Assembly: GCA_013042055.1 (NCBI GenBank)
Contig: JABDQW010000073.1
Coordinates: 1-45,007 of the forward strand
Direction: 5' to 3'
DNA length: 45,007 nucleotides
Source: Gammaproteobacteria bacterium
GTDB lineage: Bacteria; Pseudomonadota; Gammaproteobacteria; SZUA-229
In this document: one piece after another, positions 1-45,007 of the stretch
Layout of the letters: every line of letters starts with the position of its first letter
Numbering within the stretch: position 1 is the first letter of the stretch
Position numbers and translations under genes: made by a program
Notes under the pieces: model-generated
The model's input: only the letters and a program-made list of their open reading frames with translations
What the model was told of the DNA's origin: nothing
Database searches by the model: none

Positions 1-2
1 GG

Positions 3-149
3 GGTACGAAACATGTTCTCGCAGACACGCTGCGCAACCTTGATTCGTTGGGCCTCGAATACACGCTGTTGCCCGAATGCTGGGACGTGGACAGACCTGA
101 GGACCTGCAACGCTACCGCGCGATGAACCCGGAAACCACATTGGGCTAA
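3..149 (+). CDS. C-terminal end of a DUF2064 / TIGR04282-type glycosyltransferase-like protein (5' end outside window)
   Basis: An open frame enters from the left edge and ends at TAA 147-149, giving the last 48 residues. The tail contains LPECWDVDRPEDLQRYRAM; a DVD-x-PEDL motif near the C-terminus is typical of the DUF2064 group of GT-A-fold nucleotidyl/glycosyltransferase-like proteins. The start and catalytic core are not visible, so the substrate cannot be judged. It is on the opposite strand to the next gene, mupP, with a 420-bp repeat-rich gap between. Family assignment rests on one motif and is moderate. Confidence 0.6.
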   Translation, partial: GTKHVLADTLRNLDSLGLEYTLLPECWDVDRPEDLQRYRAMNPETTLG

Positions 150-220
150 TAATTTATTCGACCAGTATGCTCCGCCGCTTGGTGAGTAAGACCGGTGTTA
201 GCCGATATTCAGCTACAATA

Positions 221-547
221 TTCTCGCAAAGGCGCCAAGGCCGCCAAGAAATCATATTTGATTGTTTCAACCTAGATTCCGCAGTTGAACACAGAATTAG
301 CGCTGCTCCTCAAGCGACAGGGCAAGACGCGACTTGCAGCTAATGGCCGTAGTCCTTGGCAAAAGTTGTAACGCCGCCATGGTGCTTGAGGGGCAGTGAT
401 AAACTGTGTAGCGACTCACCGCTTGGGTGAATGTCACATACTGTACTACTCTTCGAGAAATTATAGAGTTGAGTAGCGGTAACAGCGGTCAACTGCGGAA
501 TCTAGGTTCAATGGTTCTTCTTTGCGTGCTTCGCGTCTTTGCGAGAG
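221..547. repeat. Long imperfect inverted repeat filling the gap before mupP
   Basis: The left arm (about 221-288) begins TTCTCGCAAAGGCGCCAAGG and ends with AACCTAGATTCCGCAGTTGA. The right arm (489-547) is its reverse complement: the inner 20 bases (269-288 against 489-508) pair perfectly, and the outer part pairs imperfectly (CTCGCAAAGACGCGAAG read in reverse). Inside, GCTCCTCAAGC (about 305-317) pairs with GCTTGAGGGGC (about 382-393), so the whole gap can fold as one long palindrome. The CGCAAAG-type arm also occurs at 10088 and 30602. I see no gene here. Confidence 0.75.
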
Positions 548-569
548 TCGGGCATCCTCGTATCAAATA

Positions 570-1223
570 TCAGATATACCGCAAAATATCTTTCGGCTCG
601 TTGACGATGGCATCAGCACCCCAGGCGGTGACGTCTTCACCGGTCTCTATGTAACCGTAGTTTGCCACCAAGGTTTTCATACCGGCATTTCTGCCGGCTT
701 CGATATCGCGCCGAGCATCACCGACGTATATGCACTCCTGTGATTCAGATTCGGCCTGTTCGCAGGCGTAGTGCATAGGATCAGGGTGGGGCTTGCTGTT
801 CGGTGTTGTATCACCACTGACTATGGTTGCGGCACGTTGCGTCAAACGCAAACTTTTCATCAGCGGCAGGGTTAGCCAGCCCGGCTTGTTGGTCACAACA
901 CCCCAGTTCAATCCATGGTTTTCAATATGATTTAGTACAGTTTCAATACCTTTGAAAAGCGCCGAATCGATGCAGATATTCTCTTCGTAGATTTCCAGAT
1001 AACGTTGCTTCAAATGCATCAATCGTTTCTCATCGTCGAGATCACCGAATGCCAGTTTGACCAAGGCAACACTGCCGTTTGAAACCACGGGACGCACCTG
1101 CGCGTAGCTCAGTACCGGCTGATTCTCCTCTTTGCACAATACAGTCAGTGCAGCCGCCATATCGGGTGCCGTATCGATCAGGGTGCCGTCAAGATCAAAT
1201 AAAACCGTCTTAATTCTAGTCAC
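570..1223 (-). CDS. mupP: HAD-family sugar-phosphate phosphatase, probably N-acetylmuramic acid 6-phosphate phosphatase MupP (Gph-like)
   Basis: The 217-residue protein has the HAD phosphatase motifs: D10-x-D12 in FDLDGTLIDT, T111 in VVTNKPG (motif II), K144 in SKPHPDP (motif III), and D169/D173 in YVGDARRDIEAG (motif IV). A small helical cap lies between motifs I and II, as in phosphoglycolate phosphatases. In Pseudomonas the homologue next to ubiG is MupP, which removes phosphate from MurNAc-6-P during peptidoglycan recycling; the same ubiG-mupP order here favours that role over true Gph. The start is GTG at 1223, with one base between it and the ubiG stop, so translation is probably coupled. 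No amgK or murU is in the window to confirm the pathway. HAD phosphatase: near certain; MupP rather than Gph: inferred from synteny. Confidence 0.8.
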   Translation of the reverse strand: MTRIKTVLFDLDGTLIDTAPDMAAALTVLCKEENQPVLSYAQVRPVVSNGSVALVKLAFGDLDDEKRLMHLKQRYLEIYEENICIDSALFKGIETVLNHIENHGLNWGVVTNKPGWLTLPLMKSLRLTQRAATIVSGDTTPNSKPHPDPMHYACEQAESESQECIYVGDARRDIEAGRNAGMKTLVANYGYIETGEDVTAWGADAIVNEPKDILRYI

Positions 1224-1224
1224 G

Positions 1225-1935
1225 CTATTCTGGTTTGATGTAATGCGCCATATAGTTAACCGTTACATCGCTGCTGGAGCGATACATGCGTGTGACGGGG
1301 TTATAGCTGATTCCCTGTATGCTGACAATATCGAGGCCTGCTTGTCGGCACCAAACATCAAGCTCGGAGGGGCGAATGAACTTACCGTAATCATGCGTGC
1401 CCGGCGGCAGCATCTTCATGACATACTCGGCACCGATAATGGCGAAAAGGTAGGATTTCGGATTGCGATTGATGGTGGAAAAGTAGATCGAACCACCGGC
1501 TTTGACAAGCTCTGAACAGGCCTTGATGACCGAAAGGGGATCCGGAACGTGCTCGAGCAACTCCATACAGGTAATGATATCAAAGCTGCTAGCATTGGAA
1601 GCGGCTAGCTCCTCGACCGTGATCTGCTGATAGTCGATCTCAAGTTCAGATTCCATGGCGTGTAATCGGGCCACGGACAAAGGCGCCTTGCCCATGTCAG
1701 TACCGGTGACGATGGCGCCGCATTCCGCCATACTCTCACTGAGGATGCCACCGCCACAACCGACGTCCAGCACGCGTTTGCCCGATAACGGGCTGCCGCT
1801 CTCAATGAAGTTGAGTCTCAATGGATTGATATGATGCAGGGGTTTGAATTCACCCTGAGTATCCCACCAGCGTGTCGCCAGCTCCTCGAATTTTTTGATC
1901 TCGGCAGGATCAATATTGGCCTGTGTGTTGCTCAT
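1225..1935 (-). CDS. ubiG: Ubiquinone biosynthesis O-methyltransferase UbiG
   Basis: UbiG carries out both O-methylation steps of ubiquinone synthesis using S-adenosylmethionine. The 236-residue length is typical. The N-terminus (DPAEIKKFEELATRWWD followed by FKPLHHINPLRLNFI) is diagnostic. The class I SAM pocket is VLDVGCGGGILSE at about residues 56-68, with acidic D80 after the second strand; CMELLEHVPDP is the post-II region. It lies between mtaD and mupP on the minus strand and is probably cotranscribed with mupP (1-bp gap). A hairpin-chain repeat separates it from mtaD upstream, so it may have its own promoter or read through that element. Confidence 0.95.
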   Translation of the reverse strand: MSNTQANIDPAEIKKFEELATRWWDTQGEFKPLHHINPLRLNFIESGSPLSGKRVLDVGCGGGILSESMAECGAIVTGTDMGKAPLSVARLHAMESELEIDYQQITVEELAASNASSFDIITCMELLEHVPDPLSVIKACSELVKAGGSIYFSTINRNPKSYLFAIIGAEYVMKMLPPGTHDYGKFIRPSELDVWCRQAGLDIVSIQGISYNPVTRMYRSSSDVTVNYMAHYIKPE

Positions 1936-1960
1936 GGCTGCTATTTTACGCTGATAAGGT

Positions 1961-2113
1961 TAAGGAAACTCTGGTTTGTACCGAGTTTCCGTGCGGCTAA
2001 TGGATGTGCCGCCACTTCCAATCACATATGTGGTTGAAAATGAAGAAAAATAAATCGCATTGTAATTTTTCGTGCTGTGATAATTCCTGGATGGACACAT
2101 CAGAGCTTCCTTG
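1961..2113 (-). repeat. Hairpin-chain element, copy 1 (diverged, inverted relative to copy 2)
   Basis: Read on the minus strand, this begins AAGGAAGCTCTGATG and ends GAGTTTCCTTA. It aligns along its full length with 20826-20982. The shared blocks include CCATCCAGGAATTATCA, ATGCGATTT, CACATATGTGATTGGA, GCGGCACAT and GCCGCACGGAAACTC. Several hairpins keep their stems although the bases differ (GGT/ACC here against TGA/TCA in copy 2). It fills the mtaD-ubiG gap and its end abuts the mtaD stop codon (2115-2117). No transposase is present. Confidence 0.85.
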
Positions 2114-2114
2114 A

Positions 2115-3431
2115 CTATTCAGATCCGATTTTCCTGCTCCATTGCAGTGCTTGCTGACGAATGCTGGCTTCATCCAAGCCGGTGAGCACGCGGTTTTTCA
2201 TGACATGCCTACCGGCTATCCAGACATCGGATATCTGATCGCGGCCACAACTGTAAACAAGGTGTGATACTGGATCGTATAAAGGCGTTGTCTCGATGCG
2301 GTCCATATTGATCGCGATGACGTCGGCTTGCTTGCCTATCTCAAGCGAACCGATGCGTTCATCCATACCAAGCGCTCGTGCGCCATTAATAGTCGCCATT
2401 CTCAACGCGGAGGAAGCTGGCAGGGCGGTTGGATCTTCTGCTACACCCTTGGCCAACAGAGCGGCACTGCGCATTTCGCCGAGCATGTCCAGATCATTAT
2501 TGCTGGCAGCGCCATCTGTGCCGAGCGCGATGTTGATACCGCTTTTGTACAACTCAGCTACCGGGCAGAAGCCGCTGGCCAACTTCAAATTCGATTCGGG
2601 ACAATGAACCACGTGACAGCCGCTGCTGGCCAGCATCTCGATCTCATCATGCTCGACCTGCGTCATATGCACGGCTAGCAGCGAGGGACTAACCAGCCCA
2701 AGTTCGTGTAAACGATATAATGGCCTGGTGCCCGTTTTTTCAACTGCTTGCACGATCTCATGAGCGGTTTCATGGACATGCATGGTGATCGGTATGTCCA
2801 TCTCGTGCGCCAGGCTGCGAATTGTCTCCAGTGATTGATCCGAAACCGTATAGGGAGCATGAGGTGAAAAGCATGTTGTGATGAGCTCGTCACCGCGAAA
2901 GCTGTCGTGTACAGCAATTCCTTTGTCGATGTATTCTGTTGCATCGCTGGCCCATACTGTCGGAAAATCGATCACGATCAGACCCACACAGGCACGAATA
3001 CCGGCATTTTTTGCAGCTCGGGCTGTGATATCCGGGAAAAAGTACATGTCATTGAAGCAGGTCGTTCCACTTCGCAACATTTCGGCAATGGCGAGCTCTG
3101 TCCCGCAAAGCACAAAATCTTCATTCACCCATTTCGATTCGGCTGGCCAGATATGGTTCTGTAGCCAATCCATCAGCGCGATATCGTCTGAAAGTCCTCT
3201 AAACAGACTCATCGCGGCATGCGTGTGTGCATTGATCAGGCCCGGCATCAGGGCATGCTCATTGAAGTCCCTTTCCACAGCAGCACGGTAGGTCGAGTTA
3301 GCCTGTTCCGTTGGAACGACTGCGACGATGCGATCTTCATGAATCGCGATGCTGTGATGATCCAGGCAGGGATCACCCTCCGTCATGGGGATGATCCAAC
3401 GGCCATGCAGCAGGGTATCGATAGTGGTCAT
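2115..3431 (-). CDS. mtaD: 5-methylthioadenosine/S-adenosylhomocysteine deaminase, TRZ/ATZ amidohydrolase family
   Basis: This 438-residue amidohydrolase carries the metal-binding HxH in NAHTHAAMSLFRG (H69, H71), a second histidine in MHVHETAHE, the HCPESNLKLASGFCP segment and the catalytic aspartate in ALGTDGAASNNDLDM. That set is typical of MtaD/SsnA-like deaminases, which convert 5-methylthioadenosine or SAH to the inosine form in salvage of SAM by-products. The neighbouring SAM-dependent methyltransferase UbiG fits, since methylation yields SAH, and the mtaD-ubiG-mupP order matches Pseudomonas. The N-terminal 60 residues form the usual beta-sandwich. Substrate is inferred by family; a related deaminase specificity cannot be excluded. 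Confidence 0.88.
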   Translation of the reverse strand: MTTIDTLLHGRWIIPMTEGDPCLDHHSIAIHEDRIVAVVPTEQANSTYRAAVERDFNEHALMPGLINAHTHAAMSLFRGLSDDIALMDWLQNHIWPAESKWVNEDFVLCGTELAIAEMLRSGTTCFNDMYFFPDITARAAKNAGIRACVGLIVIDFPTVWASDATEYIDKGIAVHDSFRGDELITTCFSPHAPYTVSDQSLETIRSLAHEMDIPITMHVHETAHEIVQAVEKTGTRPLYRLHELGLVSPSLLAVHMTQVEHDEIEMLASSGCHVVHCPESNLKLASGFCPVAELYKSGINIALGTDGAASNNDLDMLGEMRSAALLAKGVAEDPTALPASSALRMATINGARALGMDERIGSLEIGKQADVIAINMDRIETTPLYDPVSHLVYSCGRDQISDVWIAGRHVMKNRVLTGLDEASIRQQALQWSRKIGSE

Positions 3432-3555
3432 GCGGGGAAGATACCTGCTGCCATCTCAGTTCGCAAGCAGATTTCAAATTTGTGATCCAGTCCATGCTAT
3501 TCTCTGATGATCATGATATAAAAACTGGTACAGGACTAATTAAGTGGAGCTAGTA

Positions 3556-4167
3556 ATGCTGAACAAACCAATGAACTTATTTGTCTCGAGCGCGGTCTTG
3601 TTTGCATTGGCCGTGATCTCAGCGTGCGGCCAGCAGGTGACACGTGTCGAAACGGACACGGTGACAGATCTCAGTGGTAACTGGAACGACACCGATTCGA
3701 GGTTAGTAGCCGATGAAATGATCCAGGACGCGTTATCACGTTCCTGGTTAACGCGCTTTAATCGAGAGCACGGCAATCCGCCCACGGTCATTGTCGGCGA
3801 AGTGCGTAATTTAAGTCATGAACATATCAATACACGTACTTTTATTGCCGATATGGAACGCGCACTGATTAATTCCGGAGAAGTCGACTTTGTCGCTTCC
3901 AGTGAAGAGCGCCAGGAAATACGCAGTGAGCGTATGGATCAGGATCTACACGCTGCGGAAGAGACGCGCAAGGCGATGGGACGGGAGATTGGCGCTGATT
4001 TTATGCTCAAGGGCACGATTAACACCATTATCGATGCGATTTCTGATGAGCAGGTGCGTTTTTACCAGGTCGATCTGACGCTCATTGATCTGGCCAACAA
4101 TCGCAAGGTTTGGCTTGGGCAAAAGAAGATCAAAAAGACCATCGAGAAAAGCGGGCTGCGCTGGTAA
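3556..4167 (+). CDS. lpoB: LpoB-like outer-membrane lipoprotein (penicillin-binding-protein activator)
   Basis: I place the start at ATG 3556, preceded by GGAGC at 3546-3550; a GTG at 3544 is in frame but has no better site. Residues 1-23 are a lipoprotein signal peptide with lipobox ISAC (C24). The mature part contains NPPTVIVGEVRNLSHEHINTR and GADFMLKGTINTIIDA, the pattern of the LpoB family (PF13036), whose E. coli member stimulates PBP1b from the outer membrane. The family's target gene mrcB is present but 27 kb away. The Pro-rich linker of E. coli LpoB is short or absent here. It is followed by two other exported-protein genes. LpoB family: confident; PBP1b activation: by homology only. 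Confidence 0.8.
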   Translation: MLNKPMNLFVSSAVLFALAVISACGQQVTRVETDTVTDLSGNWNDTDSRLVADEMIQDALSRSWLTRFNREHGNPPTVIVGEVRNLSHEHINTRTFIADMERALINSGEVDFVASSEERQEIRSERMDQDLHAAEETRKAMGREIGADFMLKGTINTIIDAISDEQVRFYQVDLTLIDLANNRKVWLGQKKIKKTIEKSGLRW

Positions 4168-4216
4168 ACCTGATCTTTTGGGGTTCAGCGATACAGAGAC
4201 AAGTGAAGACGATGTC

Positions 4217-4501
4217 TAGCCCGCATTTCTCATCAGGCGGCGTAGGATTCTGATAAGGCATTGGCTTCTTTGAATAAAACTTGGATGATTTAAATACATT
4301 GTGTTTTTCTAGCATGCCTATCACGGTTCAGACTAGTCTTCGTGTCCGTAAGCTTGCTCTTCACTCTAACCGTAGCTACGGCTACGCTTTTCGCTCCAGA
4401 GCGGCGCCTGCGAACACTAGCCCGCACGTTTCACCAGATGGTGAGAGATGCGGGCTCCGTCCTGCGCCTGCTCCCGTGATCCAGGTGAGAAATGCGGGCT
4501 A
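4217..4501 (+). repeat. MITE-like nested-palindrome element, copy A (285 bp)
   Basis: The element runs from TA+GCCCGCATTTCTCATC on the left to GGTGAGAAATGCGGGC+TA on the right. Inside are the family module with GCATGCCTATCACGGTTCAG, a second module with TTCGTGTCCG ... CGTAGCTACGGCTACG ... GAACAC, and a complete small pair of terminal repeats, AGCCCGCACGTTTCACC / GGTGAGAGATGCGGGCT (about 4419-4456), as if one element end pair sits inside another. It separates the LpoB-like gene from the next lipoprotein gene and ends 5 bases before that gene's ATG. No ORF of transposase type is present. Confidence 0.88.
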
Positions 4502-4506
4502 GTCCA

Positions 4507-5802
4507 ATGGCTATTTGTTCAGCATTAGCCCGGCATCTGTTACTCGTGTTTCTGGTTTTGTATCAGCTGAGTTGTGCAACATATAGCCAACAGGCAGTAT
4601 CCATGCGGGATAATCTACTCGTTGGTCGGGTGGACCTGGCCAAGAAGACGGCTGAACAGCAGGATGAAAACCAGGATGATGTTCTTGCCTGTCTCAACAA
4701 AGGCATACTTCGACGCATGACCCAGGATTATGCCGGCAGCAACCAAATCCTCGAAGTAGCCAAGCAGCAAATCGATTCGTTATATGGGCTCAGTATCTCT
4801 GAAACAGCAACATCGTTGACGTTTAATGATGCGCTCCGCGACTACAAAGGAGCCCGTTACGAACAAATATTATTACACGCCTACATGGCTATGAACTATC
4901 TGCAGCTTGGCGACGTGGACTCGGCGCGGGTAGAAATCTTGCAGGCGGACGTCAAAATGATGGAATGGGGTGAGCAGCCCGATGAAAATCCGTTCGTGCG
5001 TTATTTTGCAGGTATGATTTTTGAGGCCGTGGGAGAATACGATCAAGCGTTAGTCGCATATCGGAAAGCCCGAGACGGTTATCTGGCATCGCGGTCCGGT
5101 GCGATGCTCGAGGTTCCATTGGTTCTGAAAAAAGACTTGTTGCGTCTATTGGCGATGCAGGGCTTGACGAATGAGTATCGCCGCTTAACAGCCGAGCTTG
5201 GCCTGACAGACTATCAACCAGCGAGCATCGATGACAACGTCGGTGAAGTCGTCGTCATCTTGAGTAGTGGATTGGCGCCGATTAGAACCGAAACGGCGAT
5301 TATGACGTTTTCATCGGAAGTGCAAGGCCATGTTCGCGTCGCCTTTCCGGTGTACGCGCAAGCATCAACACCTGCAAACAAAGCGCGGGTCCGTATCGAC
5401 GATAAGCATTGGTACATGGAAACAGTGGAAAATGTCGACAAGCTCGCTCGCCAAGCCCTGGATGAGGACATGCCTTTGATTATGGCGCGCGCAATGGCCA
5501 GGGCAGTTGTTAAATATCAGTCACAGAGAACAGCACAGGAGCAAAATGACCTCGCCGGGTTTCTATTGACGGTGACCAATCTGGCTACGGAGCGGGCCGA
5601 CACCCGAAGCTGGACGACTTTGCCAAAGGAAATACAAATGACACGGGTGCTGCTTCCGGCAGGGCAGCAGCATGTTAGTATTGAGATCGTCAATAGTGCC
5701 GGTAGAGTCGTCGATACTATTGAAGCTGGGGTTGAGGTGCTGCCGGGGAAACTTAGCTTTTTGACGCGCCACTGGGTGGCGCCGGTTCCTATGAAAACAT
5801 AA
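4507..5802 (+). CDS. COG3014-like exported protein with helical repeats, probable lipoprotein
   Basis: The frame is open from ATG 4492, but that codon lies inside the inverted repeat of the element; ATG 4507 gives a clean signal peptide (hydrophobic residues 11-19, C23) and is preferred. The lipobox (QLSC) is non-canonical at -3. The mature protein of about 410 residues has TPR-like helical pairs in its first half (for example YMAMNYLQLGDVDSARVEIL and RYFAGMIFEAVGEYDQALVAY), then a beta-rich C-terminal half. This fits COG3014 proteins, whose biochemical role is not established. It sits between LpoB-like and LPP20-like genes, a grouping I recall from other gammaproteobacteria. Envelope function is inferred. 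Confidence 0.7.
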   Translation: MAICSALARHLLLVFLVLYQLSCATYSQQAVSMRDNLLVGRVDLAKKTAEQQDENQDDVLACLNKGILRRMTQDYAGSNQILEVAKQQIDSLYGLSISETATSLTFNDALRDYKGARYEQILLHAYMAMNYLQLGDVDSARVEILQADVKMMEWGEQPDENPFVRYFAGMIFEAVGEYDQALVAYRKARDGYLASRSGAMLEVPLVLKKDLLRLLAMQGLTNEYRRLTAELGLTDYQPASIDDNVGEVVVILSSGLAPIRTETAIMTFSSEVQGHVRVAFPVYAQASTPANKARVRIDDKHWYMETVENVDKLARQALDEDMPLIMARAMARAVVKYQSQRTAQEQNDLAGFLLTVTNLATERADTRSWTTLPKEIQMTRVLLPAGQQHVSIEIVNSAGRVVDTIEAGVEVLPGKLSFLTRHWVAPVPMKT

Positions 5803-5831
5803 ATGGTTAATGGTGACCCGCAGGCTAGCAT

Positions 5832-6860
5832 ATGTTAACTCGTTCTAACTATACCCTTGCACTTATGTGTTTATTGTTGGCTGGCTGTACACAGTCATCT
5901 GTCAGGCTGGACACTGATGGCCAACCCGACTGGATTCATGGCCGGCCGTCGGACTATCCGGATTCCAGCTACCTCTCCGCAACCGGTTCCGCATCGAAAG
6001 TCGAAATGGCAAAAGACCGCGCACTGGCGAATTTGGCAAAAATCTTCGAGCTTCAAGTGCGCGAAGATTCAACAACTACACAAGATGTGCAGACACACAA
6101 ATCGGACGGGATTGAGTCTGTCCAGGCATCAGCACGAATTGCAAGTACGGTGAATGTTTACACCAGTAAACTGATCAATGGCGCACGTATAGCCGAGCAG
6201 TGGCAACATCCCGCCGATTTAACGCACTATGCTCTGGCTGTGCTCGATCGTGCCCAGGCAGGCAACAATGTCCGCGGCGAAATAGATCGACTCGATCGTG
6301 AAATCGCGTTCACGATGGCAAATGCGGAAACGCAGGCAAATGATTTGAAAAAAGTGGCCGCGTTGCAGTCAGCGATCTTGATGCAAACAGAAAGGAACAC
6401 ATTGCAGAAGACCTTGAAAATTCTCGATCTTGAGGGGAGAGGTAAACCGTCGAGCTGGAATCTTGCAGGAATGAAAGCGCAACAATTGCGATCATTACAG
6501 GCTTTGAACATGAGAGCAATCGTACTTGGAGATTCTGTTGGCGAACTTGATGAATTGATCCAGGGTGCGATGGCGACGGCGGGATTCCAATCCGTATCCG
6601 GTGAACAAGCTTATACAATATCAGCGAGCATGGAAACGCAGGAAGCGTTGCGCAAACAGGGCTGGTACTGGTTGCGTGGTACACTGAAATTGCGCCTTGT
6701 GGACCCAGAAGGCGTCGTCCTGGGCAACAAATCATGGCCATTGAAAGTATCGTCACAGCAGAAAAATCAGCTGTATCAGCGCATGCAGGATGAAGTTGAC
6801 AAGAAGCTCAAGAGCGAGCTGAAAAGCACGATTCTTGGCTTCGCCACGGGTGAAGCGTGA
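5832..6860 (+). CDS. LPP20-like lipoprotein
   Basis: The 342-residue product starts at ATG 5832 with a signal peptide ending in lipobox LAGC (C19). The N-terminal segment PDWIHGRPSDYPDSSYLSAT, followed by GSASKVEMAKDRALANLAKIF, is the LPP20-family signature (PF02169), a domain found in many small bacterial lipoproteins. Residues 150-230 are helical and charged. The C-terminal 90 residues (GWYWLRGTLKLRLVD and on) look like a beta domain that may form part of an outer-membrane-associated complex. It lies 29 bp after the COG3014-like gene and is probably cotranscribed. Exact function unknown. Confidence 0.72.
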   Translation: MLTRSNYTLALMCLLLAGCTQSSVRLDTDGQPDWIHGRPSDYPDSSYLSATGSASKVEMAKDRALANLAKIFELQVREDSTTTQDVQTHKSDGIESVQASARIASTVNVYTSKLINGARIAEQWQHPADLTHYALAVLDRAQAGNNVRGEIDRLDREIAFTMANAETQANDLKKVAALQSAILMQTERNTLQKTLKILDLEGRGKPSSWNLAGMKAQQLRSLQALNMRAIVLGDSVGELDELIQGAMATAGFQSVSGEQAYTISASMETQEALRKQGWYWLRGTLKLRLVDPEGVVLGNKSWPLKVSSQQKNQLYQRMQDEVDKKLKSELKSTILGFATGEA

Positions 6861-7031
6861 CACTTGAGAACCATACCAGGGAGAAAACGCGTTCCAGATG
6901 CGTGCACGATGGCAACGCGGCTTATTTTGTCACGTGCTCATGGGTGTTGAAGGACCCAAGAGGGTGAGATCGGCTGTCTCCATCCACAAGTGCCCTCTAT
7001 CCTGTTCGCAGCTGTGAGCAGCCATGTGCCG

Positions 7032-7207
7032 CTATTCGAGAAAATCCATCGTGAATTCATAGCCCTGGACGTTGTTATCGCCAGTTGGTAGCAAATGCAG
7101 TTTCAAAAAATCAGTTATAGATTCAGGGATTGCTGATATAGAATGAATGAGGAACCTCGGATACTTCAATTTGTCTGTTTAAATGGCATCACATGTTGAT
7201 ATTGCAT
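7032..7207 (-). pseudogene. Possible frameshifted small gene or gene remnant
   Basis: On the minus strand a 49-codon frame without a start codon ends at TAG (7032-7034) and reads protein-like, including SISAIPESITDFLKLHLLPT and QGYEFTMDFLE. A second frame starting at ATG 7207 reads MQYQHVMPFKQT and meets the first near 7170-7180 if one base is gained or lost. Joined, they give a peptide of about 58 residues. I do not recognise the family. It may be a decayed gene, a sequencing indel in a real small gene, or chance. Confidence 0.25.
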
Positions 7208-7354
7208 TCACCGTGACCGTAGTTTAATCGCTCGTCATCGTCTCGGCTGACATGGTTTGTCGTGCGCCCGACCGGTGGCGCGCTCAATATGCTATCTCCG
7301 GCGAAAATCATATAAACATCGAGACGATGTAAAATTTATGAATGCATGTTAATC

Positions 7355-7382
7355 TTGGGACAGAAAAATCGGTTACTATGTT
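7355..7382 (+). promoter_or_regulatory. Probable sigma-70 promoter for clpS-clpA
   Basis: TTGGGA (7355-7360) and TATGTT (7377-7382) are spaced by 16 bases and lie 18 bases before the clpS start, which has AAGG as ribosome binding site at 7391-7394. The hexamers are imperfect. No heat-shock type promoter is obvious. Confidence 0.4.
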
Positions 7383-7400
7383 CTACACTGAAGGTAAGTA

Positions 7401-7724
7401 ATGAGTGATCATAAAACTGATTATGATTATGATAGTGGTCTGGCGTTAGAAGAAGAGCGCCCTGATTTAAAATCGCCCAAACAATACAAAGTCATATTGC
7501 TCAATGACGACTTTACTCCAATGGAGTTTGTGGTGCAGGTTTTGATGACGTTTTTTGGAATGGACCACGCCAAGGCAACGCGAATAATGATGGCTGTGCA
7601 CACCAAGGGGAAAGGAATTTGCGGTGTATTTAGCCACGAGATTGCCGAAACGAAAGTTGATCAGGTCAACGAGTATTCAAAAATAAATCAACATCCATTG
7701 CTATGTACAATGGAAGAAGCATAG
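7401..7724 (+). CDS. clpS: ATP-dependent Clp protease adaptor ClpS
   Basis: ClpS binds N-degron substrates and delivers them to the ClpA N-domain. The 107-residue protein has a disordered acidic N-terminal extension (about 25 residues) followed by the core: [15 protein letters not shown] with the substrate-pocket acidic residues D36/D37, and [13 protein letters not shown] with the pocket histidine H67. These match the N-end-rule binding site of the family. It is directly followed by clpA (41 bp), the universal arrangement in gammaproteobacteria. Confidence 0.97.
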
Positions 7725-7765
7725 ATGAGGATTTGACACAACAGCTGATGTGAGGCAGGTCAGGT

Positions 7766-10018
7766 ATGTTAAGTAAAGAGCTTGAAGCATCATTGAATCG
7801 GGCATTCAACGATGCACGAGACAAAAGACACGAATATATCACTGTCGAACATTTATTATTGGCTCTCCTTGACAACAGCAGTGCCAACTCGGTATTGCAA
7901 GCATGCGGTACCGATTTAAACCTCATCCGCAGAGAGCTGGATGAATACCTCGAAAAAAATACCCCCGTATTCAGTGACATTGTCAGTGGCGAAGTACAGC
8001 CTACGCTTGGTTTTCAGCGTGTTCTGCAGCGAGCCGTGTTTCATGTGCAGTCTTCCGGCAAGAAAGAAGTCGTTGGTGCCAATGTACTGGTCGCGATGTT
8101 TGGCGAACAGGAATCACAAGCGGTTTATTTGTTGAGTAAACAGGGGGTCAGTCGACTCGATGTTGTCAATTACATCTCACACGGAATCGCCAAAGTATCT
8201 GATGAAACCCAGAAAATTGAACCAGAACCGAGAGAAGATTCGGCGGGTGATTCAGATAATCAACCATTAGAAAATTTTGCGACGAATCTTAACCAGCGGG
8301 CGATGCAGGGGCATATTGATCCACTGATCGGCCGTGAAGACGAAATCGAGCGGACTGTCCAGATTCTGTGTCGTCGCAGAAAAAACAATCCATTGCTGGT
8401 TGGCGAAGCCGGCGTCGGCAAAACGGCATTAGCAGAGGGTTTAGCAAAAAAAATCGTCGACAAGGAAGTGCCCGATGTACTCAAGCATTGCACCATTTAT
8501 GCGCTTGATCTAGGTGCGCTGGTTGCTGGTACCAAGTATCGGGGCGATTTCGAAAAGCGTCTCAAGGGCGTGCTCAAGCAACTGAAAAAAACGGAAGGTG
8601 CTGTTCTGTTCATTGACGAGATCCATACCATCATTGGGGCGGGTTCGGCCTCGGGTGGTGTCATGGATGCGTCGAATCTGATCAAACCCATGCTGGCATC
8701 GGGCGATCTTAAGTGTATTGGCTCAACGACCTATACAGAGTTTCGCAGCATATTTGAAAAAGATCATGCGCTGGCAAGACGATTTCAGAAAATCGACATC
8801 GACGAGCCCAGTGTGGACCAGACCATCGATATACTGAAAGGTTTGAAAACGCGGTTCGAAGAACATCACGATGTCAAGTACAGTAACAACGCACTGCGTG
8901 CTGCTGCCGAATTGTCAGAGCGATTTATCACTGACCGCTTCCTGCCAGACAAGGCCATCGATGTTATCGATGAGGCCGGTGCGAATCGAAGACTACTTGG
9001 TAAGTCTGGTAGCAAGAAATCCGTCAATGTGAACGACATCGAAAATATCGTTGCCAAGATTGCACGTATCCCGTCAAAGACTGTTTCGACATCGGATACT
9101 GAAGTCTTGAAGAATCTGGAGCGCGATTTAAATCTCGTGGTCTTCGGGCAAGATGAAGCCATAACCCAGCTGGCAACAGCCATACGCATGTCGCGCTCAG
9201 GCCTGGGTTCCCCCGACACGCCCATCGGTTCATTCCTGTTTTCCGGTCCTACCGGTGTTGGTAAAACAGAGGTTTGCAAGCAACTCGCGCAAGTAATGGG
9301 TATCGAGCTGATGCGTTTCGATATGTCTGAATATATGGAGCGACATACTGTTTCGCGCCTGATTGGCGCACCACCAGGCTATGTTGGCTTCGATGACGGG
9401 GGTTTGTTGACCGAAGCTATAACCAAGCAGCCGCATTCAGTTTTACTGCTGGATGAAATAGAGAAAGCGCATCCAGAAGTTTTCAATATTCTGTTACAGG
9501 TGATGGATCACGGTACGCTGACTGACAGCAATGGACGTAAGACAGATTTCCGTAATGTCATACTTATCATGACGACAAACGCTGGTGCTCAGCTAATGTC
9601 ACGCCGATCAATGGGCTTTACGGAGCAAAAGAATGAGCTCGATGGCCTGGAGGAAATCAAGCGTCTATTCACGCCGGAATTTAGAAACCGCCTGGATGCC
9701 ATTGTTCAGTTTGGACCGCTTGACGAAAAGACCATTGCCAGCGTTGTTGACAAGTTTCTGGTTGAACTGGAGACTCAACTCGATGAGAAAAAAGTCAGTT
9801 TACACGTCGATGATGATGCCCGTACCTGGATCGCTGAGAAAGGATACGATGCCAAGATGGGTGCACGTCCAATGGCGCGTGTGATTCAGGAGCACCTGAA
9901 AAAGCCGCTGGCTAATGAATTGCTGTTCGGCAATCTGACCCGTGGTGGTAAGGTATTGGTGTCCGTGGTTGATGGCGAGATTTCGATAGCAATCGAAGGC
10001 GCCACGGAGAAAGCCTAG
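7766..10018 (+). CDS. clpA: ATP-dependent Clp protease ATP-binding subunit ClpA
   Basis: The 750-residue AAA+ unfoldase has an N-domain (1-145) for ClpS docking, D1 with Walker A GEAGVGKT (about 213-220) and Walker B VLFIDEIHT, and D2 with Walker A GPTGVGKT (about 494-501), Walker B LLLDEIEKAHP and the pore segment GAPPGYVGFDDGG. The ClpP-docking loop reads SMGF (about 615-618) instead of the E. coli IGL; a hydrophobic-G-hydrophobic tripeptide is what the family requires. It lacks the long middle domain of ClpB, so it is ClpA. It converges on infA, as in many relatives. Confidence 0.98.
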   Translation: MLSKELEASLNRAFNDARDKRHEYITVEHLLLALLDNSSANSVLQACGTDLNLIRRELDEYLEKNTPVFSDIVSGEVQPTLGFQRVLQRAVFHVQSSGKKEVVGANVLVAMFGEQESQAVYLLSKQGVSRLDVVNYISHGIAKVSDETQKIEPEPREDSAGDSDNQPLENFATNLNQRAMQGHIDPLIGREDEIERTVQILCRRRKNNPLLVGEAGVGKTALAEGLAKKIVDKEVPDVLKHCTIYALDLGALVAGTKYRGDFEKRLKGVLKQLKKTEGAVLFIDEIHTIIGAGSASGGVMDASNLIKPMLASGDLKCIGSTTYTEFRSIFEKDHALARRFQKIDIDEPSVDQTIDILKGLKTRFEEHHDVKYSNNALRAAAELSERFITDRFLPDKAIDVIDEAGANRRLLGKSGSKKSVNVNDIENIVAKIARIPSKTVSTSDTEVLKNLERDLNLVVFGQDEAITQLATAIRMSRSGLGSPDTPIGSFLFSGPTGVGKTEVCKQLAQVMGIELMRFDMSEYMERHTVSRLIGAPPGYVGFDDGGLLTEAITKQPHSVLLLDEIEKAHPEVFNILLQVMDHGTLTDSNGRKTDFRNVILIMTTNAGAQLMSRRSMGFTEQKNELDGLEEIKRLFTPEFRNRLDAIVQFGPLDEKTIASVVDKFLVELETQLDEKKVSLHVDDDARTWIAEKGYDAKMGARPMARVIQEHLKKPLANELLFGNLTRGGKVLVSVVDGEISIAIEGATEKA

Positions 10019-10035
10019 GCCGGATTTCTTCCTCC

Positions 10036-10097
10036 TTTGCGAGAAATGCGGACTGAAACCGATATCAGTCGAAATTCGACTGTGAAATTCTCGCGAA
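10036..10097. repeat. Short nested palindrome between convergent clpA and infA
   Basis: GCGAGAA (10039-10045) pairs with TTCTCGC (10088-10094), and inside CAGTCGAA (10067-10074) pairs with TTCGACTG (10076-10083). The right arm continues GCGAAGGCCGCCAGGAAATC, close to the left arm of the 221-547 element (GCAAAGGCGCCAAGGCCGCC). It could also act as a bidirectional terminator for clpA and infA, but there is no clear T-run. Confidence 0.55.
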
Positions 10098-10189
10098 GGC
10101 CGCCAGGAAATCAATCGATCTACGAGCAAGGGCGATCAGTGCGCGCTATTGCGCTGGCGTGATGCTGAGTCAGAACTCTACAGCAGGGT

Positions 10190-10408
10190 TTACTTAGCGC
10201 GGTATACGATGCGACCTTTTTCCAGGTCGTAGGGTGTCAACTCAACAGTCACAGTGTCACCGGTCATGATACGGATATAGTGCTTGCGCATTTTTCCAGA
10301 AATATGGGCGGTCACGACATGACCGTTTTCGAGCTCAACACGGAACATGGTGTTCGGCAACGTTTCGATCACCTTGCCTTCCATTTGTATTGCTTCTTCT
10401 TTTGCCAT
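10190..10408 (-). CDS. infA: Translation initiation factor IF-1
   Basis: The 72-residue protein is a single S1/OB-fold domain: [19 protein letters not shown], the [19 protein letters not shown] strand-turn and [19 protein letters not shown] are the classical IF-1 sequence. IF-1 binds the 30S A site with IF-2 and IF-3. Length and sequence are standard. It is transcribed toward clpA; upstream (10409-10610) lies a 200-bp gap holding its promoter and a small hairpin. Confidence 0.98.
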
Positions 10409-10485
10409 ACATCCAACTCTTTAAAAACAGTCGGCGCTCATTATCGTTAATTTGGCTGCGAGCGCAAGTTTTTTTCACATCGTAA

Positions 10486-10506
10486 ATCTGCTGAGCAGAT
10501 CTTTTT
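10486..10506 (+). terminator. Possible hairpin terminator (ATCTGC-tga-GCAGAT, then CTTTTT)
   Basis: A 6-bp stem (10486-10491 with 10495-10500) is followed on the plus strand by C and five T. No plus-strand gene ends upstream, so it more likely serves, if at all, as a weak end for the minus-strand M23 gene (which would lack a good U-run) or belongs to the infA leader. Low confidence. Confidence 0.25.
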
Positions 10507-10610
10507 GTCGGAGTATTTGCGTTACGCTGATCACTTGTTTCTCATCTAAGCTATTGAAATTAATATTTCGATTGGGCGACACGATGCATTTCTACAGCTA
10601 GTATTCTTGA

Positions 10611-11471
10611 TTATTCCAACTGTGCTGTGGGTTGTTGCTCGGGGAGGAAGTACAACGGATCGACCAGGACTCCATTTGCCATCACCGCAAAGTGCAGATG
10701 TGCGCCGGTGACGCGGCCTGTCTGGCCGACGGCTCCCAGGATGTCGCCGCGTCGCAGGACATCGCCTGGCTCAACGTCGATCCGACTGAGATGGGCATAG
10801 AGGCTGATCAAACCCTGGCCGTGATCGACGTACACCATATTGCCGCTGAAAAAGAAGTCGCCAGCTTCGATAACAGTGCCGTCAGCGGTTGTCCTGATAT
10901 CGGTGCCTTCCGGTGCCGCGATATCGAGACCGCTGTGGGGATTGCGTTCCTGTTCGTTAAAAAAACGCCGTAAACCGAATATGCTGCTGATCCTGCCAGT
11001 AACAGGCCAGATAAAGTCCACGTCCGGATAGGCATCAGACCAATGATTTTTGGCGGCGCGTTTGCGTATACGTTCTTTTGATATGCGCTGCAGGTCCTGT
11101 TTGATCGGATTGACCTTGCGTTTGTTTTTGATGGTTAAATGTTGCTCCTGATATTTTTTGCCCTGTACATCGACAGTGTTGACTGCCGTTGAGCCATCCC
11201 GTTGTCTGATCTTGAATTGGTACACGCCCGGTTTGGCCTGTAATGGAATGCCGGCGAGCGCATACCAGGATTGCCTGTGTTTGAAGATTGTGGTTTTTTT
11301 CTCGTTAAATGTAATTTGAGTATCAGCTGTGTAGTCATCAAGCTCGATAATGGCCACGCCGCCGGGCACTAGCGCCTGTTCTGGCATGGCGTATCCAGGT
11401 TTTGAAAAGATCAGGATGGTCGTAACAGCAACGAGATGCAGATGTTTTTGAAAATTCGTGACCATAATCAT
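10611..11471 (-). CDS. Secreted M23-family metallopeptidase (LytM-type)
   Basis: The 286-residue protein has a signal peptide (hydrophobic 12-22, likely cleavage after GYA28), a beta-rich N-terminal domain (about 35-110) and a C-terminal M23 domain (about 152-278). The zinc and catalytic residues are all present: H179 and D183 in HSGLD, H227 in LYAHLS, and H258-x-H260 in AHLHF. So it is likely an active endopeptidase cleaving peptidoglycan cross-links rather than a degenerate activator such as EnvC. It is flanked by infA and a divergent aminotransferase gene. The substrate bond is not predictable from sequence. Confidence 0.9.
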   Translation of the reverse strand: MIMVTNFQKHLHLVAVTTILIFSKPGYAMPEQALVPGGVAIIELDDYTADTQITFNEKKTTIFKHRQSWYALAGIPLQAKPGVYQFKIRQRDGSTAVNTVDVQGKKYQEQHLTIKNKRKVNPIKQDLQRISKERIRKRAAKNHWSDAYPDVDFIWPVTGRISSIFGLRRFFNEQERNPHSGLDIAAPEGTDIRTTADGTVIEAGDFFFSGNMVYVDHGQGLISLYAHLSRIDVEPGDVLRRGDILGAVGQTGRVTGAHLHFAVMANGVLVDPLYFLPEQQPTAQLE

Positions 11472-11558
11472 TCTTGCCTAGTGTTAAGCTAAGCGTAGTG
11501 TTTTAATCAAATCTGATGCGTCGATTGTAGCTCAGTTTCCTGTGTTCCGTGGAGATCA

Positions 11559-12752
11559 TTGTTGAATAGCCGTACTAACACAACGCCACTCAGCACGCGT
11601 GCTGCCGGCGTGCGACCGTTCTACGTTATGGATTTATTGGCACGTGCTAAGCAGCTAGAAGCCGAGGGTCGATCTGTGCTGCATCTGGAAGTCGGCGAGC
11701 CGGATTTTCCAACACCCAAACCTATTATCGACGCGGGTATCCGGGCACTTCGACAGCTGAAAACGCATTACACGCCGGCATTGGGTCTACCTGAATTGAG
11801 ACAGTTGATCGCGGAATATTATCAGCACAAATTCGATATAGAAATCAGCGCGCGTCGTATTATTATCACACCCGGCGCTTCCGGTGCGTTGCAATTGGCG
11901 CTGTCGGTGTTGATTGACACGGGTGAGAGCGTACTACTATCCGATCCCGGTTATCCATGCAACCGCAACATGATTCAAATACTGGGTGCATACAGCCGAA
12001 TGGTCCCGGTGGGTGCAGATACGCAGTTTCAAATGTGCGCCCACCACATCGCTGAATTCTGGACTGAAAACTCAGTCGCGGCGATGATCGCCAGCCCATC
12101 CAATCCGACAGGCACAGTGATAAAGCAACACGAATTAACGGAACTGATTGCTGCTGTTGCTGCCGAAGGCGGGCGGCTGATCGTCGATGAGATCTATCAG
12201 GGCCTGGTGTATTCAAATGAGGATTTTACGGCCTTAGAATTGTCCGACGATGTTTTCATAATCAACAGTTTTTCGAAATATTTCGGTATGACGGGCTGGA
12301 GATTGGGCTGGATGGTGGTGCCGGATATGTACGTTGACGCTATTGATCGGCTTGCGCAAAATCTATTTCTGGCGCCGTCCACTGTCGCGCAATACGCGGC
12401 CTTGGCCGCTTTTGACGATAAAAGCACGCGTATTTTCGAACGCAGGGTCTCAAAATTCAAAGAGCGGCGCGATTTTTTGTTGCCGGCACTGCGTGATATG
12501 GGTTTTACAATACCGGTAGTACCTGCTGGTGCCTTCTACGTCTATGCAGACTGCAGTTCGATAACGCAGGACTCGTATCAGTGGACGCGAGAATTGCTCG
12601 AAGAGGAGGCCGTGGCAGTGACGCCGGGTATCGATTTTGGCGAACACTGGGCATCAACGCATGTTCGCTTTGCGTATACACGCCCGATTGATCAACTCGA
12701 ACGAGCCTGCTGCCGAATGGCCCGTTTTATCAGGGCCGCCGGCCCTAAATGA
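11559..12752 (+). CDS. PLP-dependent class I/II aminotransferase
   Basis: A fold-type I aminotransferase of 397 residues. It has the N-terminal GEPDFPTPKPI, the PLP-phosphate loop PGASGALQLAL, the SNPTGTV segment, VDEIYQGLVY with the pyridine-nitrogen aspartate, the Schiff-base lysine K240 in NSFSKYFGMTGWRLGW and the carboxylate-binding arginine in HVRFAYT. The start is TTG: two adjacent TTGs at 11559 and 11562 follow GGAG at 11551-11554, and the second has the better spacing; the next ATG is 24 residues in and would remove conserved sequence. The amino-acid substrate is unknown. It is followed 13 bp later by a DUF2797 gene, probably in one transcript. Confidence 0.9.
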   Translation: MLNSRTNTTPLSTRAAGVRPFYVMDLLARAKQLEAEGRSVLHLEVGEPDFPTPKPIIDAGIRALRQLKTHYTPALGLPELRQLIAEYYQHKFDIEISARRIIITPGASGALQLALSVLIDTGESVLLSDPGYPCNRNMIQILGAYSRMVPVGADTQFQMCAHHIAEFWTENSVAAMIASPSNPTGTVIKQHELTELIAAVAAEGGRLIVDEIYQGLVYSNEDFTALELSDDVFIINSFSKYFGMTGWRLGWMVVPDMYVDAIDRLAQNLFLAPSTVAQYAALAAFDDKSTRIFERRVSKFKERRDFLLPALRDMGFTIPVVPAGAFYVYADCSSITQDSYQWTRELLEEEAVAVTPGIDFGEHWASTHVRFAYTRPIDQLERACCRMARFIRAAGPK

Positions 12753-12765
12753 CCGAGACAGTCAC

Positions 12766-13584
12766 ATGATTGGCAATATTCTTAAAATGAAAGCGCAACT
12801 GACAACGCCGGTTGAGTATCAGTTGCCACTGAATGACACGTTAATAGCGCTGAATCCGCACATTGGGGAGAAAATCAGGCTTAACTATCAAGGTGAGATC
12901 AATTGTATCGCCTGTGGTAGAAAAATCAGTAAAAGCTATGCACAAGGTTACTGCTATCCGTGTTTCATCAGTCTCGCCGAATGTGATATGTGTATCGTAA
13001 AGCCGGAAACCTGCCATTATGATGCTGGCACTTGTCGTGATCCAGAGTGGGCGCAGCAGCATTGTATGCAAACGCATTATGTCTATCTGGCTAATTCTTC
13101 CGCAATCAAAGTAGGGATAACCCGGCAATCCCAGATACCGACGCGCTGGATCGATCAGGGCGCCAGCCAGGCCTTGCCGATCTTCAAGGTCGGCAGTCGA
13201 TACCAGTCTGGTTTGATAGAGGTAGCCATCAAACAACACGTCTCGGACCGAACTGACTGGCGCAAAATGCTAAAAAGCGATGCTGAGCCGAGTGATCTCG
13301 CGGCGACACGTGATCAGTTGGTTGATTTGTGTCGGGATCGCATCGCTGAACTGCGGCAGACATTTGGTGATGAAAACATACAATCTCTAGCCAAAGAGCC
13401 AGTTACGACGATTCAGTATCCCGTCGAGCAGTATCCCGAGAAGGTGAAATCGCTAAATCTCGACAAAACACCAACGATCGAGGGCGTGTTGTTGGGGATA
13501 AAGGGCCAGTACCTGATATTAGATTCAGGTGTGATCAATATCCGTAAATATTCAGGTTATAAACTTGATGTTGACCTGAGTTAG
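12766..13584 (+). CDS. DUF2797 family protein with N-terminal zinc-finger-like cysteines
   Basis: ATG 12766 lies just after the aminotransferase stop and gives 272 residues; the longer open frame overlaps the upstream gene and is not needed. The N-terminal part has [20 protein letters not shown], then CDMC, a CHY and a GTC motif, consistent with one or two structural zinc sites. The centre ([20 protein letters not shown], then TRWIDQGA) resembles a GIY-YIG-like fold: VYLA and KVGITR are the segments seen in DUF2797 (PF10977). Function is not established for the family. Downstream is cysE, 35 bp away. Confidence 0.78.
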
Positions 13585-13619
13585 GATTTAAGCTTGCGCA
13601 TCATTTTGATCGGAGAAGA

Positions 13620-14417
13620 ATTATCAGCCTTCGTGAAGACATAGCGTGTGTTTTTGATCGCGATCCTGCCGCACGCAACATTTTTGAAGTAATCACCAGC
13701 TATCCGGGTGTGCATGCATTATTGTTTCATAGAATGAATCATGTCTTGTGGAATCTGGGTCTGAAATGGTTGGCACGTTTTTTCTCCCACATCGCGCGTT
13801 GGCTCACCGGGATTGAGATTCATCCGGGCGCGACGATCGGCCGTCGATTCTTCATCGATCACGGTATGGGTGTGGTCATCGGAGAAACGGCTGAAATTGC
13901 AGATGACTGCACGCTCTATCACGGCGTCACCCTCGGTGGGACCAGCTGGCAAAAAGGCAAGCGTCACCCAACGCTGATGAGTAATGTTGTCGTCGGCGCT
14001 GGCGCCAAAGTACTCGGACCAATTACAGTCGGTAGCGGCGTACGTATTGGTTCAAATGCCGTCATTACCAGGGATGTACCTGATGACGGTACGGTTGTCG
14101 GTGTTCCCGGGCGACTGGTGCGCAAGCACAGCGCCGAGGACAAACGGGCCGAGGAAAAACGCAATGCCACTGCAGAAAAGCTGGGTTTCGACGCCTATGG
14201 CGCCACCAAGGAAGCGCCGGATCCCGTCGCAACCGCTATCAACCGCATGCTCGATCACATCCACGTGATGGATGAGCGCATGCAGAGTATGTGTGCCGCC
14301 TTGAAGCAACTAGGTACAGAAATCGACGTCTCCCATCTGCCCGATCTTGGCCCCTGCGAGATCCAATCCACCGAGGGTCCCGAGGAAGCGGAGCCTGAGA
14401 AAATCGAGGGTGAATAG
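13620..14417 (+). CDS. cysE: Serine O-acetyltransferase CysE, apparent non-NTG (ATT) start
   Basis: CysE acetylates serine to O-acetylserine, the first step of cysteine synthesis. The conserved N-terminal helix [20 protein letters not shown], then [18 protein letters not shown], is encoded from 13629, yet this frame has no ATG, GTG, TTG or CTG between its upstream stop (13572-13574) and GTG 13710. The best candidate is ATT 13620 (or ATC 13623), with GGAG at 13612-13615. Beginning at 13710 would delete 30 conserved residues. The C-terminal left-handed beta-helix is complete (GAEIHPG-like hexapeptides, [32 protein letters not shown]). A 60-residue charged tail follows. The catalytic His pair is present. 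Location next to iscR is common and links cysteine supply to IscS. Confidence 0.9.
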
Positions 14418-14422
14418 GCTAC

Positions 14423-14898
14423 TAACCCGCATTTCTCACCAGTCGGCGTAGAAAACTAATAAGGCAATGCTCTTTTTTGGAAAAGCCAGGATGATCTTGA
14501 ATACAGAGTATTATTCGAGCACGCCTGTCACGGTTCAGGCTGGTCTATTGTACGAAGGCGGAGACACAATGTTGTGGATGAGCCGTTCTCTCAAACAGCG
14601 ACGATCAATTGAACAGGGAATTGTCCGGTAACAGTTTGTCCTATTTGGTTTTAGGAACAAGTTGGCGTCGCATCTTGAACGATCCCCCTTGATCCATAAC
14701 TAATGCCATGAATCGGCGGGCGATTGTCCAACCTGCTTAGCCAACTTGCCCCTAAAATCCAAATCCTTCGTGCAATACCCGGGCAGAGCTTGCTCTTCAC
14801 TCAAACCGTAGCTATTGCTACGCTTTTCGCTCCAGAGCGGCGCTTGCGAACACGAATCCGGCGCCTGCTCCCGTGATCCTGGCGAGAAATGCGGGCTA
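14423..14898 (+). repeat. MITE-like nested-palindrome element, copy B (476 bp, with internal insertion)
   Basis: The left end is TA+ACCCGCATTTCTCACC and the right end CTGGCGAGAAATGCGGGC+TA. The left module (to CACGGTTCAGG, 14540) and right module (from GAGCTTGCTCTTCACTC, 14785) match copies A and G. Between them lie about 240 bases absent from other copies, which contain their own inverted repeat: TTTTAGGAACAAGTTGG (14649-14665) against CCAACTTGCCCCTAAAA (14741-14757), 15 of 17 pairs. The element fills most of the cysE-iscR gap and ends 6 bases before the first IscR operator. Confidence 0.85.
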
Positions 14899-14904
14899 GT
14901 GCGA

Positions 14905-14929
14905 ATACTTGACAAAATTAGTCAAGTAA
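14905..14929 (+). promoter_or_regulatory. IscR type 1 binding site (distal)
   Basis: The 25-bp site contains CTTGACAAAATTAGTCAAG, an almost perfect inverted repeat that fits the known type 1 IscR consensus (ATA-S-YY-GAC-T-R-WWW-Y-AGTC-RR-S-TAT). [2Fe-2S]-IscR binds such sites and represses iscR. It lies one base upstream of a second site. Confidence 0.85.
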
Positions 14930-14954
14930 ATAGTTGACCAAATTAGTCGGATTT
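14930..14954 (+). promoter_or_regulatory. IscR type 1 binding site (proximal), overlapping the -35 box
   Basis: ATAGTTGACCAAATTAGTCGG fits the type 1 IscR consensus. Its TTGACC (14934-14939) doubles as the -35 box, so bound IscR would block RNA polymerase directly. Confidence 0.88.
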
Positions 14955-14963
14955 AAGTAAAAT
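14934..14963 (+). promoter_or_regulatory. iscR promoter (-35 TTGACC, -10 TAAAAT)
   Basis: TTGACC at 14934-14939 and TAAAAT at 14958-14963 are 18 bases apart, with the iscR ATG 30 bases downstream and AGGA at 14981-14984 as ribosome binding site. The overlap with the proximal operator predicts autorepression. Confidence 0.75.
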
Positions 14964-14992
14964 TGGCCTGTTGATTTTGACAGGATGAAATT

Positions 14993-15445
14993 ATGCGCCT
15001 TACAACTAAAGGTCGATATGCCGTCACTGCCGTGCTGGATCTGGCTTTCCATGAACACAAAGGACCGGTTTCACTGGCAGCTATTTCCGAAAGACAGTGT
15101 ATTTCTCTGTCCTATTTAGAGCAATTGTTTGCCCGACTACGCCGAAATGGCGTCGTCAAAAGCACCCGTGGCCCAGGTGGAGGCTATACCCTCAATCGCG
15201 CTGCCGCTGATATAAGTGTGTCCGATGTCATTCTAGCCGTTGATGAGAGTTGCCAGGTTACGGCTTGTGATGACGCAGACGGTTGTCAGGGCGGTTACCA
15301 GTGCTTGACCCACGATCTGTGGAACGAACTGAGTAGCGAGATTCGTAACTTCCTCGATGGCATCTCACTGGCAGAGATGATGGCGAACGAGAGTGTGCAG
15401 AATGTTTCGATCAGGCAGGATGACGCGCAAATAAATGCCGCATGA
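14993..15445 (+). CDS. iscR: Fe-S cluster assembly transcriptional regulator IscR
   Basis: IscR is an Rrf2-family winged-helix repressor that carries a [2Fe-2S] cluster and tunes the isc operon to cluster demand. The 150-residue protein begins [18 protein letters not shown], has the recognition helix region [19 protein letters not shown] and wing PGGGYTL. The cluster ligands are at exactly the E. coli positions C92, C98 and C104, with H107 as fourth ligand (CLTHDLW). An extra C87 precedes them. It heads the isc genes with two type 1 operators upstream, so classical autorepression is expected. A 269-bp structured gap separates it from iscS. Confidence 0.98.
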
Positions 15446-15714
15446 TGCCAGCTCTAAACTTGGCTATCAAATGAGAGTGCGCGGCATAGTTGTCGTCACA
15501 AGACTATGTCGGCGAATAGCAGTCGTCTAATTGATTAGCGCATTTGACGATAAGGCGTAAAGCCTATGGGCACAACAAATGGCGTCTGTAGCGTCGGACA
15601 TTACGCCTGCAGAGACTACGCGGTCTATAGATGACGGTTCAGGCATTGGTGAAAATCAACAGTTTGAATCAATCGGCAGTGATATCCACTGCCAATGTTT
15701 AAGAGGCAATTGAT
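15446..15714 (+). other. Structured iscR-iscS intergenic leader
   Basis: This 269-bp gap contains several potential RNA hairpins: CATAGT/ACTATG (about 15485-15508), CGCATTTG (15539-15546) with CAAATGGCG (15576-15584) enclosing AGGC-gtaaa-GCCT, and GGCAGTG-atatc-CACTGCC (about 15675-15693) just before the iscS ribosome binding site AAGAGG. In E. coli the iscR-iscS junction is where iscSUA mRNA is separately degraded under iron limitation; a similar role here is inference. I see no promoter or gene. Confidence 0.5.
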
Positions 15715-16935
15715 GTGAGTGATAAAAATCCAATTTTCCTTGACTACATGGCAACGACACCGGTTGATGAGCGGGTTGCTGAAAAAATGTGTGCCCACCT
15801 GACCAAAGATGGGGTCTTTGGTAATCCGGCGTCGCGTAGTCACGCATTCGGATGGAAGGCCGAAGCTGTAGTCGAGGAGGCGCGTAAACAAATCGCCAAC
15901 CTGGTTGGTGCAAATCCCAAAGAGATCATCTTTACTTCCGGCGCCACTGAATCAGACAACCTCGCCATAAAGGGCGTTGCACACTTCTATAAAAAGAAAG
16001 GCAAGCATATCGTCACTTGCAAGACTGAACATAAGGCTGTGCTCGACACTTGCCGTTATCTCGAACGTGAGGGCTATGAAGTCACCTATCTCGATCCAGA
16101 GCCCAACGGCCTGCTGGATCTGAATAAGTTGGAAGCGGCATTACGCGATGATACGATCCTGGTATCAATCATGCATGTCAACAACGAAATCGGTGTGATT
16201 CAGGATATCGCTGCGATCGGCGAGATTTGTCGTAGTCGGAAAATTCTCTTTCATGTCGATGCCGCTCAGAGTCCGGGTAAGGTCCCTATCAATCTGGAAG
16301 AGCTGAAAGTCGATTTAATGAGTTTTTCTGCACATAAGGTCTATGGGCCGAAGGGTATTGGTGCGCTGTACGTGCAAAGAAAACCGCGTGTCCGGCTGGA
16401 GGCGCAGATGCATGGAGGTGGACACGAGCGGGGCATGCGTTCAGGCACACTTGCGACTCACCAGATCGTTGGTATGGGGGAAGCCTTTCGAATTGCCAGC
16501 GAAGAGATGGTGGATGAATCCAAACGTATACTGGCGTTACGCAATCGTCTCTGGGACGGCTTGAAGGAGATGGAAGAGGTTTACGTCAACGGTGACTCCG
16601 ACCAACGTATACCTGGCAATATCAATATCAGTTTCAATTTCGTTGAGGGTGAGAGTCTGCTGATGGCGCTCAAGGACATTGCAATATCCTCGGGCAGTGC
16701 CTGTACATCGGCGTCGCTTGAGCCGAGTTATGTGTTGAGGGCCTTGGGCAGAAACGATGAACTCGCACACAGCTCCATACGTTTCAGCATTGGCCGTTTC
16801 ACGACCGAACAAGACATTGATTACACGATCGAACACGTTAGGGCAGCGGTTGAAAAGCTGCGTGAGCTATCGCCGTTGTGGGATATGTACAAAGACGGCA
16901 TAGACCTTGATTCTATCGAGTGGGCCGCGCATTAA
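15715..16935 (+). CDS. iscS: Cysteine desulfurase IscS
   Basis: IscS takes sulfur from cysteine and passes it to IscU and other acceptors. The 406-residue PLP enzyme has [15 protein letters not shown] at the N-terminus, [10 protein letters not shown], the HVDAAQS segment, the PLP lysine K208 in [13 protein letters not shown] and the persulfide cysteine C330 in [17 protein letters not shown]. The C-terminal tail [21 protein letters not shown] is the IscU-contact region of group I enzymes. The start is GTG 15715 preceded by AAGAGG. It is the second gene of the isc operon. Confidence 0.98.
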
Positions 16936-16971
16936 ACCAAGGCAGCTGCCTCTCGGCAAGAATCCACATTA

Positions 16972-17023
16972 TTTAGACATATCGAGCTAGACACTTAGGT
17001 CGCGCCTACTTCCTATGTCTAAA
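16972..17023 (+). repeat. 10-bp inverted repeat between iscS and iscU
   Basis: TTTAGACATA (16972-16981) pairs perfectly with TATGTCTAAA (17014-17023) around a 32-base loop. A 12-bp palindrome AGGCAGCTGCCT (16940-16951) lies just before. Together they could form an mRNA structure in the iscS-iscU junction. No T-run follows, so it is not an obvious terminator. Confidence 0.55.
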
Positions 17024-17049
17024 CGGTTAAAGTATTGAGGTACATTAAA

Positions 17050-17430
17050 ATGGCATACAGTGAGAAAGTTCTGGATCATTACGAAAACCCGCGTAATGTT
17101 GGCTCGTTCGGTCAAGATGAGTTCAATGTCGGTACCGGCATGGTTGGTGCGCCCGCCTGTGGTGACGTGATGAAGTTGCAGATCAAAGTGAACGACGTAG
17201 GTGTCATTGAAGATGCTGTATTTAAAACATATGGCTGTGGCAGTGCTATCGCATCGAGTTCATTGCTAACGGAGTGGGTAAAAGGCAAAACGCTGGAACA
17301 GGCCAAGCAGATCAAGAATACTGCTATAGCTGACGAGTTGGCCCTGCCGCCGGTGAAAATACACTGTTCGGTACTGGCGGAAGATGCCATCAACGCAGCT
17401 ATTGATGATTACATGCTCAAGAAATCCTGA
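17050..17430 (+). CDS. iscU: Fe-S cluster scaffold protein IscU
   Basis: ATG 17050 gives [20 protein letters not shown], the standard IscU start, with GAGG at 17036-17039; the longer TTG-initiated frame is not needed. The 126-residue protein has the cluster ligands C37, D39, C63, H105 and C106 ([30 protein letters not shown]) and the LPPVK motif (99-103) recognised by HscA. It builds the transient [2Fe-2S] cluster from IscS sulfur. It is followed by iscA 14 bp downstream. Confidence 0.98.
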
Positions 17431-17444
17431 TTTCGGTACAATTC

Positions 17445-17768
17445 ATGGCTATTACGCTTACACATACTGCCGCTGACCGTATAAGCGATTTTCTTGAGAG
17501 TCGTGGTAAAGGCATTGGTTTACGCCTGGGGGTGAAGACGACCGGTTGTTCAGGTATGGCTTATGTGCTCGAGTTTGTTGACCAGTTGAATCCTGATGAT
17601 GAGGTTTTCGAGGATCACGGTGTCAAGGTTATCGTCGATAAAAAAAGTTTGGTCTACCTCGACGGTACCGAGCTTGATTTTGCCAAAGAAGGCCTCAATG
17701 AAGGCTTCAGATTCAACAATCCCAATGAAAAAGCCCAATGCGGATGCGGTGAGAGCTTCACTGTCTAG
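17445..17768 (+). CDS. iscA: Fe-S cluster assembly A-type carrier IscA
   Basis: The 107-residue A-type carrier has the three conserved cysteines C35 ([10 protein letters not shown]), C99 and C101 ([10 protein letters not shown]). IscA helps deliver clusters, particularly for [4Fe-4S] proteins. Start ATG 17445 is 14 bp after iscU. Downstream, where most isc operons run straight into hscB, a MITE-like element (17806-17993) is inserted. Confidence 0.97.
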
Positions 17769-17805
17769 CCACTGAATCTCATTGGGCATTGCATATAAAC
17801 CCACC

Positions 17806-17993
17806 TAGCCCGCATTTCTCACCAGGCGGCGTAGGATATTTATAAGGCATTGGTCCTTCAGGAAAGCCAGGATGATCGAAAATACTGTGTGTTATTCAAG
17901 CATGCCTATCCCGGTTCAGGCTAGTCCATCTGGTGAGATAGGCGGGCTCTGTCCTGCGCCTGCTTCCGTGATCCTGATGAGAAATGCGGGCTA
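17806..17993 (+). repeat. MITE-like nested-palindrome element, copy C (188 bp), inside the isc operon
   Basis: This clean copy runs from TA+GCCCGCATTTCTCACCAG to TGATGAGAAATGCGGGC+TA. It contains the shared left module (GCGTAGGAT, AGGATGATC, GCATGCCTATC) and the right-end module GCCTGCTTCCGTGATCCTGA. An internal copy of an element end (TGGTGAGATAGGCGGGCT, about 17933-17950) lies between them. It begins 37 bases after iscA and ends 10 bases before hscB, leaving hscB without a visible Shine-Dalgarno sequence. Confidence 0.9.
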
Positions 17994-18003
17994 GTCTCAT
18001 CTG

Positions 18004-18546
18004 ATGACAGATGTCTCTTCGACAAGTTATTTCGATTTGTTCAAAATTCCCACATCCTATGATGTTGATTTGAACATATTGCAGCATCGTTATCGGGAAC
18101 TGCAAAAGCGTGTCCATCCGGATAAATACGCCAGTGGAAGCTCCCAGGAGCGACGAGTTTCAATGCAGCAGACTTCGTTGATCAACCAGGCCTTGCATAC
18201 ACTCAAACACCCGGTTGAACGCGCTGTGTATCTACTGCAGCTGAAACAACCGAATTTTACCATGGGCAATCAGACCACCATGGATGCCGCTTTTCTAATG
18301 GAACAAATGGAAATGCGTGAAAAGCTGCACGTGGTGAGAGATCTTGAAGATCCGATTGCGGAGCTAGAAACAATGTTGACTGATGTTCAGTCGAAACTGG
18401 AACACTACGCAGCAGAATTCAGCCTTGCTTACGACGTTGATGCTTTTGACAATGCGAAGGAAGCGGTCAGGAAGCTGCAGTTTCTGTACAAGGCCAAAAC
18501 AGAGATAGATGAGCTAATAACCCAGGTAGAAGATGAGTTGATGTAG
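18004..18546 (+). CDS. hscB: Fe-S cluster co-chaperone HscB
   Basis: HscB is the J-domain partner that brings IscU to HscA. The 180-residue protein has the J-domain start [15 protein letters not shown], the HPD tripeptide at H38-P39-D40, and a three-helix C-terminal domain with [10 protein letters not shown] for IscU binding. The ATG at 18004 has no recognisable ribosome binding site because the repeat element ends just before it; translation may depend on read-through from iscA or the structure of the repeat. Two bases separate its stop from hscA. Confidence 0.97.
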
Positions 18547-18548
18547 TT

Positions 18549-20426
18549 ATGGCATTGTTACAGATTTCAGAACCCGGGCAGTCAACGGCACCACATCAGC
18601 ATCGGTTAGCAGTTGGAATTGATCTGGGGACAACCAATTCATTGGTTGCAACGGTACGTAGTAGTGAGGCTCAAACGCTGCCTGACGAGAATGGCGAGCA
18701 TATTCTGCCTTCTGTGGTCCATTATCACGAAAACGGCGTCATCGTTGGTAGTGAAGCTGTCGCGCGTGCGGTTTCTGATCCGATGAATACTATTGTTTCA
18801 GTGAAACGCTTTATGGGTCGCGGTATCAACGACTTACGTCTGCTTGGAACTAAACTGCCTTATCAGTTCGTCGATAAGGAGAGTGCGGCGCCACGCATTC
18901 ACACCACAGGTGCGGATGTTAGCGCGATCGAAGTGTCGGCCGAAATTCTGAAAGTGCTAAAAAATAGGGCGGTTGAATCACTCGGTGGTGAATTACAGGG
19001 CGCCGTAATTACCGTCCCGGCGTATTTTGATGAGGCGCAGAGGCAAGCCACTAAGGATGCTGCAAGTCTTGCCGGTTTGAATGTTCTGCGATTGTTGAAC
19101 GAGCCGACGGCAGCTGCGGTTGCTTATGGATTGGACTCGGGTCAGGAAGGCGTCATCGCCGTTTTCGACCTTGGCGGTGGAACATTTGATGTTTCTATTC
19201 TACGCCTGAACCATGGTGTATTCGAGGTGCTTGCTACCGGTGGCGATAGCGCTCTCGGTGGTGACGATTTTGACCATGTCATCGCTGAATGGATTCTGCA
19301 ACAAGCAAAGCATCACAGTGATCCTGAGCCCGGTTTGGTCAGAACCTTGATGCTGGTGTCTAGAAAAGCCAAGGAAGAACTGACCGAGACAACGCAGGCC
19401 AACATCAATATTCATACAGAACATTTGCAGTGGCTTGGTAGCCTGTCACGAGATCAGATGAACGCTCTAATCGAGCCGTTTGTGCGCAAGACATTGATGT
19501 CTTGTCGGCGCGCTTTGCGTGATGCCGGTATTAACAGTCAAGATATCTTAGAGGTTGTCATGGTTGGCGGAAGTACGCGTGTGCCATACGTGCGCAACAA
19601 GGTTGGCGAGTTTTTCGAACGCGAGCCCTTGGTTAGCATTGACCCGGACCAGGTTGTTGCTATCGGTGCGGCATTGCAGGCAGATGTGCTGGTAGGTAAC
19701 AAATCTGATGCGGACATGCTGCTGTTGGACGTTATACCCTTGTCACTTGGCATTGAAACAATGGGCGGCTTGGCAGAAAAAATCATCCAGCGTAATACGC
19801 CTATTCCGGTTTCTCGTGCACAGGAGTTCACCACGTATAAAGATGGTCAGACCGCCATGGCGCTGCATGTTGTTCAGGGTGAACGCGAGTTGGTGTCAGA
19901 TTGTCGTTCACTTGCGCATTTCGAATTGCGTGGATTTCCCCCGCAGGTCGCCGGGGCCGCACGCATACGCGTGACCTTTCAGGTTGATGCAGATGGGCTA
20001 CTGAGCGTCCATGCGCGCGAACAGAACAGTGGTACCGAAGCTAGTGTCGATGTTAAGCCATCCTATGGACTGACAGATGAAGAAATCGAAACCATGCTTC
20101 GCGCTTCAATTGACTACGCTGAGGAAGACATGCAGGCCAGGGGTTTGCGTGAAGAGCAGGTTGAAGCACAACGCGTAGTCGAAGCGCTTGATTCGGCGAT
20201 TAATGCCGATGGCGAGCTACTAAGCGATGAAGAAAAACAAAAGATTGCCCAGGCTCGCGACAAACTGATCGAGGCTGCAAACGGTGATGATGGCGAAACC
20301 ATCAAACACGCGATCAACGAGCTCGAAGCCGTATGTGAAGATTTTGTTGCCCGTCGCATGAACACAAGTATCCGCAACGCCATGAAAGGTCACTCGATCG
20401 ACGAATATGCTGCCGAGGATAAGTAG
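18549..20426 (+). CDS. hscA: Fe-S cluster chaperone HscA (Hsp70 family)
   Basis: HscA is the specialised Hsp70 that binds the LPPVK motif of IscU and promotes cluster release. The 625-residue protein has the ATPase phosphate loops [14 protein letters not shown] (about 22-35) and [14 protein letters not shown], the adenosine segment [12 protein letters not shown], and a substrate-binding domain from about residue 400 ([13 protein letters not shown]). Like other HscA proteins it lacks a C-terminal EEVD-type tail. It is 2 bp after hscB and is followed by fdx. Confidence 0.98.
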
Positions 20427-20468
20427 CGCACCGATGAGAAATAGTAAAATGAGTTGGGGAAGGTACAG

Positions 20469-20807
20469 ATGCCGCAGTTAGTGTTTTTGCCGCATGAAGA
20501 ATTGTGTCCGGAGGGATTGGTCATAGAGGCTGACAGGGGTATGACTATCTGTGATGCCGCACTGGAAAATGGAATAGAGATCGAACATGCTTGTGAAAAA
20601 TCATGTGCGTGTACTACCTGCCATGTCTATATCCGGGAAGGGATGGATTCTCTAAACGAAAATAGCGATGATGAAGACGACATGCTGGACAAAGCTTGGG
20701 GCCTGGAACCGGATTCCCGCCTGAGTTGCCAGGCCAAAGTCGGCGATCAGGACCTCGTCATAGAAATACCGAAATATACAATCAATATGGTTTCCGAAAA
20801 CCACTAA
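20469..20807 (+). CDS. fdx: [2Fe-2S] ferredoxin Fdx of the ISC system
   Basis: ATG 20469 with GGGGAAGG upstream gives MPQLVFLPHEELCPEG, the normal start; an in-frame TTG 15 bases earlier is not required. The 112-residue adrenodoxin-type ferredoxin has its cluster ligands C42, C48, C51 and C87, and the conserved extra cysteine C46, at the same positions as E. coli Fdx. It donates electrons during cluster assembly. After it, a hairpin-chain repeat separates it from iscX. Confidence 0.97.
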   Translation: MPQLVFLPHEELCPEGLVIEADRGMTICDAALENGIEIEHACEKSCACTTCHVYIREGMDSLNENSDDEDDMLDKAWGLEPDSRLSCQAKVGDQDLVIEIPKYTINMVSENH

Positions 20808-20825
20808 AACGGGTGTTTTTCCCAC

Positions 20826-20982
20826 TTAAGGAAGCTCTGATTAATTCCATCCAGGAATTATCAAATCACGAAAAATAAAAATGCGATTTTTATTTTTCTT
20901 CATGTCCAATCACATATGTGATTGGACATGGCGGCACATTCATGTGCCGCACGGAAACTCTGAATAAATCAGAGTTTCCTAA
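20826..20982 (+). repeat. Hairpin-chain element, copy 2 (157 bp, five near-perfect hairpins)
   Basis: The ends TTAAGGAAGCTCTGATTAAT and, on the opposite strand, TTTAGGAAACTCTGATTTAT form imperfect terminal repeats of about 22 bp. Inside, five hairpins follow one another: TAATTCC/GGAATTA; AAAAATAAAAA/TTTTTATTTTT (20871-20881, 20887-20897); a perfect 30-bp palindrome centred on CATATG (20901-20930); GCGGCACA/TGTGCCGC (about 20931-20950); and GAAACTCTGA/TCAGAGTTTC (20954-20963, 20969-20978). It lies in the fdx-iscX gap. Copy 1 is at 1961-2113. Confidence 0.92.
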
Positions 20983-21180
20983 ACTCGAGAAAATAGCGAT
21001 TCGTGATTGCCAATTCTCGCAACGGCGTATTGACATAAACTGGTTCTGTTACACGCATATCGATAAGGCGCGTCAGGCGATGGCATCGTTGCACGACTGT
21101 ACATACCAATCATGCCGATGCATGCCAGATGCGGTCACGTTCGTGTTTGGATCATGGCCTAAACAGGCATGACGATGTCT

Positions 21181-21203
21181 GTCAGATTCAATTCTGACTT
21201 TTT
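21181..21203 (+). terminator. Possible small terminator or attenuator upstream of iscX
   Basis: GTCAGA-ttcaat-TCTGAC (21181-21198) is followed by TTTTT. The stem is short and only half GC. It lies 23 bases before the iscX start, so it could reduce read-through from fdx into iscX or be chance. Confidence 0.35.
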
Positions 21204-21225
21204 CACACAATATGAGGGCGAGCTG

Positions 21226-21426
21226 ATGGGGCTGAAATGGGTTGATTCACTGGATATTGCGATTGAGTTGAACGAGAAATACCCAGAAACGGATCCAATG
21301 CGGGTCAATTTTGTCGACTTACGTCAGTGGGTACTTGAACTAGATGAGTTTGATGATGAACCCGAGCATTCTGGGGAACGCATTCTCGAAGCGATTCAAA
21401 TGGCCTGGATTGAGGAAAAGGATTGA
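21226..21426 (+). CDS. iscX: IscX, ISC operon iron-binding regulator
   Basis: The start ATG 21226 gives MGLKWVDSLDIAIELNEKYP, which lines up with E. coli IscX and gives the family length of 66 residues; the longer open frame adds 19 residues without support. IscX is a small acidic protein (VDLRQWVLELDEFDDEPE) that binds IscS and iron and tunes cluster assembly. GAGGGCGAG at about 21214-21222 is the ribosome binding site. It is the last isc gene, separated from fdx by 418 bp with the repeat element. Confidence 0.96.
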   Translation: MGLKWVDSLDIAIELNEKYPETDPMRVNFVDLRQWVLELDEFDDEPEHSGERILEAIQMAWIEEKD

Positions 21427-21601
21427 CGCGAATAACTCGGCCAAGAAAGCTGCATCATTCGACGTCCGCCTTCGTACAACACTCGGGCTAGACCCAATCC
21501 ATCGAAGCCGGTGGTAGTCAAGTGAATTATTCCATCAAATCCTTTCTAAACAGGTAAAACCCGCGTAAAATCGCGACCTTATCGAATATACTTGTTACCT
21601 G

Positions 21602-22729
21602 ATGAGATCATCACAAGACGAAGGCGTTGTCGCCAAGCTTAATCTGCTAGGCCTTGACCGGCAGGGCTTGATAGCTTATTTCGCCGCACTTGGAGAAAAG
21701 CCGTTCAGGGCCGGCCAGGTCTTGCAGTGGGTACATCAAAAAGCGGTCACGGATTATCAGCTGATGACCAATATTTCGCAGGCCTTGCGTGACCAGCTGC
21801 AGGAAGATACCCGGATTCACTTGCCGGAGCTTGTGTTCGATGCAACATCGTCCGATGGAACCCGCAAATGGTTGTTGCAACTAGACGATGGCAATCGCAT
21901 CGAAACCGTCTATATTCCAGAGACTGATCGTGGCACTCTCTGCGTATCGTCGCAGGTGGGTTGTGCACTGGACTGCAGTTTTTGCTCGACAGGTCGTCGT
22001 GGTTTCAATCGCAATTTAACGGCAGCAGAAATTATTGCCCAGGTGTGGTTGGCGACACGACTGATCGATGAAGAGAAAAAACCGGGGCGAAAAGTCACTA
22101 ATATCGTATTGATGGGTATGGGTGAACCGTTGCTGAATTTTGACAATGTGGTCGCTGCAGTACGTATCATGATGGACGATTTTGCTTACGGCTTGAGTAA
22201 ACGCCGAGTAACGATCAGTACTGCCGGTGTGGTACCGGCGATCGACCGTCTGGGCGATATACTTGACATGCGACTAGCGGTGTCTCTCCATGCCCCTGAC
22301 GATAAGTTACGTGACAGTTTGGTGCCGTTGAACAGGAAATATCCAATAGCTGAGCTGATGGCGGCATGTCGACGCTTTATCAGCAAACAAAACACCCGAA
22401 GTAGAATTACTTTTGAGTATGTCTTACTGGACGGAGTGAATGACTCTGACCAGCACGCGCGTAAGCTAGTCAAACTGGTTAAAGGAATACCAACCTTGGT
22501 TAATTTAATACCCTTCAATCCGTTCCCTGATTCGGGTTACAAGACCTCGCCAAAACAGAGCGTCGAACGATTCAACAGGATTCTGTTTGATGCAGGCATT
22601 ACCACAGTCGTACGTCGCACACGGGGAGAAGACATCGATGCGGCTTGCGGGCAACTGATCGGTAGGATAGAAGATAGAAGCCGACGTTATCGGCGATTTG
22701 AACAACCCAGAATCGGAATGCAAACATGA
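21602..22729 (+). CDS. rlmN: Dual-specificity rRNA/tRNA methyltransferase RlmN (23S A2503, tRNA A37)
   Basis: RlmN makes 2-methyladenosine in 23S rRNA and some tRNAs by radical-SAM chemistry. The 375-residue protein has the cluster motif C121-x3-C125-x2-C128 in GCALDCSFCSTGRRG, the SAM segment MGMGEPLLNFDNV, the SLHAPDDKLRDSLVP region and the methyl-carrying C349 in RGEDIDAACGQL. Start ATG 21602 lacks a strong ribosome binding site. The stop overlaps the pilW start by 4 bases (ATGA). In many relatives ndk precedes rlmN; it is absent here. Confidence 0.97.
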   Translation: MRSSQDEGVVAKLNLLGLDRQGLIAYFAALGEKPFRAGQVLQWVHQKAVTDYQLMTNISQALRDQLQEDTRIHLPELVFDATSSDGTRKWLLQLDDGNRIETVYIPETDRGTLCVSSQVGCALDCSFCSTGRRGFNRNLTAAEIIAQVWLATRLIDEEKKPGRKVTNIVLMGMGEPLLNFDNVVAAVRIMMDDFAYGLSKRRVTISTAGVVPAIDRLGDILDMRLAVSLHAPDDKLRDSLVPLNRKYPIAELMAACRRFISKQNTRSRITFEYVLLDGVNDSDQHARKLVKLVKGIPTLVNLIPFNPFPDSGYKTSPKQSVERFNRILFDAGITTVVRRTRGEDIDAACGQLIGRIEDRSRRYRRFEQPRIGMQT

Positions 22730-23514
22730 AATTTTTCGTCCGGATCATACTAATAATAACAATTGCCGGATTGTCAGCTTGCTCGAGCAAAGAAGAGATG
22801 ATCGTTGACAAGAAGGTGTCGGAGCCTGACCTCGAGCAAGCATCGGCACTCAATGTTCAGCTCGCGCTCGGCTACATCGAGAGGCAACAACTCAGTGTAG
22901 CGCAGCAAAAATTGGAAAAGGCCATTGAGCAGGATTCGGATAACGTTGATGCGTACACAACGATGGCTTATATGAAACGAATTATCAATGAATTTGACGA
23001 GGCGGAAGACTATTACCTCAAGGCACTCGATATCGATTCGTCTGATCCGAACATACATAACAACTACGGCGGATTGTTGTGCCAGATGGGCCGATACGAT
23101 GATGCGTTAGACGAGATTAAGCTTGCTTACGAGAATCCGTTCTACGAGAGCCCATACCTGGCCTTTACCAATGCCGGCACCTGTTTGTTGAAAAAAGGAG
23201 ACTATAGGCAGGCGGAGCAAATGCTACGTAAGGCCTTGCGTGACCAACCTAAGTTTGCAGATGCGCTTCTATCCATGGCCGAAATTGGCGTTAACACAGA
23301 AAAATACCTGATGGCCAGGGCATACATCCAGCGATATCACGCTGTTGCTGACACCAGTGCAGAGAGCCTGTGGATACAGATTCAGGCTGAAAAGGCGTTG
23401 GGATCGCAAGATCATTATCTAAAATATGCAACGCAATTGTTAAGGCAGTACCCTGATTCTGACGAAGCCGGCATGCTTGAGGAAATGAGGCGTAATGAGC
23501 GAATCCTACAATAG
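22726..23514 (+). CDS. pilW: Type IV pilus biogenesis/stability lipoprotein PilW (PilF)
   Basis: The 262-residue lipoprotein has a signal peptide with lipobox LSAC (C19) and six TPR-like helical pairs (for example AYTTMAYMKRIINEFDEAEDYY and NIHNNYGGLLCQMGRYDDAL). PilW/PilF is the pilotin that inserts and assembles the PilQ secretin at the outer membrane. It overlaps rlmN by 4 bases and rodZ by 20, so it is translationally coupled on both sides. No other pilus genes are in the window, so a pilus itself is inferred only. Confidence 0.9.
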   Translation: MKFFVRIILIITIAGLSACSSKEEMIVDKKVSEPDLEQASALNVQLALGYIERQQLSVAQQKLEKAIEQDSDNVDAYTTMAYMKRIINEFDEAEDYYLKALDIDSSDPNIHNNYGGLLCQMGRYDDALDEIKLAYENPFYESPYLAFTNAGTCLLKKGDYRQAEQMLRKALRDQPKFADALLSMAEIGVNTEKYLMARAYIQRYHAVADTSAESLWIQIQAEKALGSQDHYLKYATQLLRQYPDSDEAGMLEEMRRNERILQ

Positions 23515-24508
23515 TGAACTAGAGACACAGGAACCTGCGGCATTTGGTCTGCAGTTGATGGTGGCGCGTGAAAAAGCCGGTATGACGATTGATGAGGCTG
23601 CCAGGGCCTTAAACCTTCAAGAGGGTGTCGTTGAGGCAATCGAAGGTTCTGATTTTGATAAACTGCCGCCGATGGCCTTTGTACAGGGTTACGTCCGCAA
23701 CTACGCTAGATTACTGGACTTGTCAGAAGAAGGCTTAGTCAGGGATTTAGAGAAGGAGCTACCACGTAATTTCGATACAGAATTGCAGCCGAGATCATTC
23801 CTTCCCGATGAAGCCGATAGCCAAACGCCGGTAATCAAGTTTATTTCTATGCTGATCGTCGTATCAGCAGTTATCGTGTTCATCTATGCAATCTATAGCT
23901 ACTACATAGAAAAATCGGAAACTTTAGAACAGGGCAAGCTATCAGAACAGGCTGAAGTGCCTCAGCCTCAAACTGAAGTGTCCCTGGTGCGGCCGCAACT
24001 TGAAATCGAAGAGGATCAGGCCTTGGTCGATGAGTTCCTGCCGTCGAGCAGCGAGGTCGATACACTCGAATACGAGGCCAGTGAAGGCGATGAAACATTA
24101 GCGGAATCAACTACAGAAGTTGAGGAATTGCCTCAACAAGAAACCGAGGCTGAAATTGCCGACATAAGCACGGCTGAATCCGCCAGTGAGCCAGCTGACG
24201 AAACGTTGATGCCGGTTCCAACCGTGACGCCGATCACCGGTGGTGATGTTCTGAGTGTGAGTGCAGAGCAGGAGTGCTGGGCTGAAATCATCGATGCCAA
24301 CGATATTCGGCTGTTTTATGGCATGATCAAGCCGGCTAACGATCTCAGGCTGACGGGCCAGGCACCATTTGATGTTTTTTTGGGTAATGCGCCCGTGGTC
24401 AGTCTGAGCCTGAACGACATCGATATCGATATGGCAAAATACATTCGGTGGAATAATATTGCGCAATTCAAGGTCTCGGTCGAGGATGGCCAGCTACGCT
24501 TCGATTAA
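23495..24508 (+). CDS. rodZ: Cytoskeletal cell-shape protein RodZ
   Basis: RodZ links MreB to the elongasome. The 337-residue protein has an N-terminal XRE-type helix-turn-helix (FGLQLMVAREKAGMTIDEAA to FVQGYVRNYARLL, about 17-72), one membrane helix (about 110-132, FISMLIVVSAVIVFIYAIYS), a long acidic Gln/Glu-rich periplasmic linker (about 140-250) and a C-terminal beta domain of DUF4115 type (ECWAEIIDANDIRLFYGMI onward). The topology is the family's usual one. The gene overlaps pilW. In most gammaproteobacteria ispG follows; here hisS follows after 15 bp. Confidence 0.94.
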   Translation: MSESYNSELETQEPAAFGLQLMVAREKAGMTIDEAARALNLQEGVVEAIEGSDFDKLPPMAFVQGYVRNYARLLDLSEEGLVRDLEKELPRNFDTELQPRSFLPDEADSQTPVIKFISMLIVVSAVIVFIYAIYSYYIEKSETLEQGKLSEQAEVPQPQTEVSLVRPQLEIEEDQALVDEFLPSSSEVDTLEYEASEGDETLAESTTEVEELPQQETEAEIADISTAESASEPADETLMPVPTVTPITGGDVLSVSAEQECWAEIIDANDIRLFYGMIKPANDLRLTGQAPFDVFLGNAPVVSLSLNDIDIDMAKYIRWNNIAQFKVSVEDGQLRFD

Positions 24509-24523
24509 CAGTTGACTCCCCTT

Positions 24524-25795
24524 ATGTCAAAAACCATTCAGTCCATTCGTGGAATGCACGATGTGCTGCCCGACGAATCACACCACTGGCAGGCTTTTGA
24601 AGAGGTCGTTCGAAGCCTGATGTCCAGGTATGGCTATCGTGAAATACGTATGCCTGCGGTCGAGTCTACGGATTTGTTCAGTCGCTCCATTGGAGAAGTG
24701 ACCGACATCGTCGAAAAAGAAATGTACACTTTCGACGATCGTAATGGCGACATGTTGACCTTGCGTCCGGAAGGCACCGCCGGCTGTGTTCGGGCAGGTA
24801 TTCAGCATGGAATTCTGCATAATCAGGTTCAGCGGCTCTGGTATATGGGGCCGATGTTTCGTCATGAACGCCCACAAAAAGGGCGTTATCGTCAGTTCCA
24901 CCAATTTGGCGTGGAAAGCTTTGGAATCGCTGATCCGGATCTAGATGCCGAACTCATCATTTTGGGTGCGCGCATGTGGAAATCACTCCAGCTCAATGAT
25001 ATCAGGCTCGAGTTGAATACCTTGGGTAGCAACCAAGCACGAACGGAATATCGTGCAGTCTTGGTTGACTACCTGACTGAGCACCGGGACCGGCTGGATG
25101 ATGACAGTCTGCGCAGGCTCGACGGCAATCCGCTGCGAATTCTCGACAGCAAGAATCCTGCGATGAAGCAAGTGATCGAAGGCGCGCCGTCATTGATGGA
25201 TCATCTGGATACGGCGTCAGTCGAGCATTTTGAGCAGCTAAAGTTGTACCTGGATGATGCCGGTATCGAATATACCGTCAATCCGAGGCTGGTCCGTGGC
25301 TTGGACTATTACTGTAAAACCGTATTCGAGTGGGTGACAGATCAGCTGGGTGCACAGGGCACAGTATGTGCCGGCGGGCGCTATGATGGTTTAGTAGAGC
25401 AACTCGGTGGTCGCCCAACAGCCGCCGCCGGCTTTGCACTGGGTATTGAGCGTCTGCTGGCGCTGCGCCAGGCAATGAATATACCAATTCCACACGATCA
25501 TCCCGATATTTATCTGCTGTTACAGGGCGAATCGAGTTCGCGTAAAGGCTTGTTGCTGGCTGAGAAGCTGCGCGATGAGAACCCTCGGCTCAAGATACTG
25601 TCGAATTGCGGCGGTGGATCATTTAAAAGCCAGATGAAAAAAGCCGATAAATCAGGTGCGCTGATCGCGCTCATTCTGGGCCAACAAGAAATCGCTGATG
25701 ACACCGTGACTGTGAAGTTTTTGCGTGAACGGAGAGATCAGCAAACCATCAGCCAGAATGGTTTGAACGAGTTTATTAAGCAATATCAGGTGTAA
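24524..25795 (+). CDS. hisS: Histidyl-tRNA synthetase
   Basis: The class II synthetase starts best at ATG 24524 ([18 protein letters not shown]), as in other HisRS; a TTG 12 bases upstream is in frame. The 423 residues include motif 1 near [32 protein letters not shown], motif 2 with [21 protein letters not shown], the histidine-binding segment [13 protein letters not shown], motif 3 [14 protein letters not shown] and a C-terminal anticodon-binding domain. It lies between rodZ and yfgM in the conserved block. Confidence 0.98.
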
Positions 25796-25798
25796 ACG

Positions 25799-26443
25799 AT
25801 GGAAGAATTTGAATCTGAAGATCAACAGGTCGAAGCAATTAAGAAATGGTGGAAAGAGAACGGTGCCTCATTGGTGTTAGGCTTGGGTATAGGCATCGCT
25901 GCCTTGCTTGGTTGGCGTGAATATCTGGCATATCAGACTGAACATTCGGCGGAGGCGAGCGATTTATTCGAGGCGGTGCAAACACAGATTGCCAATGAGA
26001 TGCTTGACGCTACCCATATCAGCAAGGCTGATCTGATCAGAAACGAGTATGAGGATACGCCCTACGCTGCGCTGGTATCACTCCTCCAGGCAAGTCACGA
26101 ATATGACAGCGGCAATACCGAATCCGCGCTGACGCATCTCAGATGGGCCATCGAGAATTCGAGTGAAACTGATGTCAAGTATGTTGCGAGTCTAAGACTC
26201 GCACGACTTCTGATTGCAGAACAGCAGTATGATCAAGCCGAAGCGATCCTGCTGGCAGACCATCCGGCAGGATTCAATGTCGGTTATGAGGAGTTGAAGG
26301 GCGATTTGTATGTGGCTAAAGGTGAGATTGCCATGGCGAGAGTTGCCTATGACAAGGCGATCAATGCGGCAGCGGGCGGTGCCAGTCGCTGGTTAAGATT
26401 AAAACGACAGGATCTGGGCAGTGCTGATCTGGAAAATTCCTGA
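25799..26443 (+). CDS. yfgM: Ancillary SecYEG translocon subunit YfgM
   Basis: The 214-residue protein has an N-terminal cytoplasmic stretch (EEFESEDQQVEAIKKWWKEN), one membrane helix (about 23-42, LVLGLGIGIAALLGW) and a TPR-like periplasmic domain. This is the YfgM family, which associates with SecYEG and PpiD and helps periplasmic chaperoning. It lies 3 bp after hisS and 5 bp before bamB, the usual order, so the three are probably one transcript. Confidence 0.92.
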   Translation: MEEFESEDQQVEAIKKWWKENGASLVLGLGIGIAALLGWREYLAYQTEHSAEASDLFEAVQTQIANEMLDATHISKADLIRNEYEDTPYAALVSLLQASHEYDSGNTESALTHLRWAIENSSETDVKYVASLRLARLLIAEQQYDQAEAILLADHPAGFNVGYEELKGDLYVAKGEIAMARVAYDKAINAAAGGASRWLRLKRQDLGSADLENS

Positions 26444-26448
26444 GCCGC

Positions 26449-27627
26449 ATGAGCGTCAGTCGATCAATCGTCTTGCTGATCAGTGTGCTGTTAATCGGTG
26501 CCTGTGGCGATGAAGATAATGCCGAGCCGCCCGCAGAACTGACGGCATTTGAGCAAACGCATTTTCTGGCACTGGAGTGGTCTGTTTCTACCGATGATGA
26601 CATCGGACAACAATATATCCGTATCGAACCTCTGCTGCTAAAAGATCGTATCGTCACTGCCGGTCGCAACGGGACATTGAACGTGTACACGCTCGATGAT
26701 GGCGACGAGCTTGCCAGTATCACGCTTGACATAGCACTAAGTGGGGGTGTGGGAGGTACGGAGGATATCTGGCTGGTTGGCAGCCGGAACGGTGAACTCG
26801 TCGCGATCAGTGGGGAAAGCAACGACATTTTGTGGCGAACGGCTGTACCCAGTGAGATCCTGGCTCGACCCGTGGTCTACAATCGCAAGATTGCACTCGT
26901 ACGCACAGCAGATGGCCAGATTCTGGGTATCGACATTAAAAGCGGTAAGATCAACTGGAATTACAGTAGAACGATTCCTGCGCTAACACTCCGTGGTAGC
27001 AGTTCTCCAATACTTTCTCGAAGTCACTTCTATACGGGGCTGGAAAGTGGCCGTTTAATTGCCGTTTCTCCCATTGACGGTGAAGTCATTTGGGACGTCG
27101 CCTTGGCCGTTCCTCAAGGTCGCTCCGAGATACAACGCTTGGTCGACATCGATGGCAGCGCCGAACTGTACGGTCGTATACTTTATGCCGTTAGCTATCA
27201 TGGGCGTATTGGTGCGATCGATGTCACCCGCGGCCAGTTTTTATGGGCACGGTCATTCTCTAGCAATACCGGTGTCAGTGTTGGAACAGACGCCGTATTT
27301 AGCAGCGATGATCGCAGTCATGTATGGGCGTTGGATCGAAACAACGGTGCGACACTATGGAAGCAGGATAAATTGCAGGCACGCGGCGTGACCCGACCGG
27401 TGATCTTTCAGGATTACGTGGTCGTTGGCGATGCTCTAGGCTACCTTCACGTCATGTCGCGTTTTGACGGTCGTTTTGTTGCGCGCATCCAGGTTGATTC
27501 AGAGGGCATCCTCGTCCCTCCGATTGTGGACGGCGATAGATTGCTGGTGTTGTCGCGTGATGGCAACCTGGCGGCTTACACCCTGAAGGAAGCGGCAATG
27601 TACACCGATGAAGAACTGTTTGACTAA
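26449..27627 (+). CDS. bamB: Outer membrane protein assembly lipoprotein BamB
   Basis: BamB is a beta-propeller lipoprotein of the BAM complex that inserts outer-membrane proteins. The 392-residue protein has a signal peptide with lipobox IGAC (C19) and PQQ-like propeller blades throughout (DGDELASITLDIALSGG, SGKINWNYSRTIPALTLRGS, DGEVIWDVALA, NNGATLWKQD). The stop codon TAA (27625-27627) is itself the left edge of a MITE-like element, so the last codons are followed directly by repeat sequence; the C-terminal residues TDEELFD look normal, so no obvious truncation. Confidence 0.95.
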   Translation: MSVSRSIVLLISVLLIGACGDEDNAEPPAELTAFEQTHFLALEWSVSTDDDIGQQYIRIEPLLLKDRIVTAGRNGTLNVYTLDDGDELASITLDIALSGGVGGTEDIWLVGSRNGELVAISGESNDILWRTAVPSEILARPVVYNRKIALVRTADGQILGIDIKSGKINWNYSRTIPALTLRGSSSPILSRSHFYTGLESGRLIAVSPIDGEVIWDVALAVPQGRSEIQRLVDIDGSAELYGRILYAVSYHGRIGAIDVTRGQFLWARSFSSNTGVSVGTDAVFSSDDRSHVWALDRNNGATLWKQDKLQARGVTRPVIFQDYVVVGDALGYLHVMSRFDGRFVARIQVDSEGILVPPIVDGDRLLVLSRDGNLAAYTLKEAAMYTDEELFD

Positions 27628-27792
27628 TCCGTATTTCTCATCTAGCGACGTAGAATACTGACAGGGTATTGAATTACTGGAGAAAAGCTAGGATGATCAA
27701 AGATAAAGTGTATTATTCAAGCATGCCTATCACGGTTCAGGCGGACTCCGTCCGGCGCCTGCTCCCGTGATCCTGGTGAGAGATGCGGGCTA
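27625..27792 (+). repeat. MITE-like nested-palindrome element, copy D (168 bp, shortest complete form)
   Basis: The element runs from TA+ATCCGTATTTCTCATC (starting in the bamB stop codon) to TGGTGAGAGATGCGGGC+TA. It lacks the central module of the longer copies: CACGGTTCAGGCGGAC is followed directly by CGGCGCCTGCTCCCGTG, forming a hairpin. This suggests the longer copies arose by insertions into this hairpin loop. It ends 31 bases before der. Confidence 0.88.
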
Positions 27793-27823
27793 ACGAACAC
27801 AATGCCCGCCTGGTGCCGTTCTG

Positions 27824-29230
27824 ATGAAACCCGTTATAGCAATCGTTGGTCGTCCAAATGTCGGTAAATCCACATTATTCAATGTTCTAACCCAGAGTCG
27901 CGACGCACTCGTTGCTGATTATCCTGGGCTTACCCGTGATCGTAAGTACGGTCACGGCACTTTCGATGATAGCCAATTTATCGTGGTTGATACTGGCGGT
28001 CTAAGTGGTGATAGTGAGCAACTGGATCAGCATATGGCGGCACAAACACGTTATGCAGTCAACGAATCCAGTGTCGTGCTCTTTCTTGTCGATGCTCGCG
28101 ACGGTTTGACCGCAGCCGATGAAGACATTGCGTCACAACTTCGGCGCAGCGGAAAAAAAGTCTTACTGGTGGTGAACAAAACAGATGGGATCAATGCAGA
28201 CTTGGTCATCAGTGAGTTTTATGCTCTAGGCTTGGGGGATCCCATTAGAATCGCTGCAGCGCACAATCGTGGTATAAAATCACTATTAGACACAGTGCTC
28301 GCACCACTCACCGAGGAGCAGGTCGAAACCGATCAAGAACATGGTATAAAGGTGGCATTTGTGGGCAGACCTAACGTCGGTAAATCCACGCTTGTTAACC
28401 GAGTCCTTGGCGAGGACCGCGTGGTTGTATTTGACATGCCGGGGACGACACGCGACAGTATTTACATACCGTTTGAGCGTGATAACAAACGCTACACCTT
28501 AATCGATACCGCTGGGGTACGCAGGCGTCGTTCGGTTAGCGAGGCTGTTGAGAAATTCAGTGTAATCAAAACCATGCAAGCGATAGAAGAGTCTCACGTT
28601 GTGGTCATGATGATGGACGCACAAAAAGAGATTGCCGATCAGGATTTACATTTACTTGGATTTATTCTTGAAGCAGGTCGCGCACTCGTGCTGGTAATCA
28701 ATAAGTGGGATGGTCTGGATGATTATCAGAAAGACCGAATCAAGGCTGATGTTGACCAACAGTTATCATTTATCCGATATGCAGAAACTTATTATGTATC
28801 TGCACTGCATGGATCGAATGTCGGAAGGCTATATGCAGCGATCAACCGTGCCTACGAATCGGCCACCCGTAATCTGTCAACCGCCAGACTGACACGCATA
28901 CTCGAACAGGCAATAGCCGCACACCCACCGCCACTGATACGTGGTCGTCGACTCAAGTTGCGCTATGCCCATCAAGGAGGCGTCAATCCTCCGCGTATCA
29001 TCATTCATGGTAACCAAACCGAGCAGGTGCCGGCAAGCTATCAGCGATACCTGACCAATTTTTTTATTGAGGCGATAAACGTGGTGGGAACGCCGGTTAA
29101 GATCGAGTTCAAAACCGGCGCCAATCCCTTTGCAGACCGCAAAAACAAGCTTTCTAAACGCCAGCAGTTTAGGCGTGCACGCATGATCCAGCATATCAAA
29201 CGACGAGAGCGCAAGCGTAAGAAGCATTAA
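27824..29230 (+). CDS. der: Ribosome-associated double GTPase Der (EngA)
   Basis: Der is needed for 50S subunit maturation. The 468-residue protein has two tandem GTPase domains, each with a GRPNVGKST loop (about residues 8-16 and 182-190), G3 motifs DTGG and DTAG, G4 motifs NKTD and NKWD, and a C-terminal KH-like domain with HGNQTEQVPASYQRYLTNFF. The basic tail KRRERKRKKH is usual. Start ATG 27824 gives MKPVIAIVGRPNVGKS. It closes the conserved block. Confidence 0.98.
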   Translation: MKPVIAIVGRPNVGKSTLFNVLTQSRDALVADYPGLTRDRKYGHGTFDDSQFIVVDTGGLSGDSEQLDQHMAAQTRYAVNESSVVLFLVDARDGLTAADEDIASQLRRSGKKVLLVVNKTDGINADLVISEFYALGLGDPIRIAAAHNRGIKSLLDTVLAPLTEEQVETDQEHGIKVAFVGRPNVGKSTLVNRVLGEDRVVVFDMPGTTRDSIYIPFERDNKRYTLIDTAGVRRRRSVSEAVEKFSVIKTMQAIEESHVVVMMMDAQKEIADQDLHLLGFILEAGRALVLVINKWDGLDDYQKDRIKADVDQQLSFIRYAETYYVSALHGSNVGRLYAAINRAYESATRNLSTARLTRILEQAIAAHPPPLIRGRRLKLRYAHQGGVNPPRIIIHGNQTEQVPASYQRYLTNFFIEAINVVGTPVKIEFKTGANPFADRKNKLSKRQQFRRARMIQHIKRRERKRKKH

Positions 29231-29278
29231 TTTCCGCTTCTGCAAAGGCTGCTGTCGCTAAGCTGGAAGTTGCATGAA

Positions 29279-29362
29279 GGATTTGGATTGATGAAATACA
29301 CCCGTGTATTTCACCCCTTCGGGGTCGCTTTGCGGTCCAAATCCGTTCCAGACGGATTTGTC
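29279..29362 (+). repeat. Cluster of perfect inverted repeats downstream of der
   Basis: GGATTTGGA (29279-29287) pairs with TCCAAATCC (29336-29344). Inside are TGAAATACAC-cc-GTGTATTTCA (29292-29313) and CCCC-ttc-GGGG (29314-29324). AAATCCGT-tccag-ACGGATTT (about 29340-29360) overlaps the right arm, so alternative folds are possible. A 32-codon ORF (29291-29389, MKYTRVFHPFGVALRSKSVP...) runs through it without a clear ribosome binding site. Pieces recur at 14759 (TCCAAATCCTTCGTGC) and 36769 (AAAGCGACCCC), so this is probably repeat material rather than a gene. Confidence 0.6.
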
Positions 29363-29439
29363 ATAAAGGACCTTGAGGGAGTGGAATAACCGTGTCTATT
29401 TCCGGCTGAGCATGTCTGTGCGGATTCAATGATCAGGTG

Positions 29440-29503
29440 AGGATTCGTCCATCTGATGAGAACACGTGCTGCTACACCTGCGCCTGCTCCCATGATCCTG
29501 ATG
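29440..29503 (+). repeat. Degenerate MITE-like element remnant H
   Basis: GATTCGTCCATCTGATGAG (29442-29460) followed by CGCCTGCTCCCATGATCCTG (29481-29500) matches the right half of copy C (GTCCATCTGGTGAGATAGG ... CGCCTGCTTCCGTGATCCTG). The terminal repeat itself is lost. Confidence 0.55.
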
Positions 29504-29519
29504 GATATAAATCGTAAAA

Positions 29520-29794
29520 TCAAAAGCATAGCCAAGTTGAGCCTAAAAACCCATACGCTTCGCGCAACATCCGTGCTGCTTCTTCTTGGGTTACGTTTTC
29601 GACTACGAGCCTTGCCAAAGCCGGATTATAGGCTACCTTTTGATACAGAGATAAATCCAGTAAATCTTGTAATTGTCGACAAATTCGCCTGTTATTGCGT
29701 AGACTTTCAGCTTCTGACTGTGCCAGAATTAATTTATCCAGACTGAAATCGAGTTAACAACAATTAATAATACCTTGAAACGATTAATGTCCAT
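29520..29794 (-). pseudogene. Coding-like minus-strand stretch without start codon, probable frameshifted gene
   Basis: On the minus strand, 77 open codons precede a TGA at 29520-29522 and read like a real protein: DKLILAQSEAESLRNNRRIC, LQDLLDLSLYQKVAYNPALA and VVENVTQEEAARMLREAYGF. The frame has no usable start: it is preceded by TAA (29754-29756). In another frame, ATG 29794 starts MDINRFKVLLIVVN, which would join it with a one-base shift around 29754-29760. I do not recognise the family. Charged, helical composition and lack of low-complexity argue against chance. It could be a disrupted gene or a real gene with a sequence error. Confidence 0.42.
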
Positions 29795-29809
29795 AGCAGG
29801 GAATGCGTC

Positions 29810-30400
29810 TTGATAATGAAGGAACAGAATGAAACCCACCAGCAATCAATATTTGATACTACCGGGCTGCTTCCGGCAAAGAGCTGGAAAGTAGCAATTT
29901 TACACATCGCCATTCTTATTGCAGTTGTCTTTGTAACGGAGGTTTCCAAAGCGCGCGCAGATATGGTTTTTGACTTTCAAATGAAGCTTGCGCAGAAAGG
30001 CAATGCCGAAGCACAGCTCATGGTGGGGGAAATGTATGAGACCGGGCGAGGTGTCGAAAGGAACATGGAACAGGCGATCAGCTGGATCAGCAAGGCTGCC
30101 GAGCAAGGTAACAAAGCGGCTGGCTATAAGTTGCTTTACTACGATCTGGAGAAACATGGCGTGATAGCGGACAACAAGGAACAGCTCGACGAATTGGTCG
30201 GTGCTGCCAATGCAGGTGATGGTCACGCACAATATTATTTTGGTTTGATGCATACACGTGGTGTCGGCATGCGTAAAAATAATAAGCAGGCATTGAATTG
30301 GCTAAGTAGAGCCTCACTGCAGGGCATTACCGTAGCTGAAGATGAAATAATGCGAATCAATGAGGTGCGAGACAGCCCAAAGCACCATCAACTCAATTAA
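29810..30400 (+). CDS. Sel1-repeat exported protein, possibly with a -1 frameshifted C-terminal extension
   Basis: The 196-residue frame starts at TTG 29810 (AGGGA at 29798-29802) or ATG 29816. A long polar N-terminus precedes one hydrophobic segment (about 29-45, VAILHIAILIAVVFVT), probably a signal anchor or a signal peptide ending KARA. Two Sel1-like repeats follow (AEAQLMVGEMYETGRGVERN and AQYYFGLMHTRGVGMRKNNK). The frame stops at 30398, but the -1 frame stays open to TGA 30556-30558 with a Gln/Lys/Pro/Asn-rich tail (KQQVNTKPAAQTGVKQQQPQ). The switch could occur exactly at CCCAAAG (30376-30382). Partner unknown; Sel1 repeats are protein-interaction modules. Confidence 0.78.
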   Translation: MIMKEQNETHQQSIFDTTGLLPAKSWKVAILHIAILIAVVFVTEVSKARADMVFDFQMKLAQKGNAEAQLMVGEMYETGRGVERNMEQAISWISKAAEQGNKAAGYKLLYYDLEKHGVIADNKEQLDELVGAANAGDGHAQYYFGLMHTRGVGMRKNNKQALNWLSRASLQGITVAEDEIMRINEVRDSPKHHQLN

Positions 30401-30601
30401 AGCAGCAGGTCAATACCAAGCCCGCCGCCCAGACCGGGGTCAAACAACAACAGCCGCAGAAAGTACTTACGCAGAACAACAAAAATCACATGAATAGGCC
30501 TTTGCAAGCAGCAACAAAACGGGGCCATAACAGAGCCATCCCAACGACGAGAAGCTGAGCGCAAGCTTCCACCTTTCTCTCCCTGACTTCTGACAGGGAA
30601 C

Positions 30602-30688
30602 ATGCATCCGCGAATAACGCCAATAACGCAAAAAAGAGCCTGTGTTTTTATGTCGCTTATTTGCGTGCTTTGCGTTATTTGCGGACAT
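30602..30688. repeat. CGCAAAATAACG-type inverted repeat
   Basis: The left arm ATGCATCCGCGAATAACGCC (from 30602) pairs imperfectly with the right arm ending TTGCGTTATTTGCGGACAT (to 30688) around a T-rich loop. It resembles the CGCAAAG-type arms at 221 and 39655 in design (near 10-base repeats of CGCAAA/GCGAAT), so I group it with that kind of element. The surrounding 30401-30919 gap otherwise holds the frameshifted Sel1 tail and a doubtful ORF. Confidence 0.6.
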
Positions 30689-30695
30689 AGTCATC

Positions 30696-30893
30696 ATGAT
30701 CTGTTGGCGTAGTGGCAGTGCCCAATCGCAAATACCATCATGTGTCGAAGAATTAGCTAACAGATACAGCGATGACAGCATGGGCCGAATATGTATAGAG
30801 AAAGTGCCATCCGGCGCAGATCTTGACTTCGCCGGCAGCAGTGGCCGGGGCCGGGGCCGGACTATCTACACGGTCTCGTTTATAATCGGCTGA
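30696..30893 (+). CDS. Doubtful small ORF upstream of mrcB
   Basis: ATG 30696 opens a 65-codon frame: MICWRSGSAQSQIPSCVEEL, then ANRYSDDSMGRICIEKVPSG, ending in a Gly-Arg stretch produced by a CCGGGG repeat. It has no clear ribosome binding site, and its end overlaps a TATAAT (30881-30886) that may be the mrcB -10 box. It does not overlap another gene, but I cannot tell it from chance. Confidence 0.2.
   Translation: MICWRSGSAQSQIPSCVEELANRYSDDSMGRICIEKVPSGADLDFAGSSGRGRGRTIYTVSFIIG
30881..30886 (+). promoter_or_regulatory. Possible mrcB -10 box (TATAAT)
   Basis: A perfect TATAAT lies 34 bases before the mrcB GTG. No good -35 hexamer is found 16-18 bases upstream, so the call is weak. Confidence 0.3.
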
Positions 30894-30919
30894 TTTCAAT
30901 TGGCGTCTGTATTTAACCA

Positions 30920-33256
30920 GTGACTAAAAGAAAGTCCAGAAAAACACCTGCACGCAGGAGATCGAAACCTGCGCCGCGAAAAAAACGCAAACAACGTTCT
31001 CGCGGTGTCAAGCATTTACCGATAAAACGTGGGCTGGGCTGGGCTGTCGTTGCTTTGCTCTTAGTATCAACACTATACGTACTCTGGCTTGATTTCGTTG
31101 TCGTCGATCGTTTTACCGGCCGTGTATGGTCAATTCCAGCCAGAGTGTATGCCCGACCGTTGGAACTCTATGTGGGCAAAAAAATAACCGTTGATGAGCT
31201 GCTCTTCGAGTTGAATAGGCTAGATTATCAGAGCATCCGTCAGGCCCCCACCAGGCCGGGGCGCTTCCACCACTGGGGCAGGCATTTTGAAATCAAAACC
31301 AGAGCGTTTAGATTTTGGGACGGTGATGAGCACAGCAAGGACGTACGTATCGATATTAGTAGCGGCAAAATCTCGGCTCTGTTCGATGTAAATAGCAAAA
31401 AAGCATTGCCATTGATAAGACTTGATCCGGTCTATATCACAGGAATTTTTCCCGCTCACGGCGAAGACAGAGTTCTGTTACAACTCGATGTTGTGCCTGA
31501 AGTCTTCAAGCAAATGCTCGTCGTGGTTGAAGACCGGCGCTTTTATCAACATCGCGGCATTGATTTGCGTTCGATCGCTAGAGCCTTGATCGCAAATATC
31601 AAAGCGGGACGAACCGTTCAAGGCGGCAGTACAATCACCCAGCAGCTGGTAAAGAACATGTTTCTGACGCCAGACCGCAGTTTGTGGCGCAAGCTAAACG
31701 AAGCGATAATGGCCGTCCTGTTGGAGCTGCATTACGATAAGGACCAGATCCTCGAGACATACCTGAATGAAGTGTACCTGGGACAGGATGCAGAACGTGC
31801 GATACATGGTTTTGGTCTCGCCAGCGTTTTCTATTTTGGTAAGTCACTGGATGAACTCGATCTTGATCAGATGGCGGTCTTGATTGGTATGGTCAAGGGC
31901 GCTTCCTATTATAATCCGGTGAGAAATCCGCAACGCGCAACAGAACGGCGTAATGTTGTCATCGATGCCGTCGAGATGCATGGATTGTTATCCAAAGCAC
32001 AGGCTGACTTCCAGAAATCTAAGAAACTCGTGGTGACAACAAGGAGCAAGCGTGCGCTGTATCCCGCGTTTGTCAATCTGGTGCAGCGCCAGTTGACGCG
32101 TGACTACGATGCTGAGGATCTGAAGACAGAAGGTCTGCAGATTTTTACTACCTTGGACCCGTTTATCCAGCATGTTACCGAGCAATCGATTCGCTCAACG
32201 GTGCCGACGCTGGAACGGAAAAGCGATGATCTGCAAGCGGCTGCCATCGTCACTTCCGTCGACAGTGGCGAAGTGCTCGCGATTGCGGGGGACAGGAATC
32301 CTTCCTATGCCGGCTTCAACCGTGCACTGGATGCACGGCGGCATATTGGTTCGTTGATGAAACCGGTTATCTATCTGACAGCCGTTAAACAAACGGGCAA
32401 ATATACACTGGCTTCGCTATTATCTGATACACGTTTACGCGTTGAAGGCGAAGACAAGAAAGTTTGGGAACCCGAAAACTTTGACAAAAAGTATCACGGT
32501 GATGTGATCATGTACGAAGCATTATTGAAATCGTACAATATCCCTGCTGCCAGGCTCGGACTCGAATTAGGTTTGTCGAGTATCACTGAAACCATGCGGC
32601 AATTGGGCAGTAATACCGTGCTGCCTCCATACCCGTCGATCACCCTCGGGGCGATTGATCTGTCGCCTTTCGAGATCGCGTCTATCTATCAGACCTTCGC
32701 GGCCAATGGTTTTCACAGCCCGTTACGCAGTGTTCGTGCCGTTCTCGACAGTCAAGGGCAGCCGTTGAAACGTTACCAGCTCGATGTCAAACGCGAGACC
32801 GATCCGGCTGCTATCGCGCTGATCAATTTTGTACTGCATAGAGTAACGCAGTCTGGAACAGCCGCGGGCTTGTCAGAAGCACTCGGTATCGATGTGGCGG
32901 GCAAGACAGGCACTTCCGATGAGCTCTACGACAGCTGGTTTGCCGGCTTTTCCAGCGACAAGGTGGCCGTTGTTTGGTTGGGTTTCGATGACCAACGGCC
33001 TACCGGACTGACTGGGGCTAGCGGCGCCATGCGGGTTTGGAGGCGCATTTTTAACGGTATTTCGACCGTGCCTTTCAAACACCAAATGCCGGATGAGATA
33101 CGGCATGTCTGGATCGACCAGGCAACCGGACTGCTCAGCGATAAGCGCTGTGAAAATGCGATAGAATTGCCTTTTATCGTAGGTACAGAACCGACCGAGT
33201 CCGCTGGCTGCGAATCCAAATCACCATTGGACTGGCTAAAGAAGATATTCAAGTAA
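30920..33256 (+). CDS. mrcB: Bifunctional penicillin-binding protein 1b (transglycosylase/transpeptidase)
   Basis: The 778-residue class A PBP starts at GTG 30920. A very basic cytoplasmic N-terminus (1-38) precedes a membrane helix (about 41-60), a UB2H-like regulatory domain (about 70-160), the GT51 transglycosylase (VVEDRRFYQHRGIDLRSIAR, about 201-220; GGSTITQQLVKNMFL) and the transpeptidase with S478-x-x-K481 (GSLMKPVIYL), S538-Y-N540 and K662-T-G. The UB2H domain, the docking site of LpoB, identifies it as PBP1b rather than PBP1a. A LpoB-like gene is at 3556. It polymerises and cross-links peptidoglycan. A MITE-like element begins 5 bases after the stop. Confidence 0.95.
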   Translation: MTKRKSRKTPARRRSKPAPRKKRKQRSRGVKHLPIKRGLGWAVVALLLVSTLYVLWLDFVVVDRFTGRVWSIPARVYARPLELYVGKKITVDELLFELNRLDYQSIRQAPTRPGRFHHWGRHFEIKTRAFRFWDGDEHSKDVRIDISSGKISALFDVNSKKALPLIRLDPVYITGIFPAHGEDRVLLQLDVVPEVFKQMLVVVEDRRFYQHRGIDLRSIARALIANIKAGRTVQGGSTITQQLVKNMFLTPDRSLWRKLNEAIMAVLLELHYDKDQILETYLNEVYLGQDAERAIHGFGLASVFYFGKSLDELDLDQMAVLIGMVKGASYYNPVRNPQRATERRNVVIDAVEMHGLLSKAQADFQKSKKLVVTTRSKRALYPAFVNLVQRQLTRDYDAEDLKTEGLQIFTTLDPFIQHVTEQSIRSTVPTLERKSDDLQAAAIVTSVDSGEVLAIAGDRNPSYAGFNRALDARRHIGSLMKPVIYLTAVKQTGKYTLASLLSDTRLRVEGEDKKVWEPENFDKKYHGDVIMYEALLKSYNIPAARLGLELGLSSITETMRQLGSNTVLPPYPSITLGAIDLSPFEIASIYQTFAANGFHSPLRSVRAVLDSQGQPLKRYQLDVKRETDPAAIALINFVLHRVTQSGTAAGLSEALGIDVAGKTGTSDELYDSWFAGFSSDKVAVVWLGFDDQRPTGLTGASGAMRVWRRIFNGISTVPFKHQMPDEIRHVWIDQATGLLSDKRCENAIELPFIVGTEPTESAGCESKSPLDWLKKIFK

Positions 33257-33260
33257 TGTT

Positions 33261-33568
33261 TAAACCGCATTTCTCACCGGGTGGCGCAGGATGCTGATTA
33301 AGCGTTTTTTTTGGAGACAATCTAGAATGTTCGAAAACACAACGTGTCGTTCACGTATGCCTGTCTCGGTTCAGGCCAGTCTTCGTTTGCGCAAAATCGT
33401 AGGGTGCGCCGTGCGCACCAGAAGAGGCCGCCAAACTGAAGATTTGAGGTGCGCACGGCGCACCCTACGGCCTCTTTACCCAGGCAGTTGCTATGGCTAC
33501 GCTTTTCGCTCCAGAGCGGCTCTTATTCCTACGCCTGCTCCCGTGCTCCTGGTAAGGCATGCGGGTTA
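33261..33568 (+). repeat. MITE-like nested-palindrome element, copy E (308 bp), with a second hairpin element inside
   Basis: Left end TA+AACCGCATTTCTCACCG, right end TGGTAAGGCATGCGGGT+TA. The family modules are recognisable (TCTCGGTTCAGGCCAGTCTT, GCTACGCTTTTCGCTCCAGA, CGCCTGCTCCCGTG). In the middle sits a perfect 22-bp inverted repeat, GTAGGGTGCGCCGTGCGCACC-type (33398-33419 with 33448-33469), absent from other copies. AAGAGGCCG (33422-33430) can also pair with CGGCCTCTT (33468-33476). The right end contains the ATG of the following gene. Confidence 0.88.
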
Positions 33569-34050
33569 AACGGTTAACTCTCGCCGTTCTGATGATGCCG
33601 CTGCTGATGCAGGCGGCATGTACCTCTGGTGGTTATCAGCGGACAGAGTCGGACCAGCTATCAGAAAAAGCGACCACGCTGGCGATGGCTAGCCAAACCT
33701 GGCAGCGGACATCCGCTTCAGCATTGCCTGCAGTTGAGGATTTGGTCCAGCGGGCCGATGCGCAGATCGCATTGCGTAATCTCGACGTCGCTTCGGAAAA
33801 GATCGAACGTGCATTGCGCATTTCACCTGATTATGCACCCGCGTGGAGCCGAATGGCTCACATTGCGCTGAATGAGGCAGATCCCGCGCGTGCAATCCAG
33901 ATGGCCAAGCGCAGTAACAGTCATGCTGGTAACGCGATCGAGTTGAAATTACTCAATTGGCAGTACATACGCGAAGCGAGTCAAATGCTGGGTGACGTCG
34001 ATGGCGTCCTCAATGCGGAAAAGTCGATCAAGATCCTAAATAGCCTCTAG
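33559..34050 (+). CDS. Small TPR-containing exported protein, probable lipoprotein
   Basis: The 163-residue protein starts at ATG 33559, which lies inside the right terminal repeat of the MITE-like element (GCATGCGGGTTAAACGG), so residues M-R-V come from repeat sequence. The next Met (residue 12) would remove the basic n-region of the signal peptide. Hydrophobic residues 8-17 lead to C21 (QAAC, imperfect lipobox). The mature part has one or two TPR motifs (AQIALRNLDVASEKIERALR, YAPAWSRMAHIALNEADPAR). Function unknown. It precedes yoaA by 19 bp. Confidence 0.78.
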   Translation: MRVKRLTLAVLMMPLLMQAACTSGGYQRTESDQLSEKATTLAMASQTWQRTSASALPAVEDLVQRADAQIALRNLDVASEKIERALRISPDYAPAWSRMAHIALNEADPARAIQMAKRSNSHAGNAIELKLLNWQYIREASQMLGDVDGVLNAEKSIKILNSL

Positions 34051-34069
34051 CCCGAATGTTGCACGATAC

Positions 34070-36031
34070 ATGAAACTACCCTCTGAGATCCTTGATGAGA
34101 ACGGGCCCTTGACAGCCATGATCGATGGCTATCAAGTGCGTGTGAATCAGCAAGACTTGAGTACCGCTATCTTCGACTCGATAACAAACAACCAGGTGCT
34201 GATCGCTGAGGCGGGTACAGGCATCGGTAAAACCTTTGCTTATCTGATACCCGCGATGCTATCTGCAAAAAAAGTCATTATCTCGACGGGCACCAAGCAT
34301 CTACAAGATCAACTGTATAAATCGGACTTGCCAATCGTTTTTAAAGCGTTGGATTTACCCGTTAAATCCGCCTTATTGAAAGGCAGGGCAAATTACCTCT
34401 GTATTCATCGACTGGATATCGCGCCGCATCTGGGTTTCGTTAATAAAACGATGCAGCATGAATTACAAAATATCCGTGAGTGGTCCAAGGTCACTCAGAC
34501 TGGCGATATAGCTGAAATCGACAGCATTGCGGAAGATTCCATGGTCTGGCCAATGGTCACTTCGACAATCGAGAATTGTCTTGGTGGTGAATGTGATCAC
34601 TGGCATGACTGCCATCTAGTCATAGCCAGAAAACAGGCGCAGGAAGCCGACCTGCTCGTAATCAACCATCATCTGTTGCTGGCTGATATGACACTAAAGC
34701 AGGATAGTTTTGCTGAACTTCTACCAGGCGCGGAAGTGTTCATCGTGGATGAAGCGCATCAATTGCACGAGCTGGCATCGAGATTCTTCGGACGTTCAGC
34801 CAGCAGTCGGCAGCTGATCGGTCTGGCGAAAGACTGTATTGCCGAACAGCTGAATACAGCGGCAGACATGGCTGAGATTCGTGAATATGCCGATGCCCTG
34901 GAAAGTCGCGTGGCTGATTTTCGGTTGTCACTCGGGGAGGCCGGACAGAGACAAGCCTGGACACAGATCAGTCATAAGCCACAAGTTAATCAGGCGCTTG
35001 CCGCATTAATCCAGGCATTGGATGAAATGTCCGAGCTATTAGAGGTAGCAGCGGAACGAAGCCGGGGCTTGGATCAGTGTCATCAGCGCTGTGTGTTGTT
35101 GTCTCAAACCCTGGATTTGTTCACTAACAAGCAGCCAGTGACGACCGCTGATGATAGTGTCGACAATGATAGGCCGCAATCGGTGCTATGGTTCGAATCG
35201 TGGTCTCGCAGTTTTATGTTACACGCCACACCCATCGATGTCTCTCACCTGTTCCGCCAGCACGCCGATGATTTTTCGGCAGCATGGTTGTTTACTTCGG
35301 CCACGCTGCAGGTGAACAATGACTTTGGCCACTTTGCCAATGGGCTCGGTATTCGTGACTATCGCTGTGGCATCTGGGAAAGCCCGTTCGACTATCGGCA
35401 ACAGAGTTTGCTTTACCTCCCCGAAGGCATGCCTGAACCATCGGCGTCTAGCTTTAACCAACGGTTGATTGAGAATGCCAGGCCCGTGATTGAGTCGAGT
35501 AAAGGGCGCGCCTTTGTGCTGTTTACGAGCTATAAAGCAATGCACGCGGCTAGAGCGTTACTCGAGGATACGATCGAATTCCCGATACTGATGCAGGGTG
35601 AATACCCCAAGCATCAACTACTGGAACGATTTCGCGATGCTGGCAATGCTGTATTGCTGGGAACGGCCAGTTTTTGGGAGGGTGTCGATGTACGCGGACA
35701 GGCGCTATCGTGTGTCGTCATCGACAAGCTGCCATTTGCATCACCGGGTGATCCGGTTATGCAGGCACGCATCAATGCGATACGCAGCGACGGTGGACAA
35801 CCCTTCATCGACTATCAGTTGCCTCGTGCAGTGATTGCACTCAAGCAGGGTGTCGGCCGGCTGATTCGAGATATGAATGACTTTGGCGTGGTAATGATTG
35901 GCGACCCTAGAATCCGACACAAAAGTTACGGCAGAATATTCCTCAACAGCCTGCCGGCTATGCCGGTTACATCGCAACTTGGCGATGTTGAACAGTTCTA
36001 TTCAAGTCGAATACAACAGGCCGTGGCATGA
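34070..36031 (+). CDS. yoaA: DinG-family Fe-S helicase YoaA
   Basis: The 653-residue XPD-like helicase has Walker A EAGTGIGKT (about 47-55; the family usually has TGTGKT), the Fe-S cysteines C111, C170, C175 and C181 with the C-x4-C-x5-C spacing of DinG/YoaA, the DEAH box VDEAHQL, motif III GSATL-like FTSATLQV, motif V TASFWEGVDVRG and motif VI QGVGRLIRD. YoaA of E. coli works with the HolC subunit of DNA polymerase III in repair of stalled forks. It overlaps tsaB by 4 bases, as in E. coli, which supports YoaA over DinG. Confidence 0.92.
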   Translation: MKLPSEILDENGPLTAMIDGYQVRVNQQDLSTAIFDSITNNQVLIAEAGTGIGKTFAYLIPAMLSAKKVIISTGTKHLQDQLYKSDLPIVFKALDLPVKSALLKGRANYLCIHRLDIAPHLGFVNKTMQHELQNIREWSKVTQTGDIAEIDSIAEDSMVWPMVTSTIENCLGGECDHWHDCHLVIARKQAQEADLLVINHHLLLADMTLKQDSFAELLPGAEVFIVDEAHQLHELASRFFGRSASSRQLIGLAKDCIAEQLNTAADMAEIREYADALESRVADFRLSLGEAGQRQAWTQISHKPQVNQALAALIQALDEMSELLEVAAERSRGLDQCHQRCVLLSQTLDLFTNKQPVTTADDSVDNDRPQSVLWFESWSRSFMLHATPIDVSHLFRQHADDFSAAWLFTSATLQVNNDFGHFANGLGIRDYRCGIWESPFDYRQQSLLYLPEGMPEPSASSFNQRLIENARPVIESSKGRAFVLFTSYKAMHAARALLEDTIEFPILMQGEYPKHQLLERFRDAGNAVLLGTASFWEGVDVRGQALSCVVIDKLPFASPGDPVMQARINAIRSDGGQPFIDYQLPRAVIALKQGVGRLIRDMNDFGVVMIGDPRIRHKSYGRIFLNSLPAMPVTSQLGDVEQFYSSRIQQAVA

Positions 36032-36720
36032 AAATACTGGCGCTGGATACTGCGACCGAAGCCTGTTCGGCAGCGCTTTATCTGAACGGTGAGATCAGAC
36101 AGCTGTATCGTGTCGCACCCAGAGAGCATAGCCACATCATTTTACCGATGATCGATCAGTTATTGGCTGATTCCGGTAACCGGGTTTCGGATTTGGATGC
36201 ACTCACTTTTGGGCGTGGTCCCGGTTCATTTATGGGGGTACGCATCGCCGCTGGCATCGCCCAGGGCATCGCTTTTGCCTGGGATTTACCGGTGGTACCC
36301 ATATCCACGCTCGCTGCCATCGCGCAAACCGCTTACGCCGAGACCGGCGCAGGTCGGGTGCTGTCGGCGATCGATGCGCGCTTGAATGAAGTCTACTGGG
36401 GTGCCTACAGCTTGTCAGATCAGGATTGCATGCGTATCGTTGGGGAGGAACATGTCTGTGCGCCCACGCAGGTGCCTGGGCCGGAGGGTGGAGGATGGAC
36501 AGGTGCAGGCAGTGGCTGGAATGCCTACGGTGACGGATTGCGAGCAGCGATGGATAAGGACAGCTTGGTTGGGCAACTGGATAGTTGTTTTCCAACCGCT
36601 GAGTCGATCGTCAAGCTGGCTGTGGTGGATTATACCGCAGGCCGCTATCTATCCGCAGCACAAGCCCAACCCATTTATTTGCGCGATAATGTGGCAAAGA
36701 AACCGCGCAGGCTACGGTGA
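36028..36720 (+). CDS. tsaB: tRNA threonylcarbamoyladenosine biosynthesis protein TsaB
   Basis: TsaB partners TsaD and TsaE in forming t6A37 in tRNA. The 230-residue protein has the ASKHA-fold start MKILALDTATEACSAAL, the HSHIILPMIDQLL segment, and DALTFGRGPGSFMGVRIAAG, which is the TsaB signature. The region VCAPTQVPGPEGGGWTGAGS is richer in Gly/Pro than usual. The ATG overlaps the yoaA stop (ATGA). Shortly after its stop a MITE-like element end begins. Confidence 0.96.
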   Translation: MKILALDTATEACSAALYLNGEIRQLYRVAPREHSHIILPMIDQLLADSGNRVSDLDALTFGRGPGSFMGVRIAAGIAQGIAFAWDLPVVPISTLAAIAQTAYAETGAGRVLSAIDARLNEVYWGAYSLSDQDCMRIVGEEHVCAPTQVPGPEGGGWTGAGSGWNAYGDGLRAAMDKDSLVGQLDSCFPTAESIVKLAVVDYTAGRYLSAAQAQPIYLRDNVAKKPRRLR

Positions 36721-36727
36721 TGACGTT

Positions 36728-36817
36728 TAACCCGCATTTCTCAAGCCCTCACTTGATCTTTGAATCCACAAAGCGACCCCATCCAAATCTCTACGTAATC
36801 ATCTCGACCCCGGGTTA
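36728..36817 (+). repeat. MITE-like element end F, truncated or highly reduced
   Basis: TA+ACCCGCATTTCTCA (36728-36743) is a good left end. The following 60 bases do not match the family interior but include AAAGCGACCCC ... CCAAATC, which resembles the reverse complement of the repeat cluster at 29314-29344. A degraded right end (CCCGGG+TTA, to 36817) may be present. It lies in the tsaB-prfB gap. Confidence 0.55.
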
Positions 36818-36897
36818 GCAGAAAGGGATACGTCCAATGAAATGTGGATCATCTTCAGGTACAATTCGTTAAACTTCAACCGTCGTAGCAAGTATCA

Positions 36898-37993
36898 ATG
36901 GAAGTCAATGTAATCAATAATCTAATCAATGACCTGCGCGAGCGTTCCGAATCGCTTAGGGGGTATCTTTGACTTCAGTAGGCGCAAAGAAGAACTCGAA
37001 GAAATAGTCCGCGAGCTCGAGCAGCCTGATGTCTGGAATGACCCAGAGCAAGCTCAGAAAATGGGTCAGGACAGGGCGCGTCTGGAAAAAATAGTCTTCG
37101 TGCTCGAGGAGCTCGAGGTAGGCTTGAGCGATGCTGGCGAGCTGCTGAGTATGGCCGTCGAAGAGGCTGATGAAGACAGCGTTGAGGCGGTCAAAGATGA
37201 CCTAAACGCGCTTCAGGCCAAAGTTGAAGAACTCGAATTCAGACGCATGTTTTCCGGCGAAATGGACGCATGCAATGCCTTTCTGGATGTAACGGCGGGA
37301 TCCGGCGGGACCGAAGCACAGGATTGGGCCGAGATGCTGTTGCGAATGTACCTGCGCTGGGGTGAAGCACACGGTTTTGAGACCGAGTTGATCGAAGTGT
37401 CTGCTGGTGATGTTGCTGGCGTTAAGAGCGCAACGATCCGTTTTGCCGGAGACTACGTCTTTGGTCGTTTGCGTACCGAAACGGGTGTTCATCGTTTGGT
37501 GCGTAAATCACCCTTTGACTCCGGTAACAGGCGGCACACGTCGTTTGCAGCGGTGTTTGTTTCGCCCGAAATCGACGATGATATTGAAATCGATATCAAT
37601 CCTGCGGACCTGCGCATTGATGTCTATCGAGCGAGTGGCGCGGGTGGGCAGCATGTGAACCGTACCGAATCAGCGGTTCGCATAACGCATATGCCCAGCG
37701 GCGTGGTCGTGCAATGCCAGAATGACCGTTCGCAGCACAAGAACAAGGCAACTGCGATGAAACAGTTGAAGGCCAAATTATACGAGCTGGAAATGCTCAA
37801 ACGCAGTGCAGACCAACAAGCGGTGGAGGACACCAAGTCGGACATTGGCTGGGGTAACCAGATACGTTCTTATGTACTCGACCAGTCCCGTGTCAAAGAC
37901 CTGCGCACCGCTGTTGAAACCGGTAATACCCAGGCTGTACTCGATGGTGGAATCGATTTGTTTATAGAAGCCAGCTTAAAAAGTGGCTTGTAA
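36898..37993 (+). CDS. prfB: Peptide chain release factor RF2, expressed by programmed +1 frameshift
   Basis: RF2 recognises UGA and UAA. The first 24 codons run from ATG 36898 to CTT 36967-36969, followed by in-frame TGA (36970-36972). Skipping one base continues at GAC 36971, giving a total of 364 residues, the normal RF2 length. The anticodon-mimic motif is SPF ([10 protein letters not shown]) and the hydrolysis motif GGQ ([16 protein letters not shown]). The N-terminal coiled-coil domain and domain 2/3 are complete. An annotation starting at 36929 would miss the true N-terminus. lysS follows 125 bp later, the order also seen in E. coli. Confidence 0.97.
36958..36973 (+). promoter_or_regulatory. 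prfB +1 frameshift site
   Basis: AGGGGGTATCTTTGAC matches the E. coli prfB recoding site base for base: an internal Shine-Dalgarno AGGGGG, three bases, then the slippery CTT followed by TGA and C. When RF2 is scarce the ribosome shifts +1 on CTT and reads GAC, so RF2 regulates its own synthesis. Confidence 0.97.
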
Positions 37994-38118
37994 ACGGTCT
38001 TTTTTTCCGCTTCAGAGTGGTCTGTTTTGTACTTCGACTGTCGTCGGGCAGACGCCGGCAACAACAGCCGTCCTGACGCTGAATGAATACGCAGAATCTT
38101 GCATTAAGTGATTTTGAT

Positions 38119-39642
38119 ATGAGTGAAAATACCGAAGCACTAAGCATTGAAGATGAGAACAAATTAATCGCGCAGCGTCGTGAAAAACTCGCGGCGCTGC
38201 GTGAGCAGGGCACAGCCTTCCCGAATGACTTCAGGCGTGATTCACTCGCCGCGGGTTTGCATAGTGCCTACCAGGATAAAACAGCAGAAGAGCTTGAAAG
38301 CATGCAAGTGCGCGTTTTCGTCGCTGGGCGAATGATGGTAAAGCGCGTGATGGGCAAGGCCAGTTTCACCAAGTTGCAGGATATGTCGGGTCAGATTCAA
38401 TTGTTTCTGCAGCGCGATAACCTGCCGGAGGGGGTTTACAACGAAGGCTTCAAGAAGTGGGATGTGGGCGATCTGATCGGCGCTGAAGGTGTGATGTTCA
38501 GAACAAAGACCGGTGAACTGTCGATTAAAGTCGACAACATTCGGTTATTGACGAAGGCACTTCGTCCGCTACCAGGGAAATTCCACGGACTGACAGATAC
38601 TGAAATTCGATATCGCCAGCGATATATCGATCTGATCATGAACTGGGACGTTAAGGCAACCTTCATGTTGCGGGCAAAAATTATTGCGTTCATTCGTGAA
38701 TATTTCGATGCACACGACTTCCTGGAAGTTGAAACGCCGATGATGCAGATTATTCCCGGCGGCGCCGCGGCGAGACCCTTCGAAACCTATCATAATGCGC
38801 TCGATCTTGCGATGTACTTGCGTATAGCGCCGGAACTGTATTTAAAACGACTGGTTGTCGGCGGTTTTGAAAAGGTTTTCGAAATTAACCGCAGCTTCCG
38901 CAATGAGGGTGTCTCGACCCGGCATAATCCTGAATTCACCATGCTCGAGTTCTATCAGGCTTATGCGGATTATCATGATCTGATGGATTTGACGGAGGAT
39001 CTGCTGCGTAAGCTCTCATTCGAAGTTCTGGGCAGTGCAATCGTCGAATACCAAGGTGAAGAACACGATTTTGGTCGCACGTTCAGGCGAATGACGGTGT
39101 TTGACTCCATTCTCGAACACAACAACGATATAACCGCAGCATCGATATCGAAAACCGGTGCTGCACGCAATGTAGCGGAATCGCTAGATATCCCGATAAA
39201 AGCCAACTACGGATTGGGCAAGTTACAGCTGGAGATCTTTGAAAAAACAGTTGAGCACAAACTCAAGGATCCGACCTTTATCATCGAATATCCAAAAGAA
39301 GTATCACCGCTTGCCAGATGCAACGACGCCAATCCGTTTGTGACCGATCGCTTTGAGTTATTTGTCGGCGGTCGAGAGATCGCTAATGGATTCTCAGAAC
39401 TGAATGATCCCGAAGATCAGGCAGAGCGTTTTAGAAAACAGGTTTTGGAAAAAGAGTCGGGCGATGACGAGGCCATGCACTACGATGCCGACTATGTACG
39501 GGCATTGGAGCATGGCATGCCACCGACGGCGGGAGAGGGCATCGGTATCGACCGCCTGGTGATGCTGCTGACCAACCAGCCGTCGATTCGCGATGTCATC
39601 CTGTTCCCCCACATGCGCCAGGAAGCCGAACCGCAGGATTAA
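38119..39642 (+). CDS. lysS: Lysyl-tRNA synthetase, class II
   Basis: ATG 38119 gives [20 protein letters not shown] and a 507-residue protein of normal length; the open frame also has an ATG at 38083, but that start has no better ribosome binding site. The N-terminal OB-fold anticodon domain ([20 protein letters not shown] onward) is followed by class II motif 1, motif 2 ([20 protein letters not shown]) and motif 3 ([20 protein letters not shown]). The second-domain lysine-binding residues lie in the standard places. Downstream is a nested palindrome and convergent ygfZ. Confidence 0.97.
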
Positions 39643-39654
39643 CAAGATTTTTTT

Positions 39655-39816
39655 TACCGCAGAGGCGCGGAGAATGCGCTATGTTTTTGTAGGAGCGACT
39701 TTAGTCGCGAACATCTGCAATTCGCGACTAAAGTCGCTCCTACGAAACCTGTCTAATGCGCACTCACCCAGAAATAAACAATTATTTTCCTCTGCGCCTC
39801 CGCGCCTTCGCGGTTA
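39655..39816. repeat. Nested palindrome with a perfect 23-bp hairpin between convergent lysS and ygfZ
   Basis: The outer arms are TACCGCAGAGGCGCGGAG (from 39655) and, reversed, CCGCGCCTTCGCGGTTA (to 39816), imperfectly complementary. Inside is a perfect 23-bp stem, GTAGGAGCGACTTTAGTCGC... (39689-39711) with 39721-39743, and a 9-base loop. Each arm of that stem also contains the smaller palindrome GCGACTTTAGTCGC. The ygfZ stop codon (TAA on the minus strand, 39814-39816) lies within the right outer arm. It could terminate both genes. Confidence 0.88.
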
Positions 39817-40875
39817 GTCTGAACTGCCTACCTGGTCGTCAAACGCATAGGGCAGGTCCAGCACGGTGACGTTCGGGCCATTGGCATCCGCCAGTTTCAA
39901 CTGACTGTTTTCTGCATCGTTGACCTGAATCACTGCAAGTGCTTCATAGTCGTCATTGGGTGTTCGTTGGGCGCTGATAATGCTGCCAATATCCTGGCTC
40001 TCAGTCGACGTCTCAGTCACCAATGCTGTCCCTGCTCCGGGTTGTTCTTGGGCACTGAATTCGATGCGATACATGCGTCGTTTTAATTTACCGAGGTAAT
40101 GCATCCGCGCTACGATCTCTTGCCCAGGATAACAGCCTTTGCTAAAACTGACGCCGTTTATCAAATGCATATTAGCCATTTGAGGAACATAGGCGTCGAT
40201 CGTGCTCGCGGTAATCACCGGGATACCCGACTGGATGTTGAGTAGTTCCCAGATGTTCGCGCCGACAGGTGAGGCATGCACGTCGAGGGCTTGCCAGAGT
40301 TTCTGCATAGCATGCAGCAGGCCGTAGATCTCGAACCGCGGTGCGGCACCGGCAACTCGGATAATCGTGTAGTCTTGATACTCGATTGCTTCATCGACCT
40401 GCTCAGGGAGTGCGCCTACGATGTCTCCGAGGTGCTCGATCATTTTATTGCCGCTCGCACCAATGCCCATCAGGGCATCACTGGCGTCTTCCAGAGTGAC
40501 TTTCGACCGTAATACGAACATGCGCAGCCTGCTCAGTGCGGCTTCGAGTAGTTCGTAGGGTATTACCAGGTAATAGGTCTGTTCACGTCGGAAAACGCGG
40601 AAGTTGCACAACATCCTGCCTTTGGGTGAACACAAGGCACTCAGTTGACTGTAGGTTTCGTCAACCAGCTTGATATCGTTGGTAAACTGGGCTTGCAGGA
40701 AGGCTGCTGCATCTTCACCATAGGCAGCGATTATGCCGAAATGTGAAAGGTCACAGAATAGATCGCCGGTGTGTGCGATGCGACGTTCACGCTCAGGATT
40801 GCCGAATGATGCAACACTGTCTTGTTCGAATTCGGCTCCGGCATTTTGCAGAAATTCTTTCCATTCGTGTTTCAT
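39814..40875 (-). CDS. ygfZ: Folate-binding Fe-S cluster repair protein YgfZ
   Basis: The 353-residue protein has the diagnostic KGCYPGQEIVAR motif near residue 250, the Cys of which is conserved in the YgfZ/IBA57 group, and an aminomethyltransferase-like (GcvT) fold: FLQAQFTNDI near the start and SPKGRMLCNFRVF. YgfZ binds tetrahydrofolate and supports activity of some Fe-S enzymes, including succinate dehydrogenase and MiaB, which fits its place beside the divergent sdh operon. A 199-bp promoter region lies between ygfZ and sdhC. Confidence 0.95.
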   Translation of the reverse strand: MKHEWKEFLQNAGAEFEQDSVASFGNPERERRIAHTGDLFCDLSHFGIIAAYGEDAAAFLQAQFTNDIKLVDETYSQLSALCSPKGRMLCNFRVFRREQTYYLVIPYELLEAALSRLRMFVLRSKVTLEDASDALMGIGASGNKMIEHLGDIVGALPEQVDEAIEYQDYTIIRVAGAAPRFEIYGLLHAMQKLWQALDVHASPVGANIWELLNIQSGIPVITASTIDAYVPQMANMHLINGVSFSKGCYPGQEIVARMHYLGKLKRRMYRIEFSAQEQPGAGTALVTETSTESQDIGSIISAQRTPNDDYEALAVIQVNDAENSQLKLADANGPNVTVLDLPYAFDDQVGSSD

Positions 40876-41004
40876 AGCGATTTACTTGTAGTTGCTGTTG
40901 ATATCTTAGTAAAACCATTTGACTAATTCATTACAGAATATGTATGGATTTGTCTTGCCTGGCGGGCACGCAACAGTATAGACTCAATTTGTAGAACCGT
41001 TCAC

Positions 41005-41010
41005 TATAAT
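41005..41010 (+). promoter_or_regulatory. Possible sdhC promoter -10 box (TATAAT)
   Basis: A perfect TATAAT sits 65 bases before the sdhC start within the ygfZ-sdhC divergent gap (40876-41074). No clear -35 hexamer at 16-18 bases upstream, so an activator may be involved; no specific site is recognisable to me. Confidence 0.4.
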
Positions 41011-41074
41011 AAATGTCGAAGTATCAAATCTCCTCGAATGAGGCTTCGTCAATATAATAACAAAGGACACGTAG

Positions 41075-41452
41075 TTGACTGATTCTAGACCAGTTTATCT
41101 TAACCTGTTCAAAATTCGCCTGCCCATCACAGGTGTCGTATCTTTCGCACACCGGGTTTCCGGTTTTTTACTGTTTCTTGCCATCCCGTTCTCAATTTAC
41201 ATTATCGACCTGACGCTGGCCTCGGAATCCGGATTTGAACGGGCGATGCAGATGATCAAACATCCACTCATGCAAGCCATTCTGCTGTTGCTAGTGTGGT
41301 CATTTGTCCATCATTTGCTCGCGGGAATCAGGTACCTCGCTCTCGACTTTGATCTGGGCATTGAAAAAAACAGCTCGAAAATATCGGCGATGATCGTACT
41401 TGTCAGCGAGATCAGTATCATCGCCGCGTATATCTGGGGGATCATGCTGTGA
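41075..41452 (+). CDS. sdhC: Succinate dehydrogenase cytochrome b556 subunit SdhC
   Basis: The 125-residue membrane subunit starts at TTG 41075, with AAGGA at 41062-41066. It has RPVYLNLFKIRLPITGVVSF and the HRVSG segment typical of SdhC, three membrane helices (about 28-49, 65-84, 103-123) and the heme-ligand region SFVHHLLAGIRYLALD. With SdhD it anchors the complex and binds ubiquinone and heme b. It overlaps sdhD by 4 bases. Confidence 0.96.
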   Translation: MTDSRPVYLNLFKIRLPITGVVSFAHRVSGFLLFLAIPFSIYIIDLTLASESGFERAMQMIKHPLMQAILLLLVWSFVHHLLAGIRYLALDFDLGIEKNSSKISAMIVLVSEISIIAAYIWGIML

Positions 41453-41796
41453 GTATGTACGTGCTGCATGGTCTCAGGCCCTGGCTGATTCAACGGATCA
41501 GTGCGGTCTATATTTTGATCTATGTCGTCTACCTTGCGTTCAGCATCGCAAGCGCCAGTAATATCGATTTCCAGTCGTGGCGTGTTTGGCTTTTTCATCC
41601 GTTCAACACGATTGCTGCCGGCCTTTTCGTGCTCGCACTGTTGATGCACGCATGGATCGGTATTCGTGACATTATCCTCGATTATGTACACAACACGCTG
41701 GCGCGTATGACTGCTTTTACACTGGTTATCATTGTGCTCGCGGGCAGCGGCTTGTGGTGTGCAAAGATTCTGTTACTTTCTGTTAGGGCCTATTAA
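41449..41796 (+). CDS. sdhD: Succinate dehydrogenase membrane anchor subunit SdhD
   Basis: The 115-residue protein starts at GTG 41449 inside the sdhC stop (GTGA). It has three membrane helices (about 18-36, 53-70, 87-108), the RISAVYILIYVVYL N-terminal helix typical of SdhD, and HAWIGIRDIILDYV with the heme and quinone-site residues. The last residues R-A-Y and the stop TAA are encoded by the left arm of the palindrome that follows (41785-41796), so the native C-terminus may have been altered slightly by its insertion. Confidence 0.95.
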   Translation: MSMYVLHGLRPWLIQRISAVYILIYVVYLAFSIASASNIDFQSWRVWLFHPFNTIAAGLFVLALLMHAWIGIRDIILDYVHNTLARMTAFTLVIIVLAGSGLWCAKILLLSVRAY

Positions 41797-41955
41797 CACT
41801 ATGCGGATACCCATCGACGGCGGCCATTTTTTTGCAGGACAAGGCACACTGAGCGCCGTGTACCTGGGGTACATAAGCGAAAGTGCAACGCGGTCATGCG
41901 GAAAAATGGCCCCGTCCCTGCGGGTTGGCCCTCCGCATAGTATTAATAGGCCCTA
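41784..41955. repeat. Large nested palindrome between sdhD and sdhA
   Basis: The outer arms AGGGCCTATTAACACTATGC... (41785-41807) and 41932-41954 pair at 22 of 23 positions and are flanked by T/A (41784/41955). Inside, GGCCATTTTT (41822-41831) pairs with AAAAATGGCC (41902-41911), and the centre holds TGTACC-tgg-GGTACA. The whole 164-bp sdhD-sdhA gap is this one element. It is not in the GCCCGCATTT family. No ORF within it. Confidence 0.88.
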
Positions 41956-41969
41956 GGTGAGTGCTGAAA

Positions 41970-43739
41970 ATGCCTGACATACCCCGAAGACAGTTCGATT
42001 CACTCATCATTGGTGCTGGCGGTGGCGGTCTGCGCGCTGCTTTGCAATTGTCCAATGCCGATGCCAGCGTTGCTGTGGTATCAAAAGTGTTTCCGACGCG
42101 CTCGCATACGGTTGCCGCCCAGGGTGGTATGAATGCGGCTTTGGCCAATGTACTGCCGGATAACTGGCACTGGCACATGTTCGATACCGTCAAGGGAAGC
42201 GATTATCTCGGTGACCAGGACGCCATTGAATACATGTGCCGTGCGGCGCCGAAAGCGGTCTATGAATTGGAACATTATGGCGTACCGTTCTCGCGTATGG
42301 ATAATGGTTCGATTTATCAGCGGCCATTCGGTGGACAGAGTCAGGACTTCGGCGGGGATCAGGCCGCGCGGACCTGCGCCGCAGCTGACCGCACCGGACA
42401 TGCGATACTGCATAGTTTGTATCAGCAGAATATCCGGGCTAAAACACATTTCTTTGATGAATATTTTGCTGTTGATCTACTGAAGGATCAGCAGGGCAAT
42501 ATCCTCGGCGCGTTGGTATTCAATATACACAATGGCGAGCCGGTTGTGATCGAGGCGAAAACCACGCTGCTGGCCACCGGTGGCGCCGGGCAGATATTCA
42601 GAACCACAACCAATGCATTGATCAATACTGGTGACGGTATGAGTATGGCCTTGCGTGCAGGCGTGCCGTTACAGGATATGGAGTTTTTCCAGTTCCATCC
42701 CACGGGTATCGCCGGGCGTGGCATGTTGATCACAGAGGGTGCACGCGGCGAAGGCGGTTACCTGATCAACGCAGACGGCGAACGCCTGATGGAACGTTAC
42801 GCACCAAAAGCGAAGGATCTGGCCAGTCGCGATGTCGTTAGTCGTGCGATTGCGACCGAAGTACGTGAAGGCAGGGGTTGTGGTCCGAACAAGGACCATG
42901 TCATGCTCAAACTTGATCATCTCGGTGAGGACGTCATCCAAAAACGCCTGCCTGGAATACGTCAAACATGCATTACATTTATCGGTATTGATCCTGCTAA
43001 AGCACCGGTGCCGATTTTCCCGACTGCCCACTACACCATGGGCGGCATTCCAACCAATCGTGACGGCCAGGTCGTCGTTCCGGTGAAAGAAACCCCTGAA
43101 GAGCCTGTGCCCGGCCTGTACGCGGCCGGCGAATGCGCTTGCGTTTCCGTTCATGGCGCCAACCGTTTGGGTGGTAACTCGCTACTCGACATCGTGGTCT
43201 TTGGTCGAGCTGCGGCCAACCACATTATTGATTACTTGTCAGAAAATCGTTACCACCGGCGTCTAGATAGCGATAGCCTTGAGCCCGCATTGCAACGTAT
43301 GCAACGCTGGGACAAACGCGCTAATGGTGATGGCGAGTCCGTCAGTGTGCTTCGTGACGAACTCAAGGCGGTAATGGAGAATCACTGCAGTGTGTTCAGA
43401 AACGAAGATGTCTTGACAGCTGGCGTCGCCAAAGTGGAAGCGCTGGTCGAGCGTTTTAAAGATGCACGTATCAATGACGACAGTGCCGTATTCAACACCG
43501 CGCGCGTTGAGGCGTTGGAACTGGAAAACCTGTTCGGCGTCGCACTGGCGACTATTCATAGTGCGCAGGCACGTAAAGAGAGCAGGGGAGCCCATTCGAG
43601 GATCGATTACACTGAACGTGACGACAAGAACTGGATGCGTCACAGCTTGTACTCACTAGAGGTAGGCGTCGATTATAAACCGGTGCGTACCAAGCCCATC
43701 AGTGTTGACAGCTTTCCACCCAAGGCCAGGGTTTATTGA
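41970..43739 (+). CDS. sdhA: Succinate dehydrogenase flavoprotein subunit SdhA
   Basis: SdhA oxidises succinate to fumarate with covalent FAD. The start is ATG 41970 (MPDIPRRQFDSLIIGAG) or the in-frame GTG 41961; AGGTGA at 41955-41960 favours the ATG on spacing. The 589-residue protein has the dinucleotide fold GAGGGGLRAAL, the FAD-linking histidine in RSHTVAAQGGMNAAL, the dicarboxylate-site histidine and threonine in FQFHPTGIAG and the active-site RGEGG-type ARGEGGYLIN segment. The CAGECAC segment near residue 390 is also typical. The upstream palindrome separates it from sdhD. Confidence 0.98.
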   Translation: MPDIPRRQFDSLIIGAGGGGLRAALQLSNADASVAVVSKVFPTRSHTVAAQGGMNAALANVLPDNWHWHMFDTVKGSDYLGDQDAIEYMCRAAPKAVYELEHYGVPFSRMDNGSIYQRPFGGQSQDFGGDQAARTCAAADRTGHAILHSLYQQNIRAKTHFFDEYFAVDLLKDQQGNILGALVFNIHNGEPVVIEAKTTLLATGGAGQIFRTTTNALINTGDGMSMALRAGVPLQDMEFFQFHPTGIAGRGMLITEGARGEGGYLINADGERLMERYAPKAKDLASRDVVSRAIATEVREGRGCGPNKDHVMLKLDHLGEDVIQKRLPGIRQTCITFIGIDPAKAPVPIFPTAHYTMGGIPTNRDGQVVVPVKETPEEPVPGLYAAGECACVSVHGANRLGGNSLLDIVVFGRAAANHIIDYLSENRYHRRLDSDSLEPALQRMQRWDKRANGDGESVSVLRDELKAVMENHCSVFRNEDVLTAGVAKVEALVERFKDARINDDSAVFNTARVEALELENLFGVALATIHSAQARKESRGAHSRIDYTERDDKNWMRHSLYSLEVGVDYKPVRTKPISVDSFPPKARVY

Positions 43740-43752
43740 GGCTGCGTGAGCA

Positions 43753-43848
43753 ATGATCAGTGAGTTTTACATGGCAGGCTCGGTTCGCTACGACTGTGTA
43801 AGCCTGTATCCAGTATTCAGCGAACGTTGGAAGGAGGTCGAGCTGTGA
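43753..43848 (+). CDS. Possible 31-residue ORF coupled to sdhB
   Basis: ATG 43753 opens MISEFYMAGSVRYDCVSLYP and runs to a TGA (43846-43848) that overlaps the sdhB GTG. It uses the strong AAGGAGG before sdhB as part of its own coding sequence. Its upstream ribosome binding site is weak. It fills most of the 105-bp sdhA-sdhB gap. It may be a leader ORF or chance. Confidence 0.22.
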   Translation: MISEFYMAGSVRYDCVSLYPVFSERWKEVEL

Positions 43849-44543
43849 AATTCCGCATCTATCGCTACAATCCCGATGTTGACCAAAAACCCTACATGCA
43901 GGACTATGAACTAAACGATGTTGAATCTGGCATGATGTTGCTGGGCGCTTTGTTGAAAATCAAGGATACCATCGACGAGACGCTGAGTTTCCGCCGCTCA
44001 TGCGGTGAAGGTGTCTGTGGATCCGACAGTATGAATATCAATGGCATCAACGGACTTGCTTGCATCACAGCGGTAGCCGGCCTGAAACAGCCGGTCGAAA
44101 TTCGGCCGTTACCGGGTTTGCCTGTGATACGGGATCTGATCGTTGATATGGAGCAGTTCTATCAAAATTACCGTGATGTCAAACCGTATCTTGTGGTTGA
44201 TGATCCCATGCCCGAAGCTGAGTTGGCGCAAACACCGGAGCAGCGAGATAAGCTCGATGGCTTATACGAGTGCATTCTGTGCGCCTGTTGTTCAACACAA
44301 TGTCCCTCATTCTGGTGGAATCCGGACAAATACCTGGGTCCAGCTGCGTTGTTACAGGCGTCACGTTTTATCGAGGATAGTCGGGATCAGGCGACCGAGG
44401 AACGTCTGGCAGCGCTGGAAGGGCCGTTCAAGTTGTTTCGTTGTCACACCATCATGAACTGCGTTCAGGTCTGTCCCAAAGGATTGAATCCAACATTAGC
44501 AATCAACAATATCAAGAAGAAGATGGTGAAACGATCGCTATGA
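43845..44543 (+). CDS. sdhB: Succinate dehydrogenase iron-sulfur subunit SdhB
   Basis: The start is GTG 43845 with an ideal AAGGAGG at 43830-43836; an in-frame TTG at 43827 would include the ribosome binding site in the protein. The 232-residue subunit holds the [2Fe-2S] ligands C53, C58, D61 and C73 (SCGEGVCGSDSMNINGINGL), the first CxxCxxC set in CILCACCSTQCPSFW, and the second in CHTIMNCVQVCPKGLNP, giving [4Fe-4S] and [3Fe-4S] clusters. It passes electrons from SdhA to the quinone site. The stop overlaps sdhE by 4 bases. Confidence 0.98.
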   Translation: MKFRIYRYNPDVDQKPYMQDYELNDVESGMMLLGALLKIKDTIDETLSFRRSCGEGVCGSDSMNINGINGLACITAVAGLKQPVEIRPLPGLPVIRDLIVDMEQFYQNYRDVKPYLVVDDPMPEAELAQTPEQRDKLDGLYECILCACCSTQCPSFWWNPDKYLGPAALLQASRFIEDSRDQATEERLAALEGPFKLFRCHTIMNCVQVCPKGLNPTLAINNIKKKMVKRSL

Positions 44544-44794
44544 GTTCGATTGGGGCCGAATATGGCGAATTAAAGTGGCGCTGTCGCCGCGGTATGCTCG
44601 AACTGGATCTGCTGCTCAACCGTTATCTTGACATCAATTACGCTACCATGACTGAAAAACAGGGCGCTATGTTCAGCGAAGTGCTCGAATATCCGGATCA
44701 GGTATTATTCGATTTGCTGTTGGGTAATATGCAGTCGAGCAATGTGGACGTGAACCAACTGATCAGCGAGATCCAACGAATTTACCAATCCTGA
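44540..44794 (+). CDS. sdhE: FAD assembly factor SdhE
   Basis: ATG 44540 overlaps the sdhB stop (ATGA) and gives an 84-residue protein with the RGxxE motif (CRRGMLELDLLLNRYLD) that is needed for flavinylation of SdhA. The longer frame starting at 44441 lies inside sdhB and is rejected. Position at the end of the sdh operon is as in many gammaproteobacteria. A MITE-like element starts 16 bases after its stop. Confidence 0.96.
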   Translation: MSSIGAEYGELKWRCRRGMLELDLLLNRYLDINYATMTEKQGAMFSEVLEYPDQVLFDLLLGNMQSSNVDVNQLISEIQRIYQS

Positions 44795-44809
44795 ATGATT
44801 CAGATCGGC

Positions 44810-45007
44810 TAGCCCGCATATCTCACCAGGATCACGGGAGCAGGCGCAGGATTCGTGTTCGTAAGCGCCGCGCTGGAGCGAAAAGCGTAGCAATGGCTAC
44901 GGTTTGAGTGAAGAGCAAGCTGACGGACACGAAGACCAGCCTGAACCGTGATAGGCATGCTTGAATAACACACTGTATTCTTGATCATCCGAGCTTTTAT
45001 CCAAAAT
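44810..45007 (-). repeat. MITE-like nested-palindrome element, copy G (inverted, cut by the window edge)
   Basis: The element begins TA+GCCCGCATATCTCACC and continues CAGGATCACGGGAGCAGGCG, the reverse complement of the right end of copies A to E, then the CGTAGC/GCTACG module, then GGCATGCTTGAATAACACAC. So it is in the opposite orientation to the others. At the window edge it is still inside the left module; the far end is outside. Confidence 0.88.

Follow-up and report, generated by a model that had tools for sequence, protein, structure and literature searches.

In bacteria, MITEs are generally regarded as decaying sequence whose hairpins are fortuitous. The element described here shares with MITEs of the IS5 family that it is short and intergenic, that no ORF is common to its copies, and that its inverted repeats resemble those of IS5-family elements in the same genome and come with 4-bp YTAR duplications; unlike them, it has an interior that forms a five-hairpin structure conserved across several classes, and each of its ends is itself a hairpin, the left and right inverted repeats differing where local pairing is kept. 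Similarly dispersed, intergenic and palindromic repeats giving hairpins in transcripts are ERIC in enterobacteria, Correia in Neisseria, and REP/REPIN, whose ends and sizes differ from those of the element. REPINs use Y1 transposases and go without target duplications; membership in the REPIN/RAYT group is rejected for the element, which has a 4-bp duplication and DDE partners.

Two further systems come close at the RNA level. Sponge RNAs of the CsrB/CsrC and RsmX/Y/Z type are likewise chains of hairpins with an A(N)GGAX loop on a C-G closed stem; the element differs in being mobile and multicopy, in having two to three GGA sites instead of many, and in that neither a promoter or terminator of its own (in the scan of copy 2, see below) nor an Rfam match was found. 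QMITE1 and QMITE2 of Coxiella burnetii are MITEs that give rise to small RNAs, according to a report (PMC5896051) in which the word CsrA is absent; unlike the element, QMITE1 measures 300–400 bp and QMITE2 makes duplications of 7–9 bp (PMC10969869), and both are given for one species. Among the matches listed in the open-licence literature on IS5 MITEs, on structured or covarying MITEs and on CsrA with transposable elements, the element is undescribed.

The stretch of DNA analysed (the window, 45,007 nucleotides) contains two copies of this element. At 20826–20982 a run of consecutive inverted repeats is found, which belongs to a dispersed family; this copy 2 sits between ORFs which, from their translations, we take to be fdx (20454–20807) and iscX (21169–21426). 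The neighbours of copy 1, named in the same way, are presumably an mtaD-like gene and ubiG. The features referred to below are the following.

1964..2110, − strand: copy 1 of the element, in the orientation opposite to copy 2
2002..2004, + strand: GGA in the H4 loop of copy 1, on the CsrA-like strand
2089..2091, + strand: GGA in the H1 loop of copy 1, on the CsrA-like strand
20826..20829, no strand: left 4-bp flank TTAA, putative target duplication
20830..20979, + strand: copy 2 of the element (GGAAGC...TTTCC), five hairpins, without an ORF of its own
20834..20867, − strand: hairpin H1, its outer four pairs lost in copy 2; its 5′ side on the + strand is the left inverted repeat
20850..20852, − strand: GGA in the H1 loop (TCC on the + strand), a CsrA-like motif kept in copy 2
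20870..20898, − strand: hairpin H2, 13 A-T-rich pairs, loop GCG on the + strand
20901..20930, − strand: hairpin H3, the perfect 30-bp palindrome, where covariation is strongest
20931..20950, − strand: hairpin H4
20939..20941, − strand: H4 loop site, consensus GGA decayed to GAA in copy 2
20953..20979, − strand: hairpin H5; its 3′ side on the + strand is the right inverted repeat
20980..20983, no strand: right 4-bp flank TAAA, putative target duplication, matching the left one at three of four positions

The five hairpins and the perfect 15+15 palindrome at 20901–20930 that had been read in copy 2 are real, and the predicted folds lie far below those of shuffled sequences. As RNA, the + strand of copy 2 folds with −72.7 kcal/mol (z −11.3; none of 200 shuffles reaches this value) and its − strand with −72.2 kcal/mol (z −10.0); for copy 1 on its own strand the value is −48.1 (z −5.0). 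Copy 2 is probably a relic, one of its two loop motifs being gone, as TTC replaces TCC on the + strand at 20939–20941 and the GGA of H4 is thereby lost. BLAST reveals far more than two copies in the window's genome, with 30 matches to the element, about 17 of them at least 100 bp long and the others fragments.

The two copies belong to a non-autonomous IS5-type transposable element (MITE), and the transposon part of the original prediction is therefore correct, as judged by the inverted repeats, the 4-bp duplications and the matching IS ends found elsewhere. The terminal inverted repeats are GGAAGCTCTGA/TCAGAGTTTCC. When both inverted repeats were required (134 of 177 copies), identical 4-bp flanks of the YTAR type were found in 75 of 134 copies, where 2000 shuffles of the flank partners gave 23.5 on average and never more than 35; TTAA (40), TTAG (9), CTAA (7) and CTAG (4) are duplicated along with others, and identity drops to 1/134 at 5 bp and 0/134 at 6 bp. 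Target and repeat presumably point to the IS5 group. IS elements of ~1.2 kb with matching ends are present in three carriers (G355, G134 and G313); that of G355 carries GGAACCTCTGATTAATT at both ends, those of the other two do likewise, and their transposases score 326–349 bits to NF033581, the IS5 family. In G313, CGCTGA occurs in both the IS and the MITE, while most others have CTCTGA. The window's genome, a draft of 92% completeness, contains three DDE_Tnp_1 (PF01609) loci, none of which has this repeat, so that its copies may be stranded, or the partner may lie in the unassembled part. In another genome, G178, seven matches have equal score and two identical copies (L242, L244) lie in different flanks, a sign of recent movement; such identical copies at different places may reflect mobilisation by a transposase acting in trans.

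Several insertions (L042, L057, L090, L117 and others) coincide exactly with the upstream gene's stop codon (distance −2), which the duplication can rebuild because the YTAR target contains TAA or TAG. Furthermore, 16 sites consisting of the repeat only were fetched from G000, G002, G004 and G006, comprising about ten palindromes of ~27 bp (L200, L203, L204, L205, L206, L207, L208, L210, L211 and L214) and two forms of ~41 bp (L199, L201). These solo end-hairpins, of which GGAAGCTCTGAATAAATCAGAGTTTCC is an example and several of which have CTAG, TTAA or ATAA duplications, appear to have arisen by deletion between the repeats of the two end hairpins, or to be minimal mobile units.

A covariance model, R1, was built from 13 copies of the window's genome. 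It finds the element (~152 bp) in 27 of 54 genomes of the family, in 75 of 369 of the class and in 39 of 398 of the phylum (37 of them outside the class); the carriers with known names comprise metagenome-assembled Gammaproteobacteria, Thiotrichaceae, Sedimenticola and similar organisms. In copies from other classes, the architecture is retained although the stems differ greatly. The interior is also kept with other terminal repeats in G045 (L115, L116) and G048 (L096), which have GAGGGTGTCGCAAAAG and GAATGCTTTGC..., as if it had changed its transposon ends; in the copies of G006 (L113), too, the interior stands between other end sequences. A partial element (L143) lies on a contig labelled Halobacteria archaeon, which is probably a misbinned gammaproteobacterial one. 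Searches of plasmids with five variants, of phages with one and of viral contigs with one pattern yielded no match. A known RNA family is rejected, as Rfam gave no match in the window and, for eight loci searched at E up to 0.5, no convincing one.

The structure of the element is under selection. To arrive at this, copies were aligned without regard to structure (mafft), substitutions were reconstructed on a FastTree tree and re-placed on the same branches as the null, and column pairs were scored by APC-corrected G with a significance cut-off of E up to 0.05; the procedure is R-scape-like, run with a script of our own and not R-scape itself. The 177 copies (113 from the family, 64 class-wide) were reduced to 145 by requiring a length of 138–158, keeping identical sequences once and excluding 22 truncated, chimeric or other-ended loci. 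In these, five column pairs are significant and all five are predicted base pairs (59 predicted among 11,026 tested). With one copy per genome (74 rows; 57 predicted base pairs among 11,026 tested), 10 of 12 significant pairs are in the structure, one lies within two columns of it and one elsewhere. The 58 class-wide copies gave seven significant pairs, four in the structure and three adjoining a structure pair, the 87 copies of the own family two, both in the structure, and a set with other classes included (169 rows from 197, length 138–166, 20 loci excluded) eight, of which seven are in the structure and one elsewhere. The original prediction of structural selection beyond transposon ends thus holds with many genomes (5/5 and 10/12 pairs) but not within the window's genome alone, whose 13 copies gave no significant column pair. 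Most of the signal comes from H3; H4, H2 and H5 also contribute, and H1 has no significant pair by this test. Poorly folded relatives are under-represented in these sets because all copies were found with a structure-aware model.

The example originally offered for covariation, TGA/TCA of copy 2 replaced by GGT/ACC of copy 1 in the terminal hairpin, was not borne out, as pairing there needs a slip of one base and a bulged A. Copy 1 reads GGAAACTCGGTACAAACCAGAGTTTCC where copy 2 reads GGAAACTCTGAATAAATCAGAGTTTCC, and in the base-for-base alignment copy 1 retains only one of the three cited pairs, T-A having become G.A and A-T having become T.C. Among the 13 copies of the window's genome, two-sided changes are found at none of the 11 pairs of the terminal hairpin, at 7 of 13 pairs of H3, 4 of 13 of H2 and 1 of 8 of H4. 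Across the class the terminal hairpin does covary, with GGAAAC/GTTTCC, GGAACC/GGTTCC, GGAATC/GATTCC and GGAAGG/CCTTCC.

Whether selection acts on RNA or on DNA had been left undecided; the answer leans to RNA, but of the strand opposite to the one described, for reasons of fold and of loop GGA, and this opposite strand looks like the functional one. Taking one copy per genome, its fold is the more stable one in 61 of 74 genomes, that of the described strand in 13. An A.C mismatch on one strand is a G.U pair on the opposite strand; on the described strand, A.C and G.T number 32 versus 13 in other classes, 67 versus 39 class-wide and 146 versus 119 in the own family. The outcome is mixed across ways of counting and is taken as no more than supportive of the opposite strand: G.T and A.C stand at 108 versus 176 per copy, at 39 versus 75 on internal and 181 versus 153 on terminal branches by parsimony, at 36 versus 36 for majority states on mafft columns (where stems are partly misaligned), and at 9 versus 20 (p 0.06) for states common to at least two copies of one genome. 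Such an asymmetry could also stem from shared ancestry, or from a constraint that differs between the two arms.

On the opposite strand, GGA occurs in the loop region of H1 in 156 of 173 copies and of H4 in 141 of 167, as compared with 1/175 in H2, 7/173 in H3 and 1/160 in H5 (181 of 197 copies were used for these counts); with one copy per genome it is present in 70 of 75 for H1 and likewise for H4. The surroundings in H4 are C A N GGA X G, with C, A, GGA and G fixed and N and X free, those in H1 C A GGA X G or C A N GGA X G. Minimum-energy folds of the opposite strand leave one GGA or more fully unpaired within a hairpin loop in 72 of 74 genomes, those of the other strand in 0 of 74; 23 of 200 shuffled strands have any such loop GGA. 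According to one paper, the SELEX consensus for CsrA is RUACARGGAUGU, SELEX hairpins mostly have four or fewer pairs, and CsrB has 22 GGA and loop repeats of the form CAGGA(U/A/C)G (PMC7652899). Another gives an ANGGAX hexaloop placed directly on the stem as the high-affinity form for CsrA/RsmE, N and X being variable or looped out, and states that pentaloops without N also bind (PMC4005645). As a sequence motif, the H1/H4 loop is a position-by-position match to this published high-affinity hairpin.

The gene for CsrA was found in 50 of 53 carriers and in 24 of 27 non-carriers tested, which is compatible with the CsrA reading but does not discriminate, the comparison being uninformative because csrA is nearly universal in the sample; three carriers, G006, G033 and G176, drafts of 93–95% completeness, gave no csrA match. 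One consensus scan around copy 2 revealed no sigma-70-like promoter, and no terminator inside the element.

Regarding genomic context, simple ORF calling for 173 of 177 copies gave 51 +E+, 36 -E-, 29 -E+ and 27 +E- insertions, the neighbour not being called for 30; +E+ and -E- do not differ significantly (51 versus 36, p 0.13). Sense and antisense insertions show no difference in retention of loops or stems (p 0.82 and 0.97), and the fdx locus of five sister genomes has no match to the model. Most copies therefore look dispensable to the host locus, and what is conserved looks like the form that keeps spreading.

The explanation towards which we lean is that this IS5-type MITE of ~150 bp is a mobile Csr/Rsm-binding RNA whose shape is selected. 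The opposite strand would be transcribed, probably by read-through, and the transcript would fold into five hairpins, presenting H4 (a C-ANGGAX-G hexaloop) and H1 (C-AGGAX-G or C-ANGGAX-G) to CsrA/RsmA; selection on the shape would operate in lineages in which the element keeps transposing. The benefit would fall to the element and in trans, e.g., by titration of CsrA, which is more likely than regulation of each neighbour because the neighbouring genes predict neither the orientation of an insertion nor the retention of its loops; the equal loop retention in sense and antisense insertions speaks against a role in neighbouring mRNAs. Against this explanation stand the stems, which are longer than those of most SELEX hairpins, the two to three GGA sites per element as compared with the 22 of CsrB, the negative scan for a promoter around copy 2 and a terminator inside it, the level count of 36 versus 36 mismatches, and the three transposase loci of the window's genome, none of which has this repeat. 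With a model from 13 copies, one architecture is recovered from several Pseudomonadota classes, its stems covarying and the loops of one strand bearing a protein-binding signature; if the CsrA reading is true, the element connects transposable elements with the Csr/Rsm network and offers a concrete case in which selection on RNA structure in a bacterial MITE can be tested directly. Even without CsrA, this is a widespread structured element lacking an Rfam match in the window and eight loci.

A further-reaching version, which we regard as tentative and rather doubtful, makes the element a transposable Csr/Rsm sponge, that is, a selfish 150-bp element of several Pseudomonadota classes, with different IS5-type ends, whose transcript would titrate CsrA. 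Every insertion would then add CsrA-binding capacity to the cell, and transposable elements would exploit the global post-transcriptional regulator of their host, which might lift repression from the transposases by which they are moved.

It is unlikely, although worth serious consideration, that the GGA loops of a MITE with RNA-level structure are read by a factor other than CsrA, be it RNase processing, another RNA-binding protein or an unknown factor. Covariation and loop conservation hold without CsrA, and transcripts of Correia and ERIC are processed by RNase III or RNase E, as stated in PMC10969869; however, H4 agrees with the CsrA/RsmE contact pattern at each fixed and each free position, and nearly all carriers tested have csrA. 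That the structure has no function as RNA, and that template switching at the DNA level in quasi-palindromes makes one-sided mutations two-sided, is improbable. Near-loopless perfect palindromes such as H3 of copy 2 are favourable substrates for it, and H3 is where covariation is strongest, but template switching gives no reason to expect the strand asymmetry, the fixation of GGA beside a free N in just two loops of one strand, or a single architecture across several classes. It is hardly probable, too, that the hairpins act as single-stranded DNA or cruciforms, recognised by the transposase or another DNA-binding protein; the inverted repeats do lie within the end hairpins, and conservation at the level of a mobile element would fit, yet 4-bp duplications and DDE transposase partners require no hairpins and the IS ends inspected show no such local hairpin. 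A cis-acting mRNA structure regulating fdx-iscX or mtaD-ubiG, suggested by both window copies lying in the same sense between co-directional genes, is very improbable given the mixed contexts over 173 copies, and fixed cis-regulation of fdx-iscX is rejected on the five sister fdx loci without a model match.

Copies between rplA and rplJ are present in three genomes (G000, G006 and G001) and as a remnant in a fourth, G004 (L012, L114, L119, L170), with altered ends and with stems that differ between species of a genus at the same locus; in G006 (L113), two tandem copies, also with altered ends, lie between rpsJ and rplC. A vertically conserved leader RNA of ribosomal operons is rejected, since the rplA-rplJ locus of G005 and of other genomes searched has no match; these copies seem to be old insertions whose ends have changed. 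In sister species, the gap between fdx and iscX (L306, L307, L310, downstream of fdx) holds other repeats, e.g., GTAGGAGCGACTTCAGTCGCGA and GTCATTGCGAGCGAAGCG, and looks like an insertion hot spot.

Follow-up and report, generated by a model that had tools for sequence, protein, structure and literature searches.

Growth and trimming of nested MITEs in a gammaproteobacterial genome, and a hairpin apex common to MITEs with unrelated ends

Main finding

The repeats found along a 45,007-nucleotide stretch of Gammaproteobacteria bacterium DNA (contig JABDQW010000073.1 of assembly GCA_013042055.1, hereafter the window) are a population of MITEs, i.e., non-autonomous transposons, in which the long form is the standard one. 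We hold it highly probable that the different sizes have been produced by insertion, by internal deletion and by the landing of new copies in the ends of old ones. Family II, family IV and GTAG-tagged REP dimers would transpose into the arms of family I, some of the resulting composites would then multiply as a unit, and family III would in turn have entered family II. Long and composite forms would be shortened to 48-190 bp, with their ends kept, by internal deletions that often run from one short direct repeat to another, as hairpin-prone DNA would lead one to expect (copy D is among the shortened forms), and new copies would settle in the CTAG that terminates older ones. The identity of the inserts, their solo copies, deletion footprints, microhomology at the junctions and abutting ends have each been observed, and slippage during replication is a plausible route for the deletions. 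The elements carry in addition a hairpin apex that recurs, nearly unaltered, in MITEs with unrelated ends, which was unexpected.

The standard form of family I

The genome of the window is a 3.55-Mb draft in 312 contigs, of which 546 kb around the listed copies (∼15%) have been read. A genome-wide search for the terminus CTAGCCCGCATTTCTCACC with up to three mismatches has given 561 matches, versus 0 for the reversed pattern used as the control. The distances between paired termini cluster at 48-89 bp (including an 84-bp class), ∼168 bp and ∼413 bp, with the dominant peak at 247-250 bp; when the pairs were listed by distance, no long autonomous element was recognised between them. The standard form of family I is a multi-tier hairpin of ∼248 bp (248-249) with ends CTAGCCCGCATTTCTCACC, which is built, from the outside in, of a 22-bp terminal stem, CACGG/CCGTG, CAGGC/GCCTG, TTCGTGTCCGTAAGC/GCTTACGAACACGAA and the apex CGTAGC-TATK-GCTACG. 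The terminal stem is paired in 97% of its cells, and the 248-nt consensus has been predicted to fold with a minimum free energy of −118.8 kcal/mol as RNA (z = −9.2 against dinucleotide shuffles) and −60.3 as DNA (z = −7.8), with 0 shuffles reaching an equally good fold in either case. Family I is thus short and bounded by terminal inverted repeats, occurs in many dispersed copies, and contains neither a transposase gene nor a protein under selection, the only long frame having a dN/dS-like ratio of 0.99. The copies of the window are collected in Table 1.

Table 1. Mobile elements and related features of the window
Feature	Position	Strand	Remarks
Solo family III MITE	269..509	+	80% identical to the L071 insert
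Copy A: family I whose family II insert is cut to 42 bp (4417-4458)	4216..4502	+	apex core ~4368-4391
Copy B: family I carrying an inserted family IV MITE	14422..14899	+	apex core ~14804-14827
Family IV MITE within B	14548..14787	+	intact solo relatives begin (C/T)TA(A/G)CCCGGATGTTG(T/C)ACGAAGG
Copy C: composite derivative keeping CATCTGGTGAGATAGGCGGGCTCTGTCC of the family II right end	17805..17994	+	
Copy D: family I MITE, 170 bp, fitting a deletion derivative	27624..27793	+	terminal repeats and outer hairpin; apex lost
Stop codon of ORF 26449-27627, upstream of D, which the CTAA flank of D provides	27625..27627	+	
Footprint GCGGACTCCGTCC at the D junction: right end plus flank of a family II insert since lost	27741..27753	+	12/13 match to GCGGGCTCCGTCC
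Degenerate composite fragment: family II part, then family I right end	29355..29490	+	family II part 79% identical
Copy E: family I carrying a GTAG-REP dimer in its left arm	33260..33569	+	degenerate apex ~33484-33507
GTAG-tagged REP dimer in E, 70 bp	33399..33468	+	GTAG ends outward
Copy F: degenerate solo family II-like element	36727..36817	+	identified by reading
Copy G: intact long form of family I, truncated at the window end	44809..45007	-	apex core ~44881-44904

A previous sequence-only reading had taken the TTCGTG...CGTAGC tiers of A, B, E and G for a second, inserted module with the ends TTCGTGTCC...GAACACGAA. These ends are complete in G only: A lacks the right one (GAACA is directly followed by CTAG), in B the left one is replaced by the insert of that copy, and E has neither (TTCGTTTGC, and no GAACACGAA). 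Since family I is a single folded object, the supposed module is its native upper stem, and the tiers belong to the multi-tier stem of the element itself. The degenerate composite at 29355-29490 was absent from that reading, and copy C was left out of its discussion.

The long form has been found across the genus, where a full-length relative of 66% identity shows the long layout with the apex, and elements of the same layout, again with the apex, occur in other genera and families; the order-level group searched consists of one family with 14 genera.

Insertions into the arms

The longer forms contain separate mobile palindromes. Family II is a MITE of 168 bp with CTAGCCCGCATNTCTCACCAG ends, which sits after ∼nt 202 of family I in the composites of ∼413 bp, and as the full composites are 92-99% alike, the composite has been amplified as a whole. 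At two loci (L258, L263) older copies of family II occur by themselves, with host sequence on either side, and one listed among the solo copies (L253) lies inside family III; a further locus is nested three levels deep, with family III in family II in family I (L071). Family III, of 240 bp, has been found solo at several places, and family IV, inserted in B, is solo at L073 and L054. In E and at L073 a GTAG-REP dimer is placed at ∼nt 141 of family I; the same dimer of 70-78 bp is solo at L063 and L087 and lies within a composite at L053. The E insert has the properties of such dimers, namely a 21-bp unit that is paired, outward GTAG, a length of 70 bp and solo copies, and the perfect inverted pair of the GTAGGGTGCGCC type (21-22 bp) described earlier for E falls within it. 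The miniature end pair noticed in A has likewise been recovered, and the inverted arms reported for B as an extra 240-bp palindrome do exist at ∼14645-14760 and are part of the 240-bp family IV insert.

On the 249-nt family I, the inserts map to ∼nt 125-138 (family IV), 141 (REP dimer) and 202 (family II), and another insertion site is located at ∼nt 120 of the 168-nt family II. The apical loop of family I (nt 161-166) has received 0 inserts, the classified ones all lying in the arms, 20-40 nt off. At four junctions two elements share one 4-bp CTAG, from which it follows that the ends of old copies serve as targets. Two elements in host DNA (L245, L252) are chimeras bounded by a left end from family II and a right end from family I, and such mixed end pairs appear to be able to move.

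The arms of family II have been seen to change together. Covariation in its hairpin amounts to 23 two-sided cells, versus 5.9 ± 2.0 after shuffling (0/500), and blocks such as AAAGCATT/AATGCTTT, AGCGCATT/AATGCGCT and AGACCATT/AATGGTCT vary jointly in copies that are otherwise >90% alike. At alignment columns 10-12/157-159 and 57-59/111-113 the blocks of both arms shift in concert. We infer a hairpin-templated correction, in which one arm would template the other.

Short forms and the direction of change

Each short copy has been mapped to a long and a composite reference. Among these copies we have counted 26 distinct breakpoint pairs, whose positions depend on the reference sequence, and 9 of the 26 junctions show a microhomology (direct repeat) of at least 3 nt, versus 4.5% for random breakpoints; two copies with the same junction may stem from one event. 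Two copies (L044, L109) share a deletion between two TGCTC, and in three 84-bp copies the deletion lies between two GCGGCG. Copy D, in which the hairpin of CACGGTTCAGGCG (27731-27743) followed by CGCCTGCTCCCGTG (27756-27769) has been confirmed, is fitted best by the composite reference from which positions 118-361 have been removed. Its junction retains the right end and flank of an inserted family II, so that D fits a cut-down remnant of a longer element. Copy C has kept a longer piece of the family II right end than D, the footprint TCCGTCCTGCGCC of the same family is retained at L087 and L079, and L044, L109 and L075 bear stumps of the long-form arm.

The sequence-only reading had proposed the opposite course, with the short hairpin of D as the ancestral form and the longer forms grown by repeated insertion into palindrome centres. 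Palindromes are indeed nested up to three levels, the modules occur alone as that proposal anticipated (solo copies of families II, III, IV and of the REP dimer), and REP dimers within palindromes are on record (PMC3733652). Such a growth is nevertheless highly improbable, as D and other short copies bear footprints of lost inserts or stumps of the long arm, the long form is found in other genera and families, and no classified insert lies at the loop. The palindromes are real, and the entry of separate mobile palindromes into the element does give rise to longer forms, but the direction of change has been mostly the reverse of the one proposed; insertion at a loop survives as an idea only for the apex itself.

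Target sites and mobilisation

The flanks of family I are of the CTAG/TTAA type (YTAR). Identical non-palindromic flank pairs have been found 6 times in direct and 0 times in inverted orientation; as the majority of flanks read CTAG/CTAG, target duplications are hard to make out. No PF13701 (IS1380) transposase has been detected in the genome of the window, which is 92% complete, and the same-genome transposase by which an IS1380-derived MITE is recognised is thus missing. In two relatives (G022, G045), a PF13701 transposase gene, partial in G045, adjoins an end that agrees with the local MITE terminus in 17/21 and 18/21 positions, respectively, at one end only in each case; no apex has been seen beside these two genes. 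Judged from the resemblance of the ends, family I has probably been moved in trans by IS1380-like transposases. IS4/IS5-type transposases have also been considered as partners: the genome contains three PF01609 genes, none of them with these ends.

Constraint, coding potential and gene placement

In 64 full copies, nt 100-249 of family I diverge by 2-4%, versus 18% upstream, which argues that the interior is constrained at the nucleotide level. The 18% divergence is found at nt 23-69, beside the left terminus, and the remainder is at 2-4%. A frame runs through the long form and ends at a stop supplied by the terminal repeat, which would give a protein of ∼59 aa (M..SMPITVQAGLRVRKLALHSNRSYGYAFRSRAALTNTNPAPAPVILVRNAG), and the element of ∼248 bp might accordingly be regarded as a mobile mini-gene. 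Most full copies keep the frame open, and it had seemed conserved across lineages, uses the terminal stop in several of them and has family II inserted in frame; moreover, the 256 events include no nonsense change, against an expectation of about 5, which is the only hint that the frame codes. We nonetheless consider a mini-gene very unlikely, because the 179 replacement and 77 silent changes on the tree of the 64 copies correspond to a ratio to neutral expectation of 0.99, the three codon positions change equally (103/72/81), frameshifting indels are present, and the frame stops early or overruns in other lineages.

An element kept mainly for its folded transcript, i.e., a regulatory RNA or mRNA 3′ hairpin acting at gene ends, would suit the RNA fold, the low divergence of nt 100-249 and the conserved fold of the apex. 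It would also suit the placement of the family I copies, 0 of 101 being inside an ORF and 29 standing in sense versus 9 in antisense orientation between tandem genes (p = 0.0017) in the genome of the window. Against it, the orientation is 6:5 in relatives, placement at gene ends also follows from damage avoidance, and two-sided changes within family I are concentrated at a single pair (10 of 12 cells at the apex pair 158-171). Covariation within family I is in this respect weak, and RNA selection has been rejected as a conclusion to be drawn from it. We thus regard such an RNA role as rather unlikely, at a level well above that of the mini-gene, and retain the MITE population with a long standard form. 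Rfam has given no match over the elements. Among the stop codons that face an element, 11 of 39 overlap its own first bases, and the stop codon of the upstream gene comes in such cases from the YTAR flank, as in the window at D. One contig end (L194, 3233-3424) holds a long near-perfect palindrome that matches many microRNA models and is possibly an assembly fold-back.

An apex shared between lineages

In several gammaproteobacterial families the apex, AACC-RTAGC-TAYK-GCTAY-GCTTTTC, tops palindromes whose arms are unrelated. The string AACCRTAGCTAYKGCTAYGCTTTT has been found in five families of the class, in 6 of the 369 genomes sampled (control 0), and a 26-nt version in 47 stretches of the GTDB set, which are mostly gammaproteobacterial bins and further include Saprospiraceae, Pyrinomonadaceae and an Acetofilamentum-labelled bin. 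Among 148 Bacteroidota the apex has been seen in one, the seed genome itself, and in viral contigs in none. For 19 of 20 examples the predicted fold has it capping a stem, with arms that differ between lineages; in the exception (G003) the tip is predicted to form and the enclosing stem is not. The conservation of the apex in these 20 examples is partly built in, because they were found through the apex or through similarity to family I.

An independent check is provided by the MITE of a Saprospiraceae bin (G419), a 164-bp element in roughly 90 copies (L279-L308, L203, L204, L222) with ends TAGACGTTATTACGAAAA, as it can be selected by its own terminus. This search has given 189 matches (control 31), and in all 12 complete elements extracted in this way the apex occupies the middle of a palindrome of 162-164 bp. 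No terminus is common to this MITE and that of the window. Binned genomes may include stray contigs, but such an origin is argued against here by 20 copies with AT-rich arms of their own in one bin. Within this MITE family the apex is no more conserved than the arms. Rfam covariance models have found nothing over any apex at E ≤ 1.

The most likely reason for which the apex has been kept across lineages is recognition of the folded tip by a protein, as single-stranded DNA or as RNA. More tentatively, and with somewhat less than even confidence, we suggest that the apex is a portable module occupying the very centre of MITE families that come from several phyla and are otherwise unrelated. It would either have been inserted or captured at palindrome centres, or be needed so that a shared protein can recognise the folded tip.

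Relation to known systems

MITEs of prokaryotes are mobilised by IS elements and fold stably (PMC10969869), and the elements described here resemble them (e.g., QMITE2 of Coxiella) in being short, non-autonomous, multi-copy and intergenic, with terminal inverted repeats and a stable stem-loop; they differ in an interior conserved at the nucleotide level and in an apex common to MITEs with other termini. The nesting is of a known kind, since pneumococcal repeats insert into one another (PMC3049150) and REP dimers inside longer palindromes have been described (PMC3733652). The pneumococcal BOX, RUP and SPRITE share with our elements the insertion of several small repeat families into each other and the modular composites, whereas sequences and host are different and BOX grows by tandem boxB modules (PMC3049150). 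The insert of E is a GTAG-tagged REP dimer by its outward GTAG ends and 21-bp palindromic unit, but, unlike in the palindromes holding REPs on record, its host palindrome is an abundant MITE that also exists without the REP, and the REP is placed in the arm and not in the centre (PMC3733652). IS1380-family elements (PF13701) are comparable in the end matches beside the two genes in relatives, and they differ in the points given above. The palindromic elements of Rickettsia (RPE), as cited in PMC10969869, are similarly crossed by an open frame; in contrast to them, our elements lie outside host genes and show no protein-level selection.

In the literature searched, we have found neither the letters of the apex nor a description of an apex shared across MITEs with unrelated ends.

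Sizes and nesting of bacterial MITEs have, to our knowledge, usually been catalogued without direction. The footprints in one genome show growth, by MITE insertion into MITE and by amplification of composites, together with shrinkage by microhomology deletion. If the shared apex is confirmed, MITEs with unrelated ends would depend on one folded tip, which would suggest either that they have a protein partner in common or that a mobile hairpin settles in other palindromes.
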